64,000 bases of DNA. It comes from Volutella citrinella (Eukaryota > Ascomycota > Sordariomycetes > Hypocreales > Nectriaceae). Positions 1 through 64,000 of this stretch are shown here, in pieces. The stretch covers positions 4,650,001 through 4,714,000 of the forward strand of contig JAWZSP010000004.1 of assembly GCA_034401135.1 (NCBI GenBank). The letters run 5' to 3'. Position numbers and translations under genes: made by a program. How positions within the stretch are numbered: position 1 is the first letter of the stretch; each line of letters opens with the position of its first letter. Under the pieces are notes generated by a model. It searched no databases and was not told where the DNA came from. It was given only the letters and a program-made list of their open reading frames with translations.

Positions 1-1
1 G

Positions 2-1897
2 CACGAGGCTGTTGTCACGTATCTACTTTCTATTCCCGATATTCATGTGGACTGTCGAGACAAAAATGGCCAAACACCAGTGTGGTATGCAGCGGCGAAC
101 GGGCTCCGTGCCATAGTACAGACCTTGTCCGAGACAGGAAGCGCCGATATCAATGTTCGAGACATCCGGGGCCGAACGCCGCTTTGGCAAGCTATGGAAG
201 ACGGCCACATGGATGTGGCCCTATATTTACTCCAGGTCCATGATTCGTTTGCCCGTTCAATGACCAGTGGCGGTTTATCCGGGCAGCGCACAGGAACCCG
301 AGAGCACCATCGGGGGACCCTTGAACAGTTCTTTCGGGAATTTAAGCTTGATTGTGATGCCAAGGATGCAGGGGGTTGCACTACTCTTCTGTGGGCCACT
401 AAAAAGGGCCTCGAAGTAGTCGTTCATCTGCTTCTGAAACATACAGCGTCTCATGTCAATGCCAGAGATTCGTGGGGTCGAACCTCTCTTTGGTGGGCGG
501 CGGCATGGGGGCACAAGTCCATCATCAAGGAGTTGCTACTTGCGGAAAACATTGACGCTAACGTGAGAGACAATGATGGATGGACAGCACTTACCTGGGC
601 ATGTTGGGAAGGACATGAAGATGTTGCTGAGCAGCTGCTTGGGTCTACCAAAGTCAACCCTGATCTCGAGGACTATAGTGGACGGAGCCCACTATGGATA
701 GCAGTTTTCAAGCAGCATGGTGCTGTGTTGGAGCATATTCTCGCATCTAACAGGAGCGATCTCAACACGGTTGACCATGAGGGCCAAACGCTACTAATCT
801 GGGCTATCAAGAAGAGTCGAGAGACAGCTGACTCGATTGTCGAAATTTATGGATTCAACCTTTTGGTTCAGCGGCTCATTAGCATGTATAGGGTCAACGT
901 GGACGCACAGGACAGAGGTCATCGCACTGCCTTGTGGTGGGCAGCGGCGAGCGGCCAGAGAAAGATATTGCAGGATCTGATTAGAACAAGGCGCGCCAAC
1001 ATCAACATGCAAGATATGAACGGGCGTACGCCGCTGTTGGCAGCGGTTCGGAATGGCGAAGAAGATGTGGTGCAGGACCTCTTGGGAGCAGTCGACGCCA
1101 GTAGCATTGACCCGGACATCAGCGACGAGGTGGGCCAAACACCTTTAGCAGCAGCGGCATCGCAAGGATATGCAAATATCATCTCCAAACTTGTACAGAC
1201 TGGAAGGTTCGATATCAATGCGGTGGACATCAATGGGAGAACGCCTTTGCATTTGGCAGCAGCGGCAGGACACAGGCCAGCGGTCAAACAGCTATTCAAC
1301 TCGAGCGAGATTGATGTCAACGCGATGGACAGACATCAGAGAACCCCGCTGCATTTGGCAGCACGGGAAGGACACACGCCAGTTGCCAAACTGCTGCTTG
1401 AGTCAAGCGATATTTTGATCAACGCGATGGACATGGACCAGAGAACTGCGCTGTGTTTGGCAGTAATGGCGGGACATGTGTCAGCTGTCAAGCAGCTACT
1501 CAAGTCGACAGGGATTGACATCAACACAAAGGATTTCGATGGCGACACGCCATTATTCAAGGCCATAAAAGGGAAGAATGAGCCTATCATCGAACAGCTG
1601 CTCAAGAGGAGTGACCTGGACGTTGATGCTCAGGATGCCAATCGACGCGACGCATACTCCGAAGCCGTTGAGTGCGAGGCTAAACCCGCCACCAGAAGCC
1701 TACTCAGGACGATGTTATTCCAAGAAAAAGCAAAGAAAGCGCGGTCCAGCCATGCTGGTACCAGGGGGGAGAACCAAGCGGGTGACAATGAGTCTGAAGA
1801 AGAGGAAGACGACGAAGATGTGTTATGGATATCCGAAGCTGCACTTGCTAGAAGTGGTTGTACGCTATCACCGTTGGAGAAGTTAGCCATCGACTAA
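2..1897 (+). CDS. Ankyrin-repeat protein, 5' end outside the window
   Basis: The reading frame is open from base 2 and already shows an ankyrin unit before any ATG, so the start lies upstream and only the C-terminal part (about 630 residues) is visible. At least a dozen ankyrin units follow one another, with cores such as GRTPLHLAAAAGH and QRTPLHLAAREGH. Spacing is often 35-40 residues instead of 33 because of short inserts, as is common in fungal ankyrin proteins. The last 60 residues are not ankyrin: they are basic and then strongly acidic (ESEEEEDDEDVLW). Such arrays bind proteins, and in fungi they often form the C-terminal part of NACHT or other NLR-like receptors. Whether such a domain lies upstream cannot be seen here. 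No intron is visible in this part. The family call is firm; the function is unknown. Confidence 0.85.
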   Translation, partial: HEAVVTYLLSIPDIHVDCRDKNGQTPVWYAAANGLRAIVQTLSETGSADINVRDIRGRTPLWQAMEDGHMDVALYLLQVHDSFARSMTSGGLSGQRTGTREHHRGTLEQFFREFKLDCDAKDAGGCTTLLWATKKGLEVVVHLLLKHTASHVNARDSWGRTSLWWAAAWGHKSIIKELLLAENIDANVRDNDGWTALTWACWEGHEDVAEQLLGSTKVNPDLEDYSGRSPLWIAVFKQHGAVLEHILASNRSDLNTVDHEGQTLLIWAIKKSRETADSIVEIYGFNLLVQRLISMYRVNVDAQDRGHRTALWWAAASGQRKILQDLIRTRRANINMQDMNGRTPLLAAVRNGEEDVVQDLLGAVDASSIDPDISDEVGQTPLAAAASQGYANIISKLVQTGRFDINAVDINGRTPLHLAAAAGHRPAVKQLFNSSEIDVNAMDRHQRTPLHLAAREGHTPVAKLLLESSDILINAMDMDQRTALCLAVMAGHVSAVKQLLKSTGIDINTKDFDGDTPLFKAIKGKNEPIIEQLLKRSDLDVDAQDANRRDAYSEAVECEAKPATRSLLRTMLFQEKAKKARSSHAGTRGENQAGDNESEEEEDDEDVLWISEAALARSGCTLSPLEKLAID

Positions 1898-2658
1898 TCT
1901 TGGCGTTTGCCTACTGATAAATAATACGGCCAGGACAATCCCCGACAAGAGCGGCAAAACTGGGTGTGCAGCAGGCCAGTGGCTGGGGTGCTTGAGACAT
2001 AGCAAAATAACGGTGGATGAAACTGCCGGATAACAGCCAGATGCTACGGGGATCGTGAACTTGCTAAAAATAAGGCGAACCAGGGAGCATACCATCACGT
2101 TAGTACGTACTCCAGTGCATTTCGCCGGTAGGCTGCTGTACACAGTCGGGTTGGAGGCTGAAACGAAGCGGAATGGCGACTCCGAGCGGGTCCCCGAGTA
2201 GGATTCCCGATCCTCGCACCACTTTTACCCGTCTTACTACCCTATTTGACGCTGCCCCTGCGTCATCGGCGAATCTTAGCTACCCGATTTGGCCGTCTTG
2301 ATTCGAGTGATCGGGGAATTTAATGTCGGACGGGCCATGTCGGTGTATGATTGGGGGCTTGTGGTGCCGAATGACAGCCCAGAGACGCTTTCAGGTGTGA
2401 CAGCATTGCGTTGCTGATACTCTGATTGGCCACGCGATCGACAAGACCATGAGGGACATCATTAGGGGGAGCGCTGTGTCGGGGGCCTCCTCTGTTGGCC
2501 CCCATCTGCCTCTTTGGGGTGATTTTTGAAGACAGTCCCCGGGATCATTATATATAGTTACCATATTCATTACTGTAAGTTGCAGCCCGCTCAACAGAGA
2601 ATACGCAGACGCGGCAACATTTCCAACTCAAAGTCTCTTGTCTCTCACTCTGCCAGTC
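1898..2658. other. Intergenic stretch and promoter of the secreted-protein gene
   Basis: No gene is supported here. The stretch carries the 3' flank of the ankyrin gene and the promoter of the next gene. A TATA-like run lies about 105 bp before that gene's ATG. Confidence 0.6.
2549..2556 (+). promoter_or_regulatory. TATA-like element
   Basis: A TATATATA run lies about 105 bp upstream of the ATG at 2659. Position and sequence fit a core promoter; no experimental support is implied. Confidence 0.4.
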
Positions 2659-4501
2659 ATGAGACTCTTCTGTCCCTCATTCTTGCTGCTCCTCAGCCAC
2701 CCTGCCATTCTCCGCGCTGCTCCAGTAGTAGACGGGGAACCGGCTGCGGCTCCTCAATGCAGCGATCCCCTCATGACCGATGCCTCTGCCGATCCAGTCG
2801 CACGATGGAAGGCTGCAAACGCGCAACAAGAATACGCCGACGCGTACCGGTTGTGGGTGCAGGATGCTGCGACCTCGCCGTTGAACTTTAGCGCCTACAT
2901 CGCCAACCACTTCCAGGCCAAGGAGTCGATGGTCTGCGAGAATGTGGGCGATGGGCCATGCAAGAACACTGTCCAATGCAACGAAGTCTCCAAGCCAGCC
3001 GGGTGAGTGATTGGTTCCTCCTGCTTCTATTCCTCCCAGGCGACGCTAATGTTCAGCAGATTTCTCATCATCAATTCCTTTGTCCAGTTGCACCTCGTGA
3101 GTCAAGCCCTCATACCTTGTTAGGTGTGCAATCGCCATGCCCTGGCCTTCTCTAACCTACGAATAGCTACAAAGTAACATCTTCGAGTCCCTCCAGAACG
3201 CCATGAACGACATGCAAAATACTATGACAACCTTTCAGGAAGTGTTTTGTCCACCCAAGAAGGAGAAGAATAATTCTTGGCTGCATGACTTGCTGAATGG
3301 TGTTCAGTTTGCTGTCGGGATTCTCTCTGGATACTCATTCAACATTGGTAAGTTGTAGTTCTTGTGTACTTATGTTGGTATGCTGGACTGAAAACGTGTC
3401 CTGTGCAGGTCTCAAGGCCACCAAGTTCGCCATCGATAAGCCCAATGAATACGGCTTCGTCAAAGATGGTGTGAATGCTGCCATCGGCTTCGGTTTCACC
3501 GAGGGCAAGACGAAGATTCCTTCGTAAGTCACCAGTTCTGAAACGAAACATGGCAAAACACCAGACTAAATGATCCCAAAGCCCCCAGACGCTTCAGAAT
3601 GATCTCACAACTGTCATGGGTTCCATATTCTCCTCGATAATCGAGGCCCAGATTGCCTTTACCCAGTCTCTATTCTCGGGAAATATGGGATCTGCGTGGG
3701 CTATCGCAAACCTGATCAAGGATGGAGCTGCATTGAGTCTCGCTAAAGGACTGAACCGAATGAACATGATCAACGAGGCCCAAAAACTCATCTATGCTCA
3801 GATGCTGCCCTTGGCCTGGAAGAGTTCCACGGTTGAGATTGGGGACTATCCCAAGCGAATCTTCCCAATGATCTTGTAAGAGTACTGACCGCCGGTCTTG
3901 ATATTTTGCTCACTCATGTCACAGGATGGTTCCAGATGACTGTGTCAAGTCAGGCGACAACCTTCACTGGATGGTTGACTCCGAGAAATCCGAGCGCATG
4001 GCCGTGTGCCATGATGGGCATACCTTCTTCATCGGATTTCCAACATTCACAGGCATAAAGAAGGGAGATCCTACGCGAGTTCGCCTCTGGGCACTGCCGG
4101 GCGGAGAAGATACCGAGCTGGATGGGAAGAAATGGGGTGGACTAAAGCTGGACGATTTGGTCATCAGGTACGGTTTGCGCCCCCGAGAAAACCAGAAAGA
4201 CTACTAACACTGCGTTCCCAGTGCTTACGAAGGGTACCGCAAGAACGGTTACAAGAATGGGGTCAAGGCGGACATTGCCAAGTCTGAAGATGGGGCATTC
4301 ATGGGCCAGGGCGTCCGTACACCCGGCGTCGTGCAGCTGCCAATTTGCACGCCAGGACGTGTATTCTCCGAGGCTAGAGAGATTTTGCCAAAGGCAGTCA
4401 AGTGGCAACTCCAGCATGGCACTGAATATGATGGAGGTACTTATCCCTGTGGTGAGGGCATCTTGACGGCGGACGAGATGGCCGCATTTGGCTTCAAGTA
4501 G
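2659..4501 (+). CDS. Secreted protein of unknown function, seven exons
   Basis: The ATG at 2659 opens a typical signal peptide (MRLFCPSFLLLLSHPAILRA). Six introns give one continuous frame. Exons are 2659-3002, 3060-3096, 3167-3347, 3409-3523, 3582-3875, 3925-4167 and 4222-4501, for 497 residues. After the signal peptide come a cysteine-containing segment (CENVGDGPCKNTVQC), a glycine/alanine-rich weakly hydrophobic middle part, and a C-terminal part with further cysteines (VVQLPICTPG, TYPCGEG). I do not recognise a catalytic motif. The overall look is of the large, poorly characterised extracellular proteins found in many Pezizomycotina. It may be secreted into the medium or held at the wall. 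The structure is well supported by splice sites and phase; the role is unknown. Confidence 0.75.
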
Positions 4502-5088
4502 CCGACTGCATTCCAATGGCAGTGTGCACTTTCAATGACGTTTCGAAATGGAAAGCCGTTTTTTTCTTGTTCATCATAGCTATTTTACCATTAATTGAAT
4601 CAGACTTTATAAGAGATGGAAGATCGATGAGCTGTGTCGGTGAGCGGCCATCTGTTCATCAGTTCACAAGGGCTGTCCCATGGGCTTGTTTGTTTGTTCC
4701 CATTCTCGAAGTTGTGCTGTTGTGTGGAACTTGGAACCATCGTCTTACATACCAGTGCCAACGTGAAGCCCGTGTGCCATTGGTTGAGCGAGCAGACCAT
4801 GTCTGACCTTTCCCGACGCCAAGTCAGGCATGAAGCAGGAAGCCAATCGGCGGGACGCGCCTTGTCTCGGAATGAGACTCAAACAACGCATCGGGGTACG
4901 TGAATGGACGATCTGTACATCGCCATGTCCCACACTCCACAATGCGACGTATGTTTTGCAAAATTGCAATCCTGGCCGACTCATGCCGATCGTGGGTCGG
5001 ACTCAGTTGTATATATGGGACATGATGGAGAAACAGCAGCATTCGGTCGTCCAAAGCTCTGTTCAATCGTTTGTCATCAATCGCGAAG
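4502..5088. other. Intergenic stretch with TATA-like element
   Basis: No gene is supported. It holds the 3' flank of the secreted-protein gene and the promoter of the flavoprotein gene. A TATATAT run at 5010-5016 lies about 73 bp before the ATG at 5089. Confidence 0.5.
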
Positions 5089-6408
5089 ATGCGGCCGTTT
5101 GCTCTGCTTCTTCCCGTGCTCTTCTCCCTGGCTAGTGCCGCCTCGGTTGCGAAGGAGGTCGCAACAGAGAAGTACGATGCCATCATCATAGGCGGCGGCC
5201 CATCAGGACTCAGCGCCCTGAGCGCTCTTGGGCGAGTTCGTCGAAAGGTGCTCCTCATCGACTCGGGGCAGTACCGCAACGGTCCCACGCGGCACATGCA
5301 CGATGTGCTGGGCTTTGACGGTGAGCATCAAGGGAGAGAAAATCGACCGAATCCATCGTGCTAACCATCTCAGGCGTCAAGCCGGCCTACTACAGGTGGG
5401 CTGCTCGAAAGCAGATCTCGTTCTACGATACCGTCTCCATGACGAACGGAACAGTGCAAAAGATTACCCCCGAGAAGAACAACGCCTTCTTCAGCGTTCG
5501 TACGAAGTGCCCCGACGGCAGCAAGAAGACGTTCAAGGCGCGCAAGATCATCCTCGGCACAGGTCTACGCGACATACTACCCAAAACGCCCGGCATTGCT
5601 GAGAACTGGGGTAAGGGGATCTACTGGTGCCCCTGGTGCGACGGCCACGAGCATGCCGACCAGCCCCTCGGTCTGCTGGCTTCCCTCGAAGACATGCCCA
5701 AACTGGTCCGCGAAATGCAGACGCTGAACAAGGACATTATTGCCTTTGTAAACGGGACCGACACGCCAGAGATGCGAGCCGCCACCGAGAAGAAGAGCGC
5801 CGACTGGGAGTTGTACTTCAAGATCAAGAATGTCAAGATCGAGAATCGCACCATTACCAGGATCAAGCGACTCCGAGACGGCGAAGTCCATGGCGACCCC
5901 AGCCTACCTAGTGCTACGGAAAACGACCTGTTTGAGGTTATGTTTGAGACGGGCCCGTCGGTTGAGCGAGCTGCCTTCATGACTAGCTGGAAGGACGAGC
6001 AGGCCTCCAAGCTGGGACAACAGATGGGCGTCTTCTTGTACGGCGGCCGGTTGGCCACGAACCAGACTGATGGCTACATCACCAACATCCCCGGCGTGTA
6101 TGCTGTCGGAGACGCCAACTCGGACAACTCCACCAACGTTCCGCATGCGCTCTACTCCGGCAAGCGATGTGCCGTATCCATGCACTGTGGGTATTCATTC
6201 TTTGGTATATGTGAACTACGCTAACGATGATGCAGTGACACTTGAGCTCGAGAATGCACTGGCTGAAATTGCGGAGGCCAAGAAGAGCGGAAAGTATAAG
6301 ACTGAAAACAAGAGAGCCCTCGAGCTGGATGAGCGGGACGTCTGGGATAAGATGAATGGCAAGCGTGGCGATTTGCTCTGGGCTGGAGACTTTGAGCACG
6401 GCATTTGA
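5089..6408 (+). CDS. Secreted FAD-dependent thioredoxin-reductase-like dithiol oxidoreductase (CPWC)
   Basis: Three exons (5089-5320, 5374-6186, 6236-6408) give 405 residues. The N-terminus is a signal peptide (MRPFALLLPVLFSLASA), followed by the FAD-binding Rossmann motif IIIGGGPSGLSAL near residue 33. The redox pair C163-P-W-C166 lies in YWCPWCDGHE. The C-terminal FAD motif GDANSDNSTNVPHAL is present. Where true thioredoxin reductases have a glycine-rich NADPH motif after the CxxC, this protein has GLLASLEDMPKL, without the GxGxxA pattern. That is more like the GliT/HlmI dithiol oxidases, which use oxygen, than NADPH reductases. With a signal peptide it probably acts in the secretory route or outside the cell, on a disulfide-containing small molecule or protein. 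No non-ribosomal peptide synthetase lies next to it here. Family certain; reaction inferred. Confidence 0.85.
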
Positions 6409-6740
6409 GAGGCTGAGTGGTGAGAAGCCTGTTGCTCCAGATTCTTTGAGATATATTACAGAGTACAATTGTAATTTCGTTTCTTCTCTTCAATATTCTC
6501 ACCCGAATGTGTCTTGAACAATGTGTTGCCTCGATTTAACTACGCAGAAAGCACACACGACAGCAACATCAAAGGCATGAGATAGAAGTTCGATAACCTG
6601 GTTCGAAACGGTCTTATTCTGCCATCATCGATCCCACTCCTTCGCATAGTACTTTATCTCTATCCAAGGGGCGAGTACAAGGTAATCACTACGTATTAAA
6701 ATACTCATAGGAAAGCTAGCAAGACATCTGGTGCTGCTAT
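6409..6740. other. Convergent 3' flanks
   Basis: This short stretch lies between two convergent genes. I see only 3' flanking sequence and no coding signal. Confidence 0.5.
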
Positions 6741-7925
6741 CTACCCATCAAGAATACTCTGAAGCTGCTCATGTCGCAACGAAGCGTCAGCAAAAGAAGC
6801 CACCTGATCAAAGTCGTTTGCTGCGATTGCCTCGTAGATGGCAGCAACGCTTCTCGCGACTACAGGAAGATCTTCCTGCCACGATTGCCATGCCCAACCC
6901 ACCTCTTCAACCTTGTCGCTCGCAAAGTCATGGACCTTGATCGACAAAGGCCCGGAGATGCTGGTTGCATGGAGCGCGGTGCCGTCCTGGACTGTCAGCT
7001 TGATCTCGCCTTTCTCGCCGTTGATGGTCCAGACCAGGGGTGCGTCGCCGGGGAATGGCTGTCCACGACGGAACCTGAAGAAGACAGGGGCGCCCTTTTG
7101 TGCAGTTTCGGAGGCTTCCAGCGTGCCACTCGCGAGGATCAAGTCGGGGACGTCTGAGGTCACGGTGTCGATGATGGCGCCAGAGCTGTCACGGAGCTTG
7201 ACCTGGGGCCGCTGAACATGAGTATGGCCTTTGAAGTCGCCCAACTGGCCAACAACATGCTGAACCTGATCGAATACTAAGTAACAAAGTTAGTTTCAAC
7301 AGAGTACTACTGGATATGGGATACTCATACAGTGACCCAGCCCAATTGTGAATATATTGCCACCGATCTCTTTTTGGGTGAAGTATTGCAGGCTTGTCGG
7401 CAGTATCTCACGATCATTTGTGCCCCCAGCCGCATGGAGCTCGCTACTCAAGACCTTGCCGATGCGGCCCTCTCGAATAATGTCGCGAATCTTGACGATT
7501 GGCGGCGCAAGACGACCCTGAAGGCCCACGATGCCTCGTGCACCGCTGGCATTGGCCGCTTGATCGAGGGCCTTCGCAGACTCAGGGTCTTGCGCAAGCG
7601 GCCACTCTACATAGGCATTCTTTCCTGCCTTGATGCTGGGCAGGATGGTGGAATAGTGCACATCGACACGGGTGCAGACTACGACGAGCTCGACCTCGGC
7701 GTCGTTTGCCAGATCCTGCGGATCCCCATACGCCTTGGTCTCACTAGACAGTCCGTAGTGGCTGATTGCCCTTTGCGCAGCCTCGACGCTCGAGTTGCAA
7801 AGTGCCACAATGTTGAATTTGGCTCGACCGCGTGGCGACAGGAGATATGGAAGGTGAGCGTTGCTTGCCCATGAAGTCTTGGCCGAGGACGAGAGGCCGA
7901 TGAGGGCGGTACGGATTGGGGCCAT
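6741..7925 (-). CDS. Gfo/Idh/MocA-family oxidoreductase (Gal80-like)
   Basis: Two exons on the minus strand (7331-7925, 6741-7276; intron 7277-7330) give 376 residues. The N-terminal half is a Rossmann domain (MAPIRTALIGLSSSAKTSW). It contains ELVVVCTRVDVHYSTILPSIKAGKNAYVEWPLA, the place where the family has the substrate-binding EKP motif; here that motif is E-W-P. The C-terminal half is the alpha/beta substrate domain. Members with EWP in place of EKP include yeast Gal80-type regulators and related fungal proteins that bind NAD(P) but may not be enzymes. It could therefore be a dehydrogenase of a sugar derivative or a ligand-sensing repressor. There is no signal peptide, so it is cytosolic or nuclear. 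The splice keeps GLGH joined to LFDQVQHVVGQ, which fits the family. Confidence 0.85.
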
Positions 7926-9302
7926 GATGCGTGAGACTGGGGTATGATAATGATGATGTGAACCCGTGCAGGTAGGCGACGATGTCCCATTTTACCTCAG
8001 ATGCGGGGAGGGCCATGGATGGTGAAGTCGCAATGCGTGTTGTGATTTCTAAGCCTTGATTTGTCAGTTGACCCCTCGTTGGCTGACATGGTGGCATCCC
8101 GCGCAGAGGACTGCTTGGCGATCTTATGTGAGAGCGATGGCGTGATTGCACAGTCAATCAGGCCACATATTGAGCATCTGCTATATCAGGAGTGATTGAG
8201 GGCATCACCATTGAGGGCATCACCAAGAGCCGTACCAAGTCCTGCTGTTTGCGGCTCTCCCAATGACCCCTGTCTGCCAAGTAGCCGGTCAAGAGCTTGG
8301 CGATTACGACGTGGCTTGGCATCAGGAACAGTAACACTGATCCTGACGCAACAGCCATGCGCGCAGACCTGTTAGATGAGAACGGGTGGCTTTCTTAGCC
8401 GCGACACACGCGCATAACAGCGGGTTTAGCTTCAGATCAACCAAAACCGACGGGCAGCAGACAAGGAGCGGTCGGCCGACAGATAAAACGAACGAATTAT
8501 GGATGCTCTCGGGCTCTGGACTGCAAACGGCAGTCCCACTGTCATCGGCCCGTGTCCACCACCATGGATGGTCGATCATGTGTAGTATGCAAAATCCAGA
8601 AGGAAAAGAGGGCCCTGTGACGCAATAGACTTGAGCCGCAGGCGGGATGATGGGGTGGAGTGGAAATAAACCGGCCGGACCTCAACGCCGGAAGTGGCAC
8701 TCGGTTGGCGCTACAAGGCGGATGGTGGGCCTCGGCGATTCAAGAAAACTGCTGCCTGCCCGTCTGCGGCAAAACGAGATGGTAAAATTTGGATTTCAAC
8801 GACGTCACAGGAAGCTCGGGGATGATTGGTCTGATATTGATTGCGGGTGAGTCAAAGTGCCGTGAGCGAGCACCAAGCCCAGAGGTGTCTCAAGTGTCTC
8901 ATCCAGAGATAACGAGGGCAGCGCCAATAGGCTATCCATTCCCTCGGTGTTCTCGCAGGATATTAGGCTCCTAGAAACATGGTATTACAGTCAATTGACT
9001 TGGGACAAAGCAATCCCGTAGCGCCGGGTCGCTCAGACGACGATCGCCATGGCCCGGATATCACGGCTCGACGGCGACAATCAATGCTCCACTCCGCGCC
9101 TAAACAATCGAGCGATGGCATGTCTCTCACTCCTCCATGGAAACCTGCAGATCAGTGATGTCAATGTGGATATTCTTGTCCGCATGCGTGATCCGACCTT
9201 GGTCAATCTGTTGAGAGTCCTGTACATAAGAGATGGCCAACGTACAATGCCCAACACTTCGATAGAGCAGTGTCCCTCACTGCCCAACATCTCATCGTCA
9301 CA
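7926..9302. other. Divergent promoter region between the oxidoreductase and the MFS gene
   Basis: No coding region is supported. The 1.4 kb separates two divergent genes and would hold both promoters. A 15-bp unit (attgagggcatcacc) is present twice in tandem near 8195-8222. Short frames here have no family features. Confidence 0.5.
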
Positions 9303-11262
9303 ATGCAGACCAAGATTTCAGACGACCCTCCAGAAGTCATGGGCCAGACCGACCCGGCGATGTCCAGCCCAGTCGTCGACTCAGAAAAGGACACCGACGT
9401 GTCCAGCGACAATGCTGGCACCAGTAGGCAGCACCTGGAGAAGCTGGGCACCCACGACCGGTACGAAATCACCGAGGACGACTGCTACTCCGAGCTGGGC
9501 TACAGCTTCCCCAAGGCCAAGAAGTGGTACATCCTGACCGTCATCTTCTGGGTGCAGGTGTCCATGAACTTCAACACGTCGCTCTACTCCAACGCCATCC
9601 CCGGCATCGCCAGCGAGTTCAGCGTCAGTGACCAGGCCGCCCGCTGCGGCGCGGCCGTCTTCCTGGTCACGTACGCCTTTGGCTGCGAGCTCTGGGCGCC
9701 CTGGTCCGAGGAGTTTGGGCGCTGGCCCGTCCTGCAGCTCTCGCTGTTCCTCGTCAACGTCTGGCAGCTGCCCGTCGCCCTGGCGCCCAACTTTGCGTCC
9801 GTCATGGTTGGTCGTGCGCTGGGTGGCTTGTCGACTGCTGGCGGTTCCGTCACCCTGGCCATGATTGCCGACATGTGGGAGTCGGATAAGCAGCAGTACG
9901 CTGTGGCCTACGTTGTCTTCTCGTCTGTTGGCGGCTCTGTGCTTGGACCTATTGTCGGTGGGTTCACGGAAGAGTATCTGGACTGGAGGTGAGATGTTCT
10001 GCCGACTTGTGTCCCTTGATGATGACTGACATGCTACGATAGATGGTCGATTTGGATCCAGCTCATCTTCGGGTGCGCCATCCAGCTCATCCACTTCTTC
10101 ACCGTGCCCGAGACACGCACGACCGTCATGATGAACCGCATCGCCAAGAGGCGGAGAAAGGAGACCAACGCCAACATCTGGGGCCCAGATGAGCTCGTGC
10201 CGTTCCGCGACCGCTTCTCCGCCCGCGAGATCATGTCCACCTGGCTCCGTCCCTTCAAGATGTTCCTCACTGAGCCCATCGTCCTGACTCTGTCTCTCCT
10301 GTCTGGCTTCTCCGACGCCCTCATCTTCATGTTCATCCAGTCTTTTGCCCTCGTGTACAAGCAGTGGCATTTCTCCACCGTTGCCATTGGCCTGTCCTTC
10401 ATCCCCATCGGTATTGGATACTTGATTGCGTGGGCGCTCTTCATCCCGGCCATCTGGCGCAACATCAAGGAGCGCCAAGCAAAGCCCAATGATGAGCGAG
10501 CGCAGTACGAGTCTCGACTGTGGTTCCTGCTGTATACCGCGCCGTGTCTTCCCATTGGCCTCATTGGATTCGCGTGGACTATCCAGGGTCCGCCCATTCA
10601 TTGGATCGGGTCCATGATCTTTGCTGCTATCGTGGGCATTGCGAACTTTGCCATTTACATGGCGACGATTGACTACATGATCTGTGCTTGTAAGTGATGC
10701 CTGTGATTGTCTGCATGATTGAATCAGATGCTAACTCGACAACAGACGGACCGTATTCAGCCTCAGCAACCGGAGGCAACGGATGGGCTCGTGATTTCCT
10801 GGCTGGTGTCCTGACGGTGCCAGCGCTGCCTTTCTTCTCCAACATTGGAGCCGAGAGCGGCAAGAACCTCGAGTATGCCTCAACCATTCTCTTCGGCATT
10901 TCGGTGGTGCTTGTAGCTGCCGTGTACGCCGTATACTTCAACGGCCCTAAGCTCCGCAAGCGCTCGCCATTCGCCCAGAAGCTCCAAGGCGATCGCGCCG
11001 ATGCGACCCATGGGGGAGACAGTGGTCAACTTGCTAATGAGAAGCACGGAAGTGAGTTGGATCACGTCCACCAAGTATTTGATAGCGAACCCCTTGCTAA
11101 TGGAACACAGGCCTGTCCACGAATGATCAGCGTCCATCGTATGGTCGGCAATATAGCCAGCAGAACCGCTTCTTTGGCGAGAGCCGCGTGACTCCTCGAG
11201 GAACTCCAAGAGGGACGCCGTCGGCGAGCCGCGCCAACAGCGTGCACAACATGAGGCGTTAA
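9303..11262 (+). CDS. MFS transporter, DHA1 family (polyamine/drug exporter type)
   Basis: Four exons (9303-9988, 10043-10689, 10746-11051, 11111-11262) give 596 residues. The ATG at 9303 is the first in frame. After an acidic cytosolic N-terminus come about twelve membrane segments. The fungal DHA1 features are AFGCELWAPWSEEFGRWPVL (motif A region) and VLGPIVGGFTEEYLDWRW after TM5. The last intron matters: splicing replaces an unremarkable tail by a polar Ser/Arg-rich C-terminus (TPRGTPRGTPSASRANS), a typical phosphorylatable tail. By analogy with the Tpo/Flr group it would export polyamines, weak acids or xenobiotics at the plasma membrane; the substrate cannot be read from the sequence. 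The neighbouring genes do not point to a pathway. Confidence 0.88.
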
Positions 11263-11750
11263 GAGCTTGCGATGCTTGGCTACCTCACAGTGACTATAGA
11301 AGAAGGGTTTTGTAAACGAGATGCAGTTATTCGAATCACATGTGTATTTAAAGCACAGCATAATGGTAAATAGACATGGAAGGCAAATAGAATTGCACTT
11401 GATACAGCAGCGAATGTCACTGCCACCTTATTTTTGCATTGCACTCAATAGTAGAGCAATTGCAGTAACAGTTCAAGCTCCAGCTTCACCCATTCAATTC
11501 ACCAACCCAAATGCGCAGGTATCCAAGTGATCGTGGGGAGCATCGTGACGTCACGATCGCGCCACGTGTAGATCATTTCGCGTCTATGCGTGAATCTGTA
11601 CCTTAATTAGGGTGTGGATTGCCCAAAAGACAATGTTTCTTCTCACCTGTGAATTTCGAGTCTGTGATGCCTTTTTAACGTTCATGATTCCCGTCTCTAA
11701 AAACCAGTGGACCCTGCTTTCTACAACTCGACAACGCCTGACATGCCACC
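11263..11750. other. Intergenic promoter region of the NmrA-like gene
   Basis: No gene. It holds a 16-bp palindrome centred on a CRE site and a nearby CACGTG box, listed separately. Confidence 0.5.
11542..11568 (+). promoter_or_regulatory. CRE palindrome plus CACGTG box
   Basis: Bases 11542-11557 form a perfect 16-bp palindrome (ATCGTGACGTCACGAT) that contains TGACGTCA, the site bound by CREB/ATF-type bZIP factors such as fungal AtfA. A CACGTG box follows at 11563-11568. They lie 180-210 bp before the ATG of the NmrA-like gene, a normal place for upstream activating sites. This suggests stress-linked control; it is inference. Confidence 0.5.
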
Positions 11751-12709
11751 ATGCACATCGCCATCGCCCCAGCCAGCACCAAGACGGCCAGAGCAGTCAT
11801 CACATCATTGTTGTCTCAAGGCAGCCAGGATGTTAGGGTGACGGGCTTGTACCGAGATCTGGCCAAGGTCCCGGCCGAGTTTGCAGCCAACCGAAATTTC
11901 ACAGCGGTTCAGGCGGATGTCTCGGATGAAGCCTCTCTCGATTTCACAGGCATGGATGCCGTGCTGGCCATTACGCCGCCAGTCATGGATGGCCGCGATA
12001 TCGTAGCGCACGCGGAAAATGTGTCCAAAAACGTCAAGACGGCGGTTGAGAAGTCCAACAGTGTCACAAGACTGGTGTTGCTGAGCAGCAGTGGAGCGCA
12101 GTTTTCAGAGGGAGTGGTAGGCACTTCCCATATAGTCATGTTGGAAAGATCTATCCTGACACTCTATAGGGCGAAATAAAAACCAACCACGTCGCTGAAG
12201 AGGTCTTCTCTCTCACAGATGTACCAGAGATCATCTTCATCCGATGCGGCTATTTTATGGAGAATTGGACCATGTGTATGGACAGCCTCAAGGCGCCAGC
12301 GCCATTATTCTACTCGACAATCACTCCGCTCGACTGGAAGCTGCCCATGGTTGCGGTGCGTGACATTGGCTCTGCACTCGCCTCTGAGCTCCTCAGGACA
12401 GCCAGCCCGCCATCGAAGCCACACATCTTTGAGCTACACGGGCCGCGAGCGTACAGCCCGCTGGATGTGCAGGCTGCGTTCTCCCAGGCTCTTGGAAAAG
12501 AAGTAATTGCCAAGGCTGTCGAGAAAGATGATCTGGCCGCGTATTACGGGGCCATCTTCCCGCCCCAGGTTGTTGGCCATTGGGTTGAGATGGCGCAGAG
12601 TATCCTGCCCGGGGGCGTGATAGGGGAGGATCATGTCGAGGAGGGACGCATAATGCGAGGGTCGACGGATCTTTTCGAGGCTATTCAGAGGGAGGTTTCC
12701 GGTATTTAG
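11751..12709 (+). CDS. NmrA-like NAD(P)-binding Rossmann protein
   Basis: Two exons (11751-12116, 12170-12709) give 301 residues. The N-terminus MHIAIAPASTKTARAVITSLL takes the place of the Rossmann loop; the glycine motif is altered to A-P-A-S-T-K-T. It is followed by VTGLYRDLAKVP, FTAVQADVSD and MDAVLAITPP, the atypical SDR pattern of the NmrA/HSCARG group. Further on are RLVLLSSSGAQF and EIIFIRCGYFMENW. Members are redox-sensing regulators or small reductases, some acting in alkaloid pathways. The usual catalytic YxxxK is not evident. No signal peptide. The promoter carries a CRE palindrome. Confidence 0.82.
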
Positions 12710-13339
12710 TTAGTCGACACTTGCGAGGGGGAAATTGTAGCTTGTAAGTAGGGAGAGAACGGTCATGTTGTGTCAATGGTACTTGACCACGTACTACATT
12801 GGGCATTCAATGGTTGAAGAGTGCATCAGCATCCTTTGACAGAGTGATCTATCACCAGGATCATTCTCATTTGCCCAAAAGCCCTTTTAAACATCCATCC
12901 CGCGGCATCCGGCGTGGTCGGTGTATTCGGGGAAGTGGCGTTTTAGCCGACAAGGCGCCCCACATAATCCCGCCCCGGCCTCGGCTATCATGCCACATCC
13001 CGGGCAAGGATACGGTACACTGTTGGCAGTGTGTATAAGCCCTGTGACTTTAGGATGGCAGTATACTAAAGCATCCCATCTATCTTCAAGGCCTATAGCC
13101 CGCTGTGGTCTTACTATCAGTGAGGTGTCTTGAAGCCTGCTAATAAGATGGAAACTTGAACACACTGTTAGCAGTGCTAAGAGTCACGTGGCTAACCACG
13201 CCCTTATGTCAATATGTCAACTGTGGGTGCAACGGCCCCCACCCCACGGCCCCCACCCACCGGCGCCGCTATTACCCTGCGACCAATTGGGCCGATGAAT
13301 GCCGGCATCCTTTATCACTCCCTCCGCAAACCCTCGGCG
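12710..13339. other. Intergenic stretch
   Basis: No gene is supported. An in-frame ATG for the next gene exists at 13214, but the extra N-terminal sequence it would add is proline-rich and unlike a presequence, so I treat this part as 5' untranslated sequence. Confidence 0.45.
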
Positions 13340-14418
13340 ATGCGCATTCTTGCACTCAACATCCCAACCATGGCGGCAGTGAGGACAACAACAGCGTTGA
13401 GGCTGGGCCGGTCAACCCTCAGCCTCCAGTGTCGCAATGAGGCCTCTGTCGCGCCGCTGCATGCGTGTCGGAGAATGTACTCGACCGCGCCCGCTCCCGC
13501 TCCCGTCACCTCGAGGTGGCTTTCCGAGCTCAACAGCCGGCTCAAGAAGTGCTCTGAGCTCAACCTCGCACCGGAACAGACTAAAAAGGTAGCGGCATTG
13601 TCTGATTTCGTTGAAAAGAAATGGCTGGAGCTGCTCGCCGGCCGGGAGGGATTCCATACGGGCGACGAGTGGAGGGGGTTGAATCGCCACCAGGTTGTCT
13701 GGGGCGACATGGTAAGTGTTGCACTCCACTAAAGCGATGCATCTTTCGGTTACTAATGGGGCATGCGATAACAGGATAGCATGGTAAGTAAACATGATGA
13801 TGCAATGTGCCGCTGTGAGACGACATGCTCACTCGTTTAATAGGGTAAGCCCCAGACCCTTGGTTCTGATCACCGATTCTAACCATCCCAGGTCACGTCA
13901 ATAACGTCATGTACAACAAATATGCCGAGGCAGCCCGCGTCAATTGGGTGCGACGCTTCGCGGCAGCTGCGCCAGACGAGCACCGACGCGAGTGGTTGGA
14001 CCTCATGACGCCTCGAGCCATCGGCCTAATCCTCAGAAGCATCAAGACAGATTACAAATTTGTGTGTCTTGCTCATCTCGCAGCTGAAGAGGCAACCGGC
14101 TGACTGCTATAGCCAATGACGTATCCCGACCGCACGACGGTTATTCACAAATTGCTGGCCAAGCCCGAGTATGACTCGGATCACATTCTGCTCGAGGCCG
14201 TCATCATCTCGGAGCGCTACCAGAGGGTCGCGGCGAGGTGCTACGAGGACATTGTCGTATTTGACTACAAGAATGCGCAGAAGACGCCCCTGAAGCATTT
14301 CATGGTGGATGAGCTGCAGAAGGCGTTCAAGGAGCAGGAGCAGGGCAGGCTGGCGTGTGACGAGAAAATTGCCGAGCTTTTGTCTTCAGTGGAGGAGATT
14401 GAGAATTCTGCATTGTAG
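13340..14418 (+). CDS. Hotdog-fold (4HBT-like) thioesterase, mitochondrial type, with 9-nt and 1-nt exons
   Basis: Five exons: 13340-13711, 13775-13783 (9 nt), 13844 (1 nt), 13892-14061 and 14113-14418. They total 858 nt, 285 residues. The N-terminus is basic and Ser/Thr-rich without acidic residues, as expected for a mitochondrial presequence. The start could also be the ATG at 13370 (MAAVRTTTALRLG) or, less likely, 13214 or 13295. The core motif WGDMDSMGHVNNVMYNKY matches the conserved D-x-x-GH-x-N-N of acyl-CoA thioesterase-like hotdog proteins. It is assembled from four exons: GDM, then DSM from the 9-nt exon, then the first base of the Gly codon from a single-base exon, then the rest. 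Each of the three introns here has its own GT and AG, and without the single base the frame breaks at the motif. The substrate is unknown. Confidence 0.82.
13712..13891 (+). other. Three consecutive introns separated by a 9-nt and a 1-nt exon
   Basis: Introns are 13712-13774, 13784-13843 and 13845-13891 (63, 60 and 47 nt). Donors are GTAAGT, GTAAGT and GTAAGC; acceptors are ACAG, ATAG and CCAG. Branch-like sequences are TTACTAAT in the first and TTCTAAC in the third. The single base G at 13844 sits in TAG|G|GTAAGC. Removing 13784-13891 as one intron gives a frameshift and destroys GHVNN. Confidence 0.72.
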
Positions 14419-14620
14419 CGATTTTAACAGTAATGTAATTCCGATGTACCTTCACGTAGTTTCACATGTTTGACCTGGTCGATTCGAAAATATTATGATG
14501 TATATGTCTACGACAAAGATTGAGAAACACAGGATCAAATAGGAAACACCCAGAACTTGACACAACACCAATCCCGCCAAAATGACAATAGCCTCTCTGT
14601 ATGATCCTATGTTCATACCC

Positions 14621-16324
14621 TCATAGCCGGTTTATGTAGCTCTTGAAGCGGTAAAACACGACGCCGATAACCCAGATGCCAATCAGGACCAAAGTCTGAA
14701 TAGGTGCAAAAATAGATCCTCGAACAACGACGAAGCCGCTCACCAGTAAAAAGATGAATGGATTCAAAATGAACACCTTGTATGGTCGCTTCAAGTCTGG
14801 CTCGCGCCATCGCAGGATGACTGCCCCCAAGACGGTCAAAAAGAAGAATGTGTACTCGCCGAGGCCATTCAGCGTCAGCAAAGCGCGGAAGTCGCCCAAG
14901 AGGATATAGAGCGACCCGAGGATTGCAGACAGAATGATTGCGTTAATTGGTGCGTCGGACGAGGTTTCCCCTTGGGCAGGCTTCCTCCCGACGCGGCCGG
15001 TGATGTTGAACAGGGACGGGATCCAGTGGCGGTTCGCAGCTGCAACGGTCATGCGGCTGGCGACGAATGAATTGCCCAGCAGAGACCCAATGACGACCAG
15101 GCACACCAAGATGGCTGAAACAGCCCCAAGGGCCTGGCCCAAGAGTCGGGTGATGGCGGTCTGAATTGTTAATTCGTTAATCACTAGCCCGAAAACGGGA
15201 GAGGGAATGAACGTACCACGGCGACACTGTCTGTCGTTGAAACAATCTTCCACGGGAGGAGGATGTAGTAGCCCGTGTTTGCCACCAAGAAACACAGAAT
15301 GGCTGTGGGAATGGACGTGTTGATGGCGAGTGGGAGCTGTTTCGCGGGCTTGGAGAGCTCAGACGAGACATAGATTGCCTGTGCCCGTTAGCCGGAGAAA
15401 TCCATCATATGTCCAGCAATCTTACCTTGTCCCAGCCAGAGTAGCCCCAGAGAGCGGCATAGAGGGCAGCCGAGTAGTGGCCCAGAACTTCCCATTGCGA
15501 CAGCTCGTCCCAGTCATTCTCGCTACCATCGGGGTTGTAGCTCTTTCGGTATGCGAACCAGTTCTTCCTGAACCAGTCCTGGCCGCCAATCTTCCTTTCC
15601 GGAGAGGAAAAGTGCAGCCCCACGACGCTGATTGCCGCGACTGCCAGCGCAAAGATGCTGAAGAACTTGAGGAACACGAAGACGCCGTTGAGACGGGTGC
15701 TCGCCTTTGTGCTGACGCAGTTGGCGACGCTCGTCAGCACAAGCACGAGAATGGCCAGCAGCTTGTGTTCGATCCTTGCGCCCTCTCCGACGACGCCGGC
15801 GGCAGAGAATGCGCTCTCGACGAAGACGATGCTGAGGATGGCGAGCGTCGCGGGCATGACGCCCACGATCCACGTCCAGCCGGCTAAGAAGCCGTAGACC
15901 TCGCCGTACACATGCTCCAGGTAGGGCTGGACGCCTCCTATTTTGCGGTCAGACTGACACGGTATCACGAACTTGGCAGGCCGGTTTGATGCGAACCTTG
16001 TCCAGGGATCGCCGTCCCCAGCTCTGCAAACGTGCTGGCTCCTGTCCATGCCAGAACACCACCAGCGAGCCATACGAGCAGTGCCGCGCCGGGGGAGGGC
16101 ACATTGGTGTCTATAGAACCCGGGGAGGTAAAGACGCCGCTTCCAATGACGATGCTGATGACGATACTAAAGGCCTCGAGGGTGCCGAGATTGCGTGTGA
16201 ATGTTCCGTGAGGGGCGCGGGCATCCTCGGCATTGGCATTGTGCGGCTCATCACGGACCACTCCGTTCCGAGTATCTTCATCGCGGTGCTCGCTGAGCAG
16301 CGGTCTCTGCTCGGAGTCAGCCAT
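14621..16324 (-). CDS. LAT-family amino-acid transporter (APC superfamily)
   Basis: Four exons on the minus strand (15997-16324, 15426-15937, 15217-15378, 14621-15160) give 513 residues. The first intron uses a GTTCGC donor; the others are standard. The first membrane segment has the LAT hallmark SIVIGSGVFTSPGSI, followed by GGVLAWTGASTFAELGTAIPG. About twelve membrane helices follow, with ALWGYSGWDKAIYVSSEL and NSFVASRMTVAAANRHWIP, both typical of fungal L-type and methionine-permease-like carriers. It should take up neutral amino acids at the plasma membrane. There is no signal peptide; the N-terminus is a hydrophilic cytosolic tail. Exact substrate unknown. Confidence 0.9.
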
Positions 16325-17031
16325 TGAATCGATTGATGGTTGTGCGGGTGGTGGTTGAGGAGTAAAGCCAAGCGAGATGACTCCATGATCCTCCGGGATG
16401 TTGTCATCGGCCGTCGGCTAAAACCCGGCATTCCGGCGCTGAGTCAATCTGGGCTCCGAAGCTCGCAACCTCTGTTGCTGGGTGAAAGTGAAACACACAG
16501 GCAAATTTAGTACCGTTGTTCTAAGAACAGTGCTTGGTTGTCAAAGGGGCACACTGCAGAGCAAGTGGCATCAATAAGAGCTCGGGTTAGTTGTGGCCTC
16601 AGTCCCGATCCTGGGCTTCGAACAGAGCTGTCCTTTGTTGAATAGAGTACAGAACCACTTGGCATCGCGAGTATTTAATTGAATATGCGAGGCCGCTTCT
16701 CCTATATAGAAAAAGCTTGAACAGAGGAAACACATCGATATAAATAAAATGGATTGGATAATTGACGACACTAGGATAACTAGCAGTTAAAGATCGACTG
16801 GTTGGCGAGTCTGAGGCCAGACTGGGAGGACATCTCCAGCAATGCATATCCTGCGCCTTGGCCAGCTGGTACTGAGCGAGCAATTGCGGAAATTTTCCTC
16901 CTTAGTTAATACGATACTTTGTTTAACGAATTTTGTAACTTGATTGTGAAAATCGAGATAGAGATACCCACAATAAAACCAAGTTCTAACATCTATCTAA
17001 GAACGAGAGGAGTTGTAACGCCCCCACTATG
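16325..17031. other. AT-rich intergenic stretch with repeat copy 1
   Basis: No gene is supported. The right half contains the first copy of a diverged direct repeat, listed separately. Confidence 0.5.
16837..17002 (+). repeat. Diverged direct repeat, copy 1
   Basis: It shares agcaatgcat, tcctgcgc, gcaattgcg, atactttrtttrac and gattgtgaa in the same order and orientation with 18514-18712. Similarity is patchy but colinear over about 165-200 bp. The two copies lie about 1.7 kb apart and bracket the nucleotidyltransferase-like gene. Confidence 0.6.
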
Positions 17032-17841
17032 TTAACGAAGGGAGAGAACGCTTTTCATCTGCTTACGAGCGGTCTTGCTTCTCTCCAAGGTTCCAAAAAT
17101 CTCATAGAAATCTTGCCGCCATTGCAGATTCAGATGCTCACTCCACTCCTTGATGTCACTCCCATAGGTTTGGAAGAGAAACACCAGGTCTTGGTAGTCT
17201 GAGTCCTTGCCCCTGCCCTTCCACGCATTCAATTTTCCCTCGACCTGCCATGTCAAGCTCATGACCGGGACTGACCCGATGAGTTCATATGAACCATCGT
17301 CGCTGAGCATAGGGGTGTGGAGCTTGCCTGTACAGTATCAGGAACCGTGTTGTCATCAAGGTTTGCAGGTTGACAGCCCAAGATTACGTACCTGAAAGGA
17401 CCAGGTCTACAGCAACAACCTGGCCACCTTCGCCAACATCCAGAAACACCTTCTCCTGGATGCTGCCCGGGATCTCATAATATCCCAAGTAGACACTGTT
17501 TTGATGGTTACTAAATGGCAGATTACCTGACGGGTGGGTGATACGAACCAGGGGAACGATGCCAGAGCAGCCCTCATGTCAGTGACGCTATTGGCAAGCA
17601 CAAGAAGATCGAGATCCTTGGTTCGTCGACCAGATCCTCGAAGCTTGAGAGCCCATCCCCCAAACCAAGCACATCGGCCAGAAAATACCTCTTGAATCCA
17701 GTTTGCAGCCTTTATCATTTGTTCCGTCGATGCCCGCTTGGCATTATTTTCCAGATTTTTGAGGTCCTTTGGCGAACTCTGGCCATAGTATCGGGCTCCC
17801 TGAGGCGCACTGCTGCTGCTGCTGCTGCTACTACCCTCCAT
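17032..17841 (-). CDS. Nucleotidyltransferase-fold protein
   Basis: Three exons on the minus strand (17549-17841, 17392-17495, 17032-17327) give 230 residues. After a serine run at the N-terminus come GGWALKLRGSGRRTKDLDLLV near residues 61-81 and VAVDLVLSG near 125-133. Together they form the pol-beta-type nucleotidyltransferase core: a Gly-Gly helix turn, a first D-x-D (D76, D78) and a third acidic residue (about D128). The architecture resembles minimal MNT/AbiEii-like nucleotidyltransferases that modify proteins, RNA or small molecules. No second domain is present. The gene lies in an AT-rich stretch between two direct repeats, which could mean transposition or segmental duplication. The role is unknown. 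Confidence 0.75.
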
Positions 17842-18820
17842 GTTTAGTTTTTGAGAATAAACAGGGAAAACGACGGTTTAAGCTTGAGAAGCGAAGGTGT
17901 TGAAAACGTGATGGCTGACTTGTTGTAGTTTCTGGTTCGCAAGCACGTAAACTACTTGACTTATTAGCAAATATTTAATTATTTATCTTCATGGGATCCC
18001 CGGCAGTATCTCCTCATGACCTAGAGTGAAGCTTGGGTAGGTTTCTTACCGTGTAGAACTGATGCGTTACACTGGAGTTGTTGATTTTGGCTGTGTAGAT
18101 GGGGCTTATACTCTGAGCCGTAGTCCAGATAGGATTGCTGTCACGCTGGAGATGGTTGAATGTGGTGTTTGAGGTACTGAAGTGATACCTAAGATGTGCA
18201 CTCTTCCCGGGTCTATATATACTAATTATCGCCTCCTTGCTTGCTCGCCTACGTTTGCTATCTCACGCCTGGTCCTTTGTCGCTTCTTTTGACATCCTCA
18301 TCACGGCGATCGATCCTTTATCATGGATGACGTTTTCATGGCCGACGCGATGCTTCCGCGATTCATCCGTTCGGATAGGTGTTTGTCCATTCCCTTTGGC
18401 TGCGCCGCACGTCAAGGCACCGTGCATTAGGATCAATGGGTCCTGACAGCCAATTCAAAGATCAGATTTGAGGGGTAACAAAGAGGCAAGCCTGGATGAC
18501 ATGGGGCCGGCTCTAGCAATGCATTTCCTGCGCTTGACCCGGCCGGTGCCAGGCAAGCAATTGCGAGATTTGTCTACCTCGGTCGATGGTATACTTTATT
18601 TGACTATACAATTGGAATATTTTGTGTTTGCAGAGTAAAATATTGATTGTGAAGATTTCAAATGTGGCATCGTAGTTTATTAGTCTTATTGACATCCAAC
18701 TCTAATCTATAAGCCCATCTTTTCACATCTTGACACTAAGGTCCGTCTGATGCCGGAATGTCCCCATCGTGTGAAATCAGCCCAGCATCTTTAAGCGTTC
18801 ATGCAGCACTGCAAAGGTAG
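17842..18820. other. AT-rich intergenic stretch with repeat copy 2
   Basis: No gene is supported. It holds the promoter of the nucleotidyltransferase-like gene and the second repeat copy. Confidence 0.5.
18514..18712 (+). repeat. Diverged direct repeat, copy 2
   Basis: This is the same-orientation counterpart of 16837-17002. The best shared block is agcaatgcat followed by tcctgcgc and, 25-30 bp on, gcaattgcg. Terminal inverted repeats and target-site duplications are not obvious. Confidence 0.6.
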
Positions 18821-20448
<1,628 letters not shown>

Positions 20449-20559
20449 GCTGGAGTCATATCAGGAGACGAACTGCTCCAGGGCGGATGTAAGTGTCCTC
20501 CTTAGTCGTGGCGGATTAATCGTGTCTGGGCCGGATATTTGCCTGAGTCGTATTTTCCG

Positions 20560-22509
20560 TCACCCGCCATCACCCTGGTAGTCCACCCGGTCCGATGCCT
20601 TGCTGTCCAGCATGGCCAGCACGTGCGGATACACCTCCAGGTACTTCCTCGCTCGTCCCATCAGCCGGCTGCATGAGTTATGATCCGCCAGCTCCAGGAT
20701 TGCCGCCGCCACGAGCCGGATCTTCTCTGCGCACGCCTCGCCGTTGAGCCGGATTAGCTCCAGCGTCGATGTGTGGATCAGGTACAGCATGTCTTCGGCG
20801 ATCTGCAACGCCGCCATCATGTACGAGAGCGTCGTGGCGCTGCCGCTCTCGGCCCCCGGTGTCGTGGCCTCTCTACCACTGCCGCCGTCCGGTATGTCGC
20901 TACGGAACAGTTCCGGCAGCGTACGCAGCATAACCATCCTCAGGCACTGGTAAGACACCTGCACGTTTGTCCGCTGGATGGCCATCGCCCGCGGCACCTG
21001 CGCTCGGGGGGGCGTCTGGTCTGCGAACGTGAACTCGGCCACGGACACGACTAGGGTGTTGTGAAAGGCCAAGATGGGCGCGATGTTGTCGAGACAGGTG
21101 CAGAATTGGACAAAGGCGTCGGCCAGCGCGGGCAGGTCCCGGTCCGTCGACAGGCCGGCGACAAGGAGGGGCTCTGCTGCCCGCCAGAGCGTCTGGTTCG
21201 CGTTGAAGCCGTCCATGATGCTCATCTGTCTCACGGCACCGCCCGGTGTCGTGATCTCCACATCGTCCTGCGGCGACATGTGGTCGGGGTATGTGACTGT
21301 GATACCGCCGGGGAACAAGTCGGTCCTCAGACAGATCGGGTACGAGCCCAGCACGGCGGCGGACTTGTCGCCCGTGTACAGGGTCCAGAATGCCCTCCGA
21401 CATAGCTGCCCCTCTATGTACGGCATCCTCTCGTAGGTGCGCTCGTCGTGGAGCCGCATCAGCTGTGTGATGCGGATGCACTCGCCCAGCACGTGCCACG
21501 AGGGCTTGGCTTTCCCCGACGCATGGATGTAGCCCGAGTGGAACATTCGGATGACGATGGACGTATAGTCCGGGGTGTCCAGGTCCTGCTCCGTGTAGCT
21601 GTCCAGCCCCTTCTTTGACGCGCGGTAGAAGACACCGGCGATGGCAGTCGTCGCCCGTGAGACAGATGTCGGCAGCGCCGCCAGTGTGTAGGTGCACGAG
21701 GCCGTGATCAGGGTGAAAAGCTTCGGATCCCACACCTCTCCAGGGCTCCCCAGACGTGATAGAGCTGCATCAACTGTTGGACGGTACAGCACCGGATATG
21801 TGGGGTAGACGTTGTCGAAGAACAGGGCAATGCACGAGGTCATGTACGACAGTGGGCTCTGGGGCACCCCCTCAGCAGCGAGGCCGATGGTCAAGTCAGC
21901 TAGCCACGGGTGAGAGCTGCCACTACTCCAGTAATTGTGATGGAGAGGACTCGGCGACGCACCAGTCCTCGATGCAGCAGACCCCTGGAAGTGATCACCA
22001 GCAGTGATTGGGGTGGAGTGATGGTTGAGGTGATCGACCAGCCCAACGTCATCCCTCCAAACGTGAGATCCAGGCGTGTAGTTACTGTTGGGGGTAATGT
22101 GATCATGCGCGTCTCGAGCATCAAACTCCGCATCAGCTGGCGGCGTTGCTGACGCCGGGCACGGGCGAGGCGGCTGCGTCACCGGCGAGCGAGGGCTCAC
22201 GACTCTTTTCCTGCCCCTTTTGCGCGAGGGCTTGAGTGTTTCACATAGTGTGCCGAGGTTGATGCAGTTGGAGCAGGCGGGCTGCTTTGCGTCGCACTAA
22301 GGGGCGGCGGGGGGTCAGCTGGGGAGACAACACCACCAGGGCGTTGCGGTACTCACACGTATTTTCCGTCGGCGACAGGAATCACAGCTTCTCGTCATGC
22401 GCTGTGCGCCAGCCCTGGCGTGTCTCCGCAGCGACAGCTCGGGCGGAAGCGGCAGGGCCGTCGGAGACCTTGGCGAGTCAATAGGACTCTCGTCCTGCAT
22501 GAGCGACAT
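20560..22509 (-). CDS. Zn2Cys6 transcription factor with fungal-specific TF domain
   Basis: Two exons on the minus strand (22357-22509, 20560-22296) give 629 residues. The binuclear zinc cluster is split by the intron and is complete only after splicing: C42-DSC-RRRKIRC-(6)-C-SNC-(6)-C69, followed by a basic linker KPSRKRGRKR. The central part is the regulatory region common in this class (DNVYPTYPVLYRPTVDAAL, then IRMFHSGYIHASGKAKPSWHVLGE and ITQLMRLHDE), with LCRRAFWTLYTGDKSAAV further on. It lies directly upstream of the GH1 gene and next to GH32 and a sugar transporter, so it is the likely pathway regulator; this is inference from position. Its target site cannot be read from the sequence. 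Confidence 0.9.
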
Positions 22510-23074
22510 GGGGGCCGCCGCATTCAGGTTGCATGAACGAGGGAAAATTGAAACGAGGGAATGCCAATCTTCCGCGAGGCGACGGGGGAGGGGCGGAGAA
22601 TTAAATGGTGAGTTAGGTACGACTCAGGGACAGGACTCGGGGACAAATTAATCATGATGGCGTAGTCGCAAAGCGAGTAACGCAGCATAGTTAGCGGCTG
22701 GTGGCCCGTGTTCCTAATGTGGCCCAACGCGCCCACCCAGATCACTAAGTACATCGTGAACCACCAAGGTAATTGTTTGCTCAAGGCAAATAAGTGGACT
22801 ATGAGCAAAAGAATAATCCAGTATATATAGACCTACCATGGTATTATCTACAGTAGAACAGTAGGTAGAATATTTAATAAACCTGATTTCACCTATTCTC
22901 AAACCCGGATACCAGCGTTAGTCGAGTACCTGCAATACGTCTTAAACCCGACGAGTGCATTTGGCTCCCTTGACTAGCGAGATCAGGGCAGAAAGGAGCC
23001 ATCATGTCTAGGGCTGATCCCAGGGAGAACTTTAAATTCAATATAATCTAACGCCTTGCAAAGTGGTACTTCAC
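22510..23074. other. Intergenic stretch between regulator and GH32
   Basis: No gene is supported. It holds the regulator promoter and the 3' flank of GH32. Confidence 0.5.
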
Positions 23075-24869
23075 TCAGTTCGTTTCGTCGGACAGCAAAA
23101 CACCGTCTAGGTCCTCCCAGATCTTGACAGACTCGAAACGTGCCTTACCAGACCCCTTGCCCACAAAGCAGCTGATCCCAGCGCACTGGTTCAGGTCTGC
23201 ATAGGCCATCGCCGAAAGCGCGAACCGGTCGTTGGCGAAGATCTCGACAACATCCCCGTCCCCGAAGATGCGCAGACGGAGCTTCTCTGGGCCTTCGACG
23301 CCGTCCGGCCTCTGCTGTCGGAACAGCGTGAAGGCGCCGCGCGTGATGGGCTTCGCGATATCCTGGTCCGTATTTGACAACGAGAGATCAAGCACTATCT
23401 CCTCCTCGCCTGGGTCGAAGAACACCGTCGCTCGCTGTGACAGGTTCTCGTCGTGATGAAAATAGAACCCAACAAGAGGGGAATCGCTGTCATGGACAGA
23501 AATAACAGCTTCAAGCTCCCAAGTGATACTCGTCGTCAAGGGCAGAGTACCATACCCACCACTAAAGCTCACGTCATGCCAGACCCTCGGGGCTCCCTGG
23601 CGGAGCTTCTCTAGCACCGGGAGCGGGCGAATCCCGAGCGTTTGGACTGTGCCAATCGCCCCATCGCCGTCAGGGAAGACCTGGATAGACTTGACGCTCT
23701 CCAGCGGTGACTTGAGCGTTCCGATAACCCCTACGATGCGGAGCAGGAACAGCTCCCGCGGCATGGACAGGTACCCAGTCCATCCCTTTCGCTCCCTCCT
23801 CCCCAGCGTCACCTCCTCCTCCTTCAGCCACCCCCAAACGACCCGGGCACCAGTCTCGGGATGCTCGTAGGAACTCGGCGCATAGAAGCACCCGTGGTCC
23901 ATGAGGCCGCTACAATCGACATCCATCGACATATTGCCATCCACGGGCTTCAGACTGCCCGCGATCCACATGCACCAGCCCCTGTAAGACGCCTCTCGTC
24001 CCCCTGAAGCCTCCTGCGCAACCGCCCCCTCGGACCCCACGGTTAGAAACTGTCCATAGTGCCCCTGACCATCTTCCAGCGTCATAAAGTTAGCGCACTC
24101 CCAGTTGACTCCGAATTCGCCGCCCCAGCGTCCCGAAGGGGACACCCGAAGAGGGGCCACGATGAGAGGGCCGAGATACTTCCACGCCAGCAGGTTCTCC
24201 TGTTCAACTCTATACAGAAAAACAGCCGGCCCCTCTCCTTTGATGCCCCCAGAAACCACACCATACAGCCCAGCTTCGCGAGAGCCTCGCGCCTCATCCA
24301 TGGCGGGCCATGCGGCCAGATAGGGGTCTCGGAACCCAGTCACCGCCAGACCCTCCGGCTCCCCGGCCAGTATCGGGTTCGCACTAACCTTCTGCCAGGT
24401 CAAGCCTCCATCCTTGGAGGTGGCCGCTGCAAGTCCGGCGCAGTTCCGCATGTACGGTTTCGACCAGTGGATGGGCAGGTACGACACGGACGAGTAAATG
24501 ACCGTCACTTGGTCGGGCTCTCCAGACGGCCCGGCTGGATGCAGGCATCCCGTGAAGACGCCTTTCTTGTCATATGGCGCGTCTGGCTTGAGGACGGGCG
24601 CGGAGGAGCTGGCTGTCCAGTGCAGGCCGTCATGGCTGATGTAGTGGCCCCAGGTAATGTCTCCCCAGTCACAGGAGGTCGGGTTCCCTGCCGCAGGTCA
24701 GCCCTTGCTCCAAGATCGCGAGTTGCAACCCCTTGCATTGGTAGAATAGATGGTACTGCCCCGTCCGAGCGTCGAATCCAGGGCCGCAGGGGTCGTTTAG
24801 CCATCCGTGAGGTGCTTTGAGGTGGAACACCGGAAGAGGGTGCCAGTTGAGTTGAGTGCCAGACATCAT
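23075..24869 (-). CDS. GH32 beta-fructosidase (invertase/inulinase type), intracellular, with a GC-AG intron
   Basis: Two exons on the minus strand (24737-24869, 23075-24687) give 581 residues. The intron 24688-24736 starts with GC (T|GCAAGG) and ends with CAG. No GT donor in the area keeps the frame, while the GC donor restores FYQWNPTSCDWGD, the conserved block after the nucleophile. Catalytic residues: nucleophile Asp26 in GWLNDPCGP, transition-state Asp165 in GFRDPYL, acid/base Glu241 in NWECANF. The C-terminal beta-sandwich is present (RLRIFGDGDVVEIFANDR). It should release fructose from sucrose, raffinose or short fructans, or transfer it. The lack of a signal peptide and the NDPC variant recall the intracellular SucB-like fungal group. 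It is divergent from a sugar transporter, which fits uptake followed by cytosolic cleavage. Confidence 0.9.
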
Positions 24870-25452
24870 GTTGACTGTTGAAGCGTGGCCGAGGCAGGCC
24901 TTAAGAGAGCTTGACAGTCCCCGGCTGATGGTTGCAGCGTCGCAGCGAAGCTTTTGAGCACGCCGCCCCCGTGATATAAGACGGCTCAATCCCTCACCGG
25001 ACTTGACCTGTGGCCCCATATTCCACCCCCATACTAATTAGGCAATTCAATTTTCCGCGGCAGAATAAAAATGCAGCCCACCCGGGTAAATATACCCACT
25101 AGAACCTATAGAAAGGTTCGCACCAACCGGAAAATTGTTCAGTGGATCTCGGCTCGCGACGACTCCTGCATAATTTAGTGTAATTCCAGGGACACGGAAC
25201 TGGTCTGGTTTTTCCCATGGGGTCCCCATTCGAACATCCAGACTCTGCCCAGTCTCACGTCTCGTGCCATGTCGGCGGTGCGGCGCGACTCGTGATCATT
25301 TCGACAATTTCTCGTTGACAGCATATATAGCGAGCCACGCCGCCGCTCTGTCCGTCGTGGATCTAGGCCAAGCAAGCTCTTCCCCAGTCTCTTCGGCTGT
25401 TTGCTGGATCATCACGACACCTCTTCCCAGACAGCTCATCACCTTCAGCAAC
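24870..25452. promoter_or_regulatory. Shared divergent promoter of GH32 and sugar transporter
   Basis: This 583-bp stretch separates two divergent start codons. It has a TATATAG element at 25324-25330, about 125 bp before the transporter ATG, and a 6-bp inverted repeat with one-base spacer (atgggg t ccccat) at 25217-25229. CGG-rich motifs near 25270-25290 could be Zn2Cys6 half-sites. Co-regulation of the two genes is inferred from this arrangement. Confidence 0.5.
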
Positions 25453-27354
25453 ATGACATCCCCTTCACAGGCCCAAGAAGTAAAGCCCGAGGCAACTAAT
25501 GTCGAGAAGGCAGAAGTCGAAGGAGTCGCCACCGGCTTCAACGCTCTGACCATCAACCATGTTCTGCCCGACCTCGGGAAGCCCTGGTGGAAAGTCCCCT
25601 ACCTTCTCAAGCTCAACTTCCTCCTTCTAGGCGCACTTCTCACGCCGGCAACAAACGGCTTTGATGGAAGCATGCTTAACGGCCTTCAGACTCTACCTGT
25701 CTGGCAAAAGGGTAGGCTATCATGACATACCTCAACAAGCGTTCCGTTGGCTTACCTGGAGCCCCAGACCTTAACTATCCTCGCGGTGCCCTGCTCGGCC
25801 TCATCGGAACCATCAACACGTGCGGCTTCATCACCGCCCTTCCCTTTACTGGTTTCATTGCCGACAGGCTGGGACGCCGAGTCCCCATTCAGGTCGGGAG
25901 CTGCATCATGATAGCCGGCGCCGTTCTACAGGTCAGTCCTCACATTGCCTAACCGAAACAGCTCCCGCTCACGGATAGTAGGCTGTGTCCCAGAATATAG
26001 CCATGTTCCTTGCTGCCCGCTACATCCTTGGTTTCGGCATATCTGTGGCCGCCGTTGCCTCTCCCGCCCTTGTTGCTGAGCTATCGTACCCGAGCCACCG
26101 TGGCAGGATGACAGCCCTCTACAACACCAACTGGTTTGTCGGATCCATCAGTGCAGGTGAGTTTTGTCCTGTGGTCTGTCGGCAGGTCCCGTGCATTCCG
26201 TACTGACACAGTAACAGCGTGGATCACCTTTGGAACCTACAAGATCCCCAACTCGTGGTCGTGGAGGGTCCCCTCAGTCATGCAGGGCATCCCCTCGCTG
26301 ATCCAGCTGATCCTCTGCTTCTGGATGCCCGAGTCCCCGAGATGGCTGGTGTACAAGGACCGCCCCGAGGAGGCCATGAAGATCCTGGCCGACCACCATG
26401 CCGGAGGCGACGTGACCAGCCCGCTCGTCATGTTCGAGATGGCCGAGATCACGGCCGCCATAGACGCCGAGAAGAGTCAGCGCTCGACAAAGTTCTCCAC
26501 ATTCATCAAGACGAGTAAGTAGACGCACAACTTTACGTTTATCTCTACAGCACGGGCTGACTTGATCGCAGAGGGAAACCGACACAGGCTGTTCATCCTC
26601 GTCATATTGGGCATCATGCAGCAGGCCTCAGGCAACACCCTGATCGCGTATTTCCTTGCCCTGATCCTCAAGCAGGTCGGCATCACAGACCCCACGGCCC
26701 AGAACGGCATCAACGGCGGCCTCCAGGTGCTCAACTACATCACTGCGCTGTCTGCTGCCCTACTTGTCGACAGGTTCGGACGAAGGATCCTGTTCCTGGG
26801 AGGTTTCGTTGGGATGTTCTTCTCGTACCTCATCTGTGAGTTCCCCCACTGCCAACTACCTCGCCATCTCGGCGTCCCTTTGCTGATGGACGACCTCCAT
26901 AACAGGGACCGTCATCTCCGCCATCAATGAGCAGCAAAACTACGCGAATCCCAGCCTCGGCTCGGGCGTCGTCGTCATGATCTTCTCCTTCAATTTTTTC
27001 TACGCTGGTTCGCTTACCCCTGTCCCGTTCCTGTACCTGTCCGAGGTGCTGCCCTTCTCCCTCCGCGCCAAGGGCATGATGATCAGCTCTTTCTGCGGCA
27101 TCGCCATCGGGCTGATGCTTGGGCTCGTCAACCCCATCGCCATCGAAAACATTGGTTGGAAGTACTACATCGTCTCAGTGGTGCTGCTGGTCGTCTGGAC
27201 GACGCTCTGCTGGTTGTTCTTCCCCGAGACGAAAGGCCGCAGTCTGGAGAAGATTGCGGAAATCTTCGACGGCGAAGAGGCGCTGGTTGGGGATACTGAC
27301 AAGGCCGCCAGGATCCTGCACAGCGAGGTGGTCGCCGCGAAGGAGGTGTCCTAA
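25453..27354 (+). CDS. MFS sugar transporter
   Basis: Six exons (25453-25711, 25768-25931, 25982-26156, 26218-26514, 26572-26835, 26906-27354) give 535 residues. All sugar-porter signatures are visible: ADRLGRRVPIQVG between TM2 and TM3, PESPRWLVYKDRPEEAM after TM6, VDRFGRRILFLGG between TM8 and TM9, and FFPETKGRSLEKIAEIF after TM12. The long N-terminal cytosolic tail and the PESPRWL loop resemble fungal disaccharide permeases (lactose/cellodextrin or alpha-glucoside type) more than high-affinity hexose carriers; this is a family-level impression. It probably brings the substrate of the neighbouring cytosolic GH32 and GH1 enzymes across the plasma membrane. Confidence 0.92.
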
Positions 27355-28021
27355 TCTTCTCTATGGTTGTCAGGGGGTGCCGCCGTATATATACGAGGCA
27401 CAGCCAGCGGCCCAGCCACTGTTTGGCAACGTCACCCCGCTGGGAGCTTGTATCTACACGCGGATCTATATTTTACTGCTACAATACAACCTTCTATTGC
27501 CGGGGCCTCCTTTACTCCGCTGTTTTCACGTGTCCTGACCATGATAGACATGGCCTAATAGAACTTGCAGTAATAAGGTCGCCACCTGACAGGCACAGGT
27601 CTTATCGAACTCGTTCGCCGAGGCTCGGAACTCTGGTAACACAACAAGGGCGGGATAAAAGGGCTGGACGAAGCAAGTACAGCCTAGGTTAGTCAGGCGG
27701 CTTGGGCGAGCGGGTTGATCAGTGACGAAGGGAGAGAAGACTGCGACGGCGGGTCGACGGGAGGGAGAAGGATGGGAGACGCACCGAATAATGCCCGCGT
27801 CGTCCGAGAGGGTTTAGGCAACGTCAGAGAGGCCCACGGCGGGCACCCAGAGGTTCTCGAAGATGACGCCAAACAATGCGGGGTTCATCTAAAGCCCACT
27901 CAATCTAGCTACCAGTGTCAGCGGGGATAGCATGGGGAATCTAAGTTATGCACTATAAAGGGGACCTCTTTAGCCCACTTCTACCCTCTTCTTAACCCAA
28001 GAGCTTCCCAGGTCTCGAAGG
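27355..28021. other. Gene-poor stretch
   Basis: No gene is supported between the transporter and the small acidic frame. A TATAAAG lies near 27954. Confidence 0.4.
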
Positions 28022-28327
28022 ATGCGCCCAACAGCTCTTGGAGTAACAATCTGGGCCTTACGGGCCCAAATGCTGTCTCAGGGAGTCGATGGTGTGGCTG
28101 TTTCATTTACAGCGGGCCACCAGGCAGACGAAGGGAGCGACCACATGGTCGATGAGGTGCTTGAAGGCAGCCAACCGGGGGATGAAGATGACGAAAACGG
28201 TGGAGAAGGAGAAGAGGGCGTGGTTGAGGAAGACGAAGAAGACGAAGAAGGTACTAATGTGGAAATGAATGACGAGTTCGTGTACGAGGAATACATCGAA
28301 GAAGAGGATGGCGATAACGATGCGTAG
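28022..28327 (+). CDS. Possible small acidic protein
   Basis: An ATG-started frame of 101 residues. The second half is very acidic (GDEDDENGGEGEEGVVEEDEEDEE in two parts), typical of disordered acidic tails. A TATAAAG motif lies about 70 bp upstream, which is the only sign of expression. I recognise no family. It stands beside a permease pseudogene and may be a relic or chance frame. Confidence 0.25.
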   Translation: MRPTALGVTIWALRAQMLSQGVDGVAVSFTAGHQADEGSDHMVDEVLEGSQPGDEDDENGGEGEEGVVEEDEEDEEGTNVEMNDEFVYEEYIEEEDGDNDA

Positions 28328-28577
28328 ACTCTGGTTCTCAAAGTACATTTGGCAAAACCCCAGTACTGACGTAGTTGTGTTGAACCACTCGTTCTCAGTT
28401 GCCTAGCGATTATCGAAACGAAGCCCCACGCAAAGCGGCATCTTGCTCAGTTGGATCAGCTTTTTCTGGGCGTTGACGTCTCTGTGAATTCCCAAATGCC
28501 TTCCCAAAACCCGGCCCACTGCGCCGGGAACAGCTCCTATCAAGACAGTTCGGTTTCGTGAACTGGTCCCGAAAACG

Positions 28578-28898
28578 CCACTGATAACTAGCGCCTCCCA
28601 GGAAGGTAGACTTCACCACCGTCTTGGTAATCGCCAGATCTAGCTCATTGGTACCGGAGAAAGCATTGGCACAGCTCTGTTCATTAGCATCGGTGCCGGC
28701 CTGGCCAGAGGAGGCCCTGCCGATCTTGTCATTGCTTTTACGGTTTATTCGTGCACCCTCGCCCTTGTCAACAACTGCATTGCTGAAATGACGACGTACA
28801 TGCCAGTGGCTGGTAGATTCGTCCGCGTTGCTGTACACTGGGTCGACTATGCCCTCAGCTGTATAGCCGGTTGGAACTTCTACTTTGTGAAGGTTTGA
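28578..28898 (+). pseudogene. Truncated amino-acid permease (AAT family) pseudogene
   Basis: In one plus-strand frame the sequence reads GRLHHRLGNRQI, then a TAG stop at 28641-28643, then the N-terminal part of a fungal amino-acid permease: SIGTALFISIGAGLARGGPA, a second membrane segment, AEMTTYMPVAGRFVRVAV, and ALSCIAGWNFYF. It ends at a stop at 28896-28898. The stop falls where related proteins have Gln (CAG to TAG, a C-to-T change in CpA context as in RIP). Nothing of the remaining ten membrane segments follows within 400 bp. This is a dead 5' fragment of about 105 codons. Confidence 0.75.
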
Positions 28899-29360
28899 AG
28901 GCGGGCGCCGTGACGCAGAGCATTTGAGACGCCATATCGGGGGACTGCTGTGTAGAGAGGCGTGCGGACTTCAATTAAGCGTGGGTGCTGGAATGATTGA
29001 TGCTTTATCGCGCTCCGGTGAGCTGGGGGGGTGGCAGCCGAAGCGAGCCATGTTGATCTGGGTTGGGGACACCAAAGTCCACTTCGAGTTATGTAATACC
29101 TAAGTCGTTCAATCAGAATAGTGAGCCACCAGTGGGCCGTCGAACCACAGCGTGCTTGGTCTCTGTCTGATTGGGAATTCCTAGTCACGTCTTGCCAGCG
29201 GCTGGTTGCATGTCAAACTCACATTTCGCCCTGAAAGCAATGCGATGGTGGGACGGTTACAGCAATGGAAGACCGTCCATGGCAGTGATGCAGATAAGCT
29301 GGCCAAGATGTTAGATTTAGATAGTTGCTATAGTCACAACTTTCCCGCCCCCTCCTACGT
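28899..29360. other. Intergenic stretch
   Basis: No gene is supported. The permease homology does not resume. Confidence 0.45.
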
Positions 29361-30782
29361 TCACTCCAACCACCTCGTCATCCTTTCCCACCTCCACCGC
29401 GTCATACAGTTGACATCGCTGCACCACGTTACATAATGGAGCTCCTCGTCATCCAGGATGCCCCAAGACTCCGGGTCAATCTTGGTCTGCCAGATGGGCC
29501 TTCGCTCAAAAGGGGCAAGCGGCGTCAACCGTTCATATGGCTTGTGCCAATAGCCACCCCCGTCTCTGCTGATTTTGATGTATACAGCCGACCCTTTCCG
29601 TCGCCATTCATAATCGGCCCGGCACATTATGCAGCTGTAGGTATGTAGCCAGTTCCATTGTCCCGGCAGGAAATATCCGGCTCGGCTTGGCGTCTCTTTA
29701 GCTTCACAGCGGCAACAAGAGGTGGGCAATCGACAGGCGTGGTCGATCCATCGCGGGGAGTCGAAGCATGCGCATTTGTTGGGGCCGAACGGTAGCAATA
29801 GCTGTCCGTCAGAGGCCGTGACGTGTGGACAGCACAGCTTGTCCAGCGCCTGTGCTTTTGCCACCAGTCGCTCTTGTAAGAGCGCTCGTGTTATGGGCAT
29901 TTTGCTATCAATCTCGAATAGCAATATAGTAGCTTTGGCTGGTAGGCTCACCGTAGGGTTAGCCGCCGTGCCGTAGGGGTTTTGCAGTTCCACCTGCGGT
30001 CTTTCGCATTCAGGGCTTGAGGGGTCGTGATCGGGGTGTTCACAGAGCTGTCGTTGAGCGCATCGGATATTTGCAGCGGTATCCCAATCTGTGGAGAGAT
30101 GAGCGCAGAAGCGAGCCTTTCCTTCGGCCAAAACACAAATCCTCCTTGCGGATGGGACGTCTCTCTGGTTTGGGGAGAAGAGCGGACGTTTGTGTTTCGC
30201 GGAGCAGTGAGAGCACCAAAGGGTGGCTTGCAGTGCTTGCATGGCCTTGTCGTATTTTCCATCTTCTCGGAATTTGCGGCAGGGATTACAGAATCGGTCT
30301 CGATCCAAAATACGATCAACTTGCATCCACAGGGACGATCTTCTGGGCCCGTCTTTCAAAGGGACGTTACAGAAAGATTCGCTGAGTGGCGGCCAGACCC
30401 GAACATCATCTTCGTCAGGGCTCCCGAAAGTTTGAGCGAAGATCTTCCAGTCAAACATGACCCTTGTAAAGAGTCCGCATGTGCGCACAGCGATCAGCTT
30501 GGATGCATCATCTAGGTTGTCAAGAATCTGGAAGATTAGCTCGTCCGGGAGCTGATACAATCTGCAGTCTGAGAGGTTGGTTCGCCGAGCCGATGTCCAT
30601 GATGGTTCGTTTTCGTCCGTGTCGCAGGTTGGATACGAGTCTGTGCAGAAGTTTCGGGCCGTACGCCAGTTTCCTTGCAGAGCGAGTGCGACAGTTGTCC
30701 TGAATGAACGACGTGTTGTGTTGTCGGCACCGTCGCTACGCCAGTTCCACCACCCTGATACAAATGCTAAGAAGGCGGCCAT
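29361..30782 (-). CDS. F-box-like protein with paired cysteine motifs
   Basis: A single-exon frame of 473 residues. An F-box-like segment (CRLYQLPDELIFQILDNLDD) lies near residues 73-92, followed by SKLIAVRTCGLFTRVMF. It would bind Skp1 in an SCF ubiquitin ligase. After it come two CxxC pairs (FCNPCRKF, WCSHCSAKH), further single cysteines, and pairs near the C-terminus (SCCRCEAKE, CIMCRADYEW). These could form small zinc-binding modules. Many Pezizomycotina carry large, fast-evolving families of such proteins with unknown targets. No signal peptide. Start chosen at the first ATG in frame. Confidence 0.7.
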   Translation of the reverse strand: MAAFLAFVSGWWNWRSDGADNTTRRSFRTTVALALQGNWRTARNFCTDSYPTCDTDENEPSWTSARRTNLSDCRLYQLPDELIFQILDNLDDASKLIAVRTCGLFTRVMFDWKIFAQTFGSPDEDDVRVWPPLSESFCNVPLKDGPRRSSLWMQVDRILDRDRFCNPCRKFREDGKYDKAMQALQATLWCSHCSAKHKRPLFSPNQRDVPSARRICVLAEGKARFCAHLSTDWDTAANIRCAQRQLCEHPDHDPSSPECERPQVELQNPYGTAANPTVSLPAKATILLFEIDSKMPITRALLQERLVAKAQALDKLCCPHVTASDGQLLLPFGPNKCACFDSPRWIDHACRLPTSCCRCEAKETPSRAGYFLPGQWNWLHTYSCIMCRADYEWRRKGSAVYIKISRDGGGYWHKPYERLTPLAPFERRPIWQTKIDPESWGILDDEELHYVTWCSDVNCMTRWRWERMTRWLE

Positions 30783-31475
30783 TGGAAATGTCGGTGGATA
30801 TTCTGGCCCAGCTTTACATTGATTGGAATGGGCTACCAGTTCGGAAAAGCCGGTCTTGGATGTCGGTGAAGGTGACGGTAGGGAGCTCCGGTTCTAGCAG
30901 TTGAGGAAAAGTCGATGAGGATCAGACGTGACTTATAGGCCACTCGAATGAGGAGGTTGCGATGATAGGCCAAGTTGATGAGGGGCCGGCGACATAAAAT
31001 TTATGCAACGGACAAGGCGGTTCACCGTTTGTGGTTGTCATCGAGATGGTTGAGTGGAAGAGAAACGGCGAGACTGAGGAATCGGGGTGCAGCAACTTTA
31101 TAAGTAGGCTAGAGCCAGATTTAGCCTTTTATTTGGCGGAAATAGAATTCAAGAATCCCAGAACTTACCCAGCGTATCTGTGAACCATGTCTGGCGGCCG
31201 GATGGTTTGACAAGGTTGACCTTTGCAGCCACACGAGACTCTTTGTGCCTAACTTTGCTGCGACTGCATTGATGTCAAGGTTCGTCCCTGCCATGTCTCG
31301 GTCTGGATCGAAAAGCTGATCAGAAAAGTGCATAGTGAGGAGCATGCTCGTTTCAGGATGCGGACGTGCAGATACGATAACGATCTGCATCCGGGGCCAG
31401 GGGAGAGTAGAGTCCGAGCAGGTCAGGCGTTGAGGTTGGAGGGGGGTAGGTCGGAAAAGACTCGTTCGCACCTTC

Positions 31476-31546
31476 GGCCCAGGTTGGATTGGGCCAGGTT
31501 GGATCAGGTTGGATTGGCCCAGGTTGGATTGGCCCAGGTTGGATCG
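31476..31546 (+). repeat. Short tandem array, about 16-bp unit
   Basis: The unit ggcccaggttggatt is present about four to five times, with shortened copies (ggttggatca) inside. On the minus strand it reads as a Pro-rich IQPGP repeat. Confidence 0.75.
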
Positions 31547-32067
31547 GAGTAGAATTCGAAGAGATTGTTCGGGGGAGAGGAAGTTCCAGTAGAGACCAGT
31601 GCACAGGTGTGCTGGGGTCGGGGAAATGGCGTGTGGCAGGTGAGGCGCTCGCGAGTGAAGTTTTTGAGGGTTCAGTGTGGTTCGGAGCTAACGTTTGTAT
31701 GAGAGGCATCGCCAAGACGTGATTCGGAACCAAGGCCATATAGTTGGGAACATTCGCTGTTGCCAATGTCGAAGTGAAGGAGGTGCTTGGCAACGTTGCG
31801 TGAGTTGGCTCGGACTCGAGGAGTGTGAGTGTGCCGTTGACATCAGATTTACACTGGTCTCCGCGAGGAGACCGAGTGAAGGTCTGATCTTTGCTATCCG
31901 TCGTTGATAATGACGGACCCACCGGTTAATGCACACGAGTGTGCAATGCAGGGTACGCTGTTTGATGACTGAGCGTCTGACCCGTCAGACCGATGCCCGG
32001 CCCAGCCAGAGTAAACTCTGGCCAGGTGCTGATGTCAGCTGGCGACCAACTCTCTGGCCTTGCCATG

Positions 32068-32330
32068 GGTGGTTTTTTTAACGTGATTGGTCTCGTCAAC
32101 ACGGGTTGTTTTAACGTGATTGGTCTCGTCAACACGGCTGGTTGTTTTTTCGTGATTTGTCTCGTCAACACGGGTTGTTTTTACGTGATTGTCCTCGTCA
32201 ACACGGGTTGTTTTAATGTGATTGGTCTCGTCAACACAGGTTGTTTTAACGTGATTGGTCTCTTCAACACGGGTTCCTGACGTTTTCCTTCGCGGTTATT
32301 TTAACGTGATTTGTCTCGTTCAACACGCAA
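32068..32330 (+). repeat. Minisatellite, about 33-bp unit, about 8 copies
   Basis: The unit is aacgtgattggtctcgtcaa followed by cacgggttgtttt, repeated head to tail with single-base changes and small length changes in the T-run. Several units keep a 33-bp period, so both strands stay open in some frames. The last unit ends about 6 bp before the stop codon of the minus-strand coiled-coil gene. Confidence 0.85.
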
Positions 32331-32335
32331 ACCGT

Positions 32336-33018
32336 CTACTCGGACTTGGTGCCGCGCTTTCTGGACGCCTCGGTTGACGCCATATACGGCTTCGAGGGCG
32401 TAGGCCCATCGGGGGCGGCCGGCTTGCGGGGGTCGGTGCACCGGCACCGGGAGTCTTTCAACTCGGTCTGGAGGGACCGAACTTGGCCCTCGAGGGACCG
32501 AACTTGGCCCTCGAGGGACCGAACTTGGCCCACCAAATCCTTCAACTCCGCCCGCAAAGGATCCAGCGCGCCGGAGGCGGCTTGGGCGGCAGAGGAGGCG
32601 GAGGAGGCGGCGGAAGCAGAGGCGGTGGCGGCAGCGGCGACGGTGCGAGCGGCGGCCGCGACGGTGCGGGCTTCGGCCACGGCGGTGCGGGCGTCGGCCG
32701 CGACGGTGCGGGCGGTGTCGGCGGCAGTGGAGGCGGCGGTGATGGCGGCGGCGGTGTTGGCGGCGGTGGCGTCTTTGACGGCTTTGACCAGGGCAGTGAT
32801 GCCCTCTTTTATCTCGCCCATAGTGGGCCTACCAAATAATAATGGTTATCCAACAATGTCATTTCTTTCATACGCCCCAAGGAAGACATTACTTACTTCG
32901 TCGAAGAACGGTAGGCTGTCACAGCGGACAGCCAGGTGGCCGGAGCCACGGAGAGGGCAACGGCGGCGGCGACGACGACGGCGACGAGGGTCGCCCAAGT
33001 AGGGACTTCCACGGCCAT
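32336..33018 (-). CDS. Membrane-anchored alanine-rich coiled-coil protein
   Basis: Two exons on the minus strand (32897-33018, 32336-32828; intron 32829-32896 with a GTAAGT donor) give 204 residues. The N-terminus has one hydrophobic helix (WATLVAVVVAAAVALSVA), a signal anchor or membrane segment. A long alanine-rich helical stretch with 11- and 7-residue periodicity follows (TARTVAADARTAVAEARTV). Then comes three-fold GQVRSLE, a perfect heptad encoded by a 21-bp DNA repeat, and a polar tail with a CRC. It is likely a rod-like coiled coil, possibly oligomeric. I recognise no family. The pure DNA repeats suggest a young, fast-changing gene. The splice is supported by phase and by joining of the two open parts. 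Confidence 0.6.
32471..32531 (-). repeat. Intragenic 21-bp repeat, three copies
   Basis: Three near-identical 21-bp units (gagggaccgaacttggccct plus c) encode the heptad GQVRSLE inside the coiled-coil gene. Confidence 0.85.
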
Positions 33019-33858
33019 TTTTAAAATCGAAAAAAAACAAACGTCCTGATTCACAGACAAGAACAAAACGGTCGTGATTTAGAGAAAACAACATCGTGAG
33101 GTTAGACGGGTGCGACTGTTTACGCTTCCCCAGCCAGACGTGCTTGCCAAGTTGCCGCACCTGCCTCTCTACAACCTCTGGACTGGTACCTCTTCTGAGA
33201 CCTGGAAGGACCCGGCCGAGTCGCTCGTGCTGGGGATCAACTCTCCTTCCGCCCCAGAGTCCTTGGCAAACACTTGGGTTGGAATCGACAGTACTGCCAC
33301 TTGGAAGGCCCGGGTTGTTGTTAGAGTTGCTACAAGTTCCCCTAATGGGGGAGAGGAGCTGCAGATGTTGGTGAAGCAAGAACAAGACGCTGATGAGGGG
33401 TATGAGAAAGTGGCACCGGATACTGAATACGGTCAAGCCAGGACGAATCACTCCATAGTTATTCCTTATCTTCGATCAGTTTCGGGTGGGCAGAGTGGCT
33501 GGAGTTATGCTATACTTGGGAACTGAAAGGAGAAATGCCGTCTCTTGGATCGCTTCAATCTAAACGATACAGTCATATTTCGTATTCAATAGGTACTTAC
33601 AAGGACGCACTGCTTGAAATTCATCAATTGTAGGTGAGGGTATATCACTGGTGTTTAAGAAAGCCCTTTCCTGCTGGTATCCAAGACGGGGGCATTGCGT
33701 GTTACTTCTCATATATTGAAAGGGCATGAGTACCAACTATCTGACAATGAACAAATGAATTGAAAAATGTTTACACAGTCATTTATTACAGATAAATTAA
33801 ATGTGGGCCAACGGCTCTGCCGTGCCAAGCATCACCACCCATACCGGCGTCTAGACAC
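33019..33858. other. Stretch with an unresolved open frame
   Basis: A plus-strand frame at 33083-33526 is open for about 145 codons but has no ATG near its start and a stop directly upstream. It contains LYNLWTGTSSETWKDP and a short Gln/Glu-rich part. I recognise no family, and no upstream exon fits because a minus-strand gene begins at 33018. It may be a gene relic. Confidence 0.25.
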
Positions 33859-35094
33859 TCACGCTTGAGTAAGCTTGATGCTGCTCCAGGAAGCCTTGCC
33901 AGTCCTACATTGACCATGATTGGTCAACTTGAAGTCTTCCCCCTCTCCGGAGCAGTCCTTGCCGGCAAAGGCCTTGATGTGTATCTTCCGTCCAAACATG
34001 GTCTGTCCGACGCCCAGGTGGAACCCGCCAAAGGAGGTATCTGCGTTGAGGCACTTGTCCACGTCGCTGAGCTTGGCCGTCTGGATATCGGTGCAGCAGT
34101 CGGTGCCGGTGAAGAGCCTCACGTTGACGCTCGAGTCGTCGAGGATGGGGGGCTCGCCGGGGCAGGATGAGCCGCTGCTGGGCTGAGGGGGGCTGGGGTT
34201 GGGGCCGGGAGACACAACGGGTGGAGAGTCGGTGGCGGTGGATGAATCCGGGGCCGGCGGCTTGACAATGGGCGTGACCTGGGGAGTTTTAATACTGTTG
34301 GTCTGGTCGGCCCATTCGAGCGTGTTGGTGGTCTGGCCGCTAGGACGCGCAATGGTCGTCATTCCTCCCTCCTTGTGAGCGGCCTGGATGTCGTAAAAGT
34401 GAATCTCGGTCGCGTCTTCTCCCTGGTTATAGTTCCCAGCCTTGAAGTAGCTGTCCGGGGCGTTGAGCTCAAAGGTGCTAAAGGTCTGGAACTTGCCGCC
34501 GTTGAGGTTGGCCGAAAGCACGTTGTTCTCGTAGCGAATCTCGTAGGTGAAGCGCTGGCCGATGGGGATGTTGCCCATGTCGAAGCGGGTCTGGCCGCAG
34601 TCCCGGCACTTTTGGACGCCCATGGTGACGACGCCCTTGGTGTCGACGTAGATTTCGCACACGGGCTTGCTCGAGATGCTGCCGTCGATGTGGATCTGGC
34701 CGACCACGACCTCGTCGGCCGTGTTGATGATCTTGAGATCGGCCGAAAGGCGGTTGTATGCCGAGTTGGGGCTCCATTTAGAAGGGACCTCTTCGCGGAG
34801 CTCGGTGCGGCAGTGGAGGCTGTTCTTTGTCATGACACACTTATCCTTCGCCGGCACCTTGAAGACGAGAGCGCCGTCCGACCCCTTGAAGAAGTAGTCG
34901 GACTGCCTGTTGCTGCAATAGCCGCTGAGGTCGGCTCCCAAGAGAGTATCGGGCTTGCCGGGACTGCCAATGGGCATCTGCAGGTCCCATTTGCTCAAGT
35001 CGATGCCGCCGCAGCCGGCCTGGAAGCCCTGAGCAGCAGCAAAGGGGAGGCTCCCGGGGAGGAGGGGAAGTAGGGCAGAGAGAGCGAACTTCAT
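33859..35094 (-). CDS. Secreted PL7-type polysaccharide lyase with Pro-rich linker and C-terminal domain
   Basis: A single exon of 411 residues. The signal peptide is MKFALSALLPLLPGSLPFAAA. The catalytic domain shows the three marks of the alginate-lyase-2 (PL7) jelly roll: CRTELRE (R96, E98), VVGQIHIDG (Q133, H135) and YFKAGNYNQ (216-224). This is the usual Gln/His/Tyr/Arg site for beta-elimination of uronic-acid polymers. A linker rich in Pro/Ser/Thr (residues about 275-310) follows. After it comes a roughly 100-residue cysteine-containing C-terminal domain (CCTDIQTAKLSDVDKC, KDCSGEGEDF) that looks like a small secreted beta-rich module, possibly substrate or wall binding. The substrate may be alginate, glucuronan or a similar polyuronate. 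Strong GC bias and no intron are as in neighbouring genes. Confidence 0.85.
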   Translation of the reverse strand: MKFALSALLPLLPGSLPFAAAQGFQAGCGGIDLSKWDLQMPIGSPGKPDTLLGADLSGYCSNRQSDYFFKGSDGALVFKVPAKDKCVMTKNSLHCRTELREEVPSKWSPNSAYNRLSADLKIINTADEVVVGQIHIDGSISSKPVCEIYVDTKGVVTMGVQKCRDCGQTRFDMGNIPIGQRFTYEIRYENNVLSANLNGGKFQTFSTFELNAPDSYFKAGNYNQGEDATEIHFYDIQAAHKEGGMTTIARPSGQTTNTLEWADQTNSIKTPQVTPIVKPPAPDSSTATDSPPVVSPGPNPSPPQPSSGSSCPGEPPILDDSSVNVRLFTGTDCCTDIQTAKLSDVDKCLNADTSFGGFHLGVGQTMFGRKIHIKAFAGKDCSGEGEDFKLTNHGQCRTGKASWSSIKLTQA

Positions 35095-36252
35095 AGCGAG
35101 AGACTGGAGAATGGCAAGAAATTCAAAAAACGAATGATGTGGAACCGAGACCGCCTGTGTCTACTGGATTGGGTGTAGAATCAGGAACAGATGCACAATC
35201 GTAGATGCGGAGGCGTTAAATACTATGGCAGATATGCCCAAATGGATTGTTAAACGTTGCCGTCTGATATCATCCGTGGGCCGTGGCCTAGGAGGATTCA
35301 CGAACCATTGCACGCCTTACAACGCGAATACTCCATCGTTTCACTTATCACGTTTACCACGTTTCGCGCAGATGAAGGCCATTCACGTCGACCATGTGGC
35401 CTCACCAAACTGGCGTGTTGAGCGAGAGCCAAGCGTTTCGCGTCGCCTGGGGATCCTTTGGTCGGGGCATTTTGCTTGAATGTCGTTGTTTCGAAACAGT
35501 CGAAATCCCTGCGTGGGTTCGTATGTAGTATATGACGGCGGCCGACGACAGAGAGCACGAGCTATGAGGCGGGAGGGATCATCCAGTGGCGGCCGACGGG
35601 TTCCCATATATGTCGATGGACTTGTGGGTGAGTGGGATGATGGGGTCAATGGGGTGCGAGGGCGAGGGCGAGGCACGGGATGGAAGCGGGATGGAAGCGG
35701 GATGGAGTATGGGATGGTATCTGGCAATACATCACTGATGAAGCATCCCGATTGACGTCAACTGATCATCAGCCGCATCTCACACCAAACCAGACACAGG
35801 ACCAGGCCCTCGAATCCATCCATCCTCTGCCACCCGCAATTTATATTTGGCACGCCTGAAACGCCACCATCCTTTAGTGGCGTCCAGCCCGCACTGATTG
35901 GGCCGTGTGGTGTTTTAGCCCCCGAAACGAATCCTACAGCCCCCTGCACGGATCCGTCGCCGTCCCCAACACGCAGAGGCCAAATTGTCTCAGCGGGTCT
36001 CAGGATTGTGTCAGACTAATTGAGGACGGCAGAGCACAGCAGCACATTACTGCTATCCGGGACACCAGATAGTGTCCGATGACTAAGATAGGACAGCAGC
36101 CATGTTCCGCGATGTGTCAAAATAGCAACGCGACATGCGCGCCCAAACGTATCGTACACTTAGCCGCCATCTGCCACCCCATCCGCCCCGTCTGCTCGGC
36201 CAGACTCGAGTTGCATTGCACCAACGCATTGCACAGTAAATAACGTCTGACC
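35095..36252. other. Intergenic stretch
   Basis: No gene is supported in this 1.2 kb between divergent genes. Open frames here have no ATG context or recognisable domain. It would hold both promoters. Confidence 0.5.
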
Positions 36253-38103
36253 ATGGCGTTCGGCTTCCCGACTCTCCGGTCGCGGCTCCATCGTTACGGC
36301 AGGTCGCAGCTACTAACCACCTTCGTCGCTGTCGCCATCCTACTCTACCTGCTTCGCCTCTACTTCCCATGGACTGTGCCCGAGTCTGCCCAGCTGGAGC
36401 GCTACATGAAGAGCGGCGCCCCGCGGCAGTTCGAGTACAAGAGTAGCAGCTTCAACTGGAGTCTCATCCAGCCCATCCACCCCCCGCTGGTGACGTCGAC
36501 CCGGAAACTACCCACGACCCGCAGCAAGTCGCTCCCCAGGATCCAACACGCCTTTGCGCACGAGTCAAAGGCGGCCGCCGCCCTCCGAGAGAGCCGACGC
36601 CAAGCGGTGCGCCAGGTCTTCCGCGAGGACTGGGCTCACTACCGCCAGTATGCCTGGATGAAGGACGCGCTGAATCCCATCTCGGGCACCCCCAAGGACC
36701 AGTTCTCGGGATGGGCCGCCACCCTCGTTGACTCGCTCGACATGCTCTGGATCGCGGGCCTGCGCGAGGAGTTTGACGAGGCCGTCGCTGCCGTCGCCCA
36801 GATCGACTTTGGCCAGTCCACCTCGGCCAGGGTCAACATGTTTGAGACCAACATCCGCTATCTGGGGGGCTTCCTGGCCGCCTACGACCTGAGCGGGCAT
36901 GAGGTGCTGTTGAGAAAGGCCATTGAGCTGGGAGAATTGCTGTATGTCGGCTTCAATACTGCCACCCGTATGCCCGTCGACTTCATCGCCTTTGATTCCG
37001 CAAAGCTTGGAGAGGAGCTCATCATCGAGGATTGGGTCGTCCTGGCGTCGCCCGGTTCGTTATCCATGGAGTTTACGCGTCTGTCCCAGGTAACGGGCGA
37101 CATGAAGTACTACGATGCCATCGCGCCCGTCACGCAGCTCTTCCACGAACAGCAGACCAGGACACGACTGCCTGGCCTCTGGCCCATGTGGGCCTCCATG
37201 AAGAACAAGAACCTTTCGGGCAGGGAGGAGTTCACACTTGGCGGAGGCGCAGATTCCGCCTTTGAATATCTCCCCAAGATGTATGCCCTCCTCGGCGGCT
37301 GGGGCTCCTTGTACGCCAACATGACCAGGGACTTCATGGCTGCAGCCGACGCGTACCTGTACTTCCGGCCCATGCTGCCGGATGAGCGTGATATCCTGAT
37401 CTCGGGCCGTGTCACGGTAGATGCCGTCGGCAAGAGGGACTTTGACCCCGAGAGCGAGCACCTGACCTGCTTCATCGGAGGCACCATCTCCTTGGGCGCC
37501 AAGCTCCTCGGCCTCAAGGACCAGCTGGACGTGGGTATGAAGCTCGCAAAGGGCTGCGGATACGCGTACAAGGCGTTCCCCAGCGGCATGATGCCCGAGA
37601 GGTTCAACATGGTGCCGTGCGAGCCTCCTCGGGCCAAGGTGTGCAAGTGGGATGAAAGCCGCTGGGTGGTTGAGCGAAACAAGAAGCCCGAGTACAAGAG
37701 TCACCTGCCTAATGGCTTCACCACGGCCAAGGATGCACGGTACCTGCTGCGGCCAGAGGCTATCGAGAGCTTGTTTGTCAACTACCGCCTCACGGGCGAC
37801 CCGGAACTGGTCGAGACGGCGTGGGACATGTTCACAGCCATTGCCAACAAGGCCAAGGTGGCGTATGGACACGCCACAGTCCTGGACGTGACCTTGAAGG
37901 AAGATGAATTGCCAAAAGAAGACTACATGGAGGTACGTGGCACTCAATCACTCTCTATTCGGATACATACTGACAAGACGCAGAGTTTCTGGTTCGCTGA
38001 GACGCTGAAATATTTCTACCTAATATTCTCGCCACCAGATCTAATTAGCTTGGATGAGTATGTGTTGAATACTGAGGCGCATCCCTTCCGGATACCTGTA
38101 TAG
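36253..38103 (+). CDS. GH47 class I alpha-1,2-mannosidase, type II membrane protein
   Basis: Two exons (36253-37932, 37984-38103) give 599 residues. The intron 37933-37983 is 51 nt, a multiple of three without stop, so the unspliced frame is also open. Removing it restores DYMESFWFAETLKYFYLIFS, a conserved GH47 block. A signal anchor lies at residues about 20-40 (LLTTFVAVAILLYLLRLYF), giving a type II topology in the ER or Golgi. Further signatures: FSGWAATLVDSLDMLWIAGL, FETNIRYLGG, EYLPKMYALLGG, EHLTCFIGGTI with an acidic catalytic residue and a conserved Cys, RPEAIESLFVNYRLTGD, and VLNTEAHPF with the calcium-binding Thr. It trims alpha-1,2-mannose from N-glycans or acts in glycoprotein quality control. 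Confidence 0.93.
   Translation: MAFGFPTLRSRLHRYGRSQLLTTFVAVAILLYLLRLYFPWTVPESAQLERYMKSGAPRQFEYKSSSFNWSLIQPIHPPLVTSTRKLPTTRSKSLPRIQHAFAHESKAAAALRESRRQAVRQVFREDWAHYRQYAWMKDALNPISGTPKDQFSGWAATLVDSLDMLWIAGLREEFDEAVAAVAQIDFGQSTSARVNMFETNIRYLGGFLAAYDLSGHEVLLRKAIELGELLYVGFNTATRMPVDFIAFDSAKLGEELIIEDWVVLASPGSLSMEFTRLSQVTGDMKYYDAIAPVTQLFHEQQTRTRLPGLWPMWASMKNKNLSGREEFTLGGGADSAFEYLPKMYALLGGWGSLYANMTRDFMAAADAYLYFRPMLPDERDILISGRVTVDAVGKRDFDPESEHLTCFIGGTISLGAKLLGLKDQLDVGMKLAKGCGYAYKAFPSGMMPERFNMVPCEPPRAKVCKWDESRWVVERNKKPEYKSHLPNGFTTAKDARYLLRPEAIESLFVNYRLTGDPELVETAWDMFTAIANKAKVAYGHATVLDVTLKEDELPKEDYMEVRGTQSLSIRIHTDKTQSFWFAETLKYFYLIFSPPDLISLDEYVLNTEAHPFRIPV
37933..37983 (+). other. Stopless 51-nt intron in GH47 gene
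   Basis: The segment starts GTACGT and ends CGCAG, is 17 codons long and has no in-frame stop. The flanking protein joins as MESFW, the conserved GH47 sequence, only when it is removed. Confidence 0.85.
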
Positions 38104-38214
38104 ACGGTCGGCCATGGAATTGGAAAAATAAGGGACATTAAATAGACATCGAGGCGTTCTGGATGGGTGTTTTTGATGGATCGAATTTTATACCAACCGC
38201 TTCTTGGAGCGACT

Positions 38215-41200
38215 TCACTCTGACCTTGCGCTCTTTGTCTTCTTGCTTCTCAACTTCATCATCAAAATGACCAGCGCGTAGGAAGTAATGCAAAACAGCG
38301 CCGTAATGCCAGTCTGTCGTATCCGTCAGCTCTTATACCACCGAGTCTCGATTTGATTCCACTTACATTTCTCCAGCCGAAGTGCTCCTCCTGGATGTTG
38401 AACGTCTTGGCATACTCCGCGCCCGTCGAGAAAGCACAGTACTGGCAGCTCCCGGTGGCATTGACATCCGAGACATATCCCGTGTTGGAGTTGAGGAAGT
38501 CGGCCATGTACTCGCCACACGTCTGCCCGTCGGGAACGCCAAATGTAGTCCACTCCTGTGGCTTGCACTCTACCTTGACGTCCCAGAGTACTGGGCCCAT
38601 GAGACCGCCAACGAGATATGTAAACGGGTCGAGGTAATACATCCAATACCTCCAGAAGGGCTGCATGGATGCGTACGGCACGACGATGCCACAGAATGAG
38701 ATCATGCCGGCACCAATCAGCAGGGGGTTTGTAATGGCAGCAGCGTACTCGTTTGGTGCATAGGCCGCAATGGCCTGGCCAATCGACGTATAGAGAAACT
38801 CGTACACTGAGAACAGTTAGAGAGGCAACAACTCTGCTTCTTTTCAGTACTCACGGATCATCTGGAGATAGATGTGGCCTGAGATGCGGGCCTCAACGGG
38901 AAACCCGACAGTAAAGTACCAGCAGACAAAGTAGACGGTGCCGCAGATGACAAGGTAAGGAATCTCAGCCACAATCTGGGACCCGATGAAGGCGAGCCAG
39001 TGATAGGTTTTGGACTAGCCACTGCGTCAACACACGAGCCGCGGTCAGGAACAAGGAATTACCTACCTTCTTCTCACGCGTCTCGAATAGATCTCGATTA
39101 TGCAAGAAGTAGGGCTGCATCTGGTTGATACACCCCGGCGCAACAAAAATGAAGTTGAAAATGGCAAACACCCGGAGCTGCAGGTCAAACGTCCCGTTGC
39201 CAATCATCCAAAACGTGAAGCCGCTAAACAGCGCCGCAAAGATGTGCAGGTTGATTTTGTTCCATACGTAGTCCTGTCTCCGGTTAGCAACCAGCAGGCG
39301 TGGCACAGGGGGGGTGTCCGGCTCACTGGAGATCGCCAGAGCTGCACCATTTGTCGGTGCAGGACCATTTTCCACTGGAACCACTTGGACGTGGCAAAGT
39401 CGGCCGTGTCTTCCTGGATGCCGGCAGTCTGCGCCAGGGCCTGTCTGTTGAGCTCGTCCAGCTTTGCGAGGGCAGCCTGTCTCTCGGGCGCATTGCTCCA
39501 CAAGTCGACCCAGTCGATGGCGACGTCCGTGTTTCCTTGGATGACTTCAACGATGTGCTCGGCAGGGTTGACGCCATCTGGGCAAGGAGCTCCGTTCCTA
39601 GAAAAGTAATCCAGCACGATGTCCGAATCTTGGCCAGCTGCCATCAGTTAGCAACCATCTAGTCTGTCGTAGGAAGCCCAAAACGCACTCTCTCCAAAGT
39701 AGACCATTTTCCCGCCCTTGGCCAGCAGCAGAAGCGCATCAAAGGCGTCAAACAAGACGGCAGAGGGCTGATGGATGGTACACAAGACTGCCTGGCCGCC
39801 GTCGACGAGTCGACGCAAGAAGCGAATGATGTTGTACGCAGATTGTCCGTCCAGGCCGGACGTGGGCTCGTCGAGAAATAGCAGAGTAGGCTTGGCAACC
39901 AGCTCGACTCCCAGGGTGACGCGCTTTCTCTGCTCGATGCTCAGCCCAGCTCCCGGAGCTTTTTTTGTTAGCATAGCTCAGTTGTGGGCATTGTGACAAC
40001 TACCTACTTCCAATGATAGCGTCGCAGATATCTTCAAGTTCCAGAAGATGAATGATGTGATCAACATATGATATCTTGTCGTCATAGTCTGTCTCTCGTG
40101 GCTGGCGGAGTAGTGCAGAAAACACCAATGCCTCCCGCACCGTTGCAGTCGCCTCATGCACGTCCATCTGCTCGCAATATCCCGTAAGTCGCTGAAAGGA
40201 AATCCCCTGTGGCTTTCCGTCAATCAAGATGGAGCCTCGGATCTCTCCAGAGTCCTTTCGCTGAGCAAGGACGTCCAATAGCCTGCAAAAAGTGTTAGAA
40301 TCTCATCTCGCCGTCACTGACCAGACTTGTGTCTCTTACGTCGTCTTTCCGGCTCCGGAGCTTCCCATCAGGGCGACGAGGTTTCCCGGCTGGACGAATC
40401 CGAAGACCTTGTCCAGAAGCTGTTTCTGGGCACCTTGATACGGAACATGGTAGTCGAGGTTGTTCCACGTAAATGTGGATTGCCGCGAGACCTGGTTACC
40501 GAGCTGCGCAGACAGTTCAGGGGCTTGGGCAGCGCCAGCTTCGGGGTCAGATTTGCTGTCCTTTCGTCGACTTTGAGTGAAGAGCAAAACCGAGGATCCT
40601 CCATGGCTGTTACGCAGTTCGAAGCCGAGTGCCGTTACTCCAATGAAGAAGATCCAAAAGCCAACAATGACGCCAAATCCACGCCATATATGCCCAATGG
40701 AGTAGCTGTACTGTTCCCTGATATAGTCAACGCCGTGAATGGTTCCAGAGGCATCGCTCCCAGGCACGGTGCAGCCCCGATACTCGGCCGACAAGGTGTC
40801 GTACGCTCCGCCATACGGGATGTACTGAGGAGAGGCGCAGCTAAGTTCGAGGCCGTTGTACTCATTAGCCATGAGGGATTCAAATGCGTATGCGCCAGGG
40901 TTGAGATAAAAGATCCAGCGGAACCAGGGATGCATCTTGCTAAAGGGGATCAAGTAGCCTATAAGCCTGATTAGTGTGTGACAAAATCAATACCCTCGTC
41001 TTCAAGTACCTGAATAGATACCAAGTATTGTAGATACCAGGCCGGTGATGTAACTGGCAAGCCCAAATTTCCCAAACATGGCACCAATCGCCCTGAAGAG
41101 CTGACAGAAACAAAGCGTGTTCGCGATGACGATGATCCAAAATGTGAAGAACTTTCCGGCATCCATCTGTAACGCGCTCATAAAGTATAGGATGAGTGAG

Positions 41201-43070
41201 AAGCACGAGACTTGCAACGTTACGATAGGAATATCGGTAATGGCATTGGCGATGCAGAACGCCGTCGGCCGGTAGAACCCAAAGCGCTTGTGGCGAACAA
41301 GGATGGGACGGCCCATGAAGGAGGCTGTTGTTTCGGACATGCCCTCAAGCAGAAAGTACAAGACGGGGAAGAAAAGCACGCCGGGCCGGAGGAAGATGGA
41401 CTGGCTGGTCATGGGGAGGTTGTAGAACAGGCTGCCGCACACGATGGCCTGGACGATGGCGGAGGCGACTTTGATGACGAGCGACACTCGATCGCCCATC
41501 ATGATTTGCCATTGACTAAAGGGTGGTTAGCTTGAAATGTCTCCTTGGAGCAGTTCTTTGACGTACCGGTGCGTGCAGTTGACAATTTGCTCTCGCAAGC
41601 CCGCAGTGTACGGGCCGCGGGAACCCAGATGCCACCTCCGCTGCCGCTTCTCCCTGTCGACCGCCACGCCCAAGTCCACCGCCTGCTGAGAAAGCGAGTG
41701 CGGAGGCTGGAACAGGGCGCTCATTTGTCGGCACGTGTCGCTCCTCCTGTACGCCTCCTCAAACTCCTCAGGCGTAGTCGGCGCACTATTCTCAAAGCCG
41801 GGAGCAATCTCGCGCTCCGTCAGCACCGTCACGGACGTGAGGAAGTCGGCGACGTTGGCTCCCCGGGGACACACAAAGCCGAGGCCTTCGAAGTAGGCCC
41901 TCGCGGCGGCTCTGTAGCCGTAGTAGGTGACCCTGCCGTCCGCCAGAACGATGACCTTGTCGAATGTGTCGTAGATGGCGTTGCCGGCCTGGTAGGTGGT
42001 TAGGACGACAGTCTTGTTGTTGATGTCGGCGTTCTTCCGCAGCGTCTCCACAAATTCGAGCGCCGTTTTGGAGTCAAGACCCCGAGTGGGCTGGTCCCAG
42101 AACTGCAGGGGACTCTGTTCCGCGTATTAGCTTTTGTATCATGGCTTGAGGCCTGGCTTGAACCGACCTGGCCGGCCATGGCCTCGGCGAGCGATACACG
42201 CTTCCGTTCGCCACCAGAGACTCCCCGGACAAACTCGTTGCCTACTAGCGTCTTTTGTGTGTGGCCGATGGCCAGGGAGCCGAGGATGTGGTCTCGCATA
42301 TCTTGCACAAAGTGGTGTTTCTTCTCCACGTGCTGGGGCCGCTCCCGCGGGACCTTGTTCCTCAGCGCAAACTTCATCGTTTGGTTGACCGTCAGAGTCG
42401 GGAAATGAACGTCGTCTGTGGCCAAAGTTAGTCACAGAGTCGAACCACGGGCGTTTCAGCGCACAGAGCTCTGACCTTCGGTGTTCAAGATGATCTGCTG
42501 GCGAAATTTCTTGGCCTCGACGTGGTTCATGCTACCGTAGTGTGTCTCGCCGGTGACGTCTTGGAAGGCCTCTCTGTGATTCGAGAGCACCCGCAGAAGA
42601 GAGGTGCATCCAGAGCCTGGCCGACCCAGCACAAGCAACTAATAGAGAGTCAGCACATTCATCAAGTTTGAGTCACTCGTCTATGTACCATTTCTCCGGG
42701 CTGCACTTGTCCGCTGACTTGGTGCAAGATGGTCTACCTCGGTCAGTCAATGTCTTTTCAAGCCTAAAATCGGTTATCCCACCCTTTTCAAACCTCCACC
42801 GCGCCTAAGCACATTCATCAGTTGCCGGGGGTCAGCTTTGGACCATAGAGTGTCGGCCAGAGCCTCCTCAGGCGCCGTGACTTTCACGGTAACATCCTTG
42901 AAGGACAGAGTGAGGCTCTTTTCGATAAAGTCTTTGCCCAATTCCGGATCAGATGTCTCTGGCTCAATGTCGGTATCACTTGAAGAGCCAAATCGGTGTT
43001 CCTCGTCCCGCTCCACATGCTGTGGCTGATTGTTGGTCATCGTACCGTGTTGGCTGGGTGTAAGCGCCAT
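38215..43070 (-). CDS. PDR-type full-size ABC transporter (ABCG), 14 exons
   Basis: Thirteen introns on the minus strand can be placed with matching phase; the ATG is at 43070 and the stop at 38215. The order is NBD-TMD-NBD-TMD, reverse to most ABC proteins and typical of the PDR/ABCG group. The first Walker A is [12 protein letters not shown] with Cys for Lys and the first signature is [18 protein letters not shown]. The second Walker A is [14 protein letters not shown], with signature [17 protein letters not shown] and Walker [13 protein letters not shown]. Exchanged residues between the two sites are normal for PDR pumps. Each TMD has six helices, and the last loop holds cysteines ([16 protein letters not shown]). 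It would export azoles, phytoalexins or own metabolites at the plasma membrane. The gene ends 112 bp from the GH47 gene (convergent). Confidence 0.92.
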
Positions 43071-44579
43071 GGTGATAGCGATTGTGTTTGCCAATTTTAC
43101 ATCACTTACCAATCGACCCTAATGTTTATATTATAGTCTCAATCTTTATTTTACGCCCCCTTCCATCCATGATACGCCATTGCTCGCCAGCCAGCCATCA
43201 CGGCTCGCTTACACCCAGATACATCCGTTACTCCGGACATCCGCCATGTGCCGAAGCATATCTCCACTGGCTCCGGCCCCGTTCAACGGCAATCTGGATT
43301 TCTCAGCAGGCACAATGGACCAATCATTCGATGAGAAATATCACCCAAGTCAGATCGCCTAGCTGTATCAGGAGTCACACTGACAAATCCGCGATGTGGA
43401 TGCCACTGGGTCGCCTACGTCACCTGAAAAATCGCCGAATTCGGCACAATGCTCCGGAAATCTTTTATGACATGATGGCAGCTAGCCCCGGCCCGAGATA
43501 ATTTTAATCCACAGACCCATGCATCTTCGTCACTCAGACTCACCTTGTCCAGCAATGGCCGTGACAGGTGGGAGAAGTGGATTAACACTGCTCTGGCATA
43601 CTTAGAAGAGTTATCATACACGGCGGCGCAGATGTGGCTCCAATCATCTATGCCAATGATTCAATTGCTATTCGACATTCAGGTTTGTAAAATGAGCTTA
43701 AGTCTGCAAGGTATTTGACAGCATCGATGATGCATCATGATGGACATGTCCAAGGAAAGTTCCTATGCCTCGGTACGCTTAACCCCGAACCCCGAAGATA
43801 CGTAAGTCCAGGGTCTGTGCCATTTGTTGAGATCCCGCCAGCCGGGACCACTGATGAGATCCGGAGGTGCCGCCGAGATCGATCTTGTCTGCACACTGCC
43901 GTGCTTCCGGCTCCATTCCAGCCGGATATACGGCCCAGATCCACCCCATCGCCCTCGCAACGATATCCGGCAGAGGGGGAAAATAGGAGATGAGACAGTA
44001 CTGATTAACTTGATTCGCAGAGGATGAAGGGGTTGGTACTAGTTTCGGTACTCAACAAATCCATTGGGGAAAAGCGAGAACATAGCATGTCGCGTCGCCG
44101 TGACTTGACCTCAACAACGGTACCGATTCAGCTCTGCTTACGTTGTCTTTTAGGTTTGCGGATAAGCAACTGGGGACTGATAAATGTTCTCAGCCAATAA
44201 AAAAAGGGAATAAATCACTTCTGAGAATGAGTAAGATAATCTTGAATATAAGGATCAGTCAGTCTAGAAAATGAATTCGACATTCAGTTTCCATGTGACA
44301 TGGAGTGGTATTTCCAGCTCCCGGGTAACTGTGGGTCCACGTCTCCTTCCTGGCAAGCTGGTTTCCGCTCCGTAGAATACGCTAACTTCATTGGTGTGTC
44401 ACATGACTCGGATCAACCCTTGGCCGGCCGAACATTCGAGCGATGCGCCTCACGTCACCAGCTCCAGGCCATTAAACGTCGTCCAGCTTCAGTGCGAAGA
44501 CGGCCAACACCACACCAACCCAAGCAACCGCCCGGCCCTGACCTCACCACAAGTCCCGGCTCGCCGGCATCGCGCGCAG
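43071..44579. other. Intergenic stretch with divergent promoters
   Basis: No gene is supported in this 1.5 kb between the ABC transporter and Gcn5. Short frames lack features. Confidence 0.5.
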
Positions 44580-45891
44580 ATGTACACCGCCGACTCACAA
44601 CCGGTCTCGACCGACGCCGAGCAAGACCCTCCATCGGTGAAGCGAACAGCGTCGGAGGACCCAAGCACGCCCCGCGCCACCAAGAAGCTCAAGAGCTTCC
44701 ACGACGACCGAAAGGATGCAGACGCCAAGCCGGCGCCCACGGTGGCGCGCATCCCGTTCCCCGACAAGGTACGTTTCTCTGTGCTGCGATGCGACGGACG
44801 GCGAGAGGTCGGTAATAGTGCTAACCCATATGCAGCCTGCGGTGTTGGAGGAGCGAGCCGGCGAAATCGAGTACTGGGTCGTCAACAACGACAACACCCG
44901 CGAGAGCAGCATCATCATGACGGGCCTCAAGTGCCTGTTCCAGAAGCAGCTGCCCAAGATGCCCAAGGACTACATTGCGCGACTCGTGTACGACCGCACC
45001 CACCTGTCGATTGCCATTGTCAAGAAGCCGCTCGAGGTGATTGGCGGCATCTCGTTCCGCGAGTTTCGGCAGCGCAAGTTTGCCGAGATTGTCTTCTGCG
45101 CCGTCTCGTCGGACCAACAGGTTAAGGGCTACGGCGCGCACCTGATGGCGCACCTCAAGGACTACGTCAAGGCGACGTCGCCGGTGATGCACTTTTTGAC
45201 ATACGCCGACAACTACGCGACGGGATACTTCCAGAAGCAGGGCTTCACCAAGGAGATTACGCTGGACAAGTCCATATGGATGGGCTACATCAAAGATTAC
45301 GAGGGTGGAACGCTGATGCAGTGCTCCATGGTGCCGCGGATCCGGTACCTCGAGGTTGGGCGCATGCTGCTCAAGCAGAAGGAAGCGATCCAGGCTAAGA
45401 TCCGACCGCTCAGCAAGAGCCACGTGATCCACCAGCCGCCGGCGCAGTGGGCCAAGGGCGAGATCACGGCCATTGACCCGCTGTCCATCCCCGCGATCCG
45501 GGCGACGGGGTGGTCGCCCGACATGGACGAGCTGGCGCGGGCGCCTCGGCACGGCCCTCACTTTAACGAGATGAGGCGGTTCCTGTACCAGATCCAGAAC
45601 CACAAGCAGGCGTGGCCGTTTGTCAACCCGGTCAACAAGGACGAGGTGCCCGACTATTATAACGTCATTACGTCGCCGATGGACCTGTCGACCATGGGCG
45701 AGCGGCTGGAGCAGGACCACTACTCGGCGCCCAAGGAGCTGCTGGAGGACCTCAAGCTCATCTTTACCAACTGCCGCAAGTACAACGACGCGACGACCGT
45801 GTACGCAAAGTGCGCGTCCAAGCTGGAGAAGTATATGTGGAGCCTCATCAAGGAGATTCCCGAGTGGTTCGGGCTGCTCGAGGAGGAGTGA
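44580..45891 (+). CDS. gcn5: Histone acetyltransferase Gcn5
   Basis: Two exons (44580-44768, 44836-45891) give 414 residues. After a low-complexity N-terminus comes the Gcn5 GNAT domain: [34 protein letters not shown], the catalytic Glu in [11 protein letters not shown], and the acetyl-CoA loop [29 protein letters not shown] follows. The C-terminal bromodomain is complete ([19 protein letters not shown], then [10 protein letters not shown] and [10 protein letters not shown]). It is the catalytic subunit of SAGA/ADA and acetylates histone H3. The match over both domains is close to that expected for a conserved core gene. An upstream ATG at 44403 is in frame, but the sequence it would add is unlike known Gcn5 N-termini, so 44580 is preferred. 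Confidence 0.95.
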
Positions 45892-47478
45892 TGGGGTCTC
45901 TGGCCGGCTGGCGGCGTATTTTGTTTTTGTTCTTGTTTGTCCTTTTTCCTGGGATGGAGGTGCATCAAGGTGTATCAAGGGTCTTGTTTGTTTAGCGATG
46001 GAGTTGGGCGCGAGGTCTGGCTTCTCATGTGGAAATCTTGGGTGGGATGGCGACGGACCGATGAATGGCTCGAGACGAGCTGGTCTACTGGCTGTCACGT
46101 GTAGCATTGACTGGCAGGTAAAATAACGCGATTGCCTGATGTACTTGGGGCTCTAGCTTTGATGTGGATGTTGTGCAGCGATGCATTTTCGCCTATGTGT
46201 TTGCCTGTGACGGTGATGGTGTAATCTCGTATCGCCTCACGATAGCCCTACAGGGGCCTGGGCGCTGTAACCACGGCATGTGTGGGGCGCCCACGCACGT
46301 TAGACACAGTGGCTGAAGATTGGGTGCAGACGCCAAGCCTCGTGGCTGGACGGGTAAGGTATGCATAGAACGCCGGCCGTTGGGCAGACTGCAAAATATA
46401 GACGGTCGACATGTGGCACGGCAGCACATGCCCTGGTTCTACTAGATTCTTGGACGGTACAGATCGGCCAGCTACGAGATGAGAGTGTTGTTGAACGCCA
46501 TTGTCACGTCATCGCGCAGTGTCTTGCATCCCGCAGATTTCCAGCCCAACATGCGCCGACAGCAGCCAGCACATGTCGGCCGCGAAGACGCTATCCAGGC
46601 TGATTGAGCCGTGATCAATCACGGCTCGGCTTTGAGAAAAGCGCGAGGCCCCCACTAGAAATAGAGCGAGCGAGGGCATCGGTGGGGCTACGGCGAGCGA
46701 AACAGGAAGTGCCAGGTGCGTCACTCGGCAAATACGTGCCGGACGACGGTGCGCAGAGCCTTGATCAACACACAGCGAGATGACTGTATCGTGCCCTGGT
46801 TCTGTTTCTCCTGTTGTGTTGTGTTGTCGCCATGAGTCAGTCCCGGGGCGGTGGTGGCAGAGGTTTGCATGACATCGCTAATTACCAGCGGTGAATTCAC
46901 CTATTCTTTATTTCTCCAACTGTAAAAGCCCGGCTGCCACACTGAAATCTGCCCATTGCTCTATTTCCCGTCTATTTCCTTTTCCGCGGGGCCAATCAAC
47001 CAACCCATGCCGGAGCTAGCGCACGTTGCAACCCCCAATTTACCTGTTTTCTCCAATTCACCGACCAGATGGCACCCATCGACGGAGGGATTCCCCGACA
47101 GCGGCCTTCTGTCAACAGCAATTTAGCTTCCCGTTCGCACATTAGCCAGATGCTAGCTTTCGTTTCACGCTCTATTGCATTGTGCCGCGGGGACGGAGCC
47201 CCGTGAGCCGATCCATTGTCCGGGACCCGCTGTTGGCCGTACCCATCAAAACACCGAACAAGATGGGACCCCTGCCCAGGAACAATAAATAAAATAAAAT
47301 AAATGCAGGCCATGTGCCCCCCAAAATCTAATCAATCGACATCCAGCTCAGATCGATACTCTTCTTGCATCTCTTCCACTCGCCTTCCAGAAGAAACCTA
47401 GCCGTAACAGCCACCGAGTCTTGCTTATAGAACGAACCCCCGTCAAGCTTCACCCATCTCGCCCCAGTCCGCCCAGCA
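45892..47478. other. Intergenic stretch
   Basis: No gene is supported in this 1.6 kb. It holds the Gcn5 3' flank and the MFS promoter. Confidence 0.5.
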
Positions 47479-49013
47479 ATGGCCGTGCCGCAGACTATAG
47501 ACTCGTCAGCCAGCATGACAGAAGGCACGCTCCAGGGCGTCACCCGCGACCCCAGCCCCGCGGCCAGCGAGAAGCGCCCTCTGCCCGCCGACGACGACGA
47601 CAACCACCGTCCTGCCAGCGACCCCGAGGACCCGCACCTCCGCCCCGCGCCCGATGGCGGCGCAACGGCCTGGCTCGTCGTCTTTGGCGCCTGGTGCACC
47701 TCGTTTTGCAGTTTCGGATGGATCAACAGTACGTGCGAGGACTTGATTGTGCGAGGATGTGCTGGTGTTGACTGGTTGCAGGTATCGGCTCCTTTCAGGA
47801 GTACTATCAGAACACGCTGCTCAAGGGATACTCGGCGAGCACAATCTCGTGGATTCCCTCGCTGCAGATTTTCTTCATGATGGCCATGGTGAGTTTCCCG
47901 AGTCGTCTTCTACCATCAAACTGACCGGTGCTAGGGCCCCATTATTGGCATGCTGTACGATAGGTACGGCCCGCGATATCTCATCCTGGCCGGCACCTTT
48001 CTCCACGTCTTTGGTCTTATGATGTGCTCCCTCGCCACTGAGTACTACCAGGTCCTGCTGGCCCAGGGCGTCTGCTCGGCCATTGGTGTCTCTGCCATCT
48101 TCCAGCCAGGTAAGCTCCTCAATCCCCCGCTCCTCCATGATCCATTCCTCTGGCTAGCGTCATCTAACAGTCTCCAGCCCTCAGCACAGTCATCGGCTGG
48201 TTCACCACCAAGCGCGGCGCCGCTTTTGGCCTCCTCTCCACCGGCTCCAGCCTCGGCGGCGTCATCTTCCCCATCATGGTCAGCCGGATGATCCGCGAGG
48301 TCGGCTTCCCGTGGGCGATGCGCACGTGCGCGTTCCTCATCCTCGGCCTGCTCATCATCGCCAACCTGACCGTCAAGGCCATCCACCCGCCCAACCCGCA
48401 GAAGCTCACGGGCGAGCAGATCATGAAGCCCTTCAAGGAGCTCGAGTTTGTGTTGCTTAATTTGGGCATCTTTTGCTTCACCTTTGGCATCTACGTGCCC
48501 ATCAACTACCTGCCCGTCCAGGCCATCGAGGCCGGCATGGATCTGAATCTTGTCCAGTACCTCATCCCCATCCTCAACGCCGCCAGTTTATTTGGCCGTA
48601 TCGGTTCTGGTTTGCTGGGCGACCGCATCGGCAAGTACAACATCTTCGTCGTTGTCTGCTACCTCAGCGCAATCTTCATCCTGGCCCTCTGGATCCCCGA
48701 CAGCACCACGGCCGGCCTCATCGCCTTTGCCGCCGTCTTCGGCTTCTGCTCCGGCGCCTACGTCTCCCTCATCGCGCCCCTCGTCGCGCAGATCTCGCCC
48801 CTCAACGAGATTGGCTGGCGCAGCGGCATCGTCTTCTTCCTCTCGTCCGTCGGCGGCCTCGTCACCAACCCCATCAACGGCGCCATCATCGACGGGCCCA
48901 GCCACTGGGTCGGCATCAAGGTGTTTGCCGGCGTCTTTTGCGCCGTCGGCACCACCTTTTGTCTGGCTGCCCGAGTCCACCGCGTGGGCTGGAAGCTCAA
49001 CGTCGTCTTTTGA
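47479..49013 (+). CDS. MFS transporter, monocarboxylate (MCT-like) type
   Basis: Four exons (47479-47728, 47782-47888, 47935-48109, 48178-49013) give 455 residues. A hydrophilic N-terminal tail leads into [15 protein letters not shown], the D-G-G-x-x-x-W-x-V motif at the first membrane segment that defines the MCT subgroup. The rest follows the pattern: [75 protein letters not shown] and [18 protein letters not shown]. Twelve membrane segments are expected. Fungal members carry monocarboxylates, riboflavin, or pathway products; substrate unknown. The gene is convergent with the CorA/ankyrin gene. Confidence 0.9.
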
Positions 49014-49322
49014 GCAACTGGCCGGACCGGATGGCTGAGCCAAGGCGTTGCACTTGTATCTATTTCTTTGTCAATCAATACCCAGGGAACAAAACAAAAC
49101 AACAAAATCAGACGAAATGGAAGGTAATAAATTAATAGACAACCATAGAGGAGGATAAAGGGTAAACAAACTCCACCATCTAGAGCGAAACTCTCCTATA
49201 TTAGCCGCTTATGCTATGAATAAAGAAAAAACATGTGTATGATATCATTCCTGGCCAACGTGAGCAAATACACTAGAAGTAGAGCATCACTTCATCCCAT
49301 TAAATCGTAAGCATTAGACCAC
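49014..49322. other. Convergent 3' flanks
   Basis: This is short 3' flanking sequence between two convergent genes; nothing else is seen. Confidence 0.5.
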
Positions 49323-52300
49323 TCAGTCTCCTGGCGCCTCCGCCACATCCAGCAGCACCGACGCAGACATCATTGGCGTGTAGCACACCGACGCCCTGGG
49401 ACTCGGCGAAGAGCCCAGCGCCAGGTCCGGCGGCGGCCCCAGGCGCGGCATCTTGCCCTCCGGATCCAGCACCTTCTCGACCTCTGTGTGGCCGTAGTGC
49501 GCGGCAATGTTGAGCGGCGTCCAGCCCTGATTGTCCAGGGGCGAGCGATCCCCCGTGACCTTCTGCAGCACGAGCAGCAACGACGCAACCCGCCCGCCAA
49601 ACGCCGCCGAGTGCAGCGCCGTCCAGCCCCACCGGTCCGGAGCATCCACGGCGGCGCCCCGGGCGAGCAACAGGCCCGCTGCGTCGGCGTTGCCCGCCTC
49701 GAGGGCCACCTGCAGCAGTCGCACACTATTGCGCGAGTACTCGACGCTCAGGCCGCCCGCAAGCAGCTGCTCCAGCACGCCGTCGTGCTGGCCCTCGCGG
49801 ATCGCTGCCCACACGGGGTGCTCCTCCTCGTCTAAGTCGCCGTACTCTGCGCCCCGCGCGCGCAGGGCCGCCATGACGGCCGCGTTGCCCCAGCCGATGC
49901 TCAGCTCCACGAGCGACCGGCCCTCGGCGTCGGCGACGGATATGCTGGCCCCCTGGTCTGCCAGGTACTCCATGGCGGCGACGTGTCCGGCCAACGCGGC
50001 CACCATGAGCGGCGTGTAGCCCGCCGTGTTGCGGCAGTTGATGATGTCGACTGACTTTTTGGCCAGCAGCTTGAGACTCGCCCGGCTTCCGCATGCCGCG
50101 GCATGGTGCGCCGGCGTGTTGCCCTCGTCGGCCTTGGTATCCAGCTCAGCACCCCGGCTGCTCGCCGCCTCGAGCAGCTTAGTGCCCGCCGCGCCGGCCG
50201 CCGCCGCAATGTGCGCGATGCGTGTGCCGTCCCTGGCCTGGGCGTTGACGTAGGCGCCGTTGTCGCACAGCAGCGCCAGCACGCGGGGCCCGTACTTGGT
50301 CGTCCTGTCGCGCGCCGCCTCCGTGGTGTCGCCGTCCGGGTCGACGACCATGTGCAGCGGCGTCCAGTGCTGGTTGGACAGGGCGTTGACGTTTGCGCCG
50401 TGCCGGATCAGCAGCGCCACCATCTTCTCGTCGACGACGTGGACGGCAATGTGCAGCGGCGTCATGCCCTCCTTGTCCACGGCCTGCACGTTGGCCTTGC
50501 CCTCGCGCAGCAGCCACTTGGCAATGTCGTGCTGCCCGCCCTTGACGGCGTGGAACAGCACCGTCTGGCCCTTGCCGTCGCGCATCTCGAGGCTGCTGCC
50601 CTTGCGGTATAAGTCCTTGACCATGTCCAGGTCGCCTGTTCGCGCGCTAAAGTGCAGAGACTGGAGGTTGAGCGTGTCCATGCGCGTGAACTTGCGGTCG
50701 CCCTTGAGCAGCAGGTTGATTGTCAGCTCGTCGCCCGACTTGAGCGCCCAGTCTAGCGCCGTCTCCTCGGCCTGTGTCTTTGCATTCAGCTCGGCCCCGT
50801 TGGTGAGCAGCGTCTGGCAGATGACCGAGTGTCCGCCCTTGGCCGCCCAGTGCAGCGGCGTCGCGCCCTTGTCGTCCTGGTATAGCACGCCCTTCTTGGT
50901 CTCGATGAGCAACTGCGCAGCCTCCGTGTGTCCGTTCTTGATCGCCATCATCAGCGCCTCGCCCGACGCTTCAGGGCCAGTTTGCTTGTCCTTGCGGCCG
51001 CCGCTCTGGAGCATGTTGCGCAGGACATCCACGTTACCAGAGCCTGCAGCCCACTTCATGATCTTGGCTGTCTCGGACGCGGTCGGGTCAGCTTGCTTTT
51101 CGACATCGGTCTTTTCATCCTCCTGCTTTGCCTCCATCCTCTGGAGCCAGAGCCTAGCCAAGTTGGCTATGCCGAGTAGCGGCCACGTAATGATGGCCTT
51201 GCCTAGGGAACCAACGCGCCTTCTCGACCTCAACAAGGCATGGCCTGCGAATATAATCGCCATTATTACCAATGAGGCGTATATGTAGTACTGCCAAGGT
51301 GATGGATTGCTGAAGAGGTCGATTTGCATGCTGAAGAGCGCCTACGGTGGTAAGTAAACAAGTGAGTCAGTGGGCGGAAGCAAGAGGGACCTACTGATGT
51401 GAACAGCAATGGCAAGAATATAAACTGTGAGATGTCAGTGCCTGTCAGTGTTCCCAAATCCAGGGGCGCTCACTGTGATCCATGTCAACCGCTTGATGCT
51501 CGCATTCTGGTCTCTCGACCGGTATCCCTCATCGATGGATATCAAGTTGGTCACACGCTGGATGAGAGCATCTGTCTCGTGTATCAACTCCGTGGTAATC
51601 TTGTAGTCAATGGCCGAGAATTTGTTATAATACGCCTGCGCAGAGTAGAGGACCACGGGGTGGTTGTCCACGCCGTCGACCCATCTCGGATCGCTCACGG
51701 CCATGTCCTGCAAGAACTTCATGCGCTGCAGCTGCGCCTGGAGCACCTTGCGGAACTCCTCCCAGTGCTGGGCCGCGACCACGAGGCTGCGGACGACGCT
51801 GCGGTCCGTGTTGAGTCGCTCCTCGAGTACTTCGACGCGCTGAGGCAGTCAGTTGAGAGTTTGACATAGACCTGAAACAGCATTGAGTGTGTACTTACGA
51901 AGGATGAGAGGAATTGTGCGGACACGGCCAGAAGTTCATTCCAACCTTCCAGCATCACGTCCAGTTGGGTGAAGATATAGTCCAGAGGCACGCCCTTTGC
52001 CTTTGCCTCAGCCCCGTACGTCTGGTAAATTAGAGCATCGTATGCGTAGACATTTGCTTCGTATCGGCGTGACCGAAACCGGCAGAGCTGGATGTTCCAT
52101 TCCGCGAACTGGAAGTCGAATCGCCTGTGCGACAGGGTTAACATACTGCTTCATTGTAGTCTCAATCACTCCTTACCTTGTGCCGACTGATATCCGTGTC
52201 ATGCCACCGACGGTCTCAACCTTGGGTGACGGGGACGGCAATTCCATGTACGAATCGATGGGGTGGTAGAAGCGAAAGTTCTTGGAGAGCATGTAGTGCC

Positions 52301-53930
52301 CACAGGGGGTGTCCCCGTGGCAGCGATCGCACCTACACGAGCCGGCGCCCCATTCGTCGTTGACGTGGAAGTTGCCTGCGAAGCCATAGGGGAACTGGGA
52401 GAAGCGCGACAGGTCCAGGCGCTCAAACAGCGGCATCAAAAGCGTGTTGGGGCACTCTGGCCCATAGCGAAAGGCGCGGCAGCCCTGGTCATTGTCTGCC
52501 TCGGGGTAGAGGTGGAGGTAGTCGACGAGGGTGCGGACCCTGCGGAACGAGTTGGCGGAGCTCCCGTCATGGACCCATAGCAAGGCCTCACGATTCCCCT
52601 GGGGCTCGTCTCCGATCGGGGCGACGGGGACGGCGTCGGCGTGGGTAGCTGGGGGAGGTTGCGTGGGCTGCGATGGCCGGCTGAAGGGAGCATCGGGTTG
52701 GCTGGGCTGCCCGTCGGGATACGGGTTATACGGCTGGACGGGGGGCTGCGTCGAGTACCGCTGATCATACGCGGGCGATGTATATGACGGCACTCCCTGC
52801 ACGGGCTGCGGATAGTAGGACGCCGACTGCGACGTGTCATTAATAGGAGGGTAAGGTCCTACGGCTGCCGGAGCAGATGGCCAATAAGGCTGGGGATTAT
52901 ACGGCTGATACGGCTGAGGGGGTTGATAGAGCCCAGGTGGTGCGGTGGACGGTCCTGTTGCGGCCGGCCCAGACACGGCGTGTGGCCTCTGGGGTACCGT
53001 TGATGGTCCAGTTGCAGAGTATGGCCCGGCAGCCGTGGTATGTCGGCCATACACCGCAGATGGCCCCGCGGCAGAAGACGACTCGGTGTAGGGACCCGCT
53101 GTGGTATTGCGTCCAGGAAGTGCCGATGGCCCAGCTGCTGAAGACGATCCGATATAGGCCCCGGCCGTGGTGTGACGTCCAGGAAGTGCAGATGGTGCCG
53201 TCGCAGACGGGGTGTACGGGTTAGGGTACGGCGCGGGGCCATAAGGGTAAACAGGTGAGTACGACCTGCCTGGTCCTGATGGGGCGGATGCGATGTATGA
53301 TCCGTACTGGCCTGTCGTGCTCTGGCGCCCAGGAGGTGCAGTTGTGGAGCCGGGATACGGCCCAGGGGCAGGCGAATACGGTCTTGTAGTCGCGGACGGT
53401 CGGGTAGATCTCATTGGAGCCGCGAATGGATTCGACGGCTCGAGGGGGGGCTGGTTGGAATACACCCCGGGCGCGGTGATGGAATGATAATAGCTGCTGT
53501 CTTGAGGCGGGGCCGAGGGCGCCGACTGGAAGCGGCCCGGGGTGGTGGCGCTCCCGGCCTCGGCGTAGCTAAACGACGACCGTCTGGGCGGCTGCTCCGA
53601 CGTATAAGCCTGCGCCGGATCCGGGGCGTTATCCAGCGGTCCTAGGACTGTTGCAGCGACGGGGGCAGCAGCGGCGTCGCTGTCGTCGAGATCGAACGCA
53701 GCATATCGCGAGGCCTGGGGCGGCGCGGCGTCGACAAAGGTCACCGAAGCCTGAGCCGGGGCGCCAGAGCCAACGTCGGCGTCGGTGTCAGGGCCAGCTA
53801 CACCAGAACTTTCGGCCGGTGCTTCAGCCGAAGCCCACGGAGGAGCTGGGATCCTGGCCGGCGACGACCCAGCCCAAGGAGTGGTTGGGAACCCGGCCGG
53901 CGACGCCTCATCTGAGTCGTCGTTAGGCAT
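49323..53930 (-). CDS. Fusion protein: Pro-rich region, CorA-like membrane module, ankyrin array
   Basis: Five exons on the minus strand (52177-53930, 51899-52124, 51474-51839, 51395-51424, 49323-51341) give 1464 residues in one frame. Residues 1 to about 440 are disordered and rich in Pro, Ser, Tyr and Gly, with repeated GPSALPGRHTTAG-like units. A folded part follows with CRCDRC. Residues about 585-790 are helical, as in fungal CorA-like proteins, ending in SIKRLTWITFIFLPLLFTSALFS. Two membrane helices lie near 783-800 and 811-830. The loop between them reads FSMQIDLFSNPS, where canonical CorA has GMN, so ion selectivity may be lost. The last 550 residues are ankyrin repeats (DKGATPLHWAAKGGH and others). 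It may be a membrane sensor or scaffold. Confidence 0.85.
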
Positions 53931-55206
53931 GCTGGCGCGCCAAGAAGGAAATGGCCCGGCGGGGATGCAGAGGAGACGAAGCCAAGAGGACGGGAAATGC
54001 AGGGACCACAGGGTTAAACAGTTATTCTTCCTTTTCTGGGGGCAACGCGGCTCTCACATCCCAGCAGATGCGACGCCACCACTTTGCGTGCATGTGTGCA
54101 TATTAGGAATTGGGGGGGGAGAGGGGTCGAGGGGCTGAGGTATAAAATCAACCACAATCGCCAGGGTACGAAGCCATCGTGTCTCGACGGGCCTGGCCGC
54201 ATCTACCGCAACGGGGCCATCACACGGGAGTCGAGAGCGGCATCGTCTATCCACCATCCCGGGCACTAATATAGCGAAGAGCGGCGCATAGTCGTGAACG
54301 TGCTGCAGACTATCGCGAACCAGTTCCCTTTCAAAAGACTGGACTCATCTGTCGCTCGTTGCAGGCCCGCGCCATCGTGCCGACTGCCGTATGCAAGGAT
54401 TGCGTACAGGAGGGTATCCTGCAGTCATTTTCGGGGCAGCCAATGGAGAGATTGGTTTGCAGCCAGCTGAGCAGCGGTGGCTGAATAGATTGGCTACCGG
54501 CGCCGAGCTGAAATGCAGAGATGCCTGGGGCGCCATGGGGTTACCGGGTCTGGATTGGCCGTGCGAATACAGAGAAGTTTGAAGAACTTGTACTGTACGG
54601 CAATACCCGAGAGCATTATTAGATAGTGTGCAAGGAGAAGAGGGAGAAGTGGACTGCCACTTGTAGTCACCAGTGGACGACGAGATGTCATCGTATTGGC
54701 GTCGGCACATGCCGGTCAAATCAAGTTTCGAGTTCCAACTGCTCCAGCATTGAGACAGCTTCGCATGCAGTCGACGACGATTCCCCAGATGTGAGGCACA
54801 TGCCCGGTGTGGGGGCCGGCTTGGCGTGGCTGGTCAACTGTCACTGGAGTCGGAGATCGCGTTGGAGAAGTGCGGTCAATGCGGAGACGATCCGGCTGCC
54901 TGGGACTCGGACATGATCTGCCGTTGGAGCAATTGCGTTGTGGCGACATCAATTGACGCTTCTGCATCGTGTAACACCTGGTAGCTCCCTACCAGGCGCG
55001 ATGGAGTTTTGCATATTCGGGACTTGAAAGGTAGGGAGCATAGCGAACCTGGCGCAAGGCTGACTGACTTGGAATACCTGTGACCGTGGCTGCGTGGGGA
55101 GCTCCAGCATTGTTGTAATGCTGACTGTTGGTCACCTCGTCACAATCTGCATTGCTCATGACCGAAAAATACGGGAGATGGCGAGAAAGAAGCCCGCCAA
55201 TAGCCT

Positions 55207-55436
55207 GGAGCCCTGATGTCACAGGATAGCGTCAGGGGTTGGCTCGTTCTTACGTTAATCAATTTCTATCCTCAATAAGCACCCGACCCAACATGCCAGA
55301 GGTTAACTGCTGGAAGCTTAGTTGTCGAGCCCTGTTGGTGGGCAGTGCTGCTGCCCCACCACCCTTGAGAGCCCTACGTAGCCGCTGTCCTCGCAGCCCA
55401 GAACCGCCCACAAAGGTCTCCTCTCAGCCCCGCACC
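55207..55436 (+). repeat. LTR-like direct repeat, copy A
   Basis: It starts tgatgtcacaggatagcgtc, passes aataagcacc and catgccagaggttaactgct, and ends near ctcagccccgc. It aligns colinearly with 55904-56174. The TG start and internal pattern suggest a solo LTR, but no matching CA end or target duplication was found. Confidence 0.65.
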
Positions 55437-55903
55437 TTCGTTGCCCCTCAGTGACCAGGGGATTGTTCACTCTCTGCTAGAGAATTGAAGATGGGGTTAA
55501 TAGGAAATGCCTGCTTATATAGCTTCAACGACGTCAACCAGCCATGAAGTGATCAAAGGGTCCGATGAGGAGGATGTGTTGGGAGCTGAGAGGTGGCCAA
55601 TCGATGATTTGTTATGCGGTTTTCGGATTCTCAGAGACTAGATCCCTCTACTAAAACTACTCTCTGAACTTTAAGTCCTCACTGCTGCCTCCATCAAGCC
55701 ATACTCGTATGTCTTTCAAAGCATCTAAATCATTCTAAGCCAGTGGGAATGATGCCAGGTTCCCAGCGCCTGGGACCTGACAACCACCCCTCTCCCGGCT
55801 TCAGACCAACTTCGGCGATAATGACCGGTGCATGAGAGTTGGCATATAAGTTAAGCTGTGCCGTGTGCCGTTCCGGCTTCTGTCGTCGCCGTGATACCAA
55901 GCC

Positions 55904-56174
55904 GGAGCCTTGATGTCACAGGATAGCGTCAGGGGCTGGGCTCATCATTCTTACCCGACGATAATTTGTATCCTTAATAAGCACCTAACATGCCAGAGGT
56001 TAACTGCTGGAAGCTTACCTTAGCTGTCGAGCCTTGCCTGGTGGGCAGTGCTTAGCGTTGTGCTAGGGCTGCCCCACCGCCCTGGGAGCCCTACATAGTA
56101 CGGACCCGCTGTCTGCCCAGCCCAGAAACGCTCACCCAGGTCAGGCCAGTCTCATCTCAGCTCAGCCCCGCGTC
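55904..56174 (+). repeat. LTR-like direct repeat, copy B
   Basis: This is the second copy, same orientation, about 700 bp from copy A. It has a 20-30 bp insertion in the middle (gcttagcgttgtgctagg) relative to A. Confidence 0.65.
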
Positions 56175-56969
56175 TCTGCTTACCTCTTCTGGGGCACCGA
56201 GTCCACCACTACACAGCGCCCGACGGGATGGGTTTATGCCGACCTGACGCTTGTCAAGTTGTGGCATTGGCCTAAGGAAACCGTAGCTCTGGCGTGCTCG
56301 CCAGTGATGGCACCAACACATCATTCGCTATCTAGGGAGGGCAAGGAGGCGCGGGATCGTCTCGTTCCGCCTGGTGTGCGTCGAGGCCGAGCGCTACATG
56401 AGCGCATCAACAGTGAGCAACAGGTTTTTCGCCGGTCGAGAGGCTGGGACTATCAATTGACTATTTAGGAGATAATACTCTGATCACCTCCGATAACATC
56501 CCAGGTCATTGCAGCGTCCCCCGGCTCGCGTAATCACGCATCAAAAAGTCCAAACGTCGTGGGACACCGCTAGCCTAAGAATAGGCGTCCAGCGCGACAT
56601 TGTGCCTGTTTGCGGGCATGCGCTGTCCACCAGCTCATCGTTCTGTGGCCAATCCGTGCGGCCTCCCGATCCAAAGTCCCTCCGCTATCAAGGCTCTGGC
56701 GGGGCGGTGCAGCGGACTCTCGCGAGTGACTGCAACCCACACTCGGGCTAATGAGGTAGCGCGCCGCCAGGGCTGACATGGTCTTCCTGCTTCCTGGATG
56801 TCATCCCCTCGCTGCGGCTGGTCAGCGCTAGGACGCGCTCAGGGCCGTATATTAAGCTCGAGAGCCAAGCTTTGCAGGGCTGCAGAAGCCCAGCCCAGCT
56901 CGATTCTCCTCATCACCGATTCCCACTTACCAGCAAGGGCACGCAGACAGCCGCCTCTTACCGCCCATC

Positions 56970-57506
56970 ATGTCCCTCACCACGCCCATTGGCCTCCTTC
57001 TGGCCTTCCTCTGCTTCTTCGCGCCCGAGGCTGCTGCCCTCGCCCTACCTCTACTCGAGCCCCGCAAGAAGGACAACAAAAACAAGAACAAGCCCAAGAT
57101 CAAGCCCGGCAAGATCAAGACGGGCGGCGGCGGCGGCGGCAAGAAGCTCGACACAAAGACCATCATCATCATCGTCGTCACCATCGTCGTCGTCATCATC
57201 CTCATATGCGTCATCGTCTTCGTTGTCATCCCCAAGCTGAAGAAGCGCAAGGCCAAGAAGAACAAGCTGGCCCGCGACGAGATGGAGCAGGACGGCATCA
57301 CGCCCCAGAAGAAGCTGCTCGACGACGACGACACCAGCGACGCGTACCACATGGCGCCGCCTTTTGCCCAGTCGTCTCCCATGGCTCCCCCGCCGCCCCA
57401 GGCCGCCTACTCGCAGCCTGCGCCGGCCTCGGCCTACACTCCACAGTTCACTCCTCCTCCTGCTCCTCCGGCTGCTCAGCCGTATGGACAGAACCCGGCC
57501 TACTAG
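56970..57506 (+). CDS. Small single-pass membrane protein with basic and Pro-rich parts
   Basis: A single exon of 178 residues. A signal peptide (MSLTTPIGLLLAFLCFFAPEAAAL) is followed by a lysine-rich part with a Gly run, one membrane helix (TIIIIVVTIVVVIILICVIVF, near residues 64-84), a basic stop-transfer stretch (KLKKRKAKKNK), and a Pro/Ala/Tyr-rich cytosolic tail. The layout is type I with a very short ectodomain. I recognise no family. It may be a wall or septum membrane protein, as several fungal single-pass proteins have this layout. Confidence 0.7.
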   Translation: MSLTTPIGLLLAFLCFFAPEAAALALPLLEPRKKDNKNKNKPKIKPGKIKTGGGGGGKKLDTKTIIIIVVTIVVVIILICVIVFVVIPKLKKRKAKKNKLARDEMEQDGITPQKKLLDDDDTSDAYHMAPPFAQSSPMAPPPPQAAYSQPAPASAYTPQFTPPPAPPAAQPYGQNPAY

Positions 57507-57992
57507 TGAGCCATGTGTCCACACCCCGAAACAATTCGCATGAGCGGCGAGCAAGTCTGCAGCGTCTCATGGGGCCTCGGATGGCGGTCAACTGAAGCGC
57601 TCAAGGACTCCCGTTGACCCCGCGCGTCGAGCCGGGTCGCATTGTCGCTCGACTCAAGAATTTCGCGCCGAGACTACTTGTGCAGAATTGGACATGCTGG
57701 CTCCTGATTGCGCTAGAGCCAGTTGTAAATATGAGAGAACCGTGTGTCTCGCGCTGGCGTCTAGCCTGGCCACGAAAGGGCACGATGCCAAGCAATGATG
57801 GAGATGGGCAAGCAACGCCCGCCTTGTAACTATGGCCATATGATGTGTATATGATGTTGTTTTATTGTAGATCAGAATGAATGCTGCGAAGCCACGGAAC
57901 GACTCGTTTCCCAGTCCCAAACAATGCCGTGATGTATATCCCCAAACCCGTAAACCCAAAATGCTGATATCAAAAACTGCTGCGACGCTTCT
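57507..57992. other. Convergent 3' flanks
   Basis: No gene is supported between the two convergent genes. Confidence 0.5.
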
Positions 57993-59484
57993 CTACTCGG
58001 GAGCGTATGAGCCACTTGGCGGGTCCAGCGTCGGATGTGATGAAAAGTCTTGGTCCCCGGGCGCCCGGGGATTCGGGGCCTCAGTGCCTGGGAGGTGGTA
58101 GTGATAGTGGTGGTGATGATGGTGGATATGGACGACCTGGGGTAGCGCGCCCGCGCCCGCGCGCACCAAGCTCGGGTGCATCTGCGTGAACTGCTGTTCC
58201 GACATTTGGTTAATGGCTTGCATGCTGGTCGAGTCGGACGCCGCGTCGGCCGGCATGTTGAAGTCGTGGGGCAGAGCAGCCAGGCCCGTGTCGTCGGTGG
58301 CCGTGGGTGGTCGGCTCTGAGCCTGTGGCTCGCTGATTGAGGCCCGTTGGTTCCGCGCTTGGCGGGACCGCGTTTGCGGGCCCGAGTACGTTTGTCGGGG
58401 TGTTGCGGGCCAGTTGAATCGCTGGGGCTGCGTCGTACGGTTCATGTGGCTGACGGAGCTGCCCTCAGCCGGCGTCGTGCCACCAGTCGCCGATGTCTCA
58501 CCGTCCTGCAGCCCGAGGCCTATGCCGGGCTGGTCCACCATGTCGCCGAAGAATTCGTCAAACGAGTAGTCAATTGTGTCCGGGTTGTGGCCCGGATGTC
58601 CGTGAGCCGCATCGGGGCCGAGGTCGTACGTCATGGCGTCCAGGTCAAAGTGCTGGGAGAGCGAGCCAGTGACGCTGGGGGTAAACAGCCCGTCGTGGGC
58701 ACCGGGCGATGCACCGTGGTCGCTCAATGTTAGGTTCGGGGGTGTCTCGGATGATGCGCCGACAGAAATGCCGCCTCGCGACTGGGATTGCTTCGACAGG
58801 GTCCGCCACCGGTTCCGGCACGTTAGGGGAGGCCGGCCCGGGATCTTGGTCGAGATGGCCGACCACCGGTGGCCCATGGTGCGCACGCCTTGGCGCAGCA
58901 GCTCATCTTCCTGCGGGGTCCAGTCGGTGAGACGGCCCTTGGCGGAGGGGTCGAGGATGTCGTTGTATCGCTTGGAGCACTGGTCGTCCTTCCTGCCCGG
59001 GATCAGCGCAGCTGGTCAATGTTAGTCGAAAGCTTCGTCTCTTTCTGCTGAGGGGAGGCGCCAATACCAATGTCGTTCCAGGCAGGCCCGAGGCGGGCGT
59101 ACGCCGACAGGAGGATCTCATCTTCCTGGGCCGTCCATCGTCCCTTGCGCAGCGACGGGTCGAGTGAGTGGAACCAGCGCTTGCGGCAGTCCTAAGGTGA
59201 GCGTCAGCCATTGTCATCTTCGGTGGCCGCCGGAATGCCCAACTGCCGAGCCGAGGCTGCTGCAGGCACCCTTAGAGATAGCAGCGAGGGCCAATGCATC
59301 GTACCTTGGCGGTCCTCCCAGCGAGCGACTCGGAAACCTCCTTCCACTTGCCGCCCGGGCCGCGCGCGTCGCCGTAGAGGCCGACGAGGGCCTTGAGGAT
59401 GGTGTCCTCGTCGACGGTCCAGTTGCGCCGTACCCTGGCCGCGCTGCTGGATTTGGGGTTCACAGGGGACTCAGAGTTGGACAT
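57993..59484 (-). CDS. Three-repeat Myb (R1R2R3) DNA-binding protein
   Basis: Three exons on the minus strand (59305-59484, 59068-59191, 57993-59011) give 440 residues. Splicing joins three Myb/SANT repeats: NWTVDEDTILKALVGLYGD to CRKRWFHSLDPSL, GRWTAQEDEILLSAYARLG to CSKRYNDILDPS, and DWTPQEDELLRQGVRTMG to CRNRWRTLSK. The aromatic spacing of each repeat is preserved (Trp 18-19 residues apart, third position sometimes replaced). The second intron interrupts R2. The C-terminal 260 residues are disordered with a His-rich patch near 405-415 (HHHHHHYHYH). Yeast Bas1 and plant/animal c-Myb have this three-repeat order. It is a nuclear transcription factor; its targets are unknown. Confidence 0.88.
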
Positions 59485-60049
59485 GTGAGAGCATCAAGGG
59501 TGCGTGGCGGGGAGGAGACGGCTTCGAAGGCCTCGCGGAGCGCGGCGATGCATGGGTCGGGCCCCTGGGGGATTCGTGATGCGTGCGATGCGATGAAGTG
59601 TTGATTGATGTTTAGGTCAAGTTTGTCGGACAACGACTGCCGGAGGGAAGGAAGACGACGCTTATCATGGTGGGGCGCCCTTATCAGTGGGAAGGACCCC
59701 GCAACTCGGAGGCTATACCGAGTTGAGCGCACCGTTGAGGATGAATGGGGACAGGCGGTTTAGGCTTCGCCCAGGCTTGGTGACGCGCTGCATTGGTAGA
59801 AAATGCATTGAGATGTGGAAAGCTAATGCAATGAATTTTGCGCCTCTACTGATACGCTCTTATTTTTTTTTCTTTATTTTTTAAGGCCACTAACCCGAGA
59901 AATCAGGACAGTTCAATAAAGTCTTCTAGCTCCAACATCCACATCCAGTAATATCCGTGTTCACTAAAGGTTCCTCCATGCTCATCCAATAGTGACCCAA
60001 CAGTGACCCAACCCCAATGATGTTAGTTTGCAACACTCTGGCACTCCAA
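59485..60049. other. Intergenic stretch
   Basis: No gene is supported. It holds the Myb gene promoter and the 3' flank of the HsbA-like gene. Confidence 0.5.
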
Positions 60050-60568
60050 TCATTTCAACTTGTGGCACGCCTGGCCACCTCGCTTAAAATGGGCGTTGAT
60101 TTTGTCCATAATCTCCTGCGCCTCTCCCTGTCGCTCATCTGATGTCTGCTTGATGACAACCTCGGCGAATCCATTCGCTGAGCCCTCGAGCCTGGAGACG
60201 ACCTGCGAACACGCCCAGCGGCCCAGGAAGAAGAAGCCGTTGATCTTGGGCTGCATGCCAATCGCGGCATCGATTGCTTTGCCGATATTCGACTCAAGTT
60301 CCATGGCGCGCTGAAAACACTCATCCTCGCTGTGATCCTCATGCGGCACGTCGGGGTCCAAGGGCCCAGGCGGGTTGTTCAGAACACCTAGCATATTGTA
60401 TCCATCGTAAAGCATGTGTCTGGCTGACAGTGTTGCGCCGTCCCAGTTTTCCATTCTTTCGGCGAACTTGACGGTGGCATCGTTTATATCTCGAAGCGCG
60501 TTGGAGGAGGCCTGGCTGGCCAGAGCGCTTGGAATCAAGGCAAGCAGCCAAGCAGATGGAGGCTGCAT
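60050..60568 (-). CDS. HsbA-like secreted wall/surface protein
   Basis: A single exon of 172 residues. The signal peptide is MQPPSAWLLALIPSALASQA, followed by an all-helical domain with the HsbA pattern: ALRDINDATVKFAERMENWDG, and ELESNIGKAIDAAIGM further on. Family members are hydrophobic-surface-binding or cell-wall galactomannoproteins that help fungi attach to solid substrates and recruit hydrolases. No GPI signal is visible at the C-terminus. A TATATTT element lies on the minus strand at 60693-60699, about 125 bp upstream. The family call rests on the overall pattern, not on catalytic residues. Confidence 0.6.
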   Translation of the reverse strand: MQPPSAWLLALIPSALASQASSNALRDINDATVKFAERMENWDGATLSARHMLYDGYNMLGVLNNPPGPLDPDVPHEDHSEDECFQRAMELESNIGKAIDAAIGMQPKINGFFFLGRWACSQVVSRLEGSANGFAEVVIKQTSDERQGEAQEIMDKINAHFKRGGQACHKLK

Positions 60569-61444
60569 CTTGTCTGGCTTGTTTGCAGAAAGTTCACTTG
60601 AAGTCTTTAGGTCTGAGGGTCAGTTTTCTGATTATTTAGGAGATGGAGGGGCAAGGTGTTGCTTTGCCGCGCACGCAGCGGACACCGACTTCAAATATAT
60701 CATAATACCCCGGTGACTGAAACACGGCCTGGTACCCCCATGGGATCGTTGGAGCGGAACGCCAGGTACCCCTAGATTTGTTTGGCTGAACCAAGACGAT
60801 TCGCAGTCGGTCTCGGTTTCAGATCTTAGCATATGTGCCGTTCATCATCGCCGAGTTGCCACCGAGCCGTGGTCTCTGCAGGTATGAGAACGGCACGCGC
60901 ATGTCTCGCACCCTGATACCGCTTCACCGCCTCCACCATGGTATTAGGGCACTGTAGCGTTTGTTTGGTGGCGGCCATGAGACCCTCGCACGCCTTGCTC
61001 ATGAAAATGCTGCACCTTCATCTGTTTACCTTGATTGAACCCGGGCTGCTTCTCTCGTGATGGATAGGGCATGATGTGATGAATACATTCGCCGTCAGGT
61101 CGTAGGTAGGATGCTTGTCTGATGCTACTGGTCGAAGAGTAAGACTTGCTGTTCTGCACTCTAACGTCTGAAGCGGTACGGCCAGACAGAGGAAGCGGTC
61201 ACATTGGGCTAAGAGTTCGCATCTGAGTTGAGACCTCCCTGCACGTATGCACGTCTGGGCCGCAGCTAACCCCGGGCCTCGTGACGGAGTACTAGTTACG
61301 TGATAAATAGTAACGACGTGACATTGCTCAGAAAAACAGAGATAAGCGAGTATTCCCCCTCAAAAATAACCTCTCCTCCTCAGCACGCCCGATCAACTCA
61401 TCTCTTTTGGTGAGGTCGGACATCGCGCCTCGAGTCCCCTCAAC
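60569..61444. other. Divergent promoter region before the polyketide synthase
   Basis: No gene is supported. It lies between the HsbA-like gene and the polyketide synthase and would hold both promoters. Confidence 0.5.
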
Positions 61445-64000
61445 ATGGCCCCAGAGCGTGGACCACCCCCTCCCATTGCCATCGTCGGTATTGGCCTCAG
61501 ATTACCAGGCAAAATCAATACCACTGACCAGTTTTGGGACCTTCTGGTGAATAAGAGAAGCGGAAAATGTCGAGTCCCCGCCGACAGGTACAATGTCGAG
61601 GCGTTTCACGGAACCAATGTGGAGCAGCAGCACGTCGTTACAGACCATGGATACTACCTCGACACCAACCTAAAGGCTTTTGATAGCTCCTTCTTCCAAT
61701 CAACAAAGATGGAGGCAGAAGGCTCCGATCCCCAGCAGCGTCTGCTTTTCGAGGTCGCCTGGGAGTGTTTCGAGAACGCGGGGCAGACCGACTTCCGCGG
61801 AACCGACACGGGCGTTTTTGTTGGCGTGTTTGGTGAAGACTGGCATAATATGCTTCACATGGATACGCACCAACATGTCCCCGGCCGAGTCATCTCGGCG
61901 GGTGATTACGCCCTCTCCAACTTGCTCTCATATGAGTGGGACCTCCGAGGGCCAAGGTACGCTCAATGCCCGGTCGGCTCCAGCTTGGTTCGATGTCCAC
62001 TAACCATTAGATATGGAACAGCATGACTGTCCGGACAGCTTGTTCATCTTCAACGACTGCCCTTCATTTGGCGTGCCAGGCACTCTACAGCGGCGACTGT
62101 TCCACCGCCCTGGTTGCAGGATCGAGCATCATCATGGAACCAACCATGACGATGGACATGTCGGCGCAGGGCGTGCTTGCCGCTGATGGGTCGTGCAAGA
62201 CATTTGATGCCTCGGCCGATGGTTTTGCACGAGGAGAGGCGATCAATGCTATTCTCATCAAGCCGCTGGACGATGCACTCCGTCAAGGCGACAATATCCG
62301 GGCCGTCATCAGGGCCACGGCTGTCAACTCGGATGGCAAGACTTCACGGCTTGGATGCCCCAGCACCGCATCACAAGTGAGAATGATAAAGAGGGCCTAC
62401 AGCGTAGCAGGCATCGAAGACTTCTCCCAGACTCCTTTCATCGAGTGCCATGGCACTGGTACGCCGGTCGGAGACCCCCTCGAGGTGGCTGCCGTGGCCC
62501 ACGTGTTTGGCGAGTTTGGGGCTCACATCGGTTCCGTAAATCACCAACAATGCCCTAGTGTAACTAAATTGATGCTAACTAATCCCAAGGTCAAACCAAA
62601 TGTCGGCCATGGCGAGGGTGCGTCGGGTCTCACGAGTATCATCAAGTCGGTTTTGTGCCTGGAGAAGGAGACCATTCTACCAAACATCAACTTCAATGAA
62701 GCGAACCCAGAGAGTAGCTCTGCCCCCTTCTCCGCCAAACGCCCTGCAGCACTAACTTTGCATCCACTAGTACCCTCGTTGACGGACCGGCTCGTGGTTC
62801 CAATCGAGCCTACGCCTTGGCCTAAAGGAAAGAAGCAGCGCATCAGCGTCAATTCGTTTGGCATCGGAGGCGCGAACGGACATGTGAGTGGAGACGCCCC
62901 GTGCAAGACCTAAGCAAAACGTTTCTAACTGGGCAGGTCATCCTTGAGTCGGCATCATCCTTTGGCTGTACTGCCAGTATGTCTGGGGCAGGTGCACCCT
63001 CATTATCAGAACGGGGAGGACCGACTGAGAGAGCCAAGCACTCACCACTGCTCCTCCCTCTTTCGGCGAGCACGAAAGAGTCGCTCCAGAGTCGGGCCAA
63101 CGACATCAAATCATTTGCTGAGAAGGAAAAGGTATCCTTGGGCGACATTGCGTACACCCTAGGGGAGAGAAGAATCCATCTAGCCCACCGAGGGTTTTTC
63201 ATATCAAGCAATGGATCGATCAAGGACGTCGAGTTTGTCACAGGTCAGAAGGCTTGCAATCCGAACCTCCCAAAGACGGATGCAATCTTCGTATTTAACG
63301 GCCAAGGAGCACACTGGGCAGGGATGGGTAGAGAGCTACTTCAGTTCTCGGCGTCATTTCGCAAAGACATCCGGCTGATGGATCAGGTATTGCAGAGGTT
63401 AAGTGACCCTCCAGCCTGGACAATTGAAGGTTTGCACGGCTCCTGGCATCAATTATCGACAACAGCCAATGAAGGATGCTAATGATTCAACGCAGGAGTT
63501 CTCCAGTCAAGCGATATCCTTGTTCAGCAATCCATCAATGAACCTGATCTCGCACAGCCCTTGTGCACCGCAATCCAGGTTGCCTTGAACAACCTTTTAG
63601 TTGCGTGCGGCATTACACCTAAAGCAGTCATTGGGCACTCCAGTGGCGAGATAGCCGCATCGTACTCGGCTGGCGCTCTGGACCTCGACGAGGCTATCAG
63701 TTGCGCATATCTTCGCGGTCAAGCTGCGAAGCGGAACCGTCGACAGGGCGCAATGGCAGCCATTGGGTTGAGTCGGTCAGAGACGGTGCCCTACTTGATC
63801 GACGGAGTGCAGGTGGCTTGCGATAACAGCCCCAAGAGCGTCACAATCTCAGGAGATGAGGAAAAGATTGAAGAGGTCTTGCAGGCTATTCGAGAAGGGG
63901 AGCCAGACGTGTTTACCCATCGACTTGCCATCAACGTTGCGTACCACTCAGGTAAGTGAGCCGCTGAGCCCTCACATCTGGAAATGTTGACGAATTGACC
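61445..64000 (+). CDS. Highly reducing type I polyketide synthase, 5' part
   Basis: The gene runs off the right edge. Introns are 61957-62021, 62536-62589 (54 nt, stopless), 62884-62936 and 63430-63495; another donor lies near 63953. The ketosynthase has the active-site Cys178 in SMTVRTACSSS (R in place of the common D before TACSS, as in many fungal reducing enzymes), His314 in ECHGTGTPVGDP, and the second His in KPNVGHGEGASG. After a linker the acyltransferase starts: FVFNGQGAHWAGMGREL and the active-site Ser in GHSSGEIAASY. The order KS-AT with a linker but no SAT domain at the N-terminus points to a reducing polyketide synthase. Dehydratase, methyltransferase, reductase and carrier domains would be outside. 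It is likely the core of a metabolite cluster lying to the right. Confidence 0.92.
62536..62589 (+). other. Stopless 54-nt intron in the ketosynthase
   Basis: It starts GTAAAT, ends CCCAAG, has a GCTAACT branch-like motif, and is 18 codons without stop. Removal joins IGS to VKPNVGHGEG, the conserved ketosynthase sequence; retention inserts 18 residues next to the catalytic His. Confidence 0.85.

Follow-up and report, generated by a model that had tools for sequence, protein, structure and literature searches.

A single G at position 13844 of the window, a 64,000-nucleotide stretch of Volutella citrinella DNA from contig JAWZSP010000004.1 (assembly of 45.1 Mb in 26 contigs), is very probably a genuine single-nucleotide exon, spliced by sequential, intron-defined removal of its neighbouring introns and probably shared by at least the Hypocreales and Glomerellales. 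The base stands between two complete canonical introns (AATAG/G/GTAAGC), both with branch-point-like sites, and is the first base of the glycine codon in the GHVNN motif of a predicted thioesterase.

The thioesterase gene is cut by four GT-AG introns and its coding exons span 13370 (or 13340) to 14418 on the + strand. Exon 1 (13370..13711, with the start ATG at 13370 or 13340) ends in phase 0 with ...HQVVWGDM, and homologues have the same N-terminal half. It is followed by intron 1 (13712..13774, 63 nt, GTAAGT...CTAAT...AACAG), a 9-nt exon GATAGCATG encoding D-S-M (13775..13783, phase 0 at both ends), intron 2 (13784..13843, 60 nt, GTAAGT...CTCAC...AATAG), the single G (13844..13844) and intron 3 (13845..13891, 47 nt, GTAAGC...CTAAC...CCCAG). 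Exon 4 (13892..14061) starts in phase 1 as GT CAC GTC AAT AAC, thus opening GTCACG. Intron 4 (14062..14112, 51 nt, GTGTGT...CTGAC...TATAG), which separates DYKF from PMTY, then leads to exon 5 (14113..14418), running to the stop codon. These coordinates were read directly in the sequence and agree with the first-pass annotation, which had placed three successive short GT..AG introns around the 9-nt exon and the G at 13844. The branch-point-like sites of introns 1, 2 and 3 (CTAAT, CTCAC and CTAAC) lie 18, 12 and 9 nt from the intron end, the best match in intron 2 (CTCAC) being one base off CTRAY. Introns 1-3 are of ordinary length, as judged by a de novo intron scan of the window that gave 15 candidates of 47-87 nt (median 54), a small, pattern-biased set that covers about 45-92 nt only and is silent on longer introns. 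The coding sequence measures 858 nt from the ATG at 13340 and 828 nt from that at 13370, both multiples of three; with the latter start, the N-terminus is closer in length to that of the Ilyonectria orthologue P0001.

To enumerate the possible products of this region, introns no shorter than 35 nt with GT-AG or GC-AG ends within 13700-13900 were combined in every possible set, giving 1120 distinct products. WGDMDSMGHVNN was produced solely by the set that contains the 1-nt exon. Open products in frame with HVNNVMY numbered 62 of the 1120, for example WGDM-HG-HVNN via a 4-nt exon. The base at 13844 is therefore required for both the reading frame and the conserved protein, being the sole route to WGDMDSMGHVNN among the 1120, and the earlier claim that the 858-nt total and D-S-M-G-H-V-N-N depend on this G was borne out. 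Excising 13784-13891 as one 108-nt intron shifts the frame, as had been proposed, and gives DSMVTSITSC... and then a stop. Retention of any single intron also led to a stop each time: ...VSVALH and a stop for intron 1, ...CSLV and two stops for intron 2, and ...GKPQTLGSDHRF and a TAA stop for intron 3, the last as originally predicted. Skipping the 9-nt exon alone keeps the frame (WGDM-G-HVNN) and loses the second Asp, that of DSM, which we take to correspond to the catalytic Asp in 4-hydroxybenzoyl-CoA thioesterase. How often such an arrangement arises by chance was estimated by dinucleotide shuffling of the 108-nt interval (5000 rounds), with the GT/AG ends held and both sub-introns at least 45 nt long. 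In 2 of the 5000 shuffles (0.04%) there was a 1-nt exon together with YAG, GTRHG and, on either side, a branch-point-like site; when YAG/GT alone was required, the share was 2.4%.

The encoded protein matches 4HBT_2 (PF13279) over residues 119-248 with 83.4 bits (curated cut-off 25.5) and an E-value of 2.3e-23, so the first-pass assignment to the hotdog thioesterases stands; the gene product is a predicted member of the 4HBT_2 family, with thioesterase as its predicted activity. Its motif aligns gap-free to the solved bacterial thioesterases 5byu and 3qy3 (WGDMDALGHVNN and WGDMDSYGHVNN), with which it shares WGDMDxxGHVNN, and the three introns cut the coding sequence inside W-G-D-M-D-S-M-G-H-V-N-N. 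The enzyme may be mitochondrial, judging by eye from a presequence-like N-terminus. Among the best 120 of 217 matches, the closest proteins came from Ilyonectria (60%), Dactylonectria (62%) and Mariannaea (58%), genera that we take to be Nectriaceae. Two more PF13279 matches were found in the same genome (L003 and L004), with no WGDM/GHVNN motif on the one strand scanned. A genome search with the second paralogue type (P0088) found the window's gene alone, and no second copy of a thioesterase gene of its type was found in the genome. Two neighbouring loci were also noted in the window. Upstream, the overlapping ORFs at 11742-12176 and 12170-12706 (+ strand, together 11742-12706) may represent a single NAD(P)-binding gene that an intron or frameshift has split; PF13460 matched the first (4.5e-11) and no Pfam match was found for the second. 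Downstream, an amino-acid permease gene (14624-16166, - strand, PF13520 on two ORFs) is convergent with the thioesterase gene and has a likely 47-nt intron at 15379-15425.

To look for the same junction elsewhere, we collected 272 distinct homologues from three protein searches (the best 120 of 217, all 95, and the best 120 of 654 matches), the sequences being representatives of 90%-identity clusters whose annotation pipelines are not independent. Each homologue was classed by whether it matched a regular expression describing the intact motif, with the intron 4 position as the control junction, and clades were assigned from the printed names. Among the matches listed, the motif was intact in 18/116 Sordariomycetes, 44/84 Dothideomycetes, 12/12 Leotiomycetes, 12/13 Eurotiomycetes, 1/4 other named sources and 40/43 unnamed sources. 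The control junction, among the same matches, was intact in 102/116, 76/84, 11/12, 12/13, 4/4 and 41/43, by a strict pattern that misses some proteins outside Sordariomycetes that are intact by eye save one letter (P0171, P0172, P0174, P0244, P0185 and the Leotiomycete P0094). A laxer pattern raised the Sordariomycete control to 104/116, but also passed P0054 and P0062 (DYKFCLL). Annotated Sordariomycete proteins without the intact motif thus amount to 98 of the 116 among the matches listed, and since the control is intact in 102, annotation fails more often at the junction that holds the 1-nt exon than at intron 4. Of the Sordariomycete proteins with landmarks on both sides (88 among the matches listed), 14 have an intact motif and 81 an intact control. 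Some broken models also have no WGD (10/98 in Sordariomycetes, several of them short, and 11/40 in Dothideomycetes, among the matches listed) and therefore say little about this junction. The clean models, among them the 12 from Leotiomycetes and Trichoderma P0028, P0030 and P0032, may owe their state either to the loss of introns or to good annotation; introns have perhaps been lost in some of the clean Sordariomycete, Dothideomycete and Leotiomycete proteins.

The way in which the gene models break lends indirect support to the use and conservation of the 1-nt exon, as read from these predicted proteins. D-x-M was followed by V in 16 models among the matches listed (15 Sordariomycete, 1 Dothideomycete), as though the GTN donor that directly follows ATG had been ignored and the first bases of intron 2 kept. 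A further 13 models among the matches listed (8 Sordariomycete, 5 Dothideomycete) read D-x-M-G-x, where x is K, M, N or T in 12 and L in P0238; in P0135 and P0136, G-N alone is visible ahead of the next exon. The DSM-G-K/M/N/T reading is the predicted outcome of G followed by GTAAG, GTATG, GTAAY or GTACN, with the intron 2 acceptor used and the start of intron 3 read through. Both counts cover Sordariomycetes and Dothideomycetes only. Both kinds of break occurred within one Fusarium group (P0124, P0125 and P0128 versus P0132, P0135 and P0136), presumably the fujikuroi/oxysporum group, and within one Colletotrichum group (P0062 versus P0022, P0054 and P0056), which we take to be gloeosporioides. 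As a phase-0 intron alone predicts the first kind and a phase-1 intron alone the second, their joint occurrence points to two introns with a G between them. There are also signs that Hypocreales and Glomerellales share the exon, perhaps along with Dothideomycetes, and that it occurs in both types of paralogue.

Other models broke in different ways at the same place. Exon 4 is skipped and DSM joined to exon 5 in P0083 (Cylindrodendrum) and in P0160, P0161 and P0163 (Fusarium). ATG is joined to GTCAC, with a compensating shift upstream (letters read by eye), in P0005 (Stylonectria), P0089 (Alternaria), P0126 and P0129 (Fusarium) and P0190 (Dendryphion). Several models depart from this simple scheme. 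Where G-GTNNN would be expected, the Fusarium graminearum model P0121 has RQYGEVCI. DSM-G-L, which does not correspond to a consensus donor, appears in the Hortaea model P0238 and the Fusarium duplospermum model P0170; the latter, which has lost the motif start, was left out of the 13. Four Aureobasidium models and P0221 (together P0212, P0221, P0224, P0225 and P0228) end in TSHVNN or TNSHVNN (the latter in P0225, for example), possibly through an acceptor one base downstream (AG/TCAC), a one-base shift of the same intron. The lichen-fungus models P0242, P0267 and P0271 are likewise broken and do not fit well either. P0149 (Aspergillus bombycis), 54% identical to the Fusarium flagelliforme homologue and left out of the counts, reads DSMGTSHVNN, possibly by read-through of a G + GTAC donor, and lies beyond the two main classes. 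Among the homologues, we also observed that P0253 and P0259 (Exophiala xenobiotica, 468 aa) combine short-chain dehydrogenase domains with a thioesterase domain, being either real fusions or merged neighbours, and that P0069 (Diplodia corticola), a member of the family, is recorded as a 'rho guanine nucleotide exchange factor' and is apparently misnamed.

To compare these models with transcript-like sequences, six hand-picked lgn proteins were set against the remaining homologues. We infer that the lgn contigs are transcript assemblies because an ORF of 273-279 codons crosses the intron positions on a contig of 1.1-1.4 kb. The motif was intact in 6/6 of the lgn proteins chosen. P0058, whose longest contig has 1395 bases, shares 96% identity with P0059, a Verticillium longisporum model, and differs from it at the junction by a one-residue gap, reading DSMGHVNN versus DSMVGHVNN with its extra V. 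P0007 (1083 bases) is 87-93% identical to the Colletotrichum models P0008, P0009 and P0011, with all gaps at this junction, and reads WGDQDAMGHVNN. Both P0007 and P0058 read D-x-M-G-H-V-N-N.

In the mechanism we propose, three ordinary U2-type introns would leave the 9-nt exon DSM and a G that opens the glycine codon. Splice sites would pair across introns (intron definition), so no exon need be recognised; such pairing has been reported for Pezizomycotina (PMC5639578). Because the intron 2 acceptor and the intron 3 donor, one base apart, could hardly be occupied simultaneously, the introns would leave one after another. Removal of intron 2 first would rebuild the intron 3 donor as ATGG/GTAAGC, while removal of intron 3 first would turn the intron 2 acceptor into AATAG/GGTCACG, and either order would give the same mRNA. 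Stepwise splicing had at first been offered as an alternative to the 1-nt exon. The identical mRNA holds, but since the introns flanking a 1-nt or 9-nt exon could hardly be excised simultaneously, it appears to be the likely mechanism rather than a rival.

A finer version of the same explanation, not exclusive of it, is recursive splicing in a fixed order, to which we give somewhat less than even weight: intron 2 would always leave first, the G would merely be the exonic -1 base of a regenerated intron 3 donor, and the mRNA would be the same. Once intron 2 has gone, that donor indeed reads GTAAGC with a G at -1; for Pezizomycotina stwintrons, excision in two steps by intron definition has been reported (PMC5639578), and for APC11, intron definition combined with recursive splicing has been suggested (PMC4674806). 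However, the opposite order also yields usable sites, and nothing here fixes the order. It is very unlikely that one 107-nt non-canonical intron (ATGG/TAAGT...CAG/GTCACG or ATG/GTAAGT...CCCA/GGTCACG) gives the same protein with no 1-nt exon. The mRNA letters would be identical, but TA-AG or GT-CA ends would be required despite internal canonical sites with branch-point-like signals of the kind met in two of the 5000 shuffles, and the DSM-G-K/M/N/T homologue models reveal a second GTA donor behind a G. We find it scarcely credible that two canonical introns (13712-13779 and 13784-13891) surround a 4-nt exon CATG to give WGDMHGHVNN. This product is in frame and annotators predicted the same for Fusarium P0126 and P0129, but it drops two motif residues including the second Asp, its spacing occurs in no homologue classed as clean (by definition of that class), and the transcript-like P0007 and P0058 read D-x-M-G-H-V-N-N. 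An assembly error or a decaying gene, with a base missing at an exon edge and a coincidental 1-nt exon, could account for the frame by one absent G, but models of many genera break at the same junction and the remaining ORF is open and conserved, making it hardly plausible.

The reading we prefer remains a single-nucleotide exon spliced sequentially. How old it is can be said with less assurance: the chances are evenly balanced that the 1-nt and 9-nt exons are an ancient fixed feature, older than the split of Sordariomycetes and Dothideomycetes and than the Nectriaceae/Colletotrichum duplication, and that obligate splicing in three steps has kept them in place in many genera. An exon of a single base suggests that joining by fungal spliceosomes need not involve any recognition of the exon. 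If it is conserved as the homologue models suggest, the genetically tractable fungi Fusarium, Colletotrichum and Verticillium would offer a natural test system for splicing order at adjacent sites, and the exon would explain why public fungal proteins of this thioesterase family are repeatedly misannotated.

Single-nucleotide exons are already documented. The first-pass annotation had called them extremely rare, and rare they are, but cases have been described, including one in Fusarium CYP621A (PMC12940212). Among the papers listed on single-nucleotide exons and stwintrons, no title or abstract opening names the thioesterase gene, and the word 'thioesterase' is absent from the available parts of the stwintron papers PMC9024468 and PMC5639578. 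According to the accessible text of PMC12940212, the CYP621A exon is a single G in an AG/G/GT context backed by SRA reads, within a 139-nt interval compared with a 56-nt median for single introns in F. graminearum, and its authors present it as the second example of a single-nucleotide exon and the first for a fungal gene. The two cases share a filamentous ascomycete host, a G in AG/G/GT, a glycine codon of a conserved motif and gene models that are wrong without the exon. They differ in gene and motif, in the position of the G (here the glycine codon's first base, there its central one), in the 9-nt exon directly upstream here and in the read support for CYP621A, whereas the thioesterase case is argued from sequence; its signs of conservation extend beyond Fusarium to other Hypocreales and Glomerellales, perhaps Dothideomycetes.

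In plants, 1-nt microexons are described for APC11 and VPS55 (PMC4674806, PMC8831610), again in conserved genes, overlooked by annotation and long kept, from flowering plants to other land plants; unlike the thioesterase exon, these were established in plants by RT-PCR, RNA-seq and, for APC11, reporter constructs, as far as the accessible text of these reports describes. Guo and Liu took a similar one-at-a-time view for APC11 (PMC4674806), and adjacent microexons of 5 and 12 nt occur in a rice transcript (PMC8831610). The present gene does not have the structure of a stwintron ([D1,2] and related): both introns have complete GT and AG ends and one G remains between them. Stwintrons (PMC9024468, PMC5639578) resemble our case in having two introns of a fungal gene that need successive removal by intron definition, but as the available portions of these papers define them, one intron lies inside the other and interrupts one of its splice-site elements, leaving no exonic base. 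A single base also lies between the neighbouring introns rnl-576 and rnl-577 of strain WIN(M) 502 in the accessible part of an Ophiostomatales study (PMC12308204), likewise in a fungus, although those are mitochondrial group II introns and not spliceosomal. The microexon of Trichoderma virens Xlr2 (PMC11121469) is likewise from a filamentous Hypocreales fungus, but the accessible text describes its inclusion as regulated. The thioesterase exon is thus a probable further example beside APC11, VPS55 and CYP621A, and is unusual in its adjacent 9-nt exon, its site inside a catalytic motif, and its apparent age and sharing across orders.
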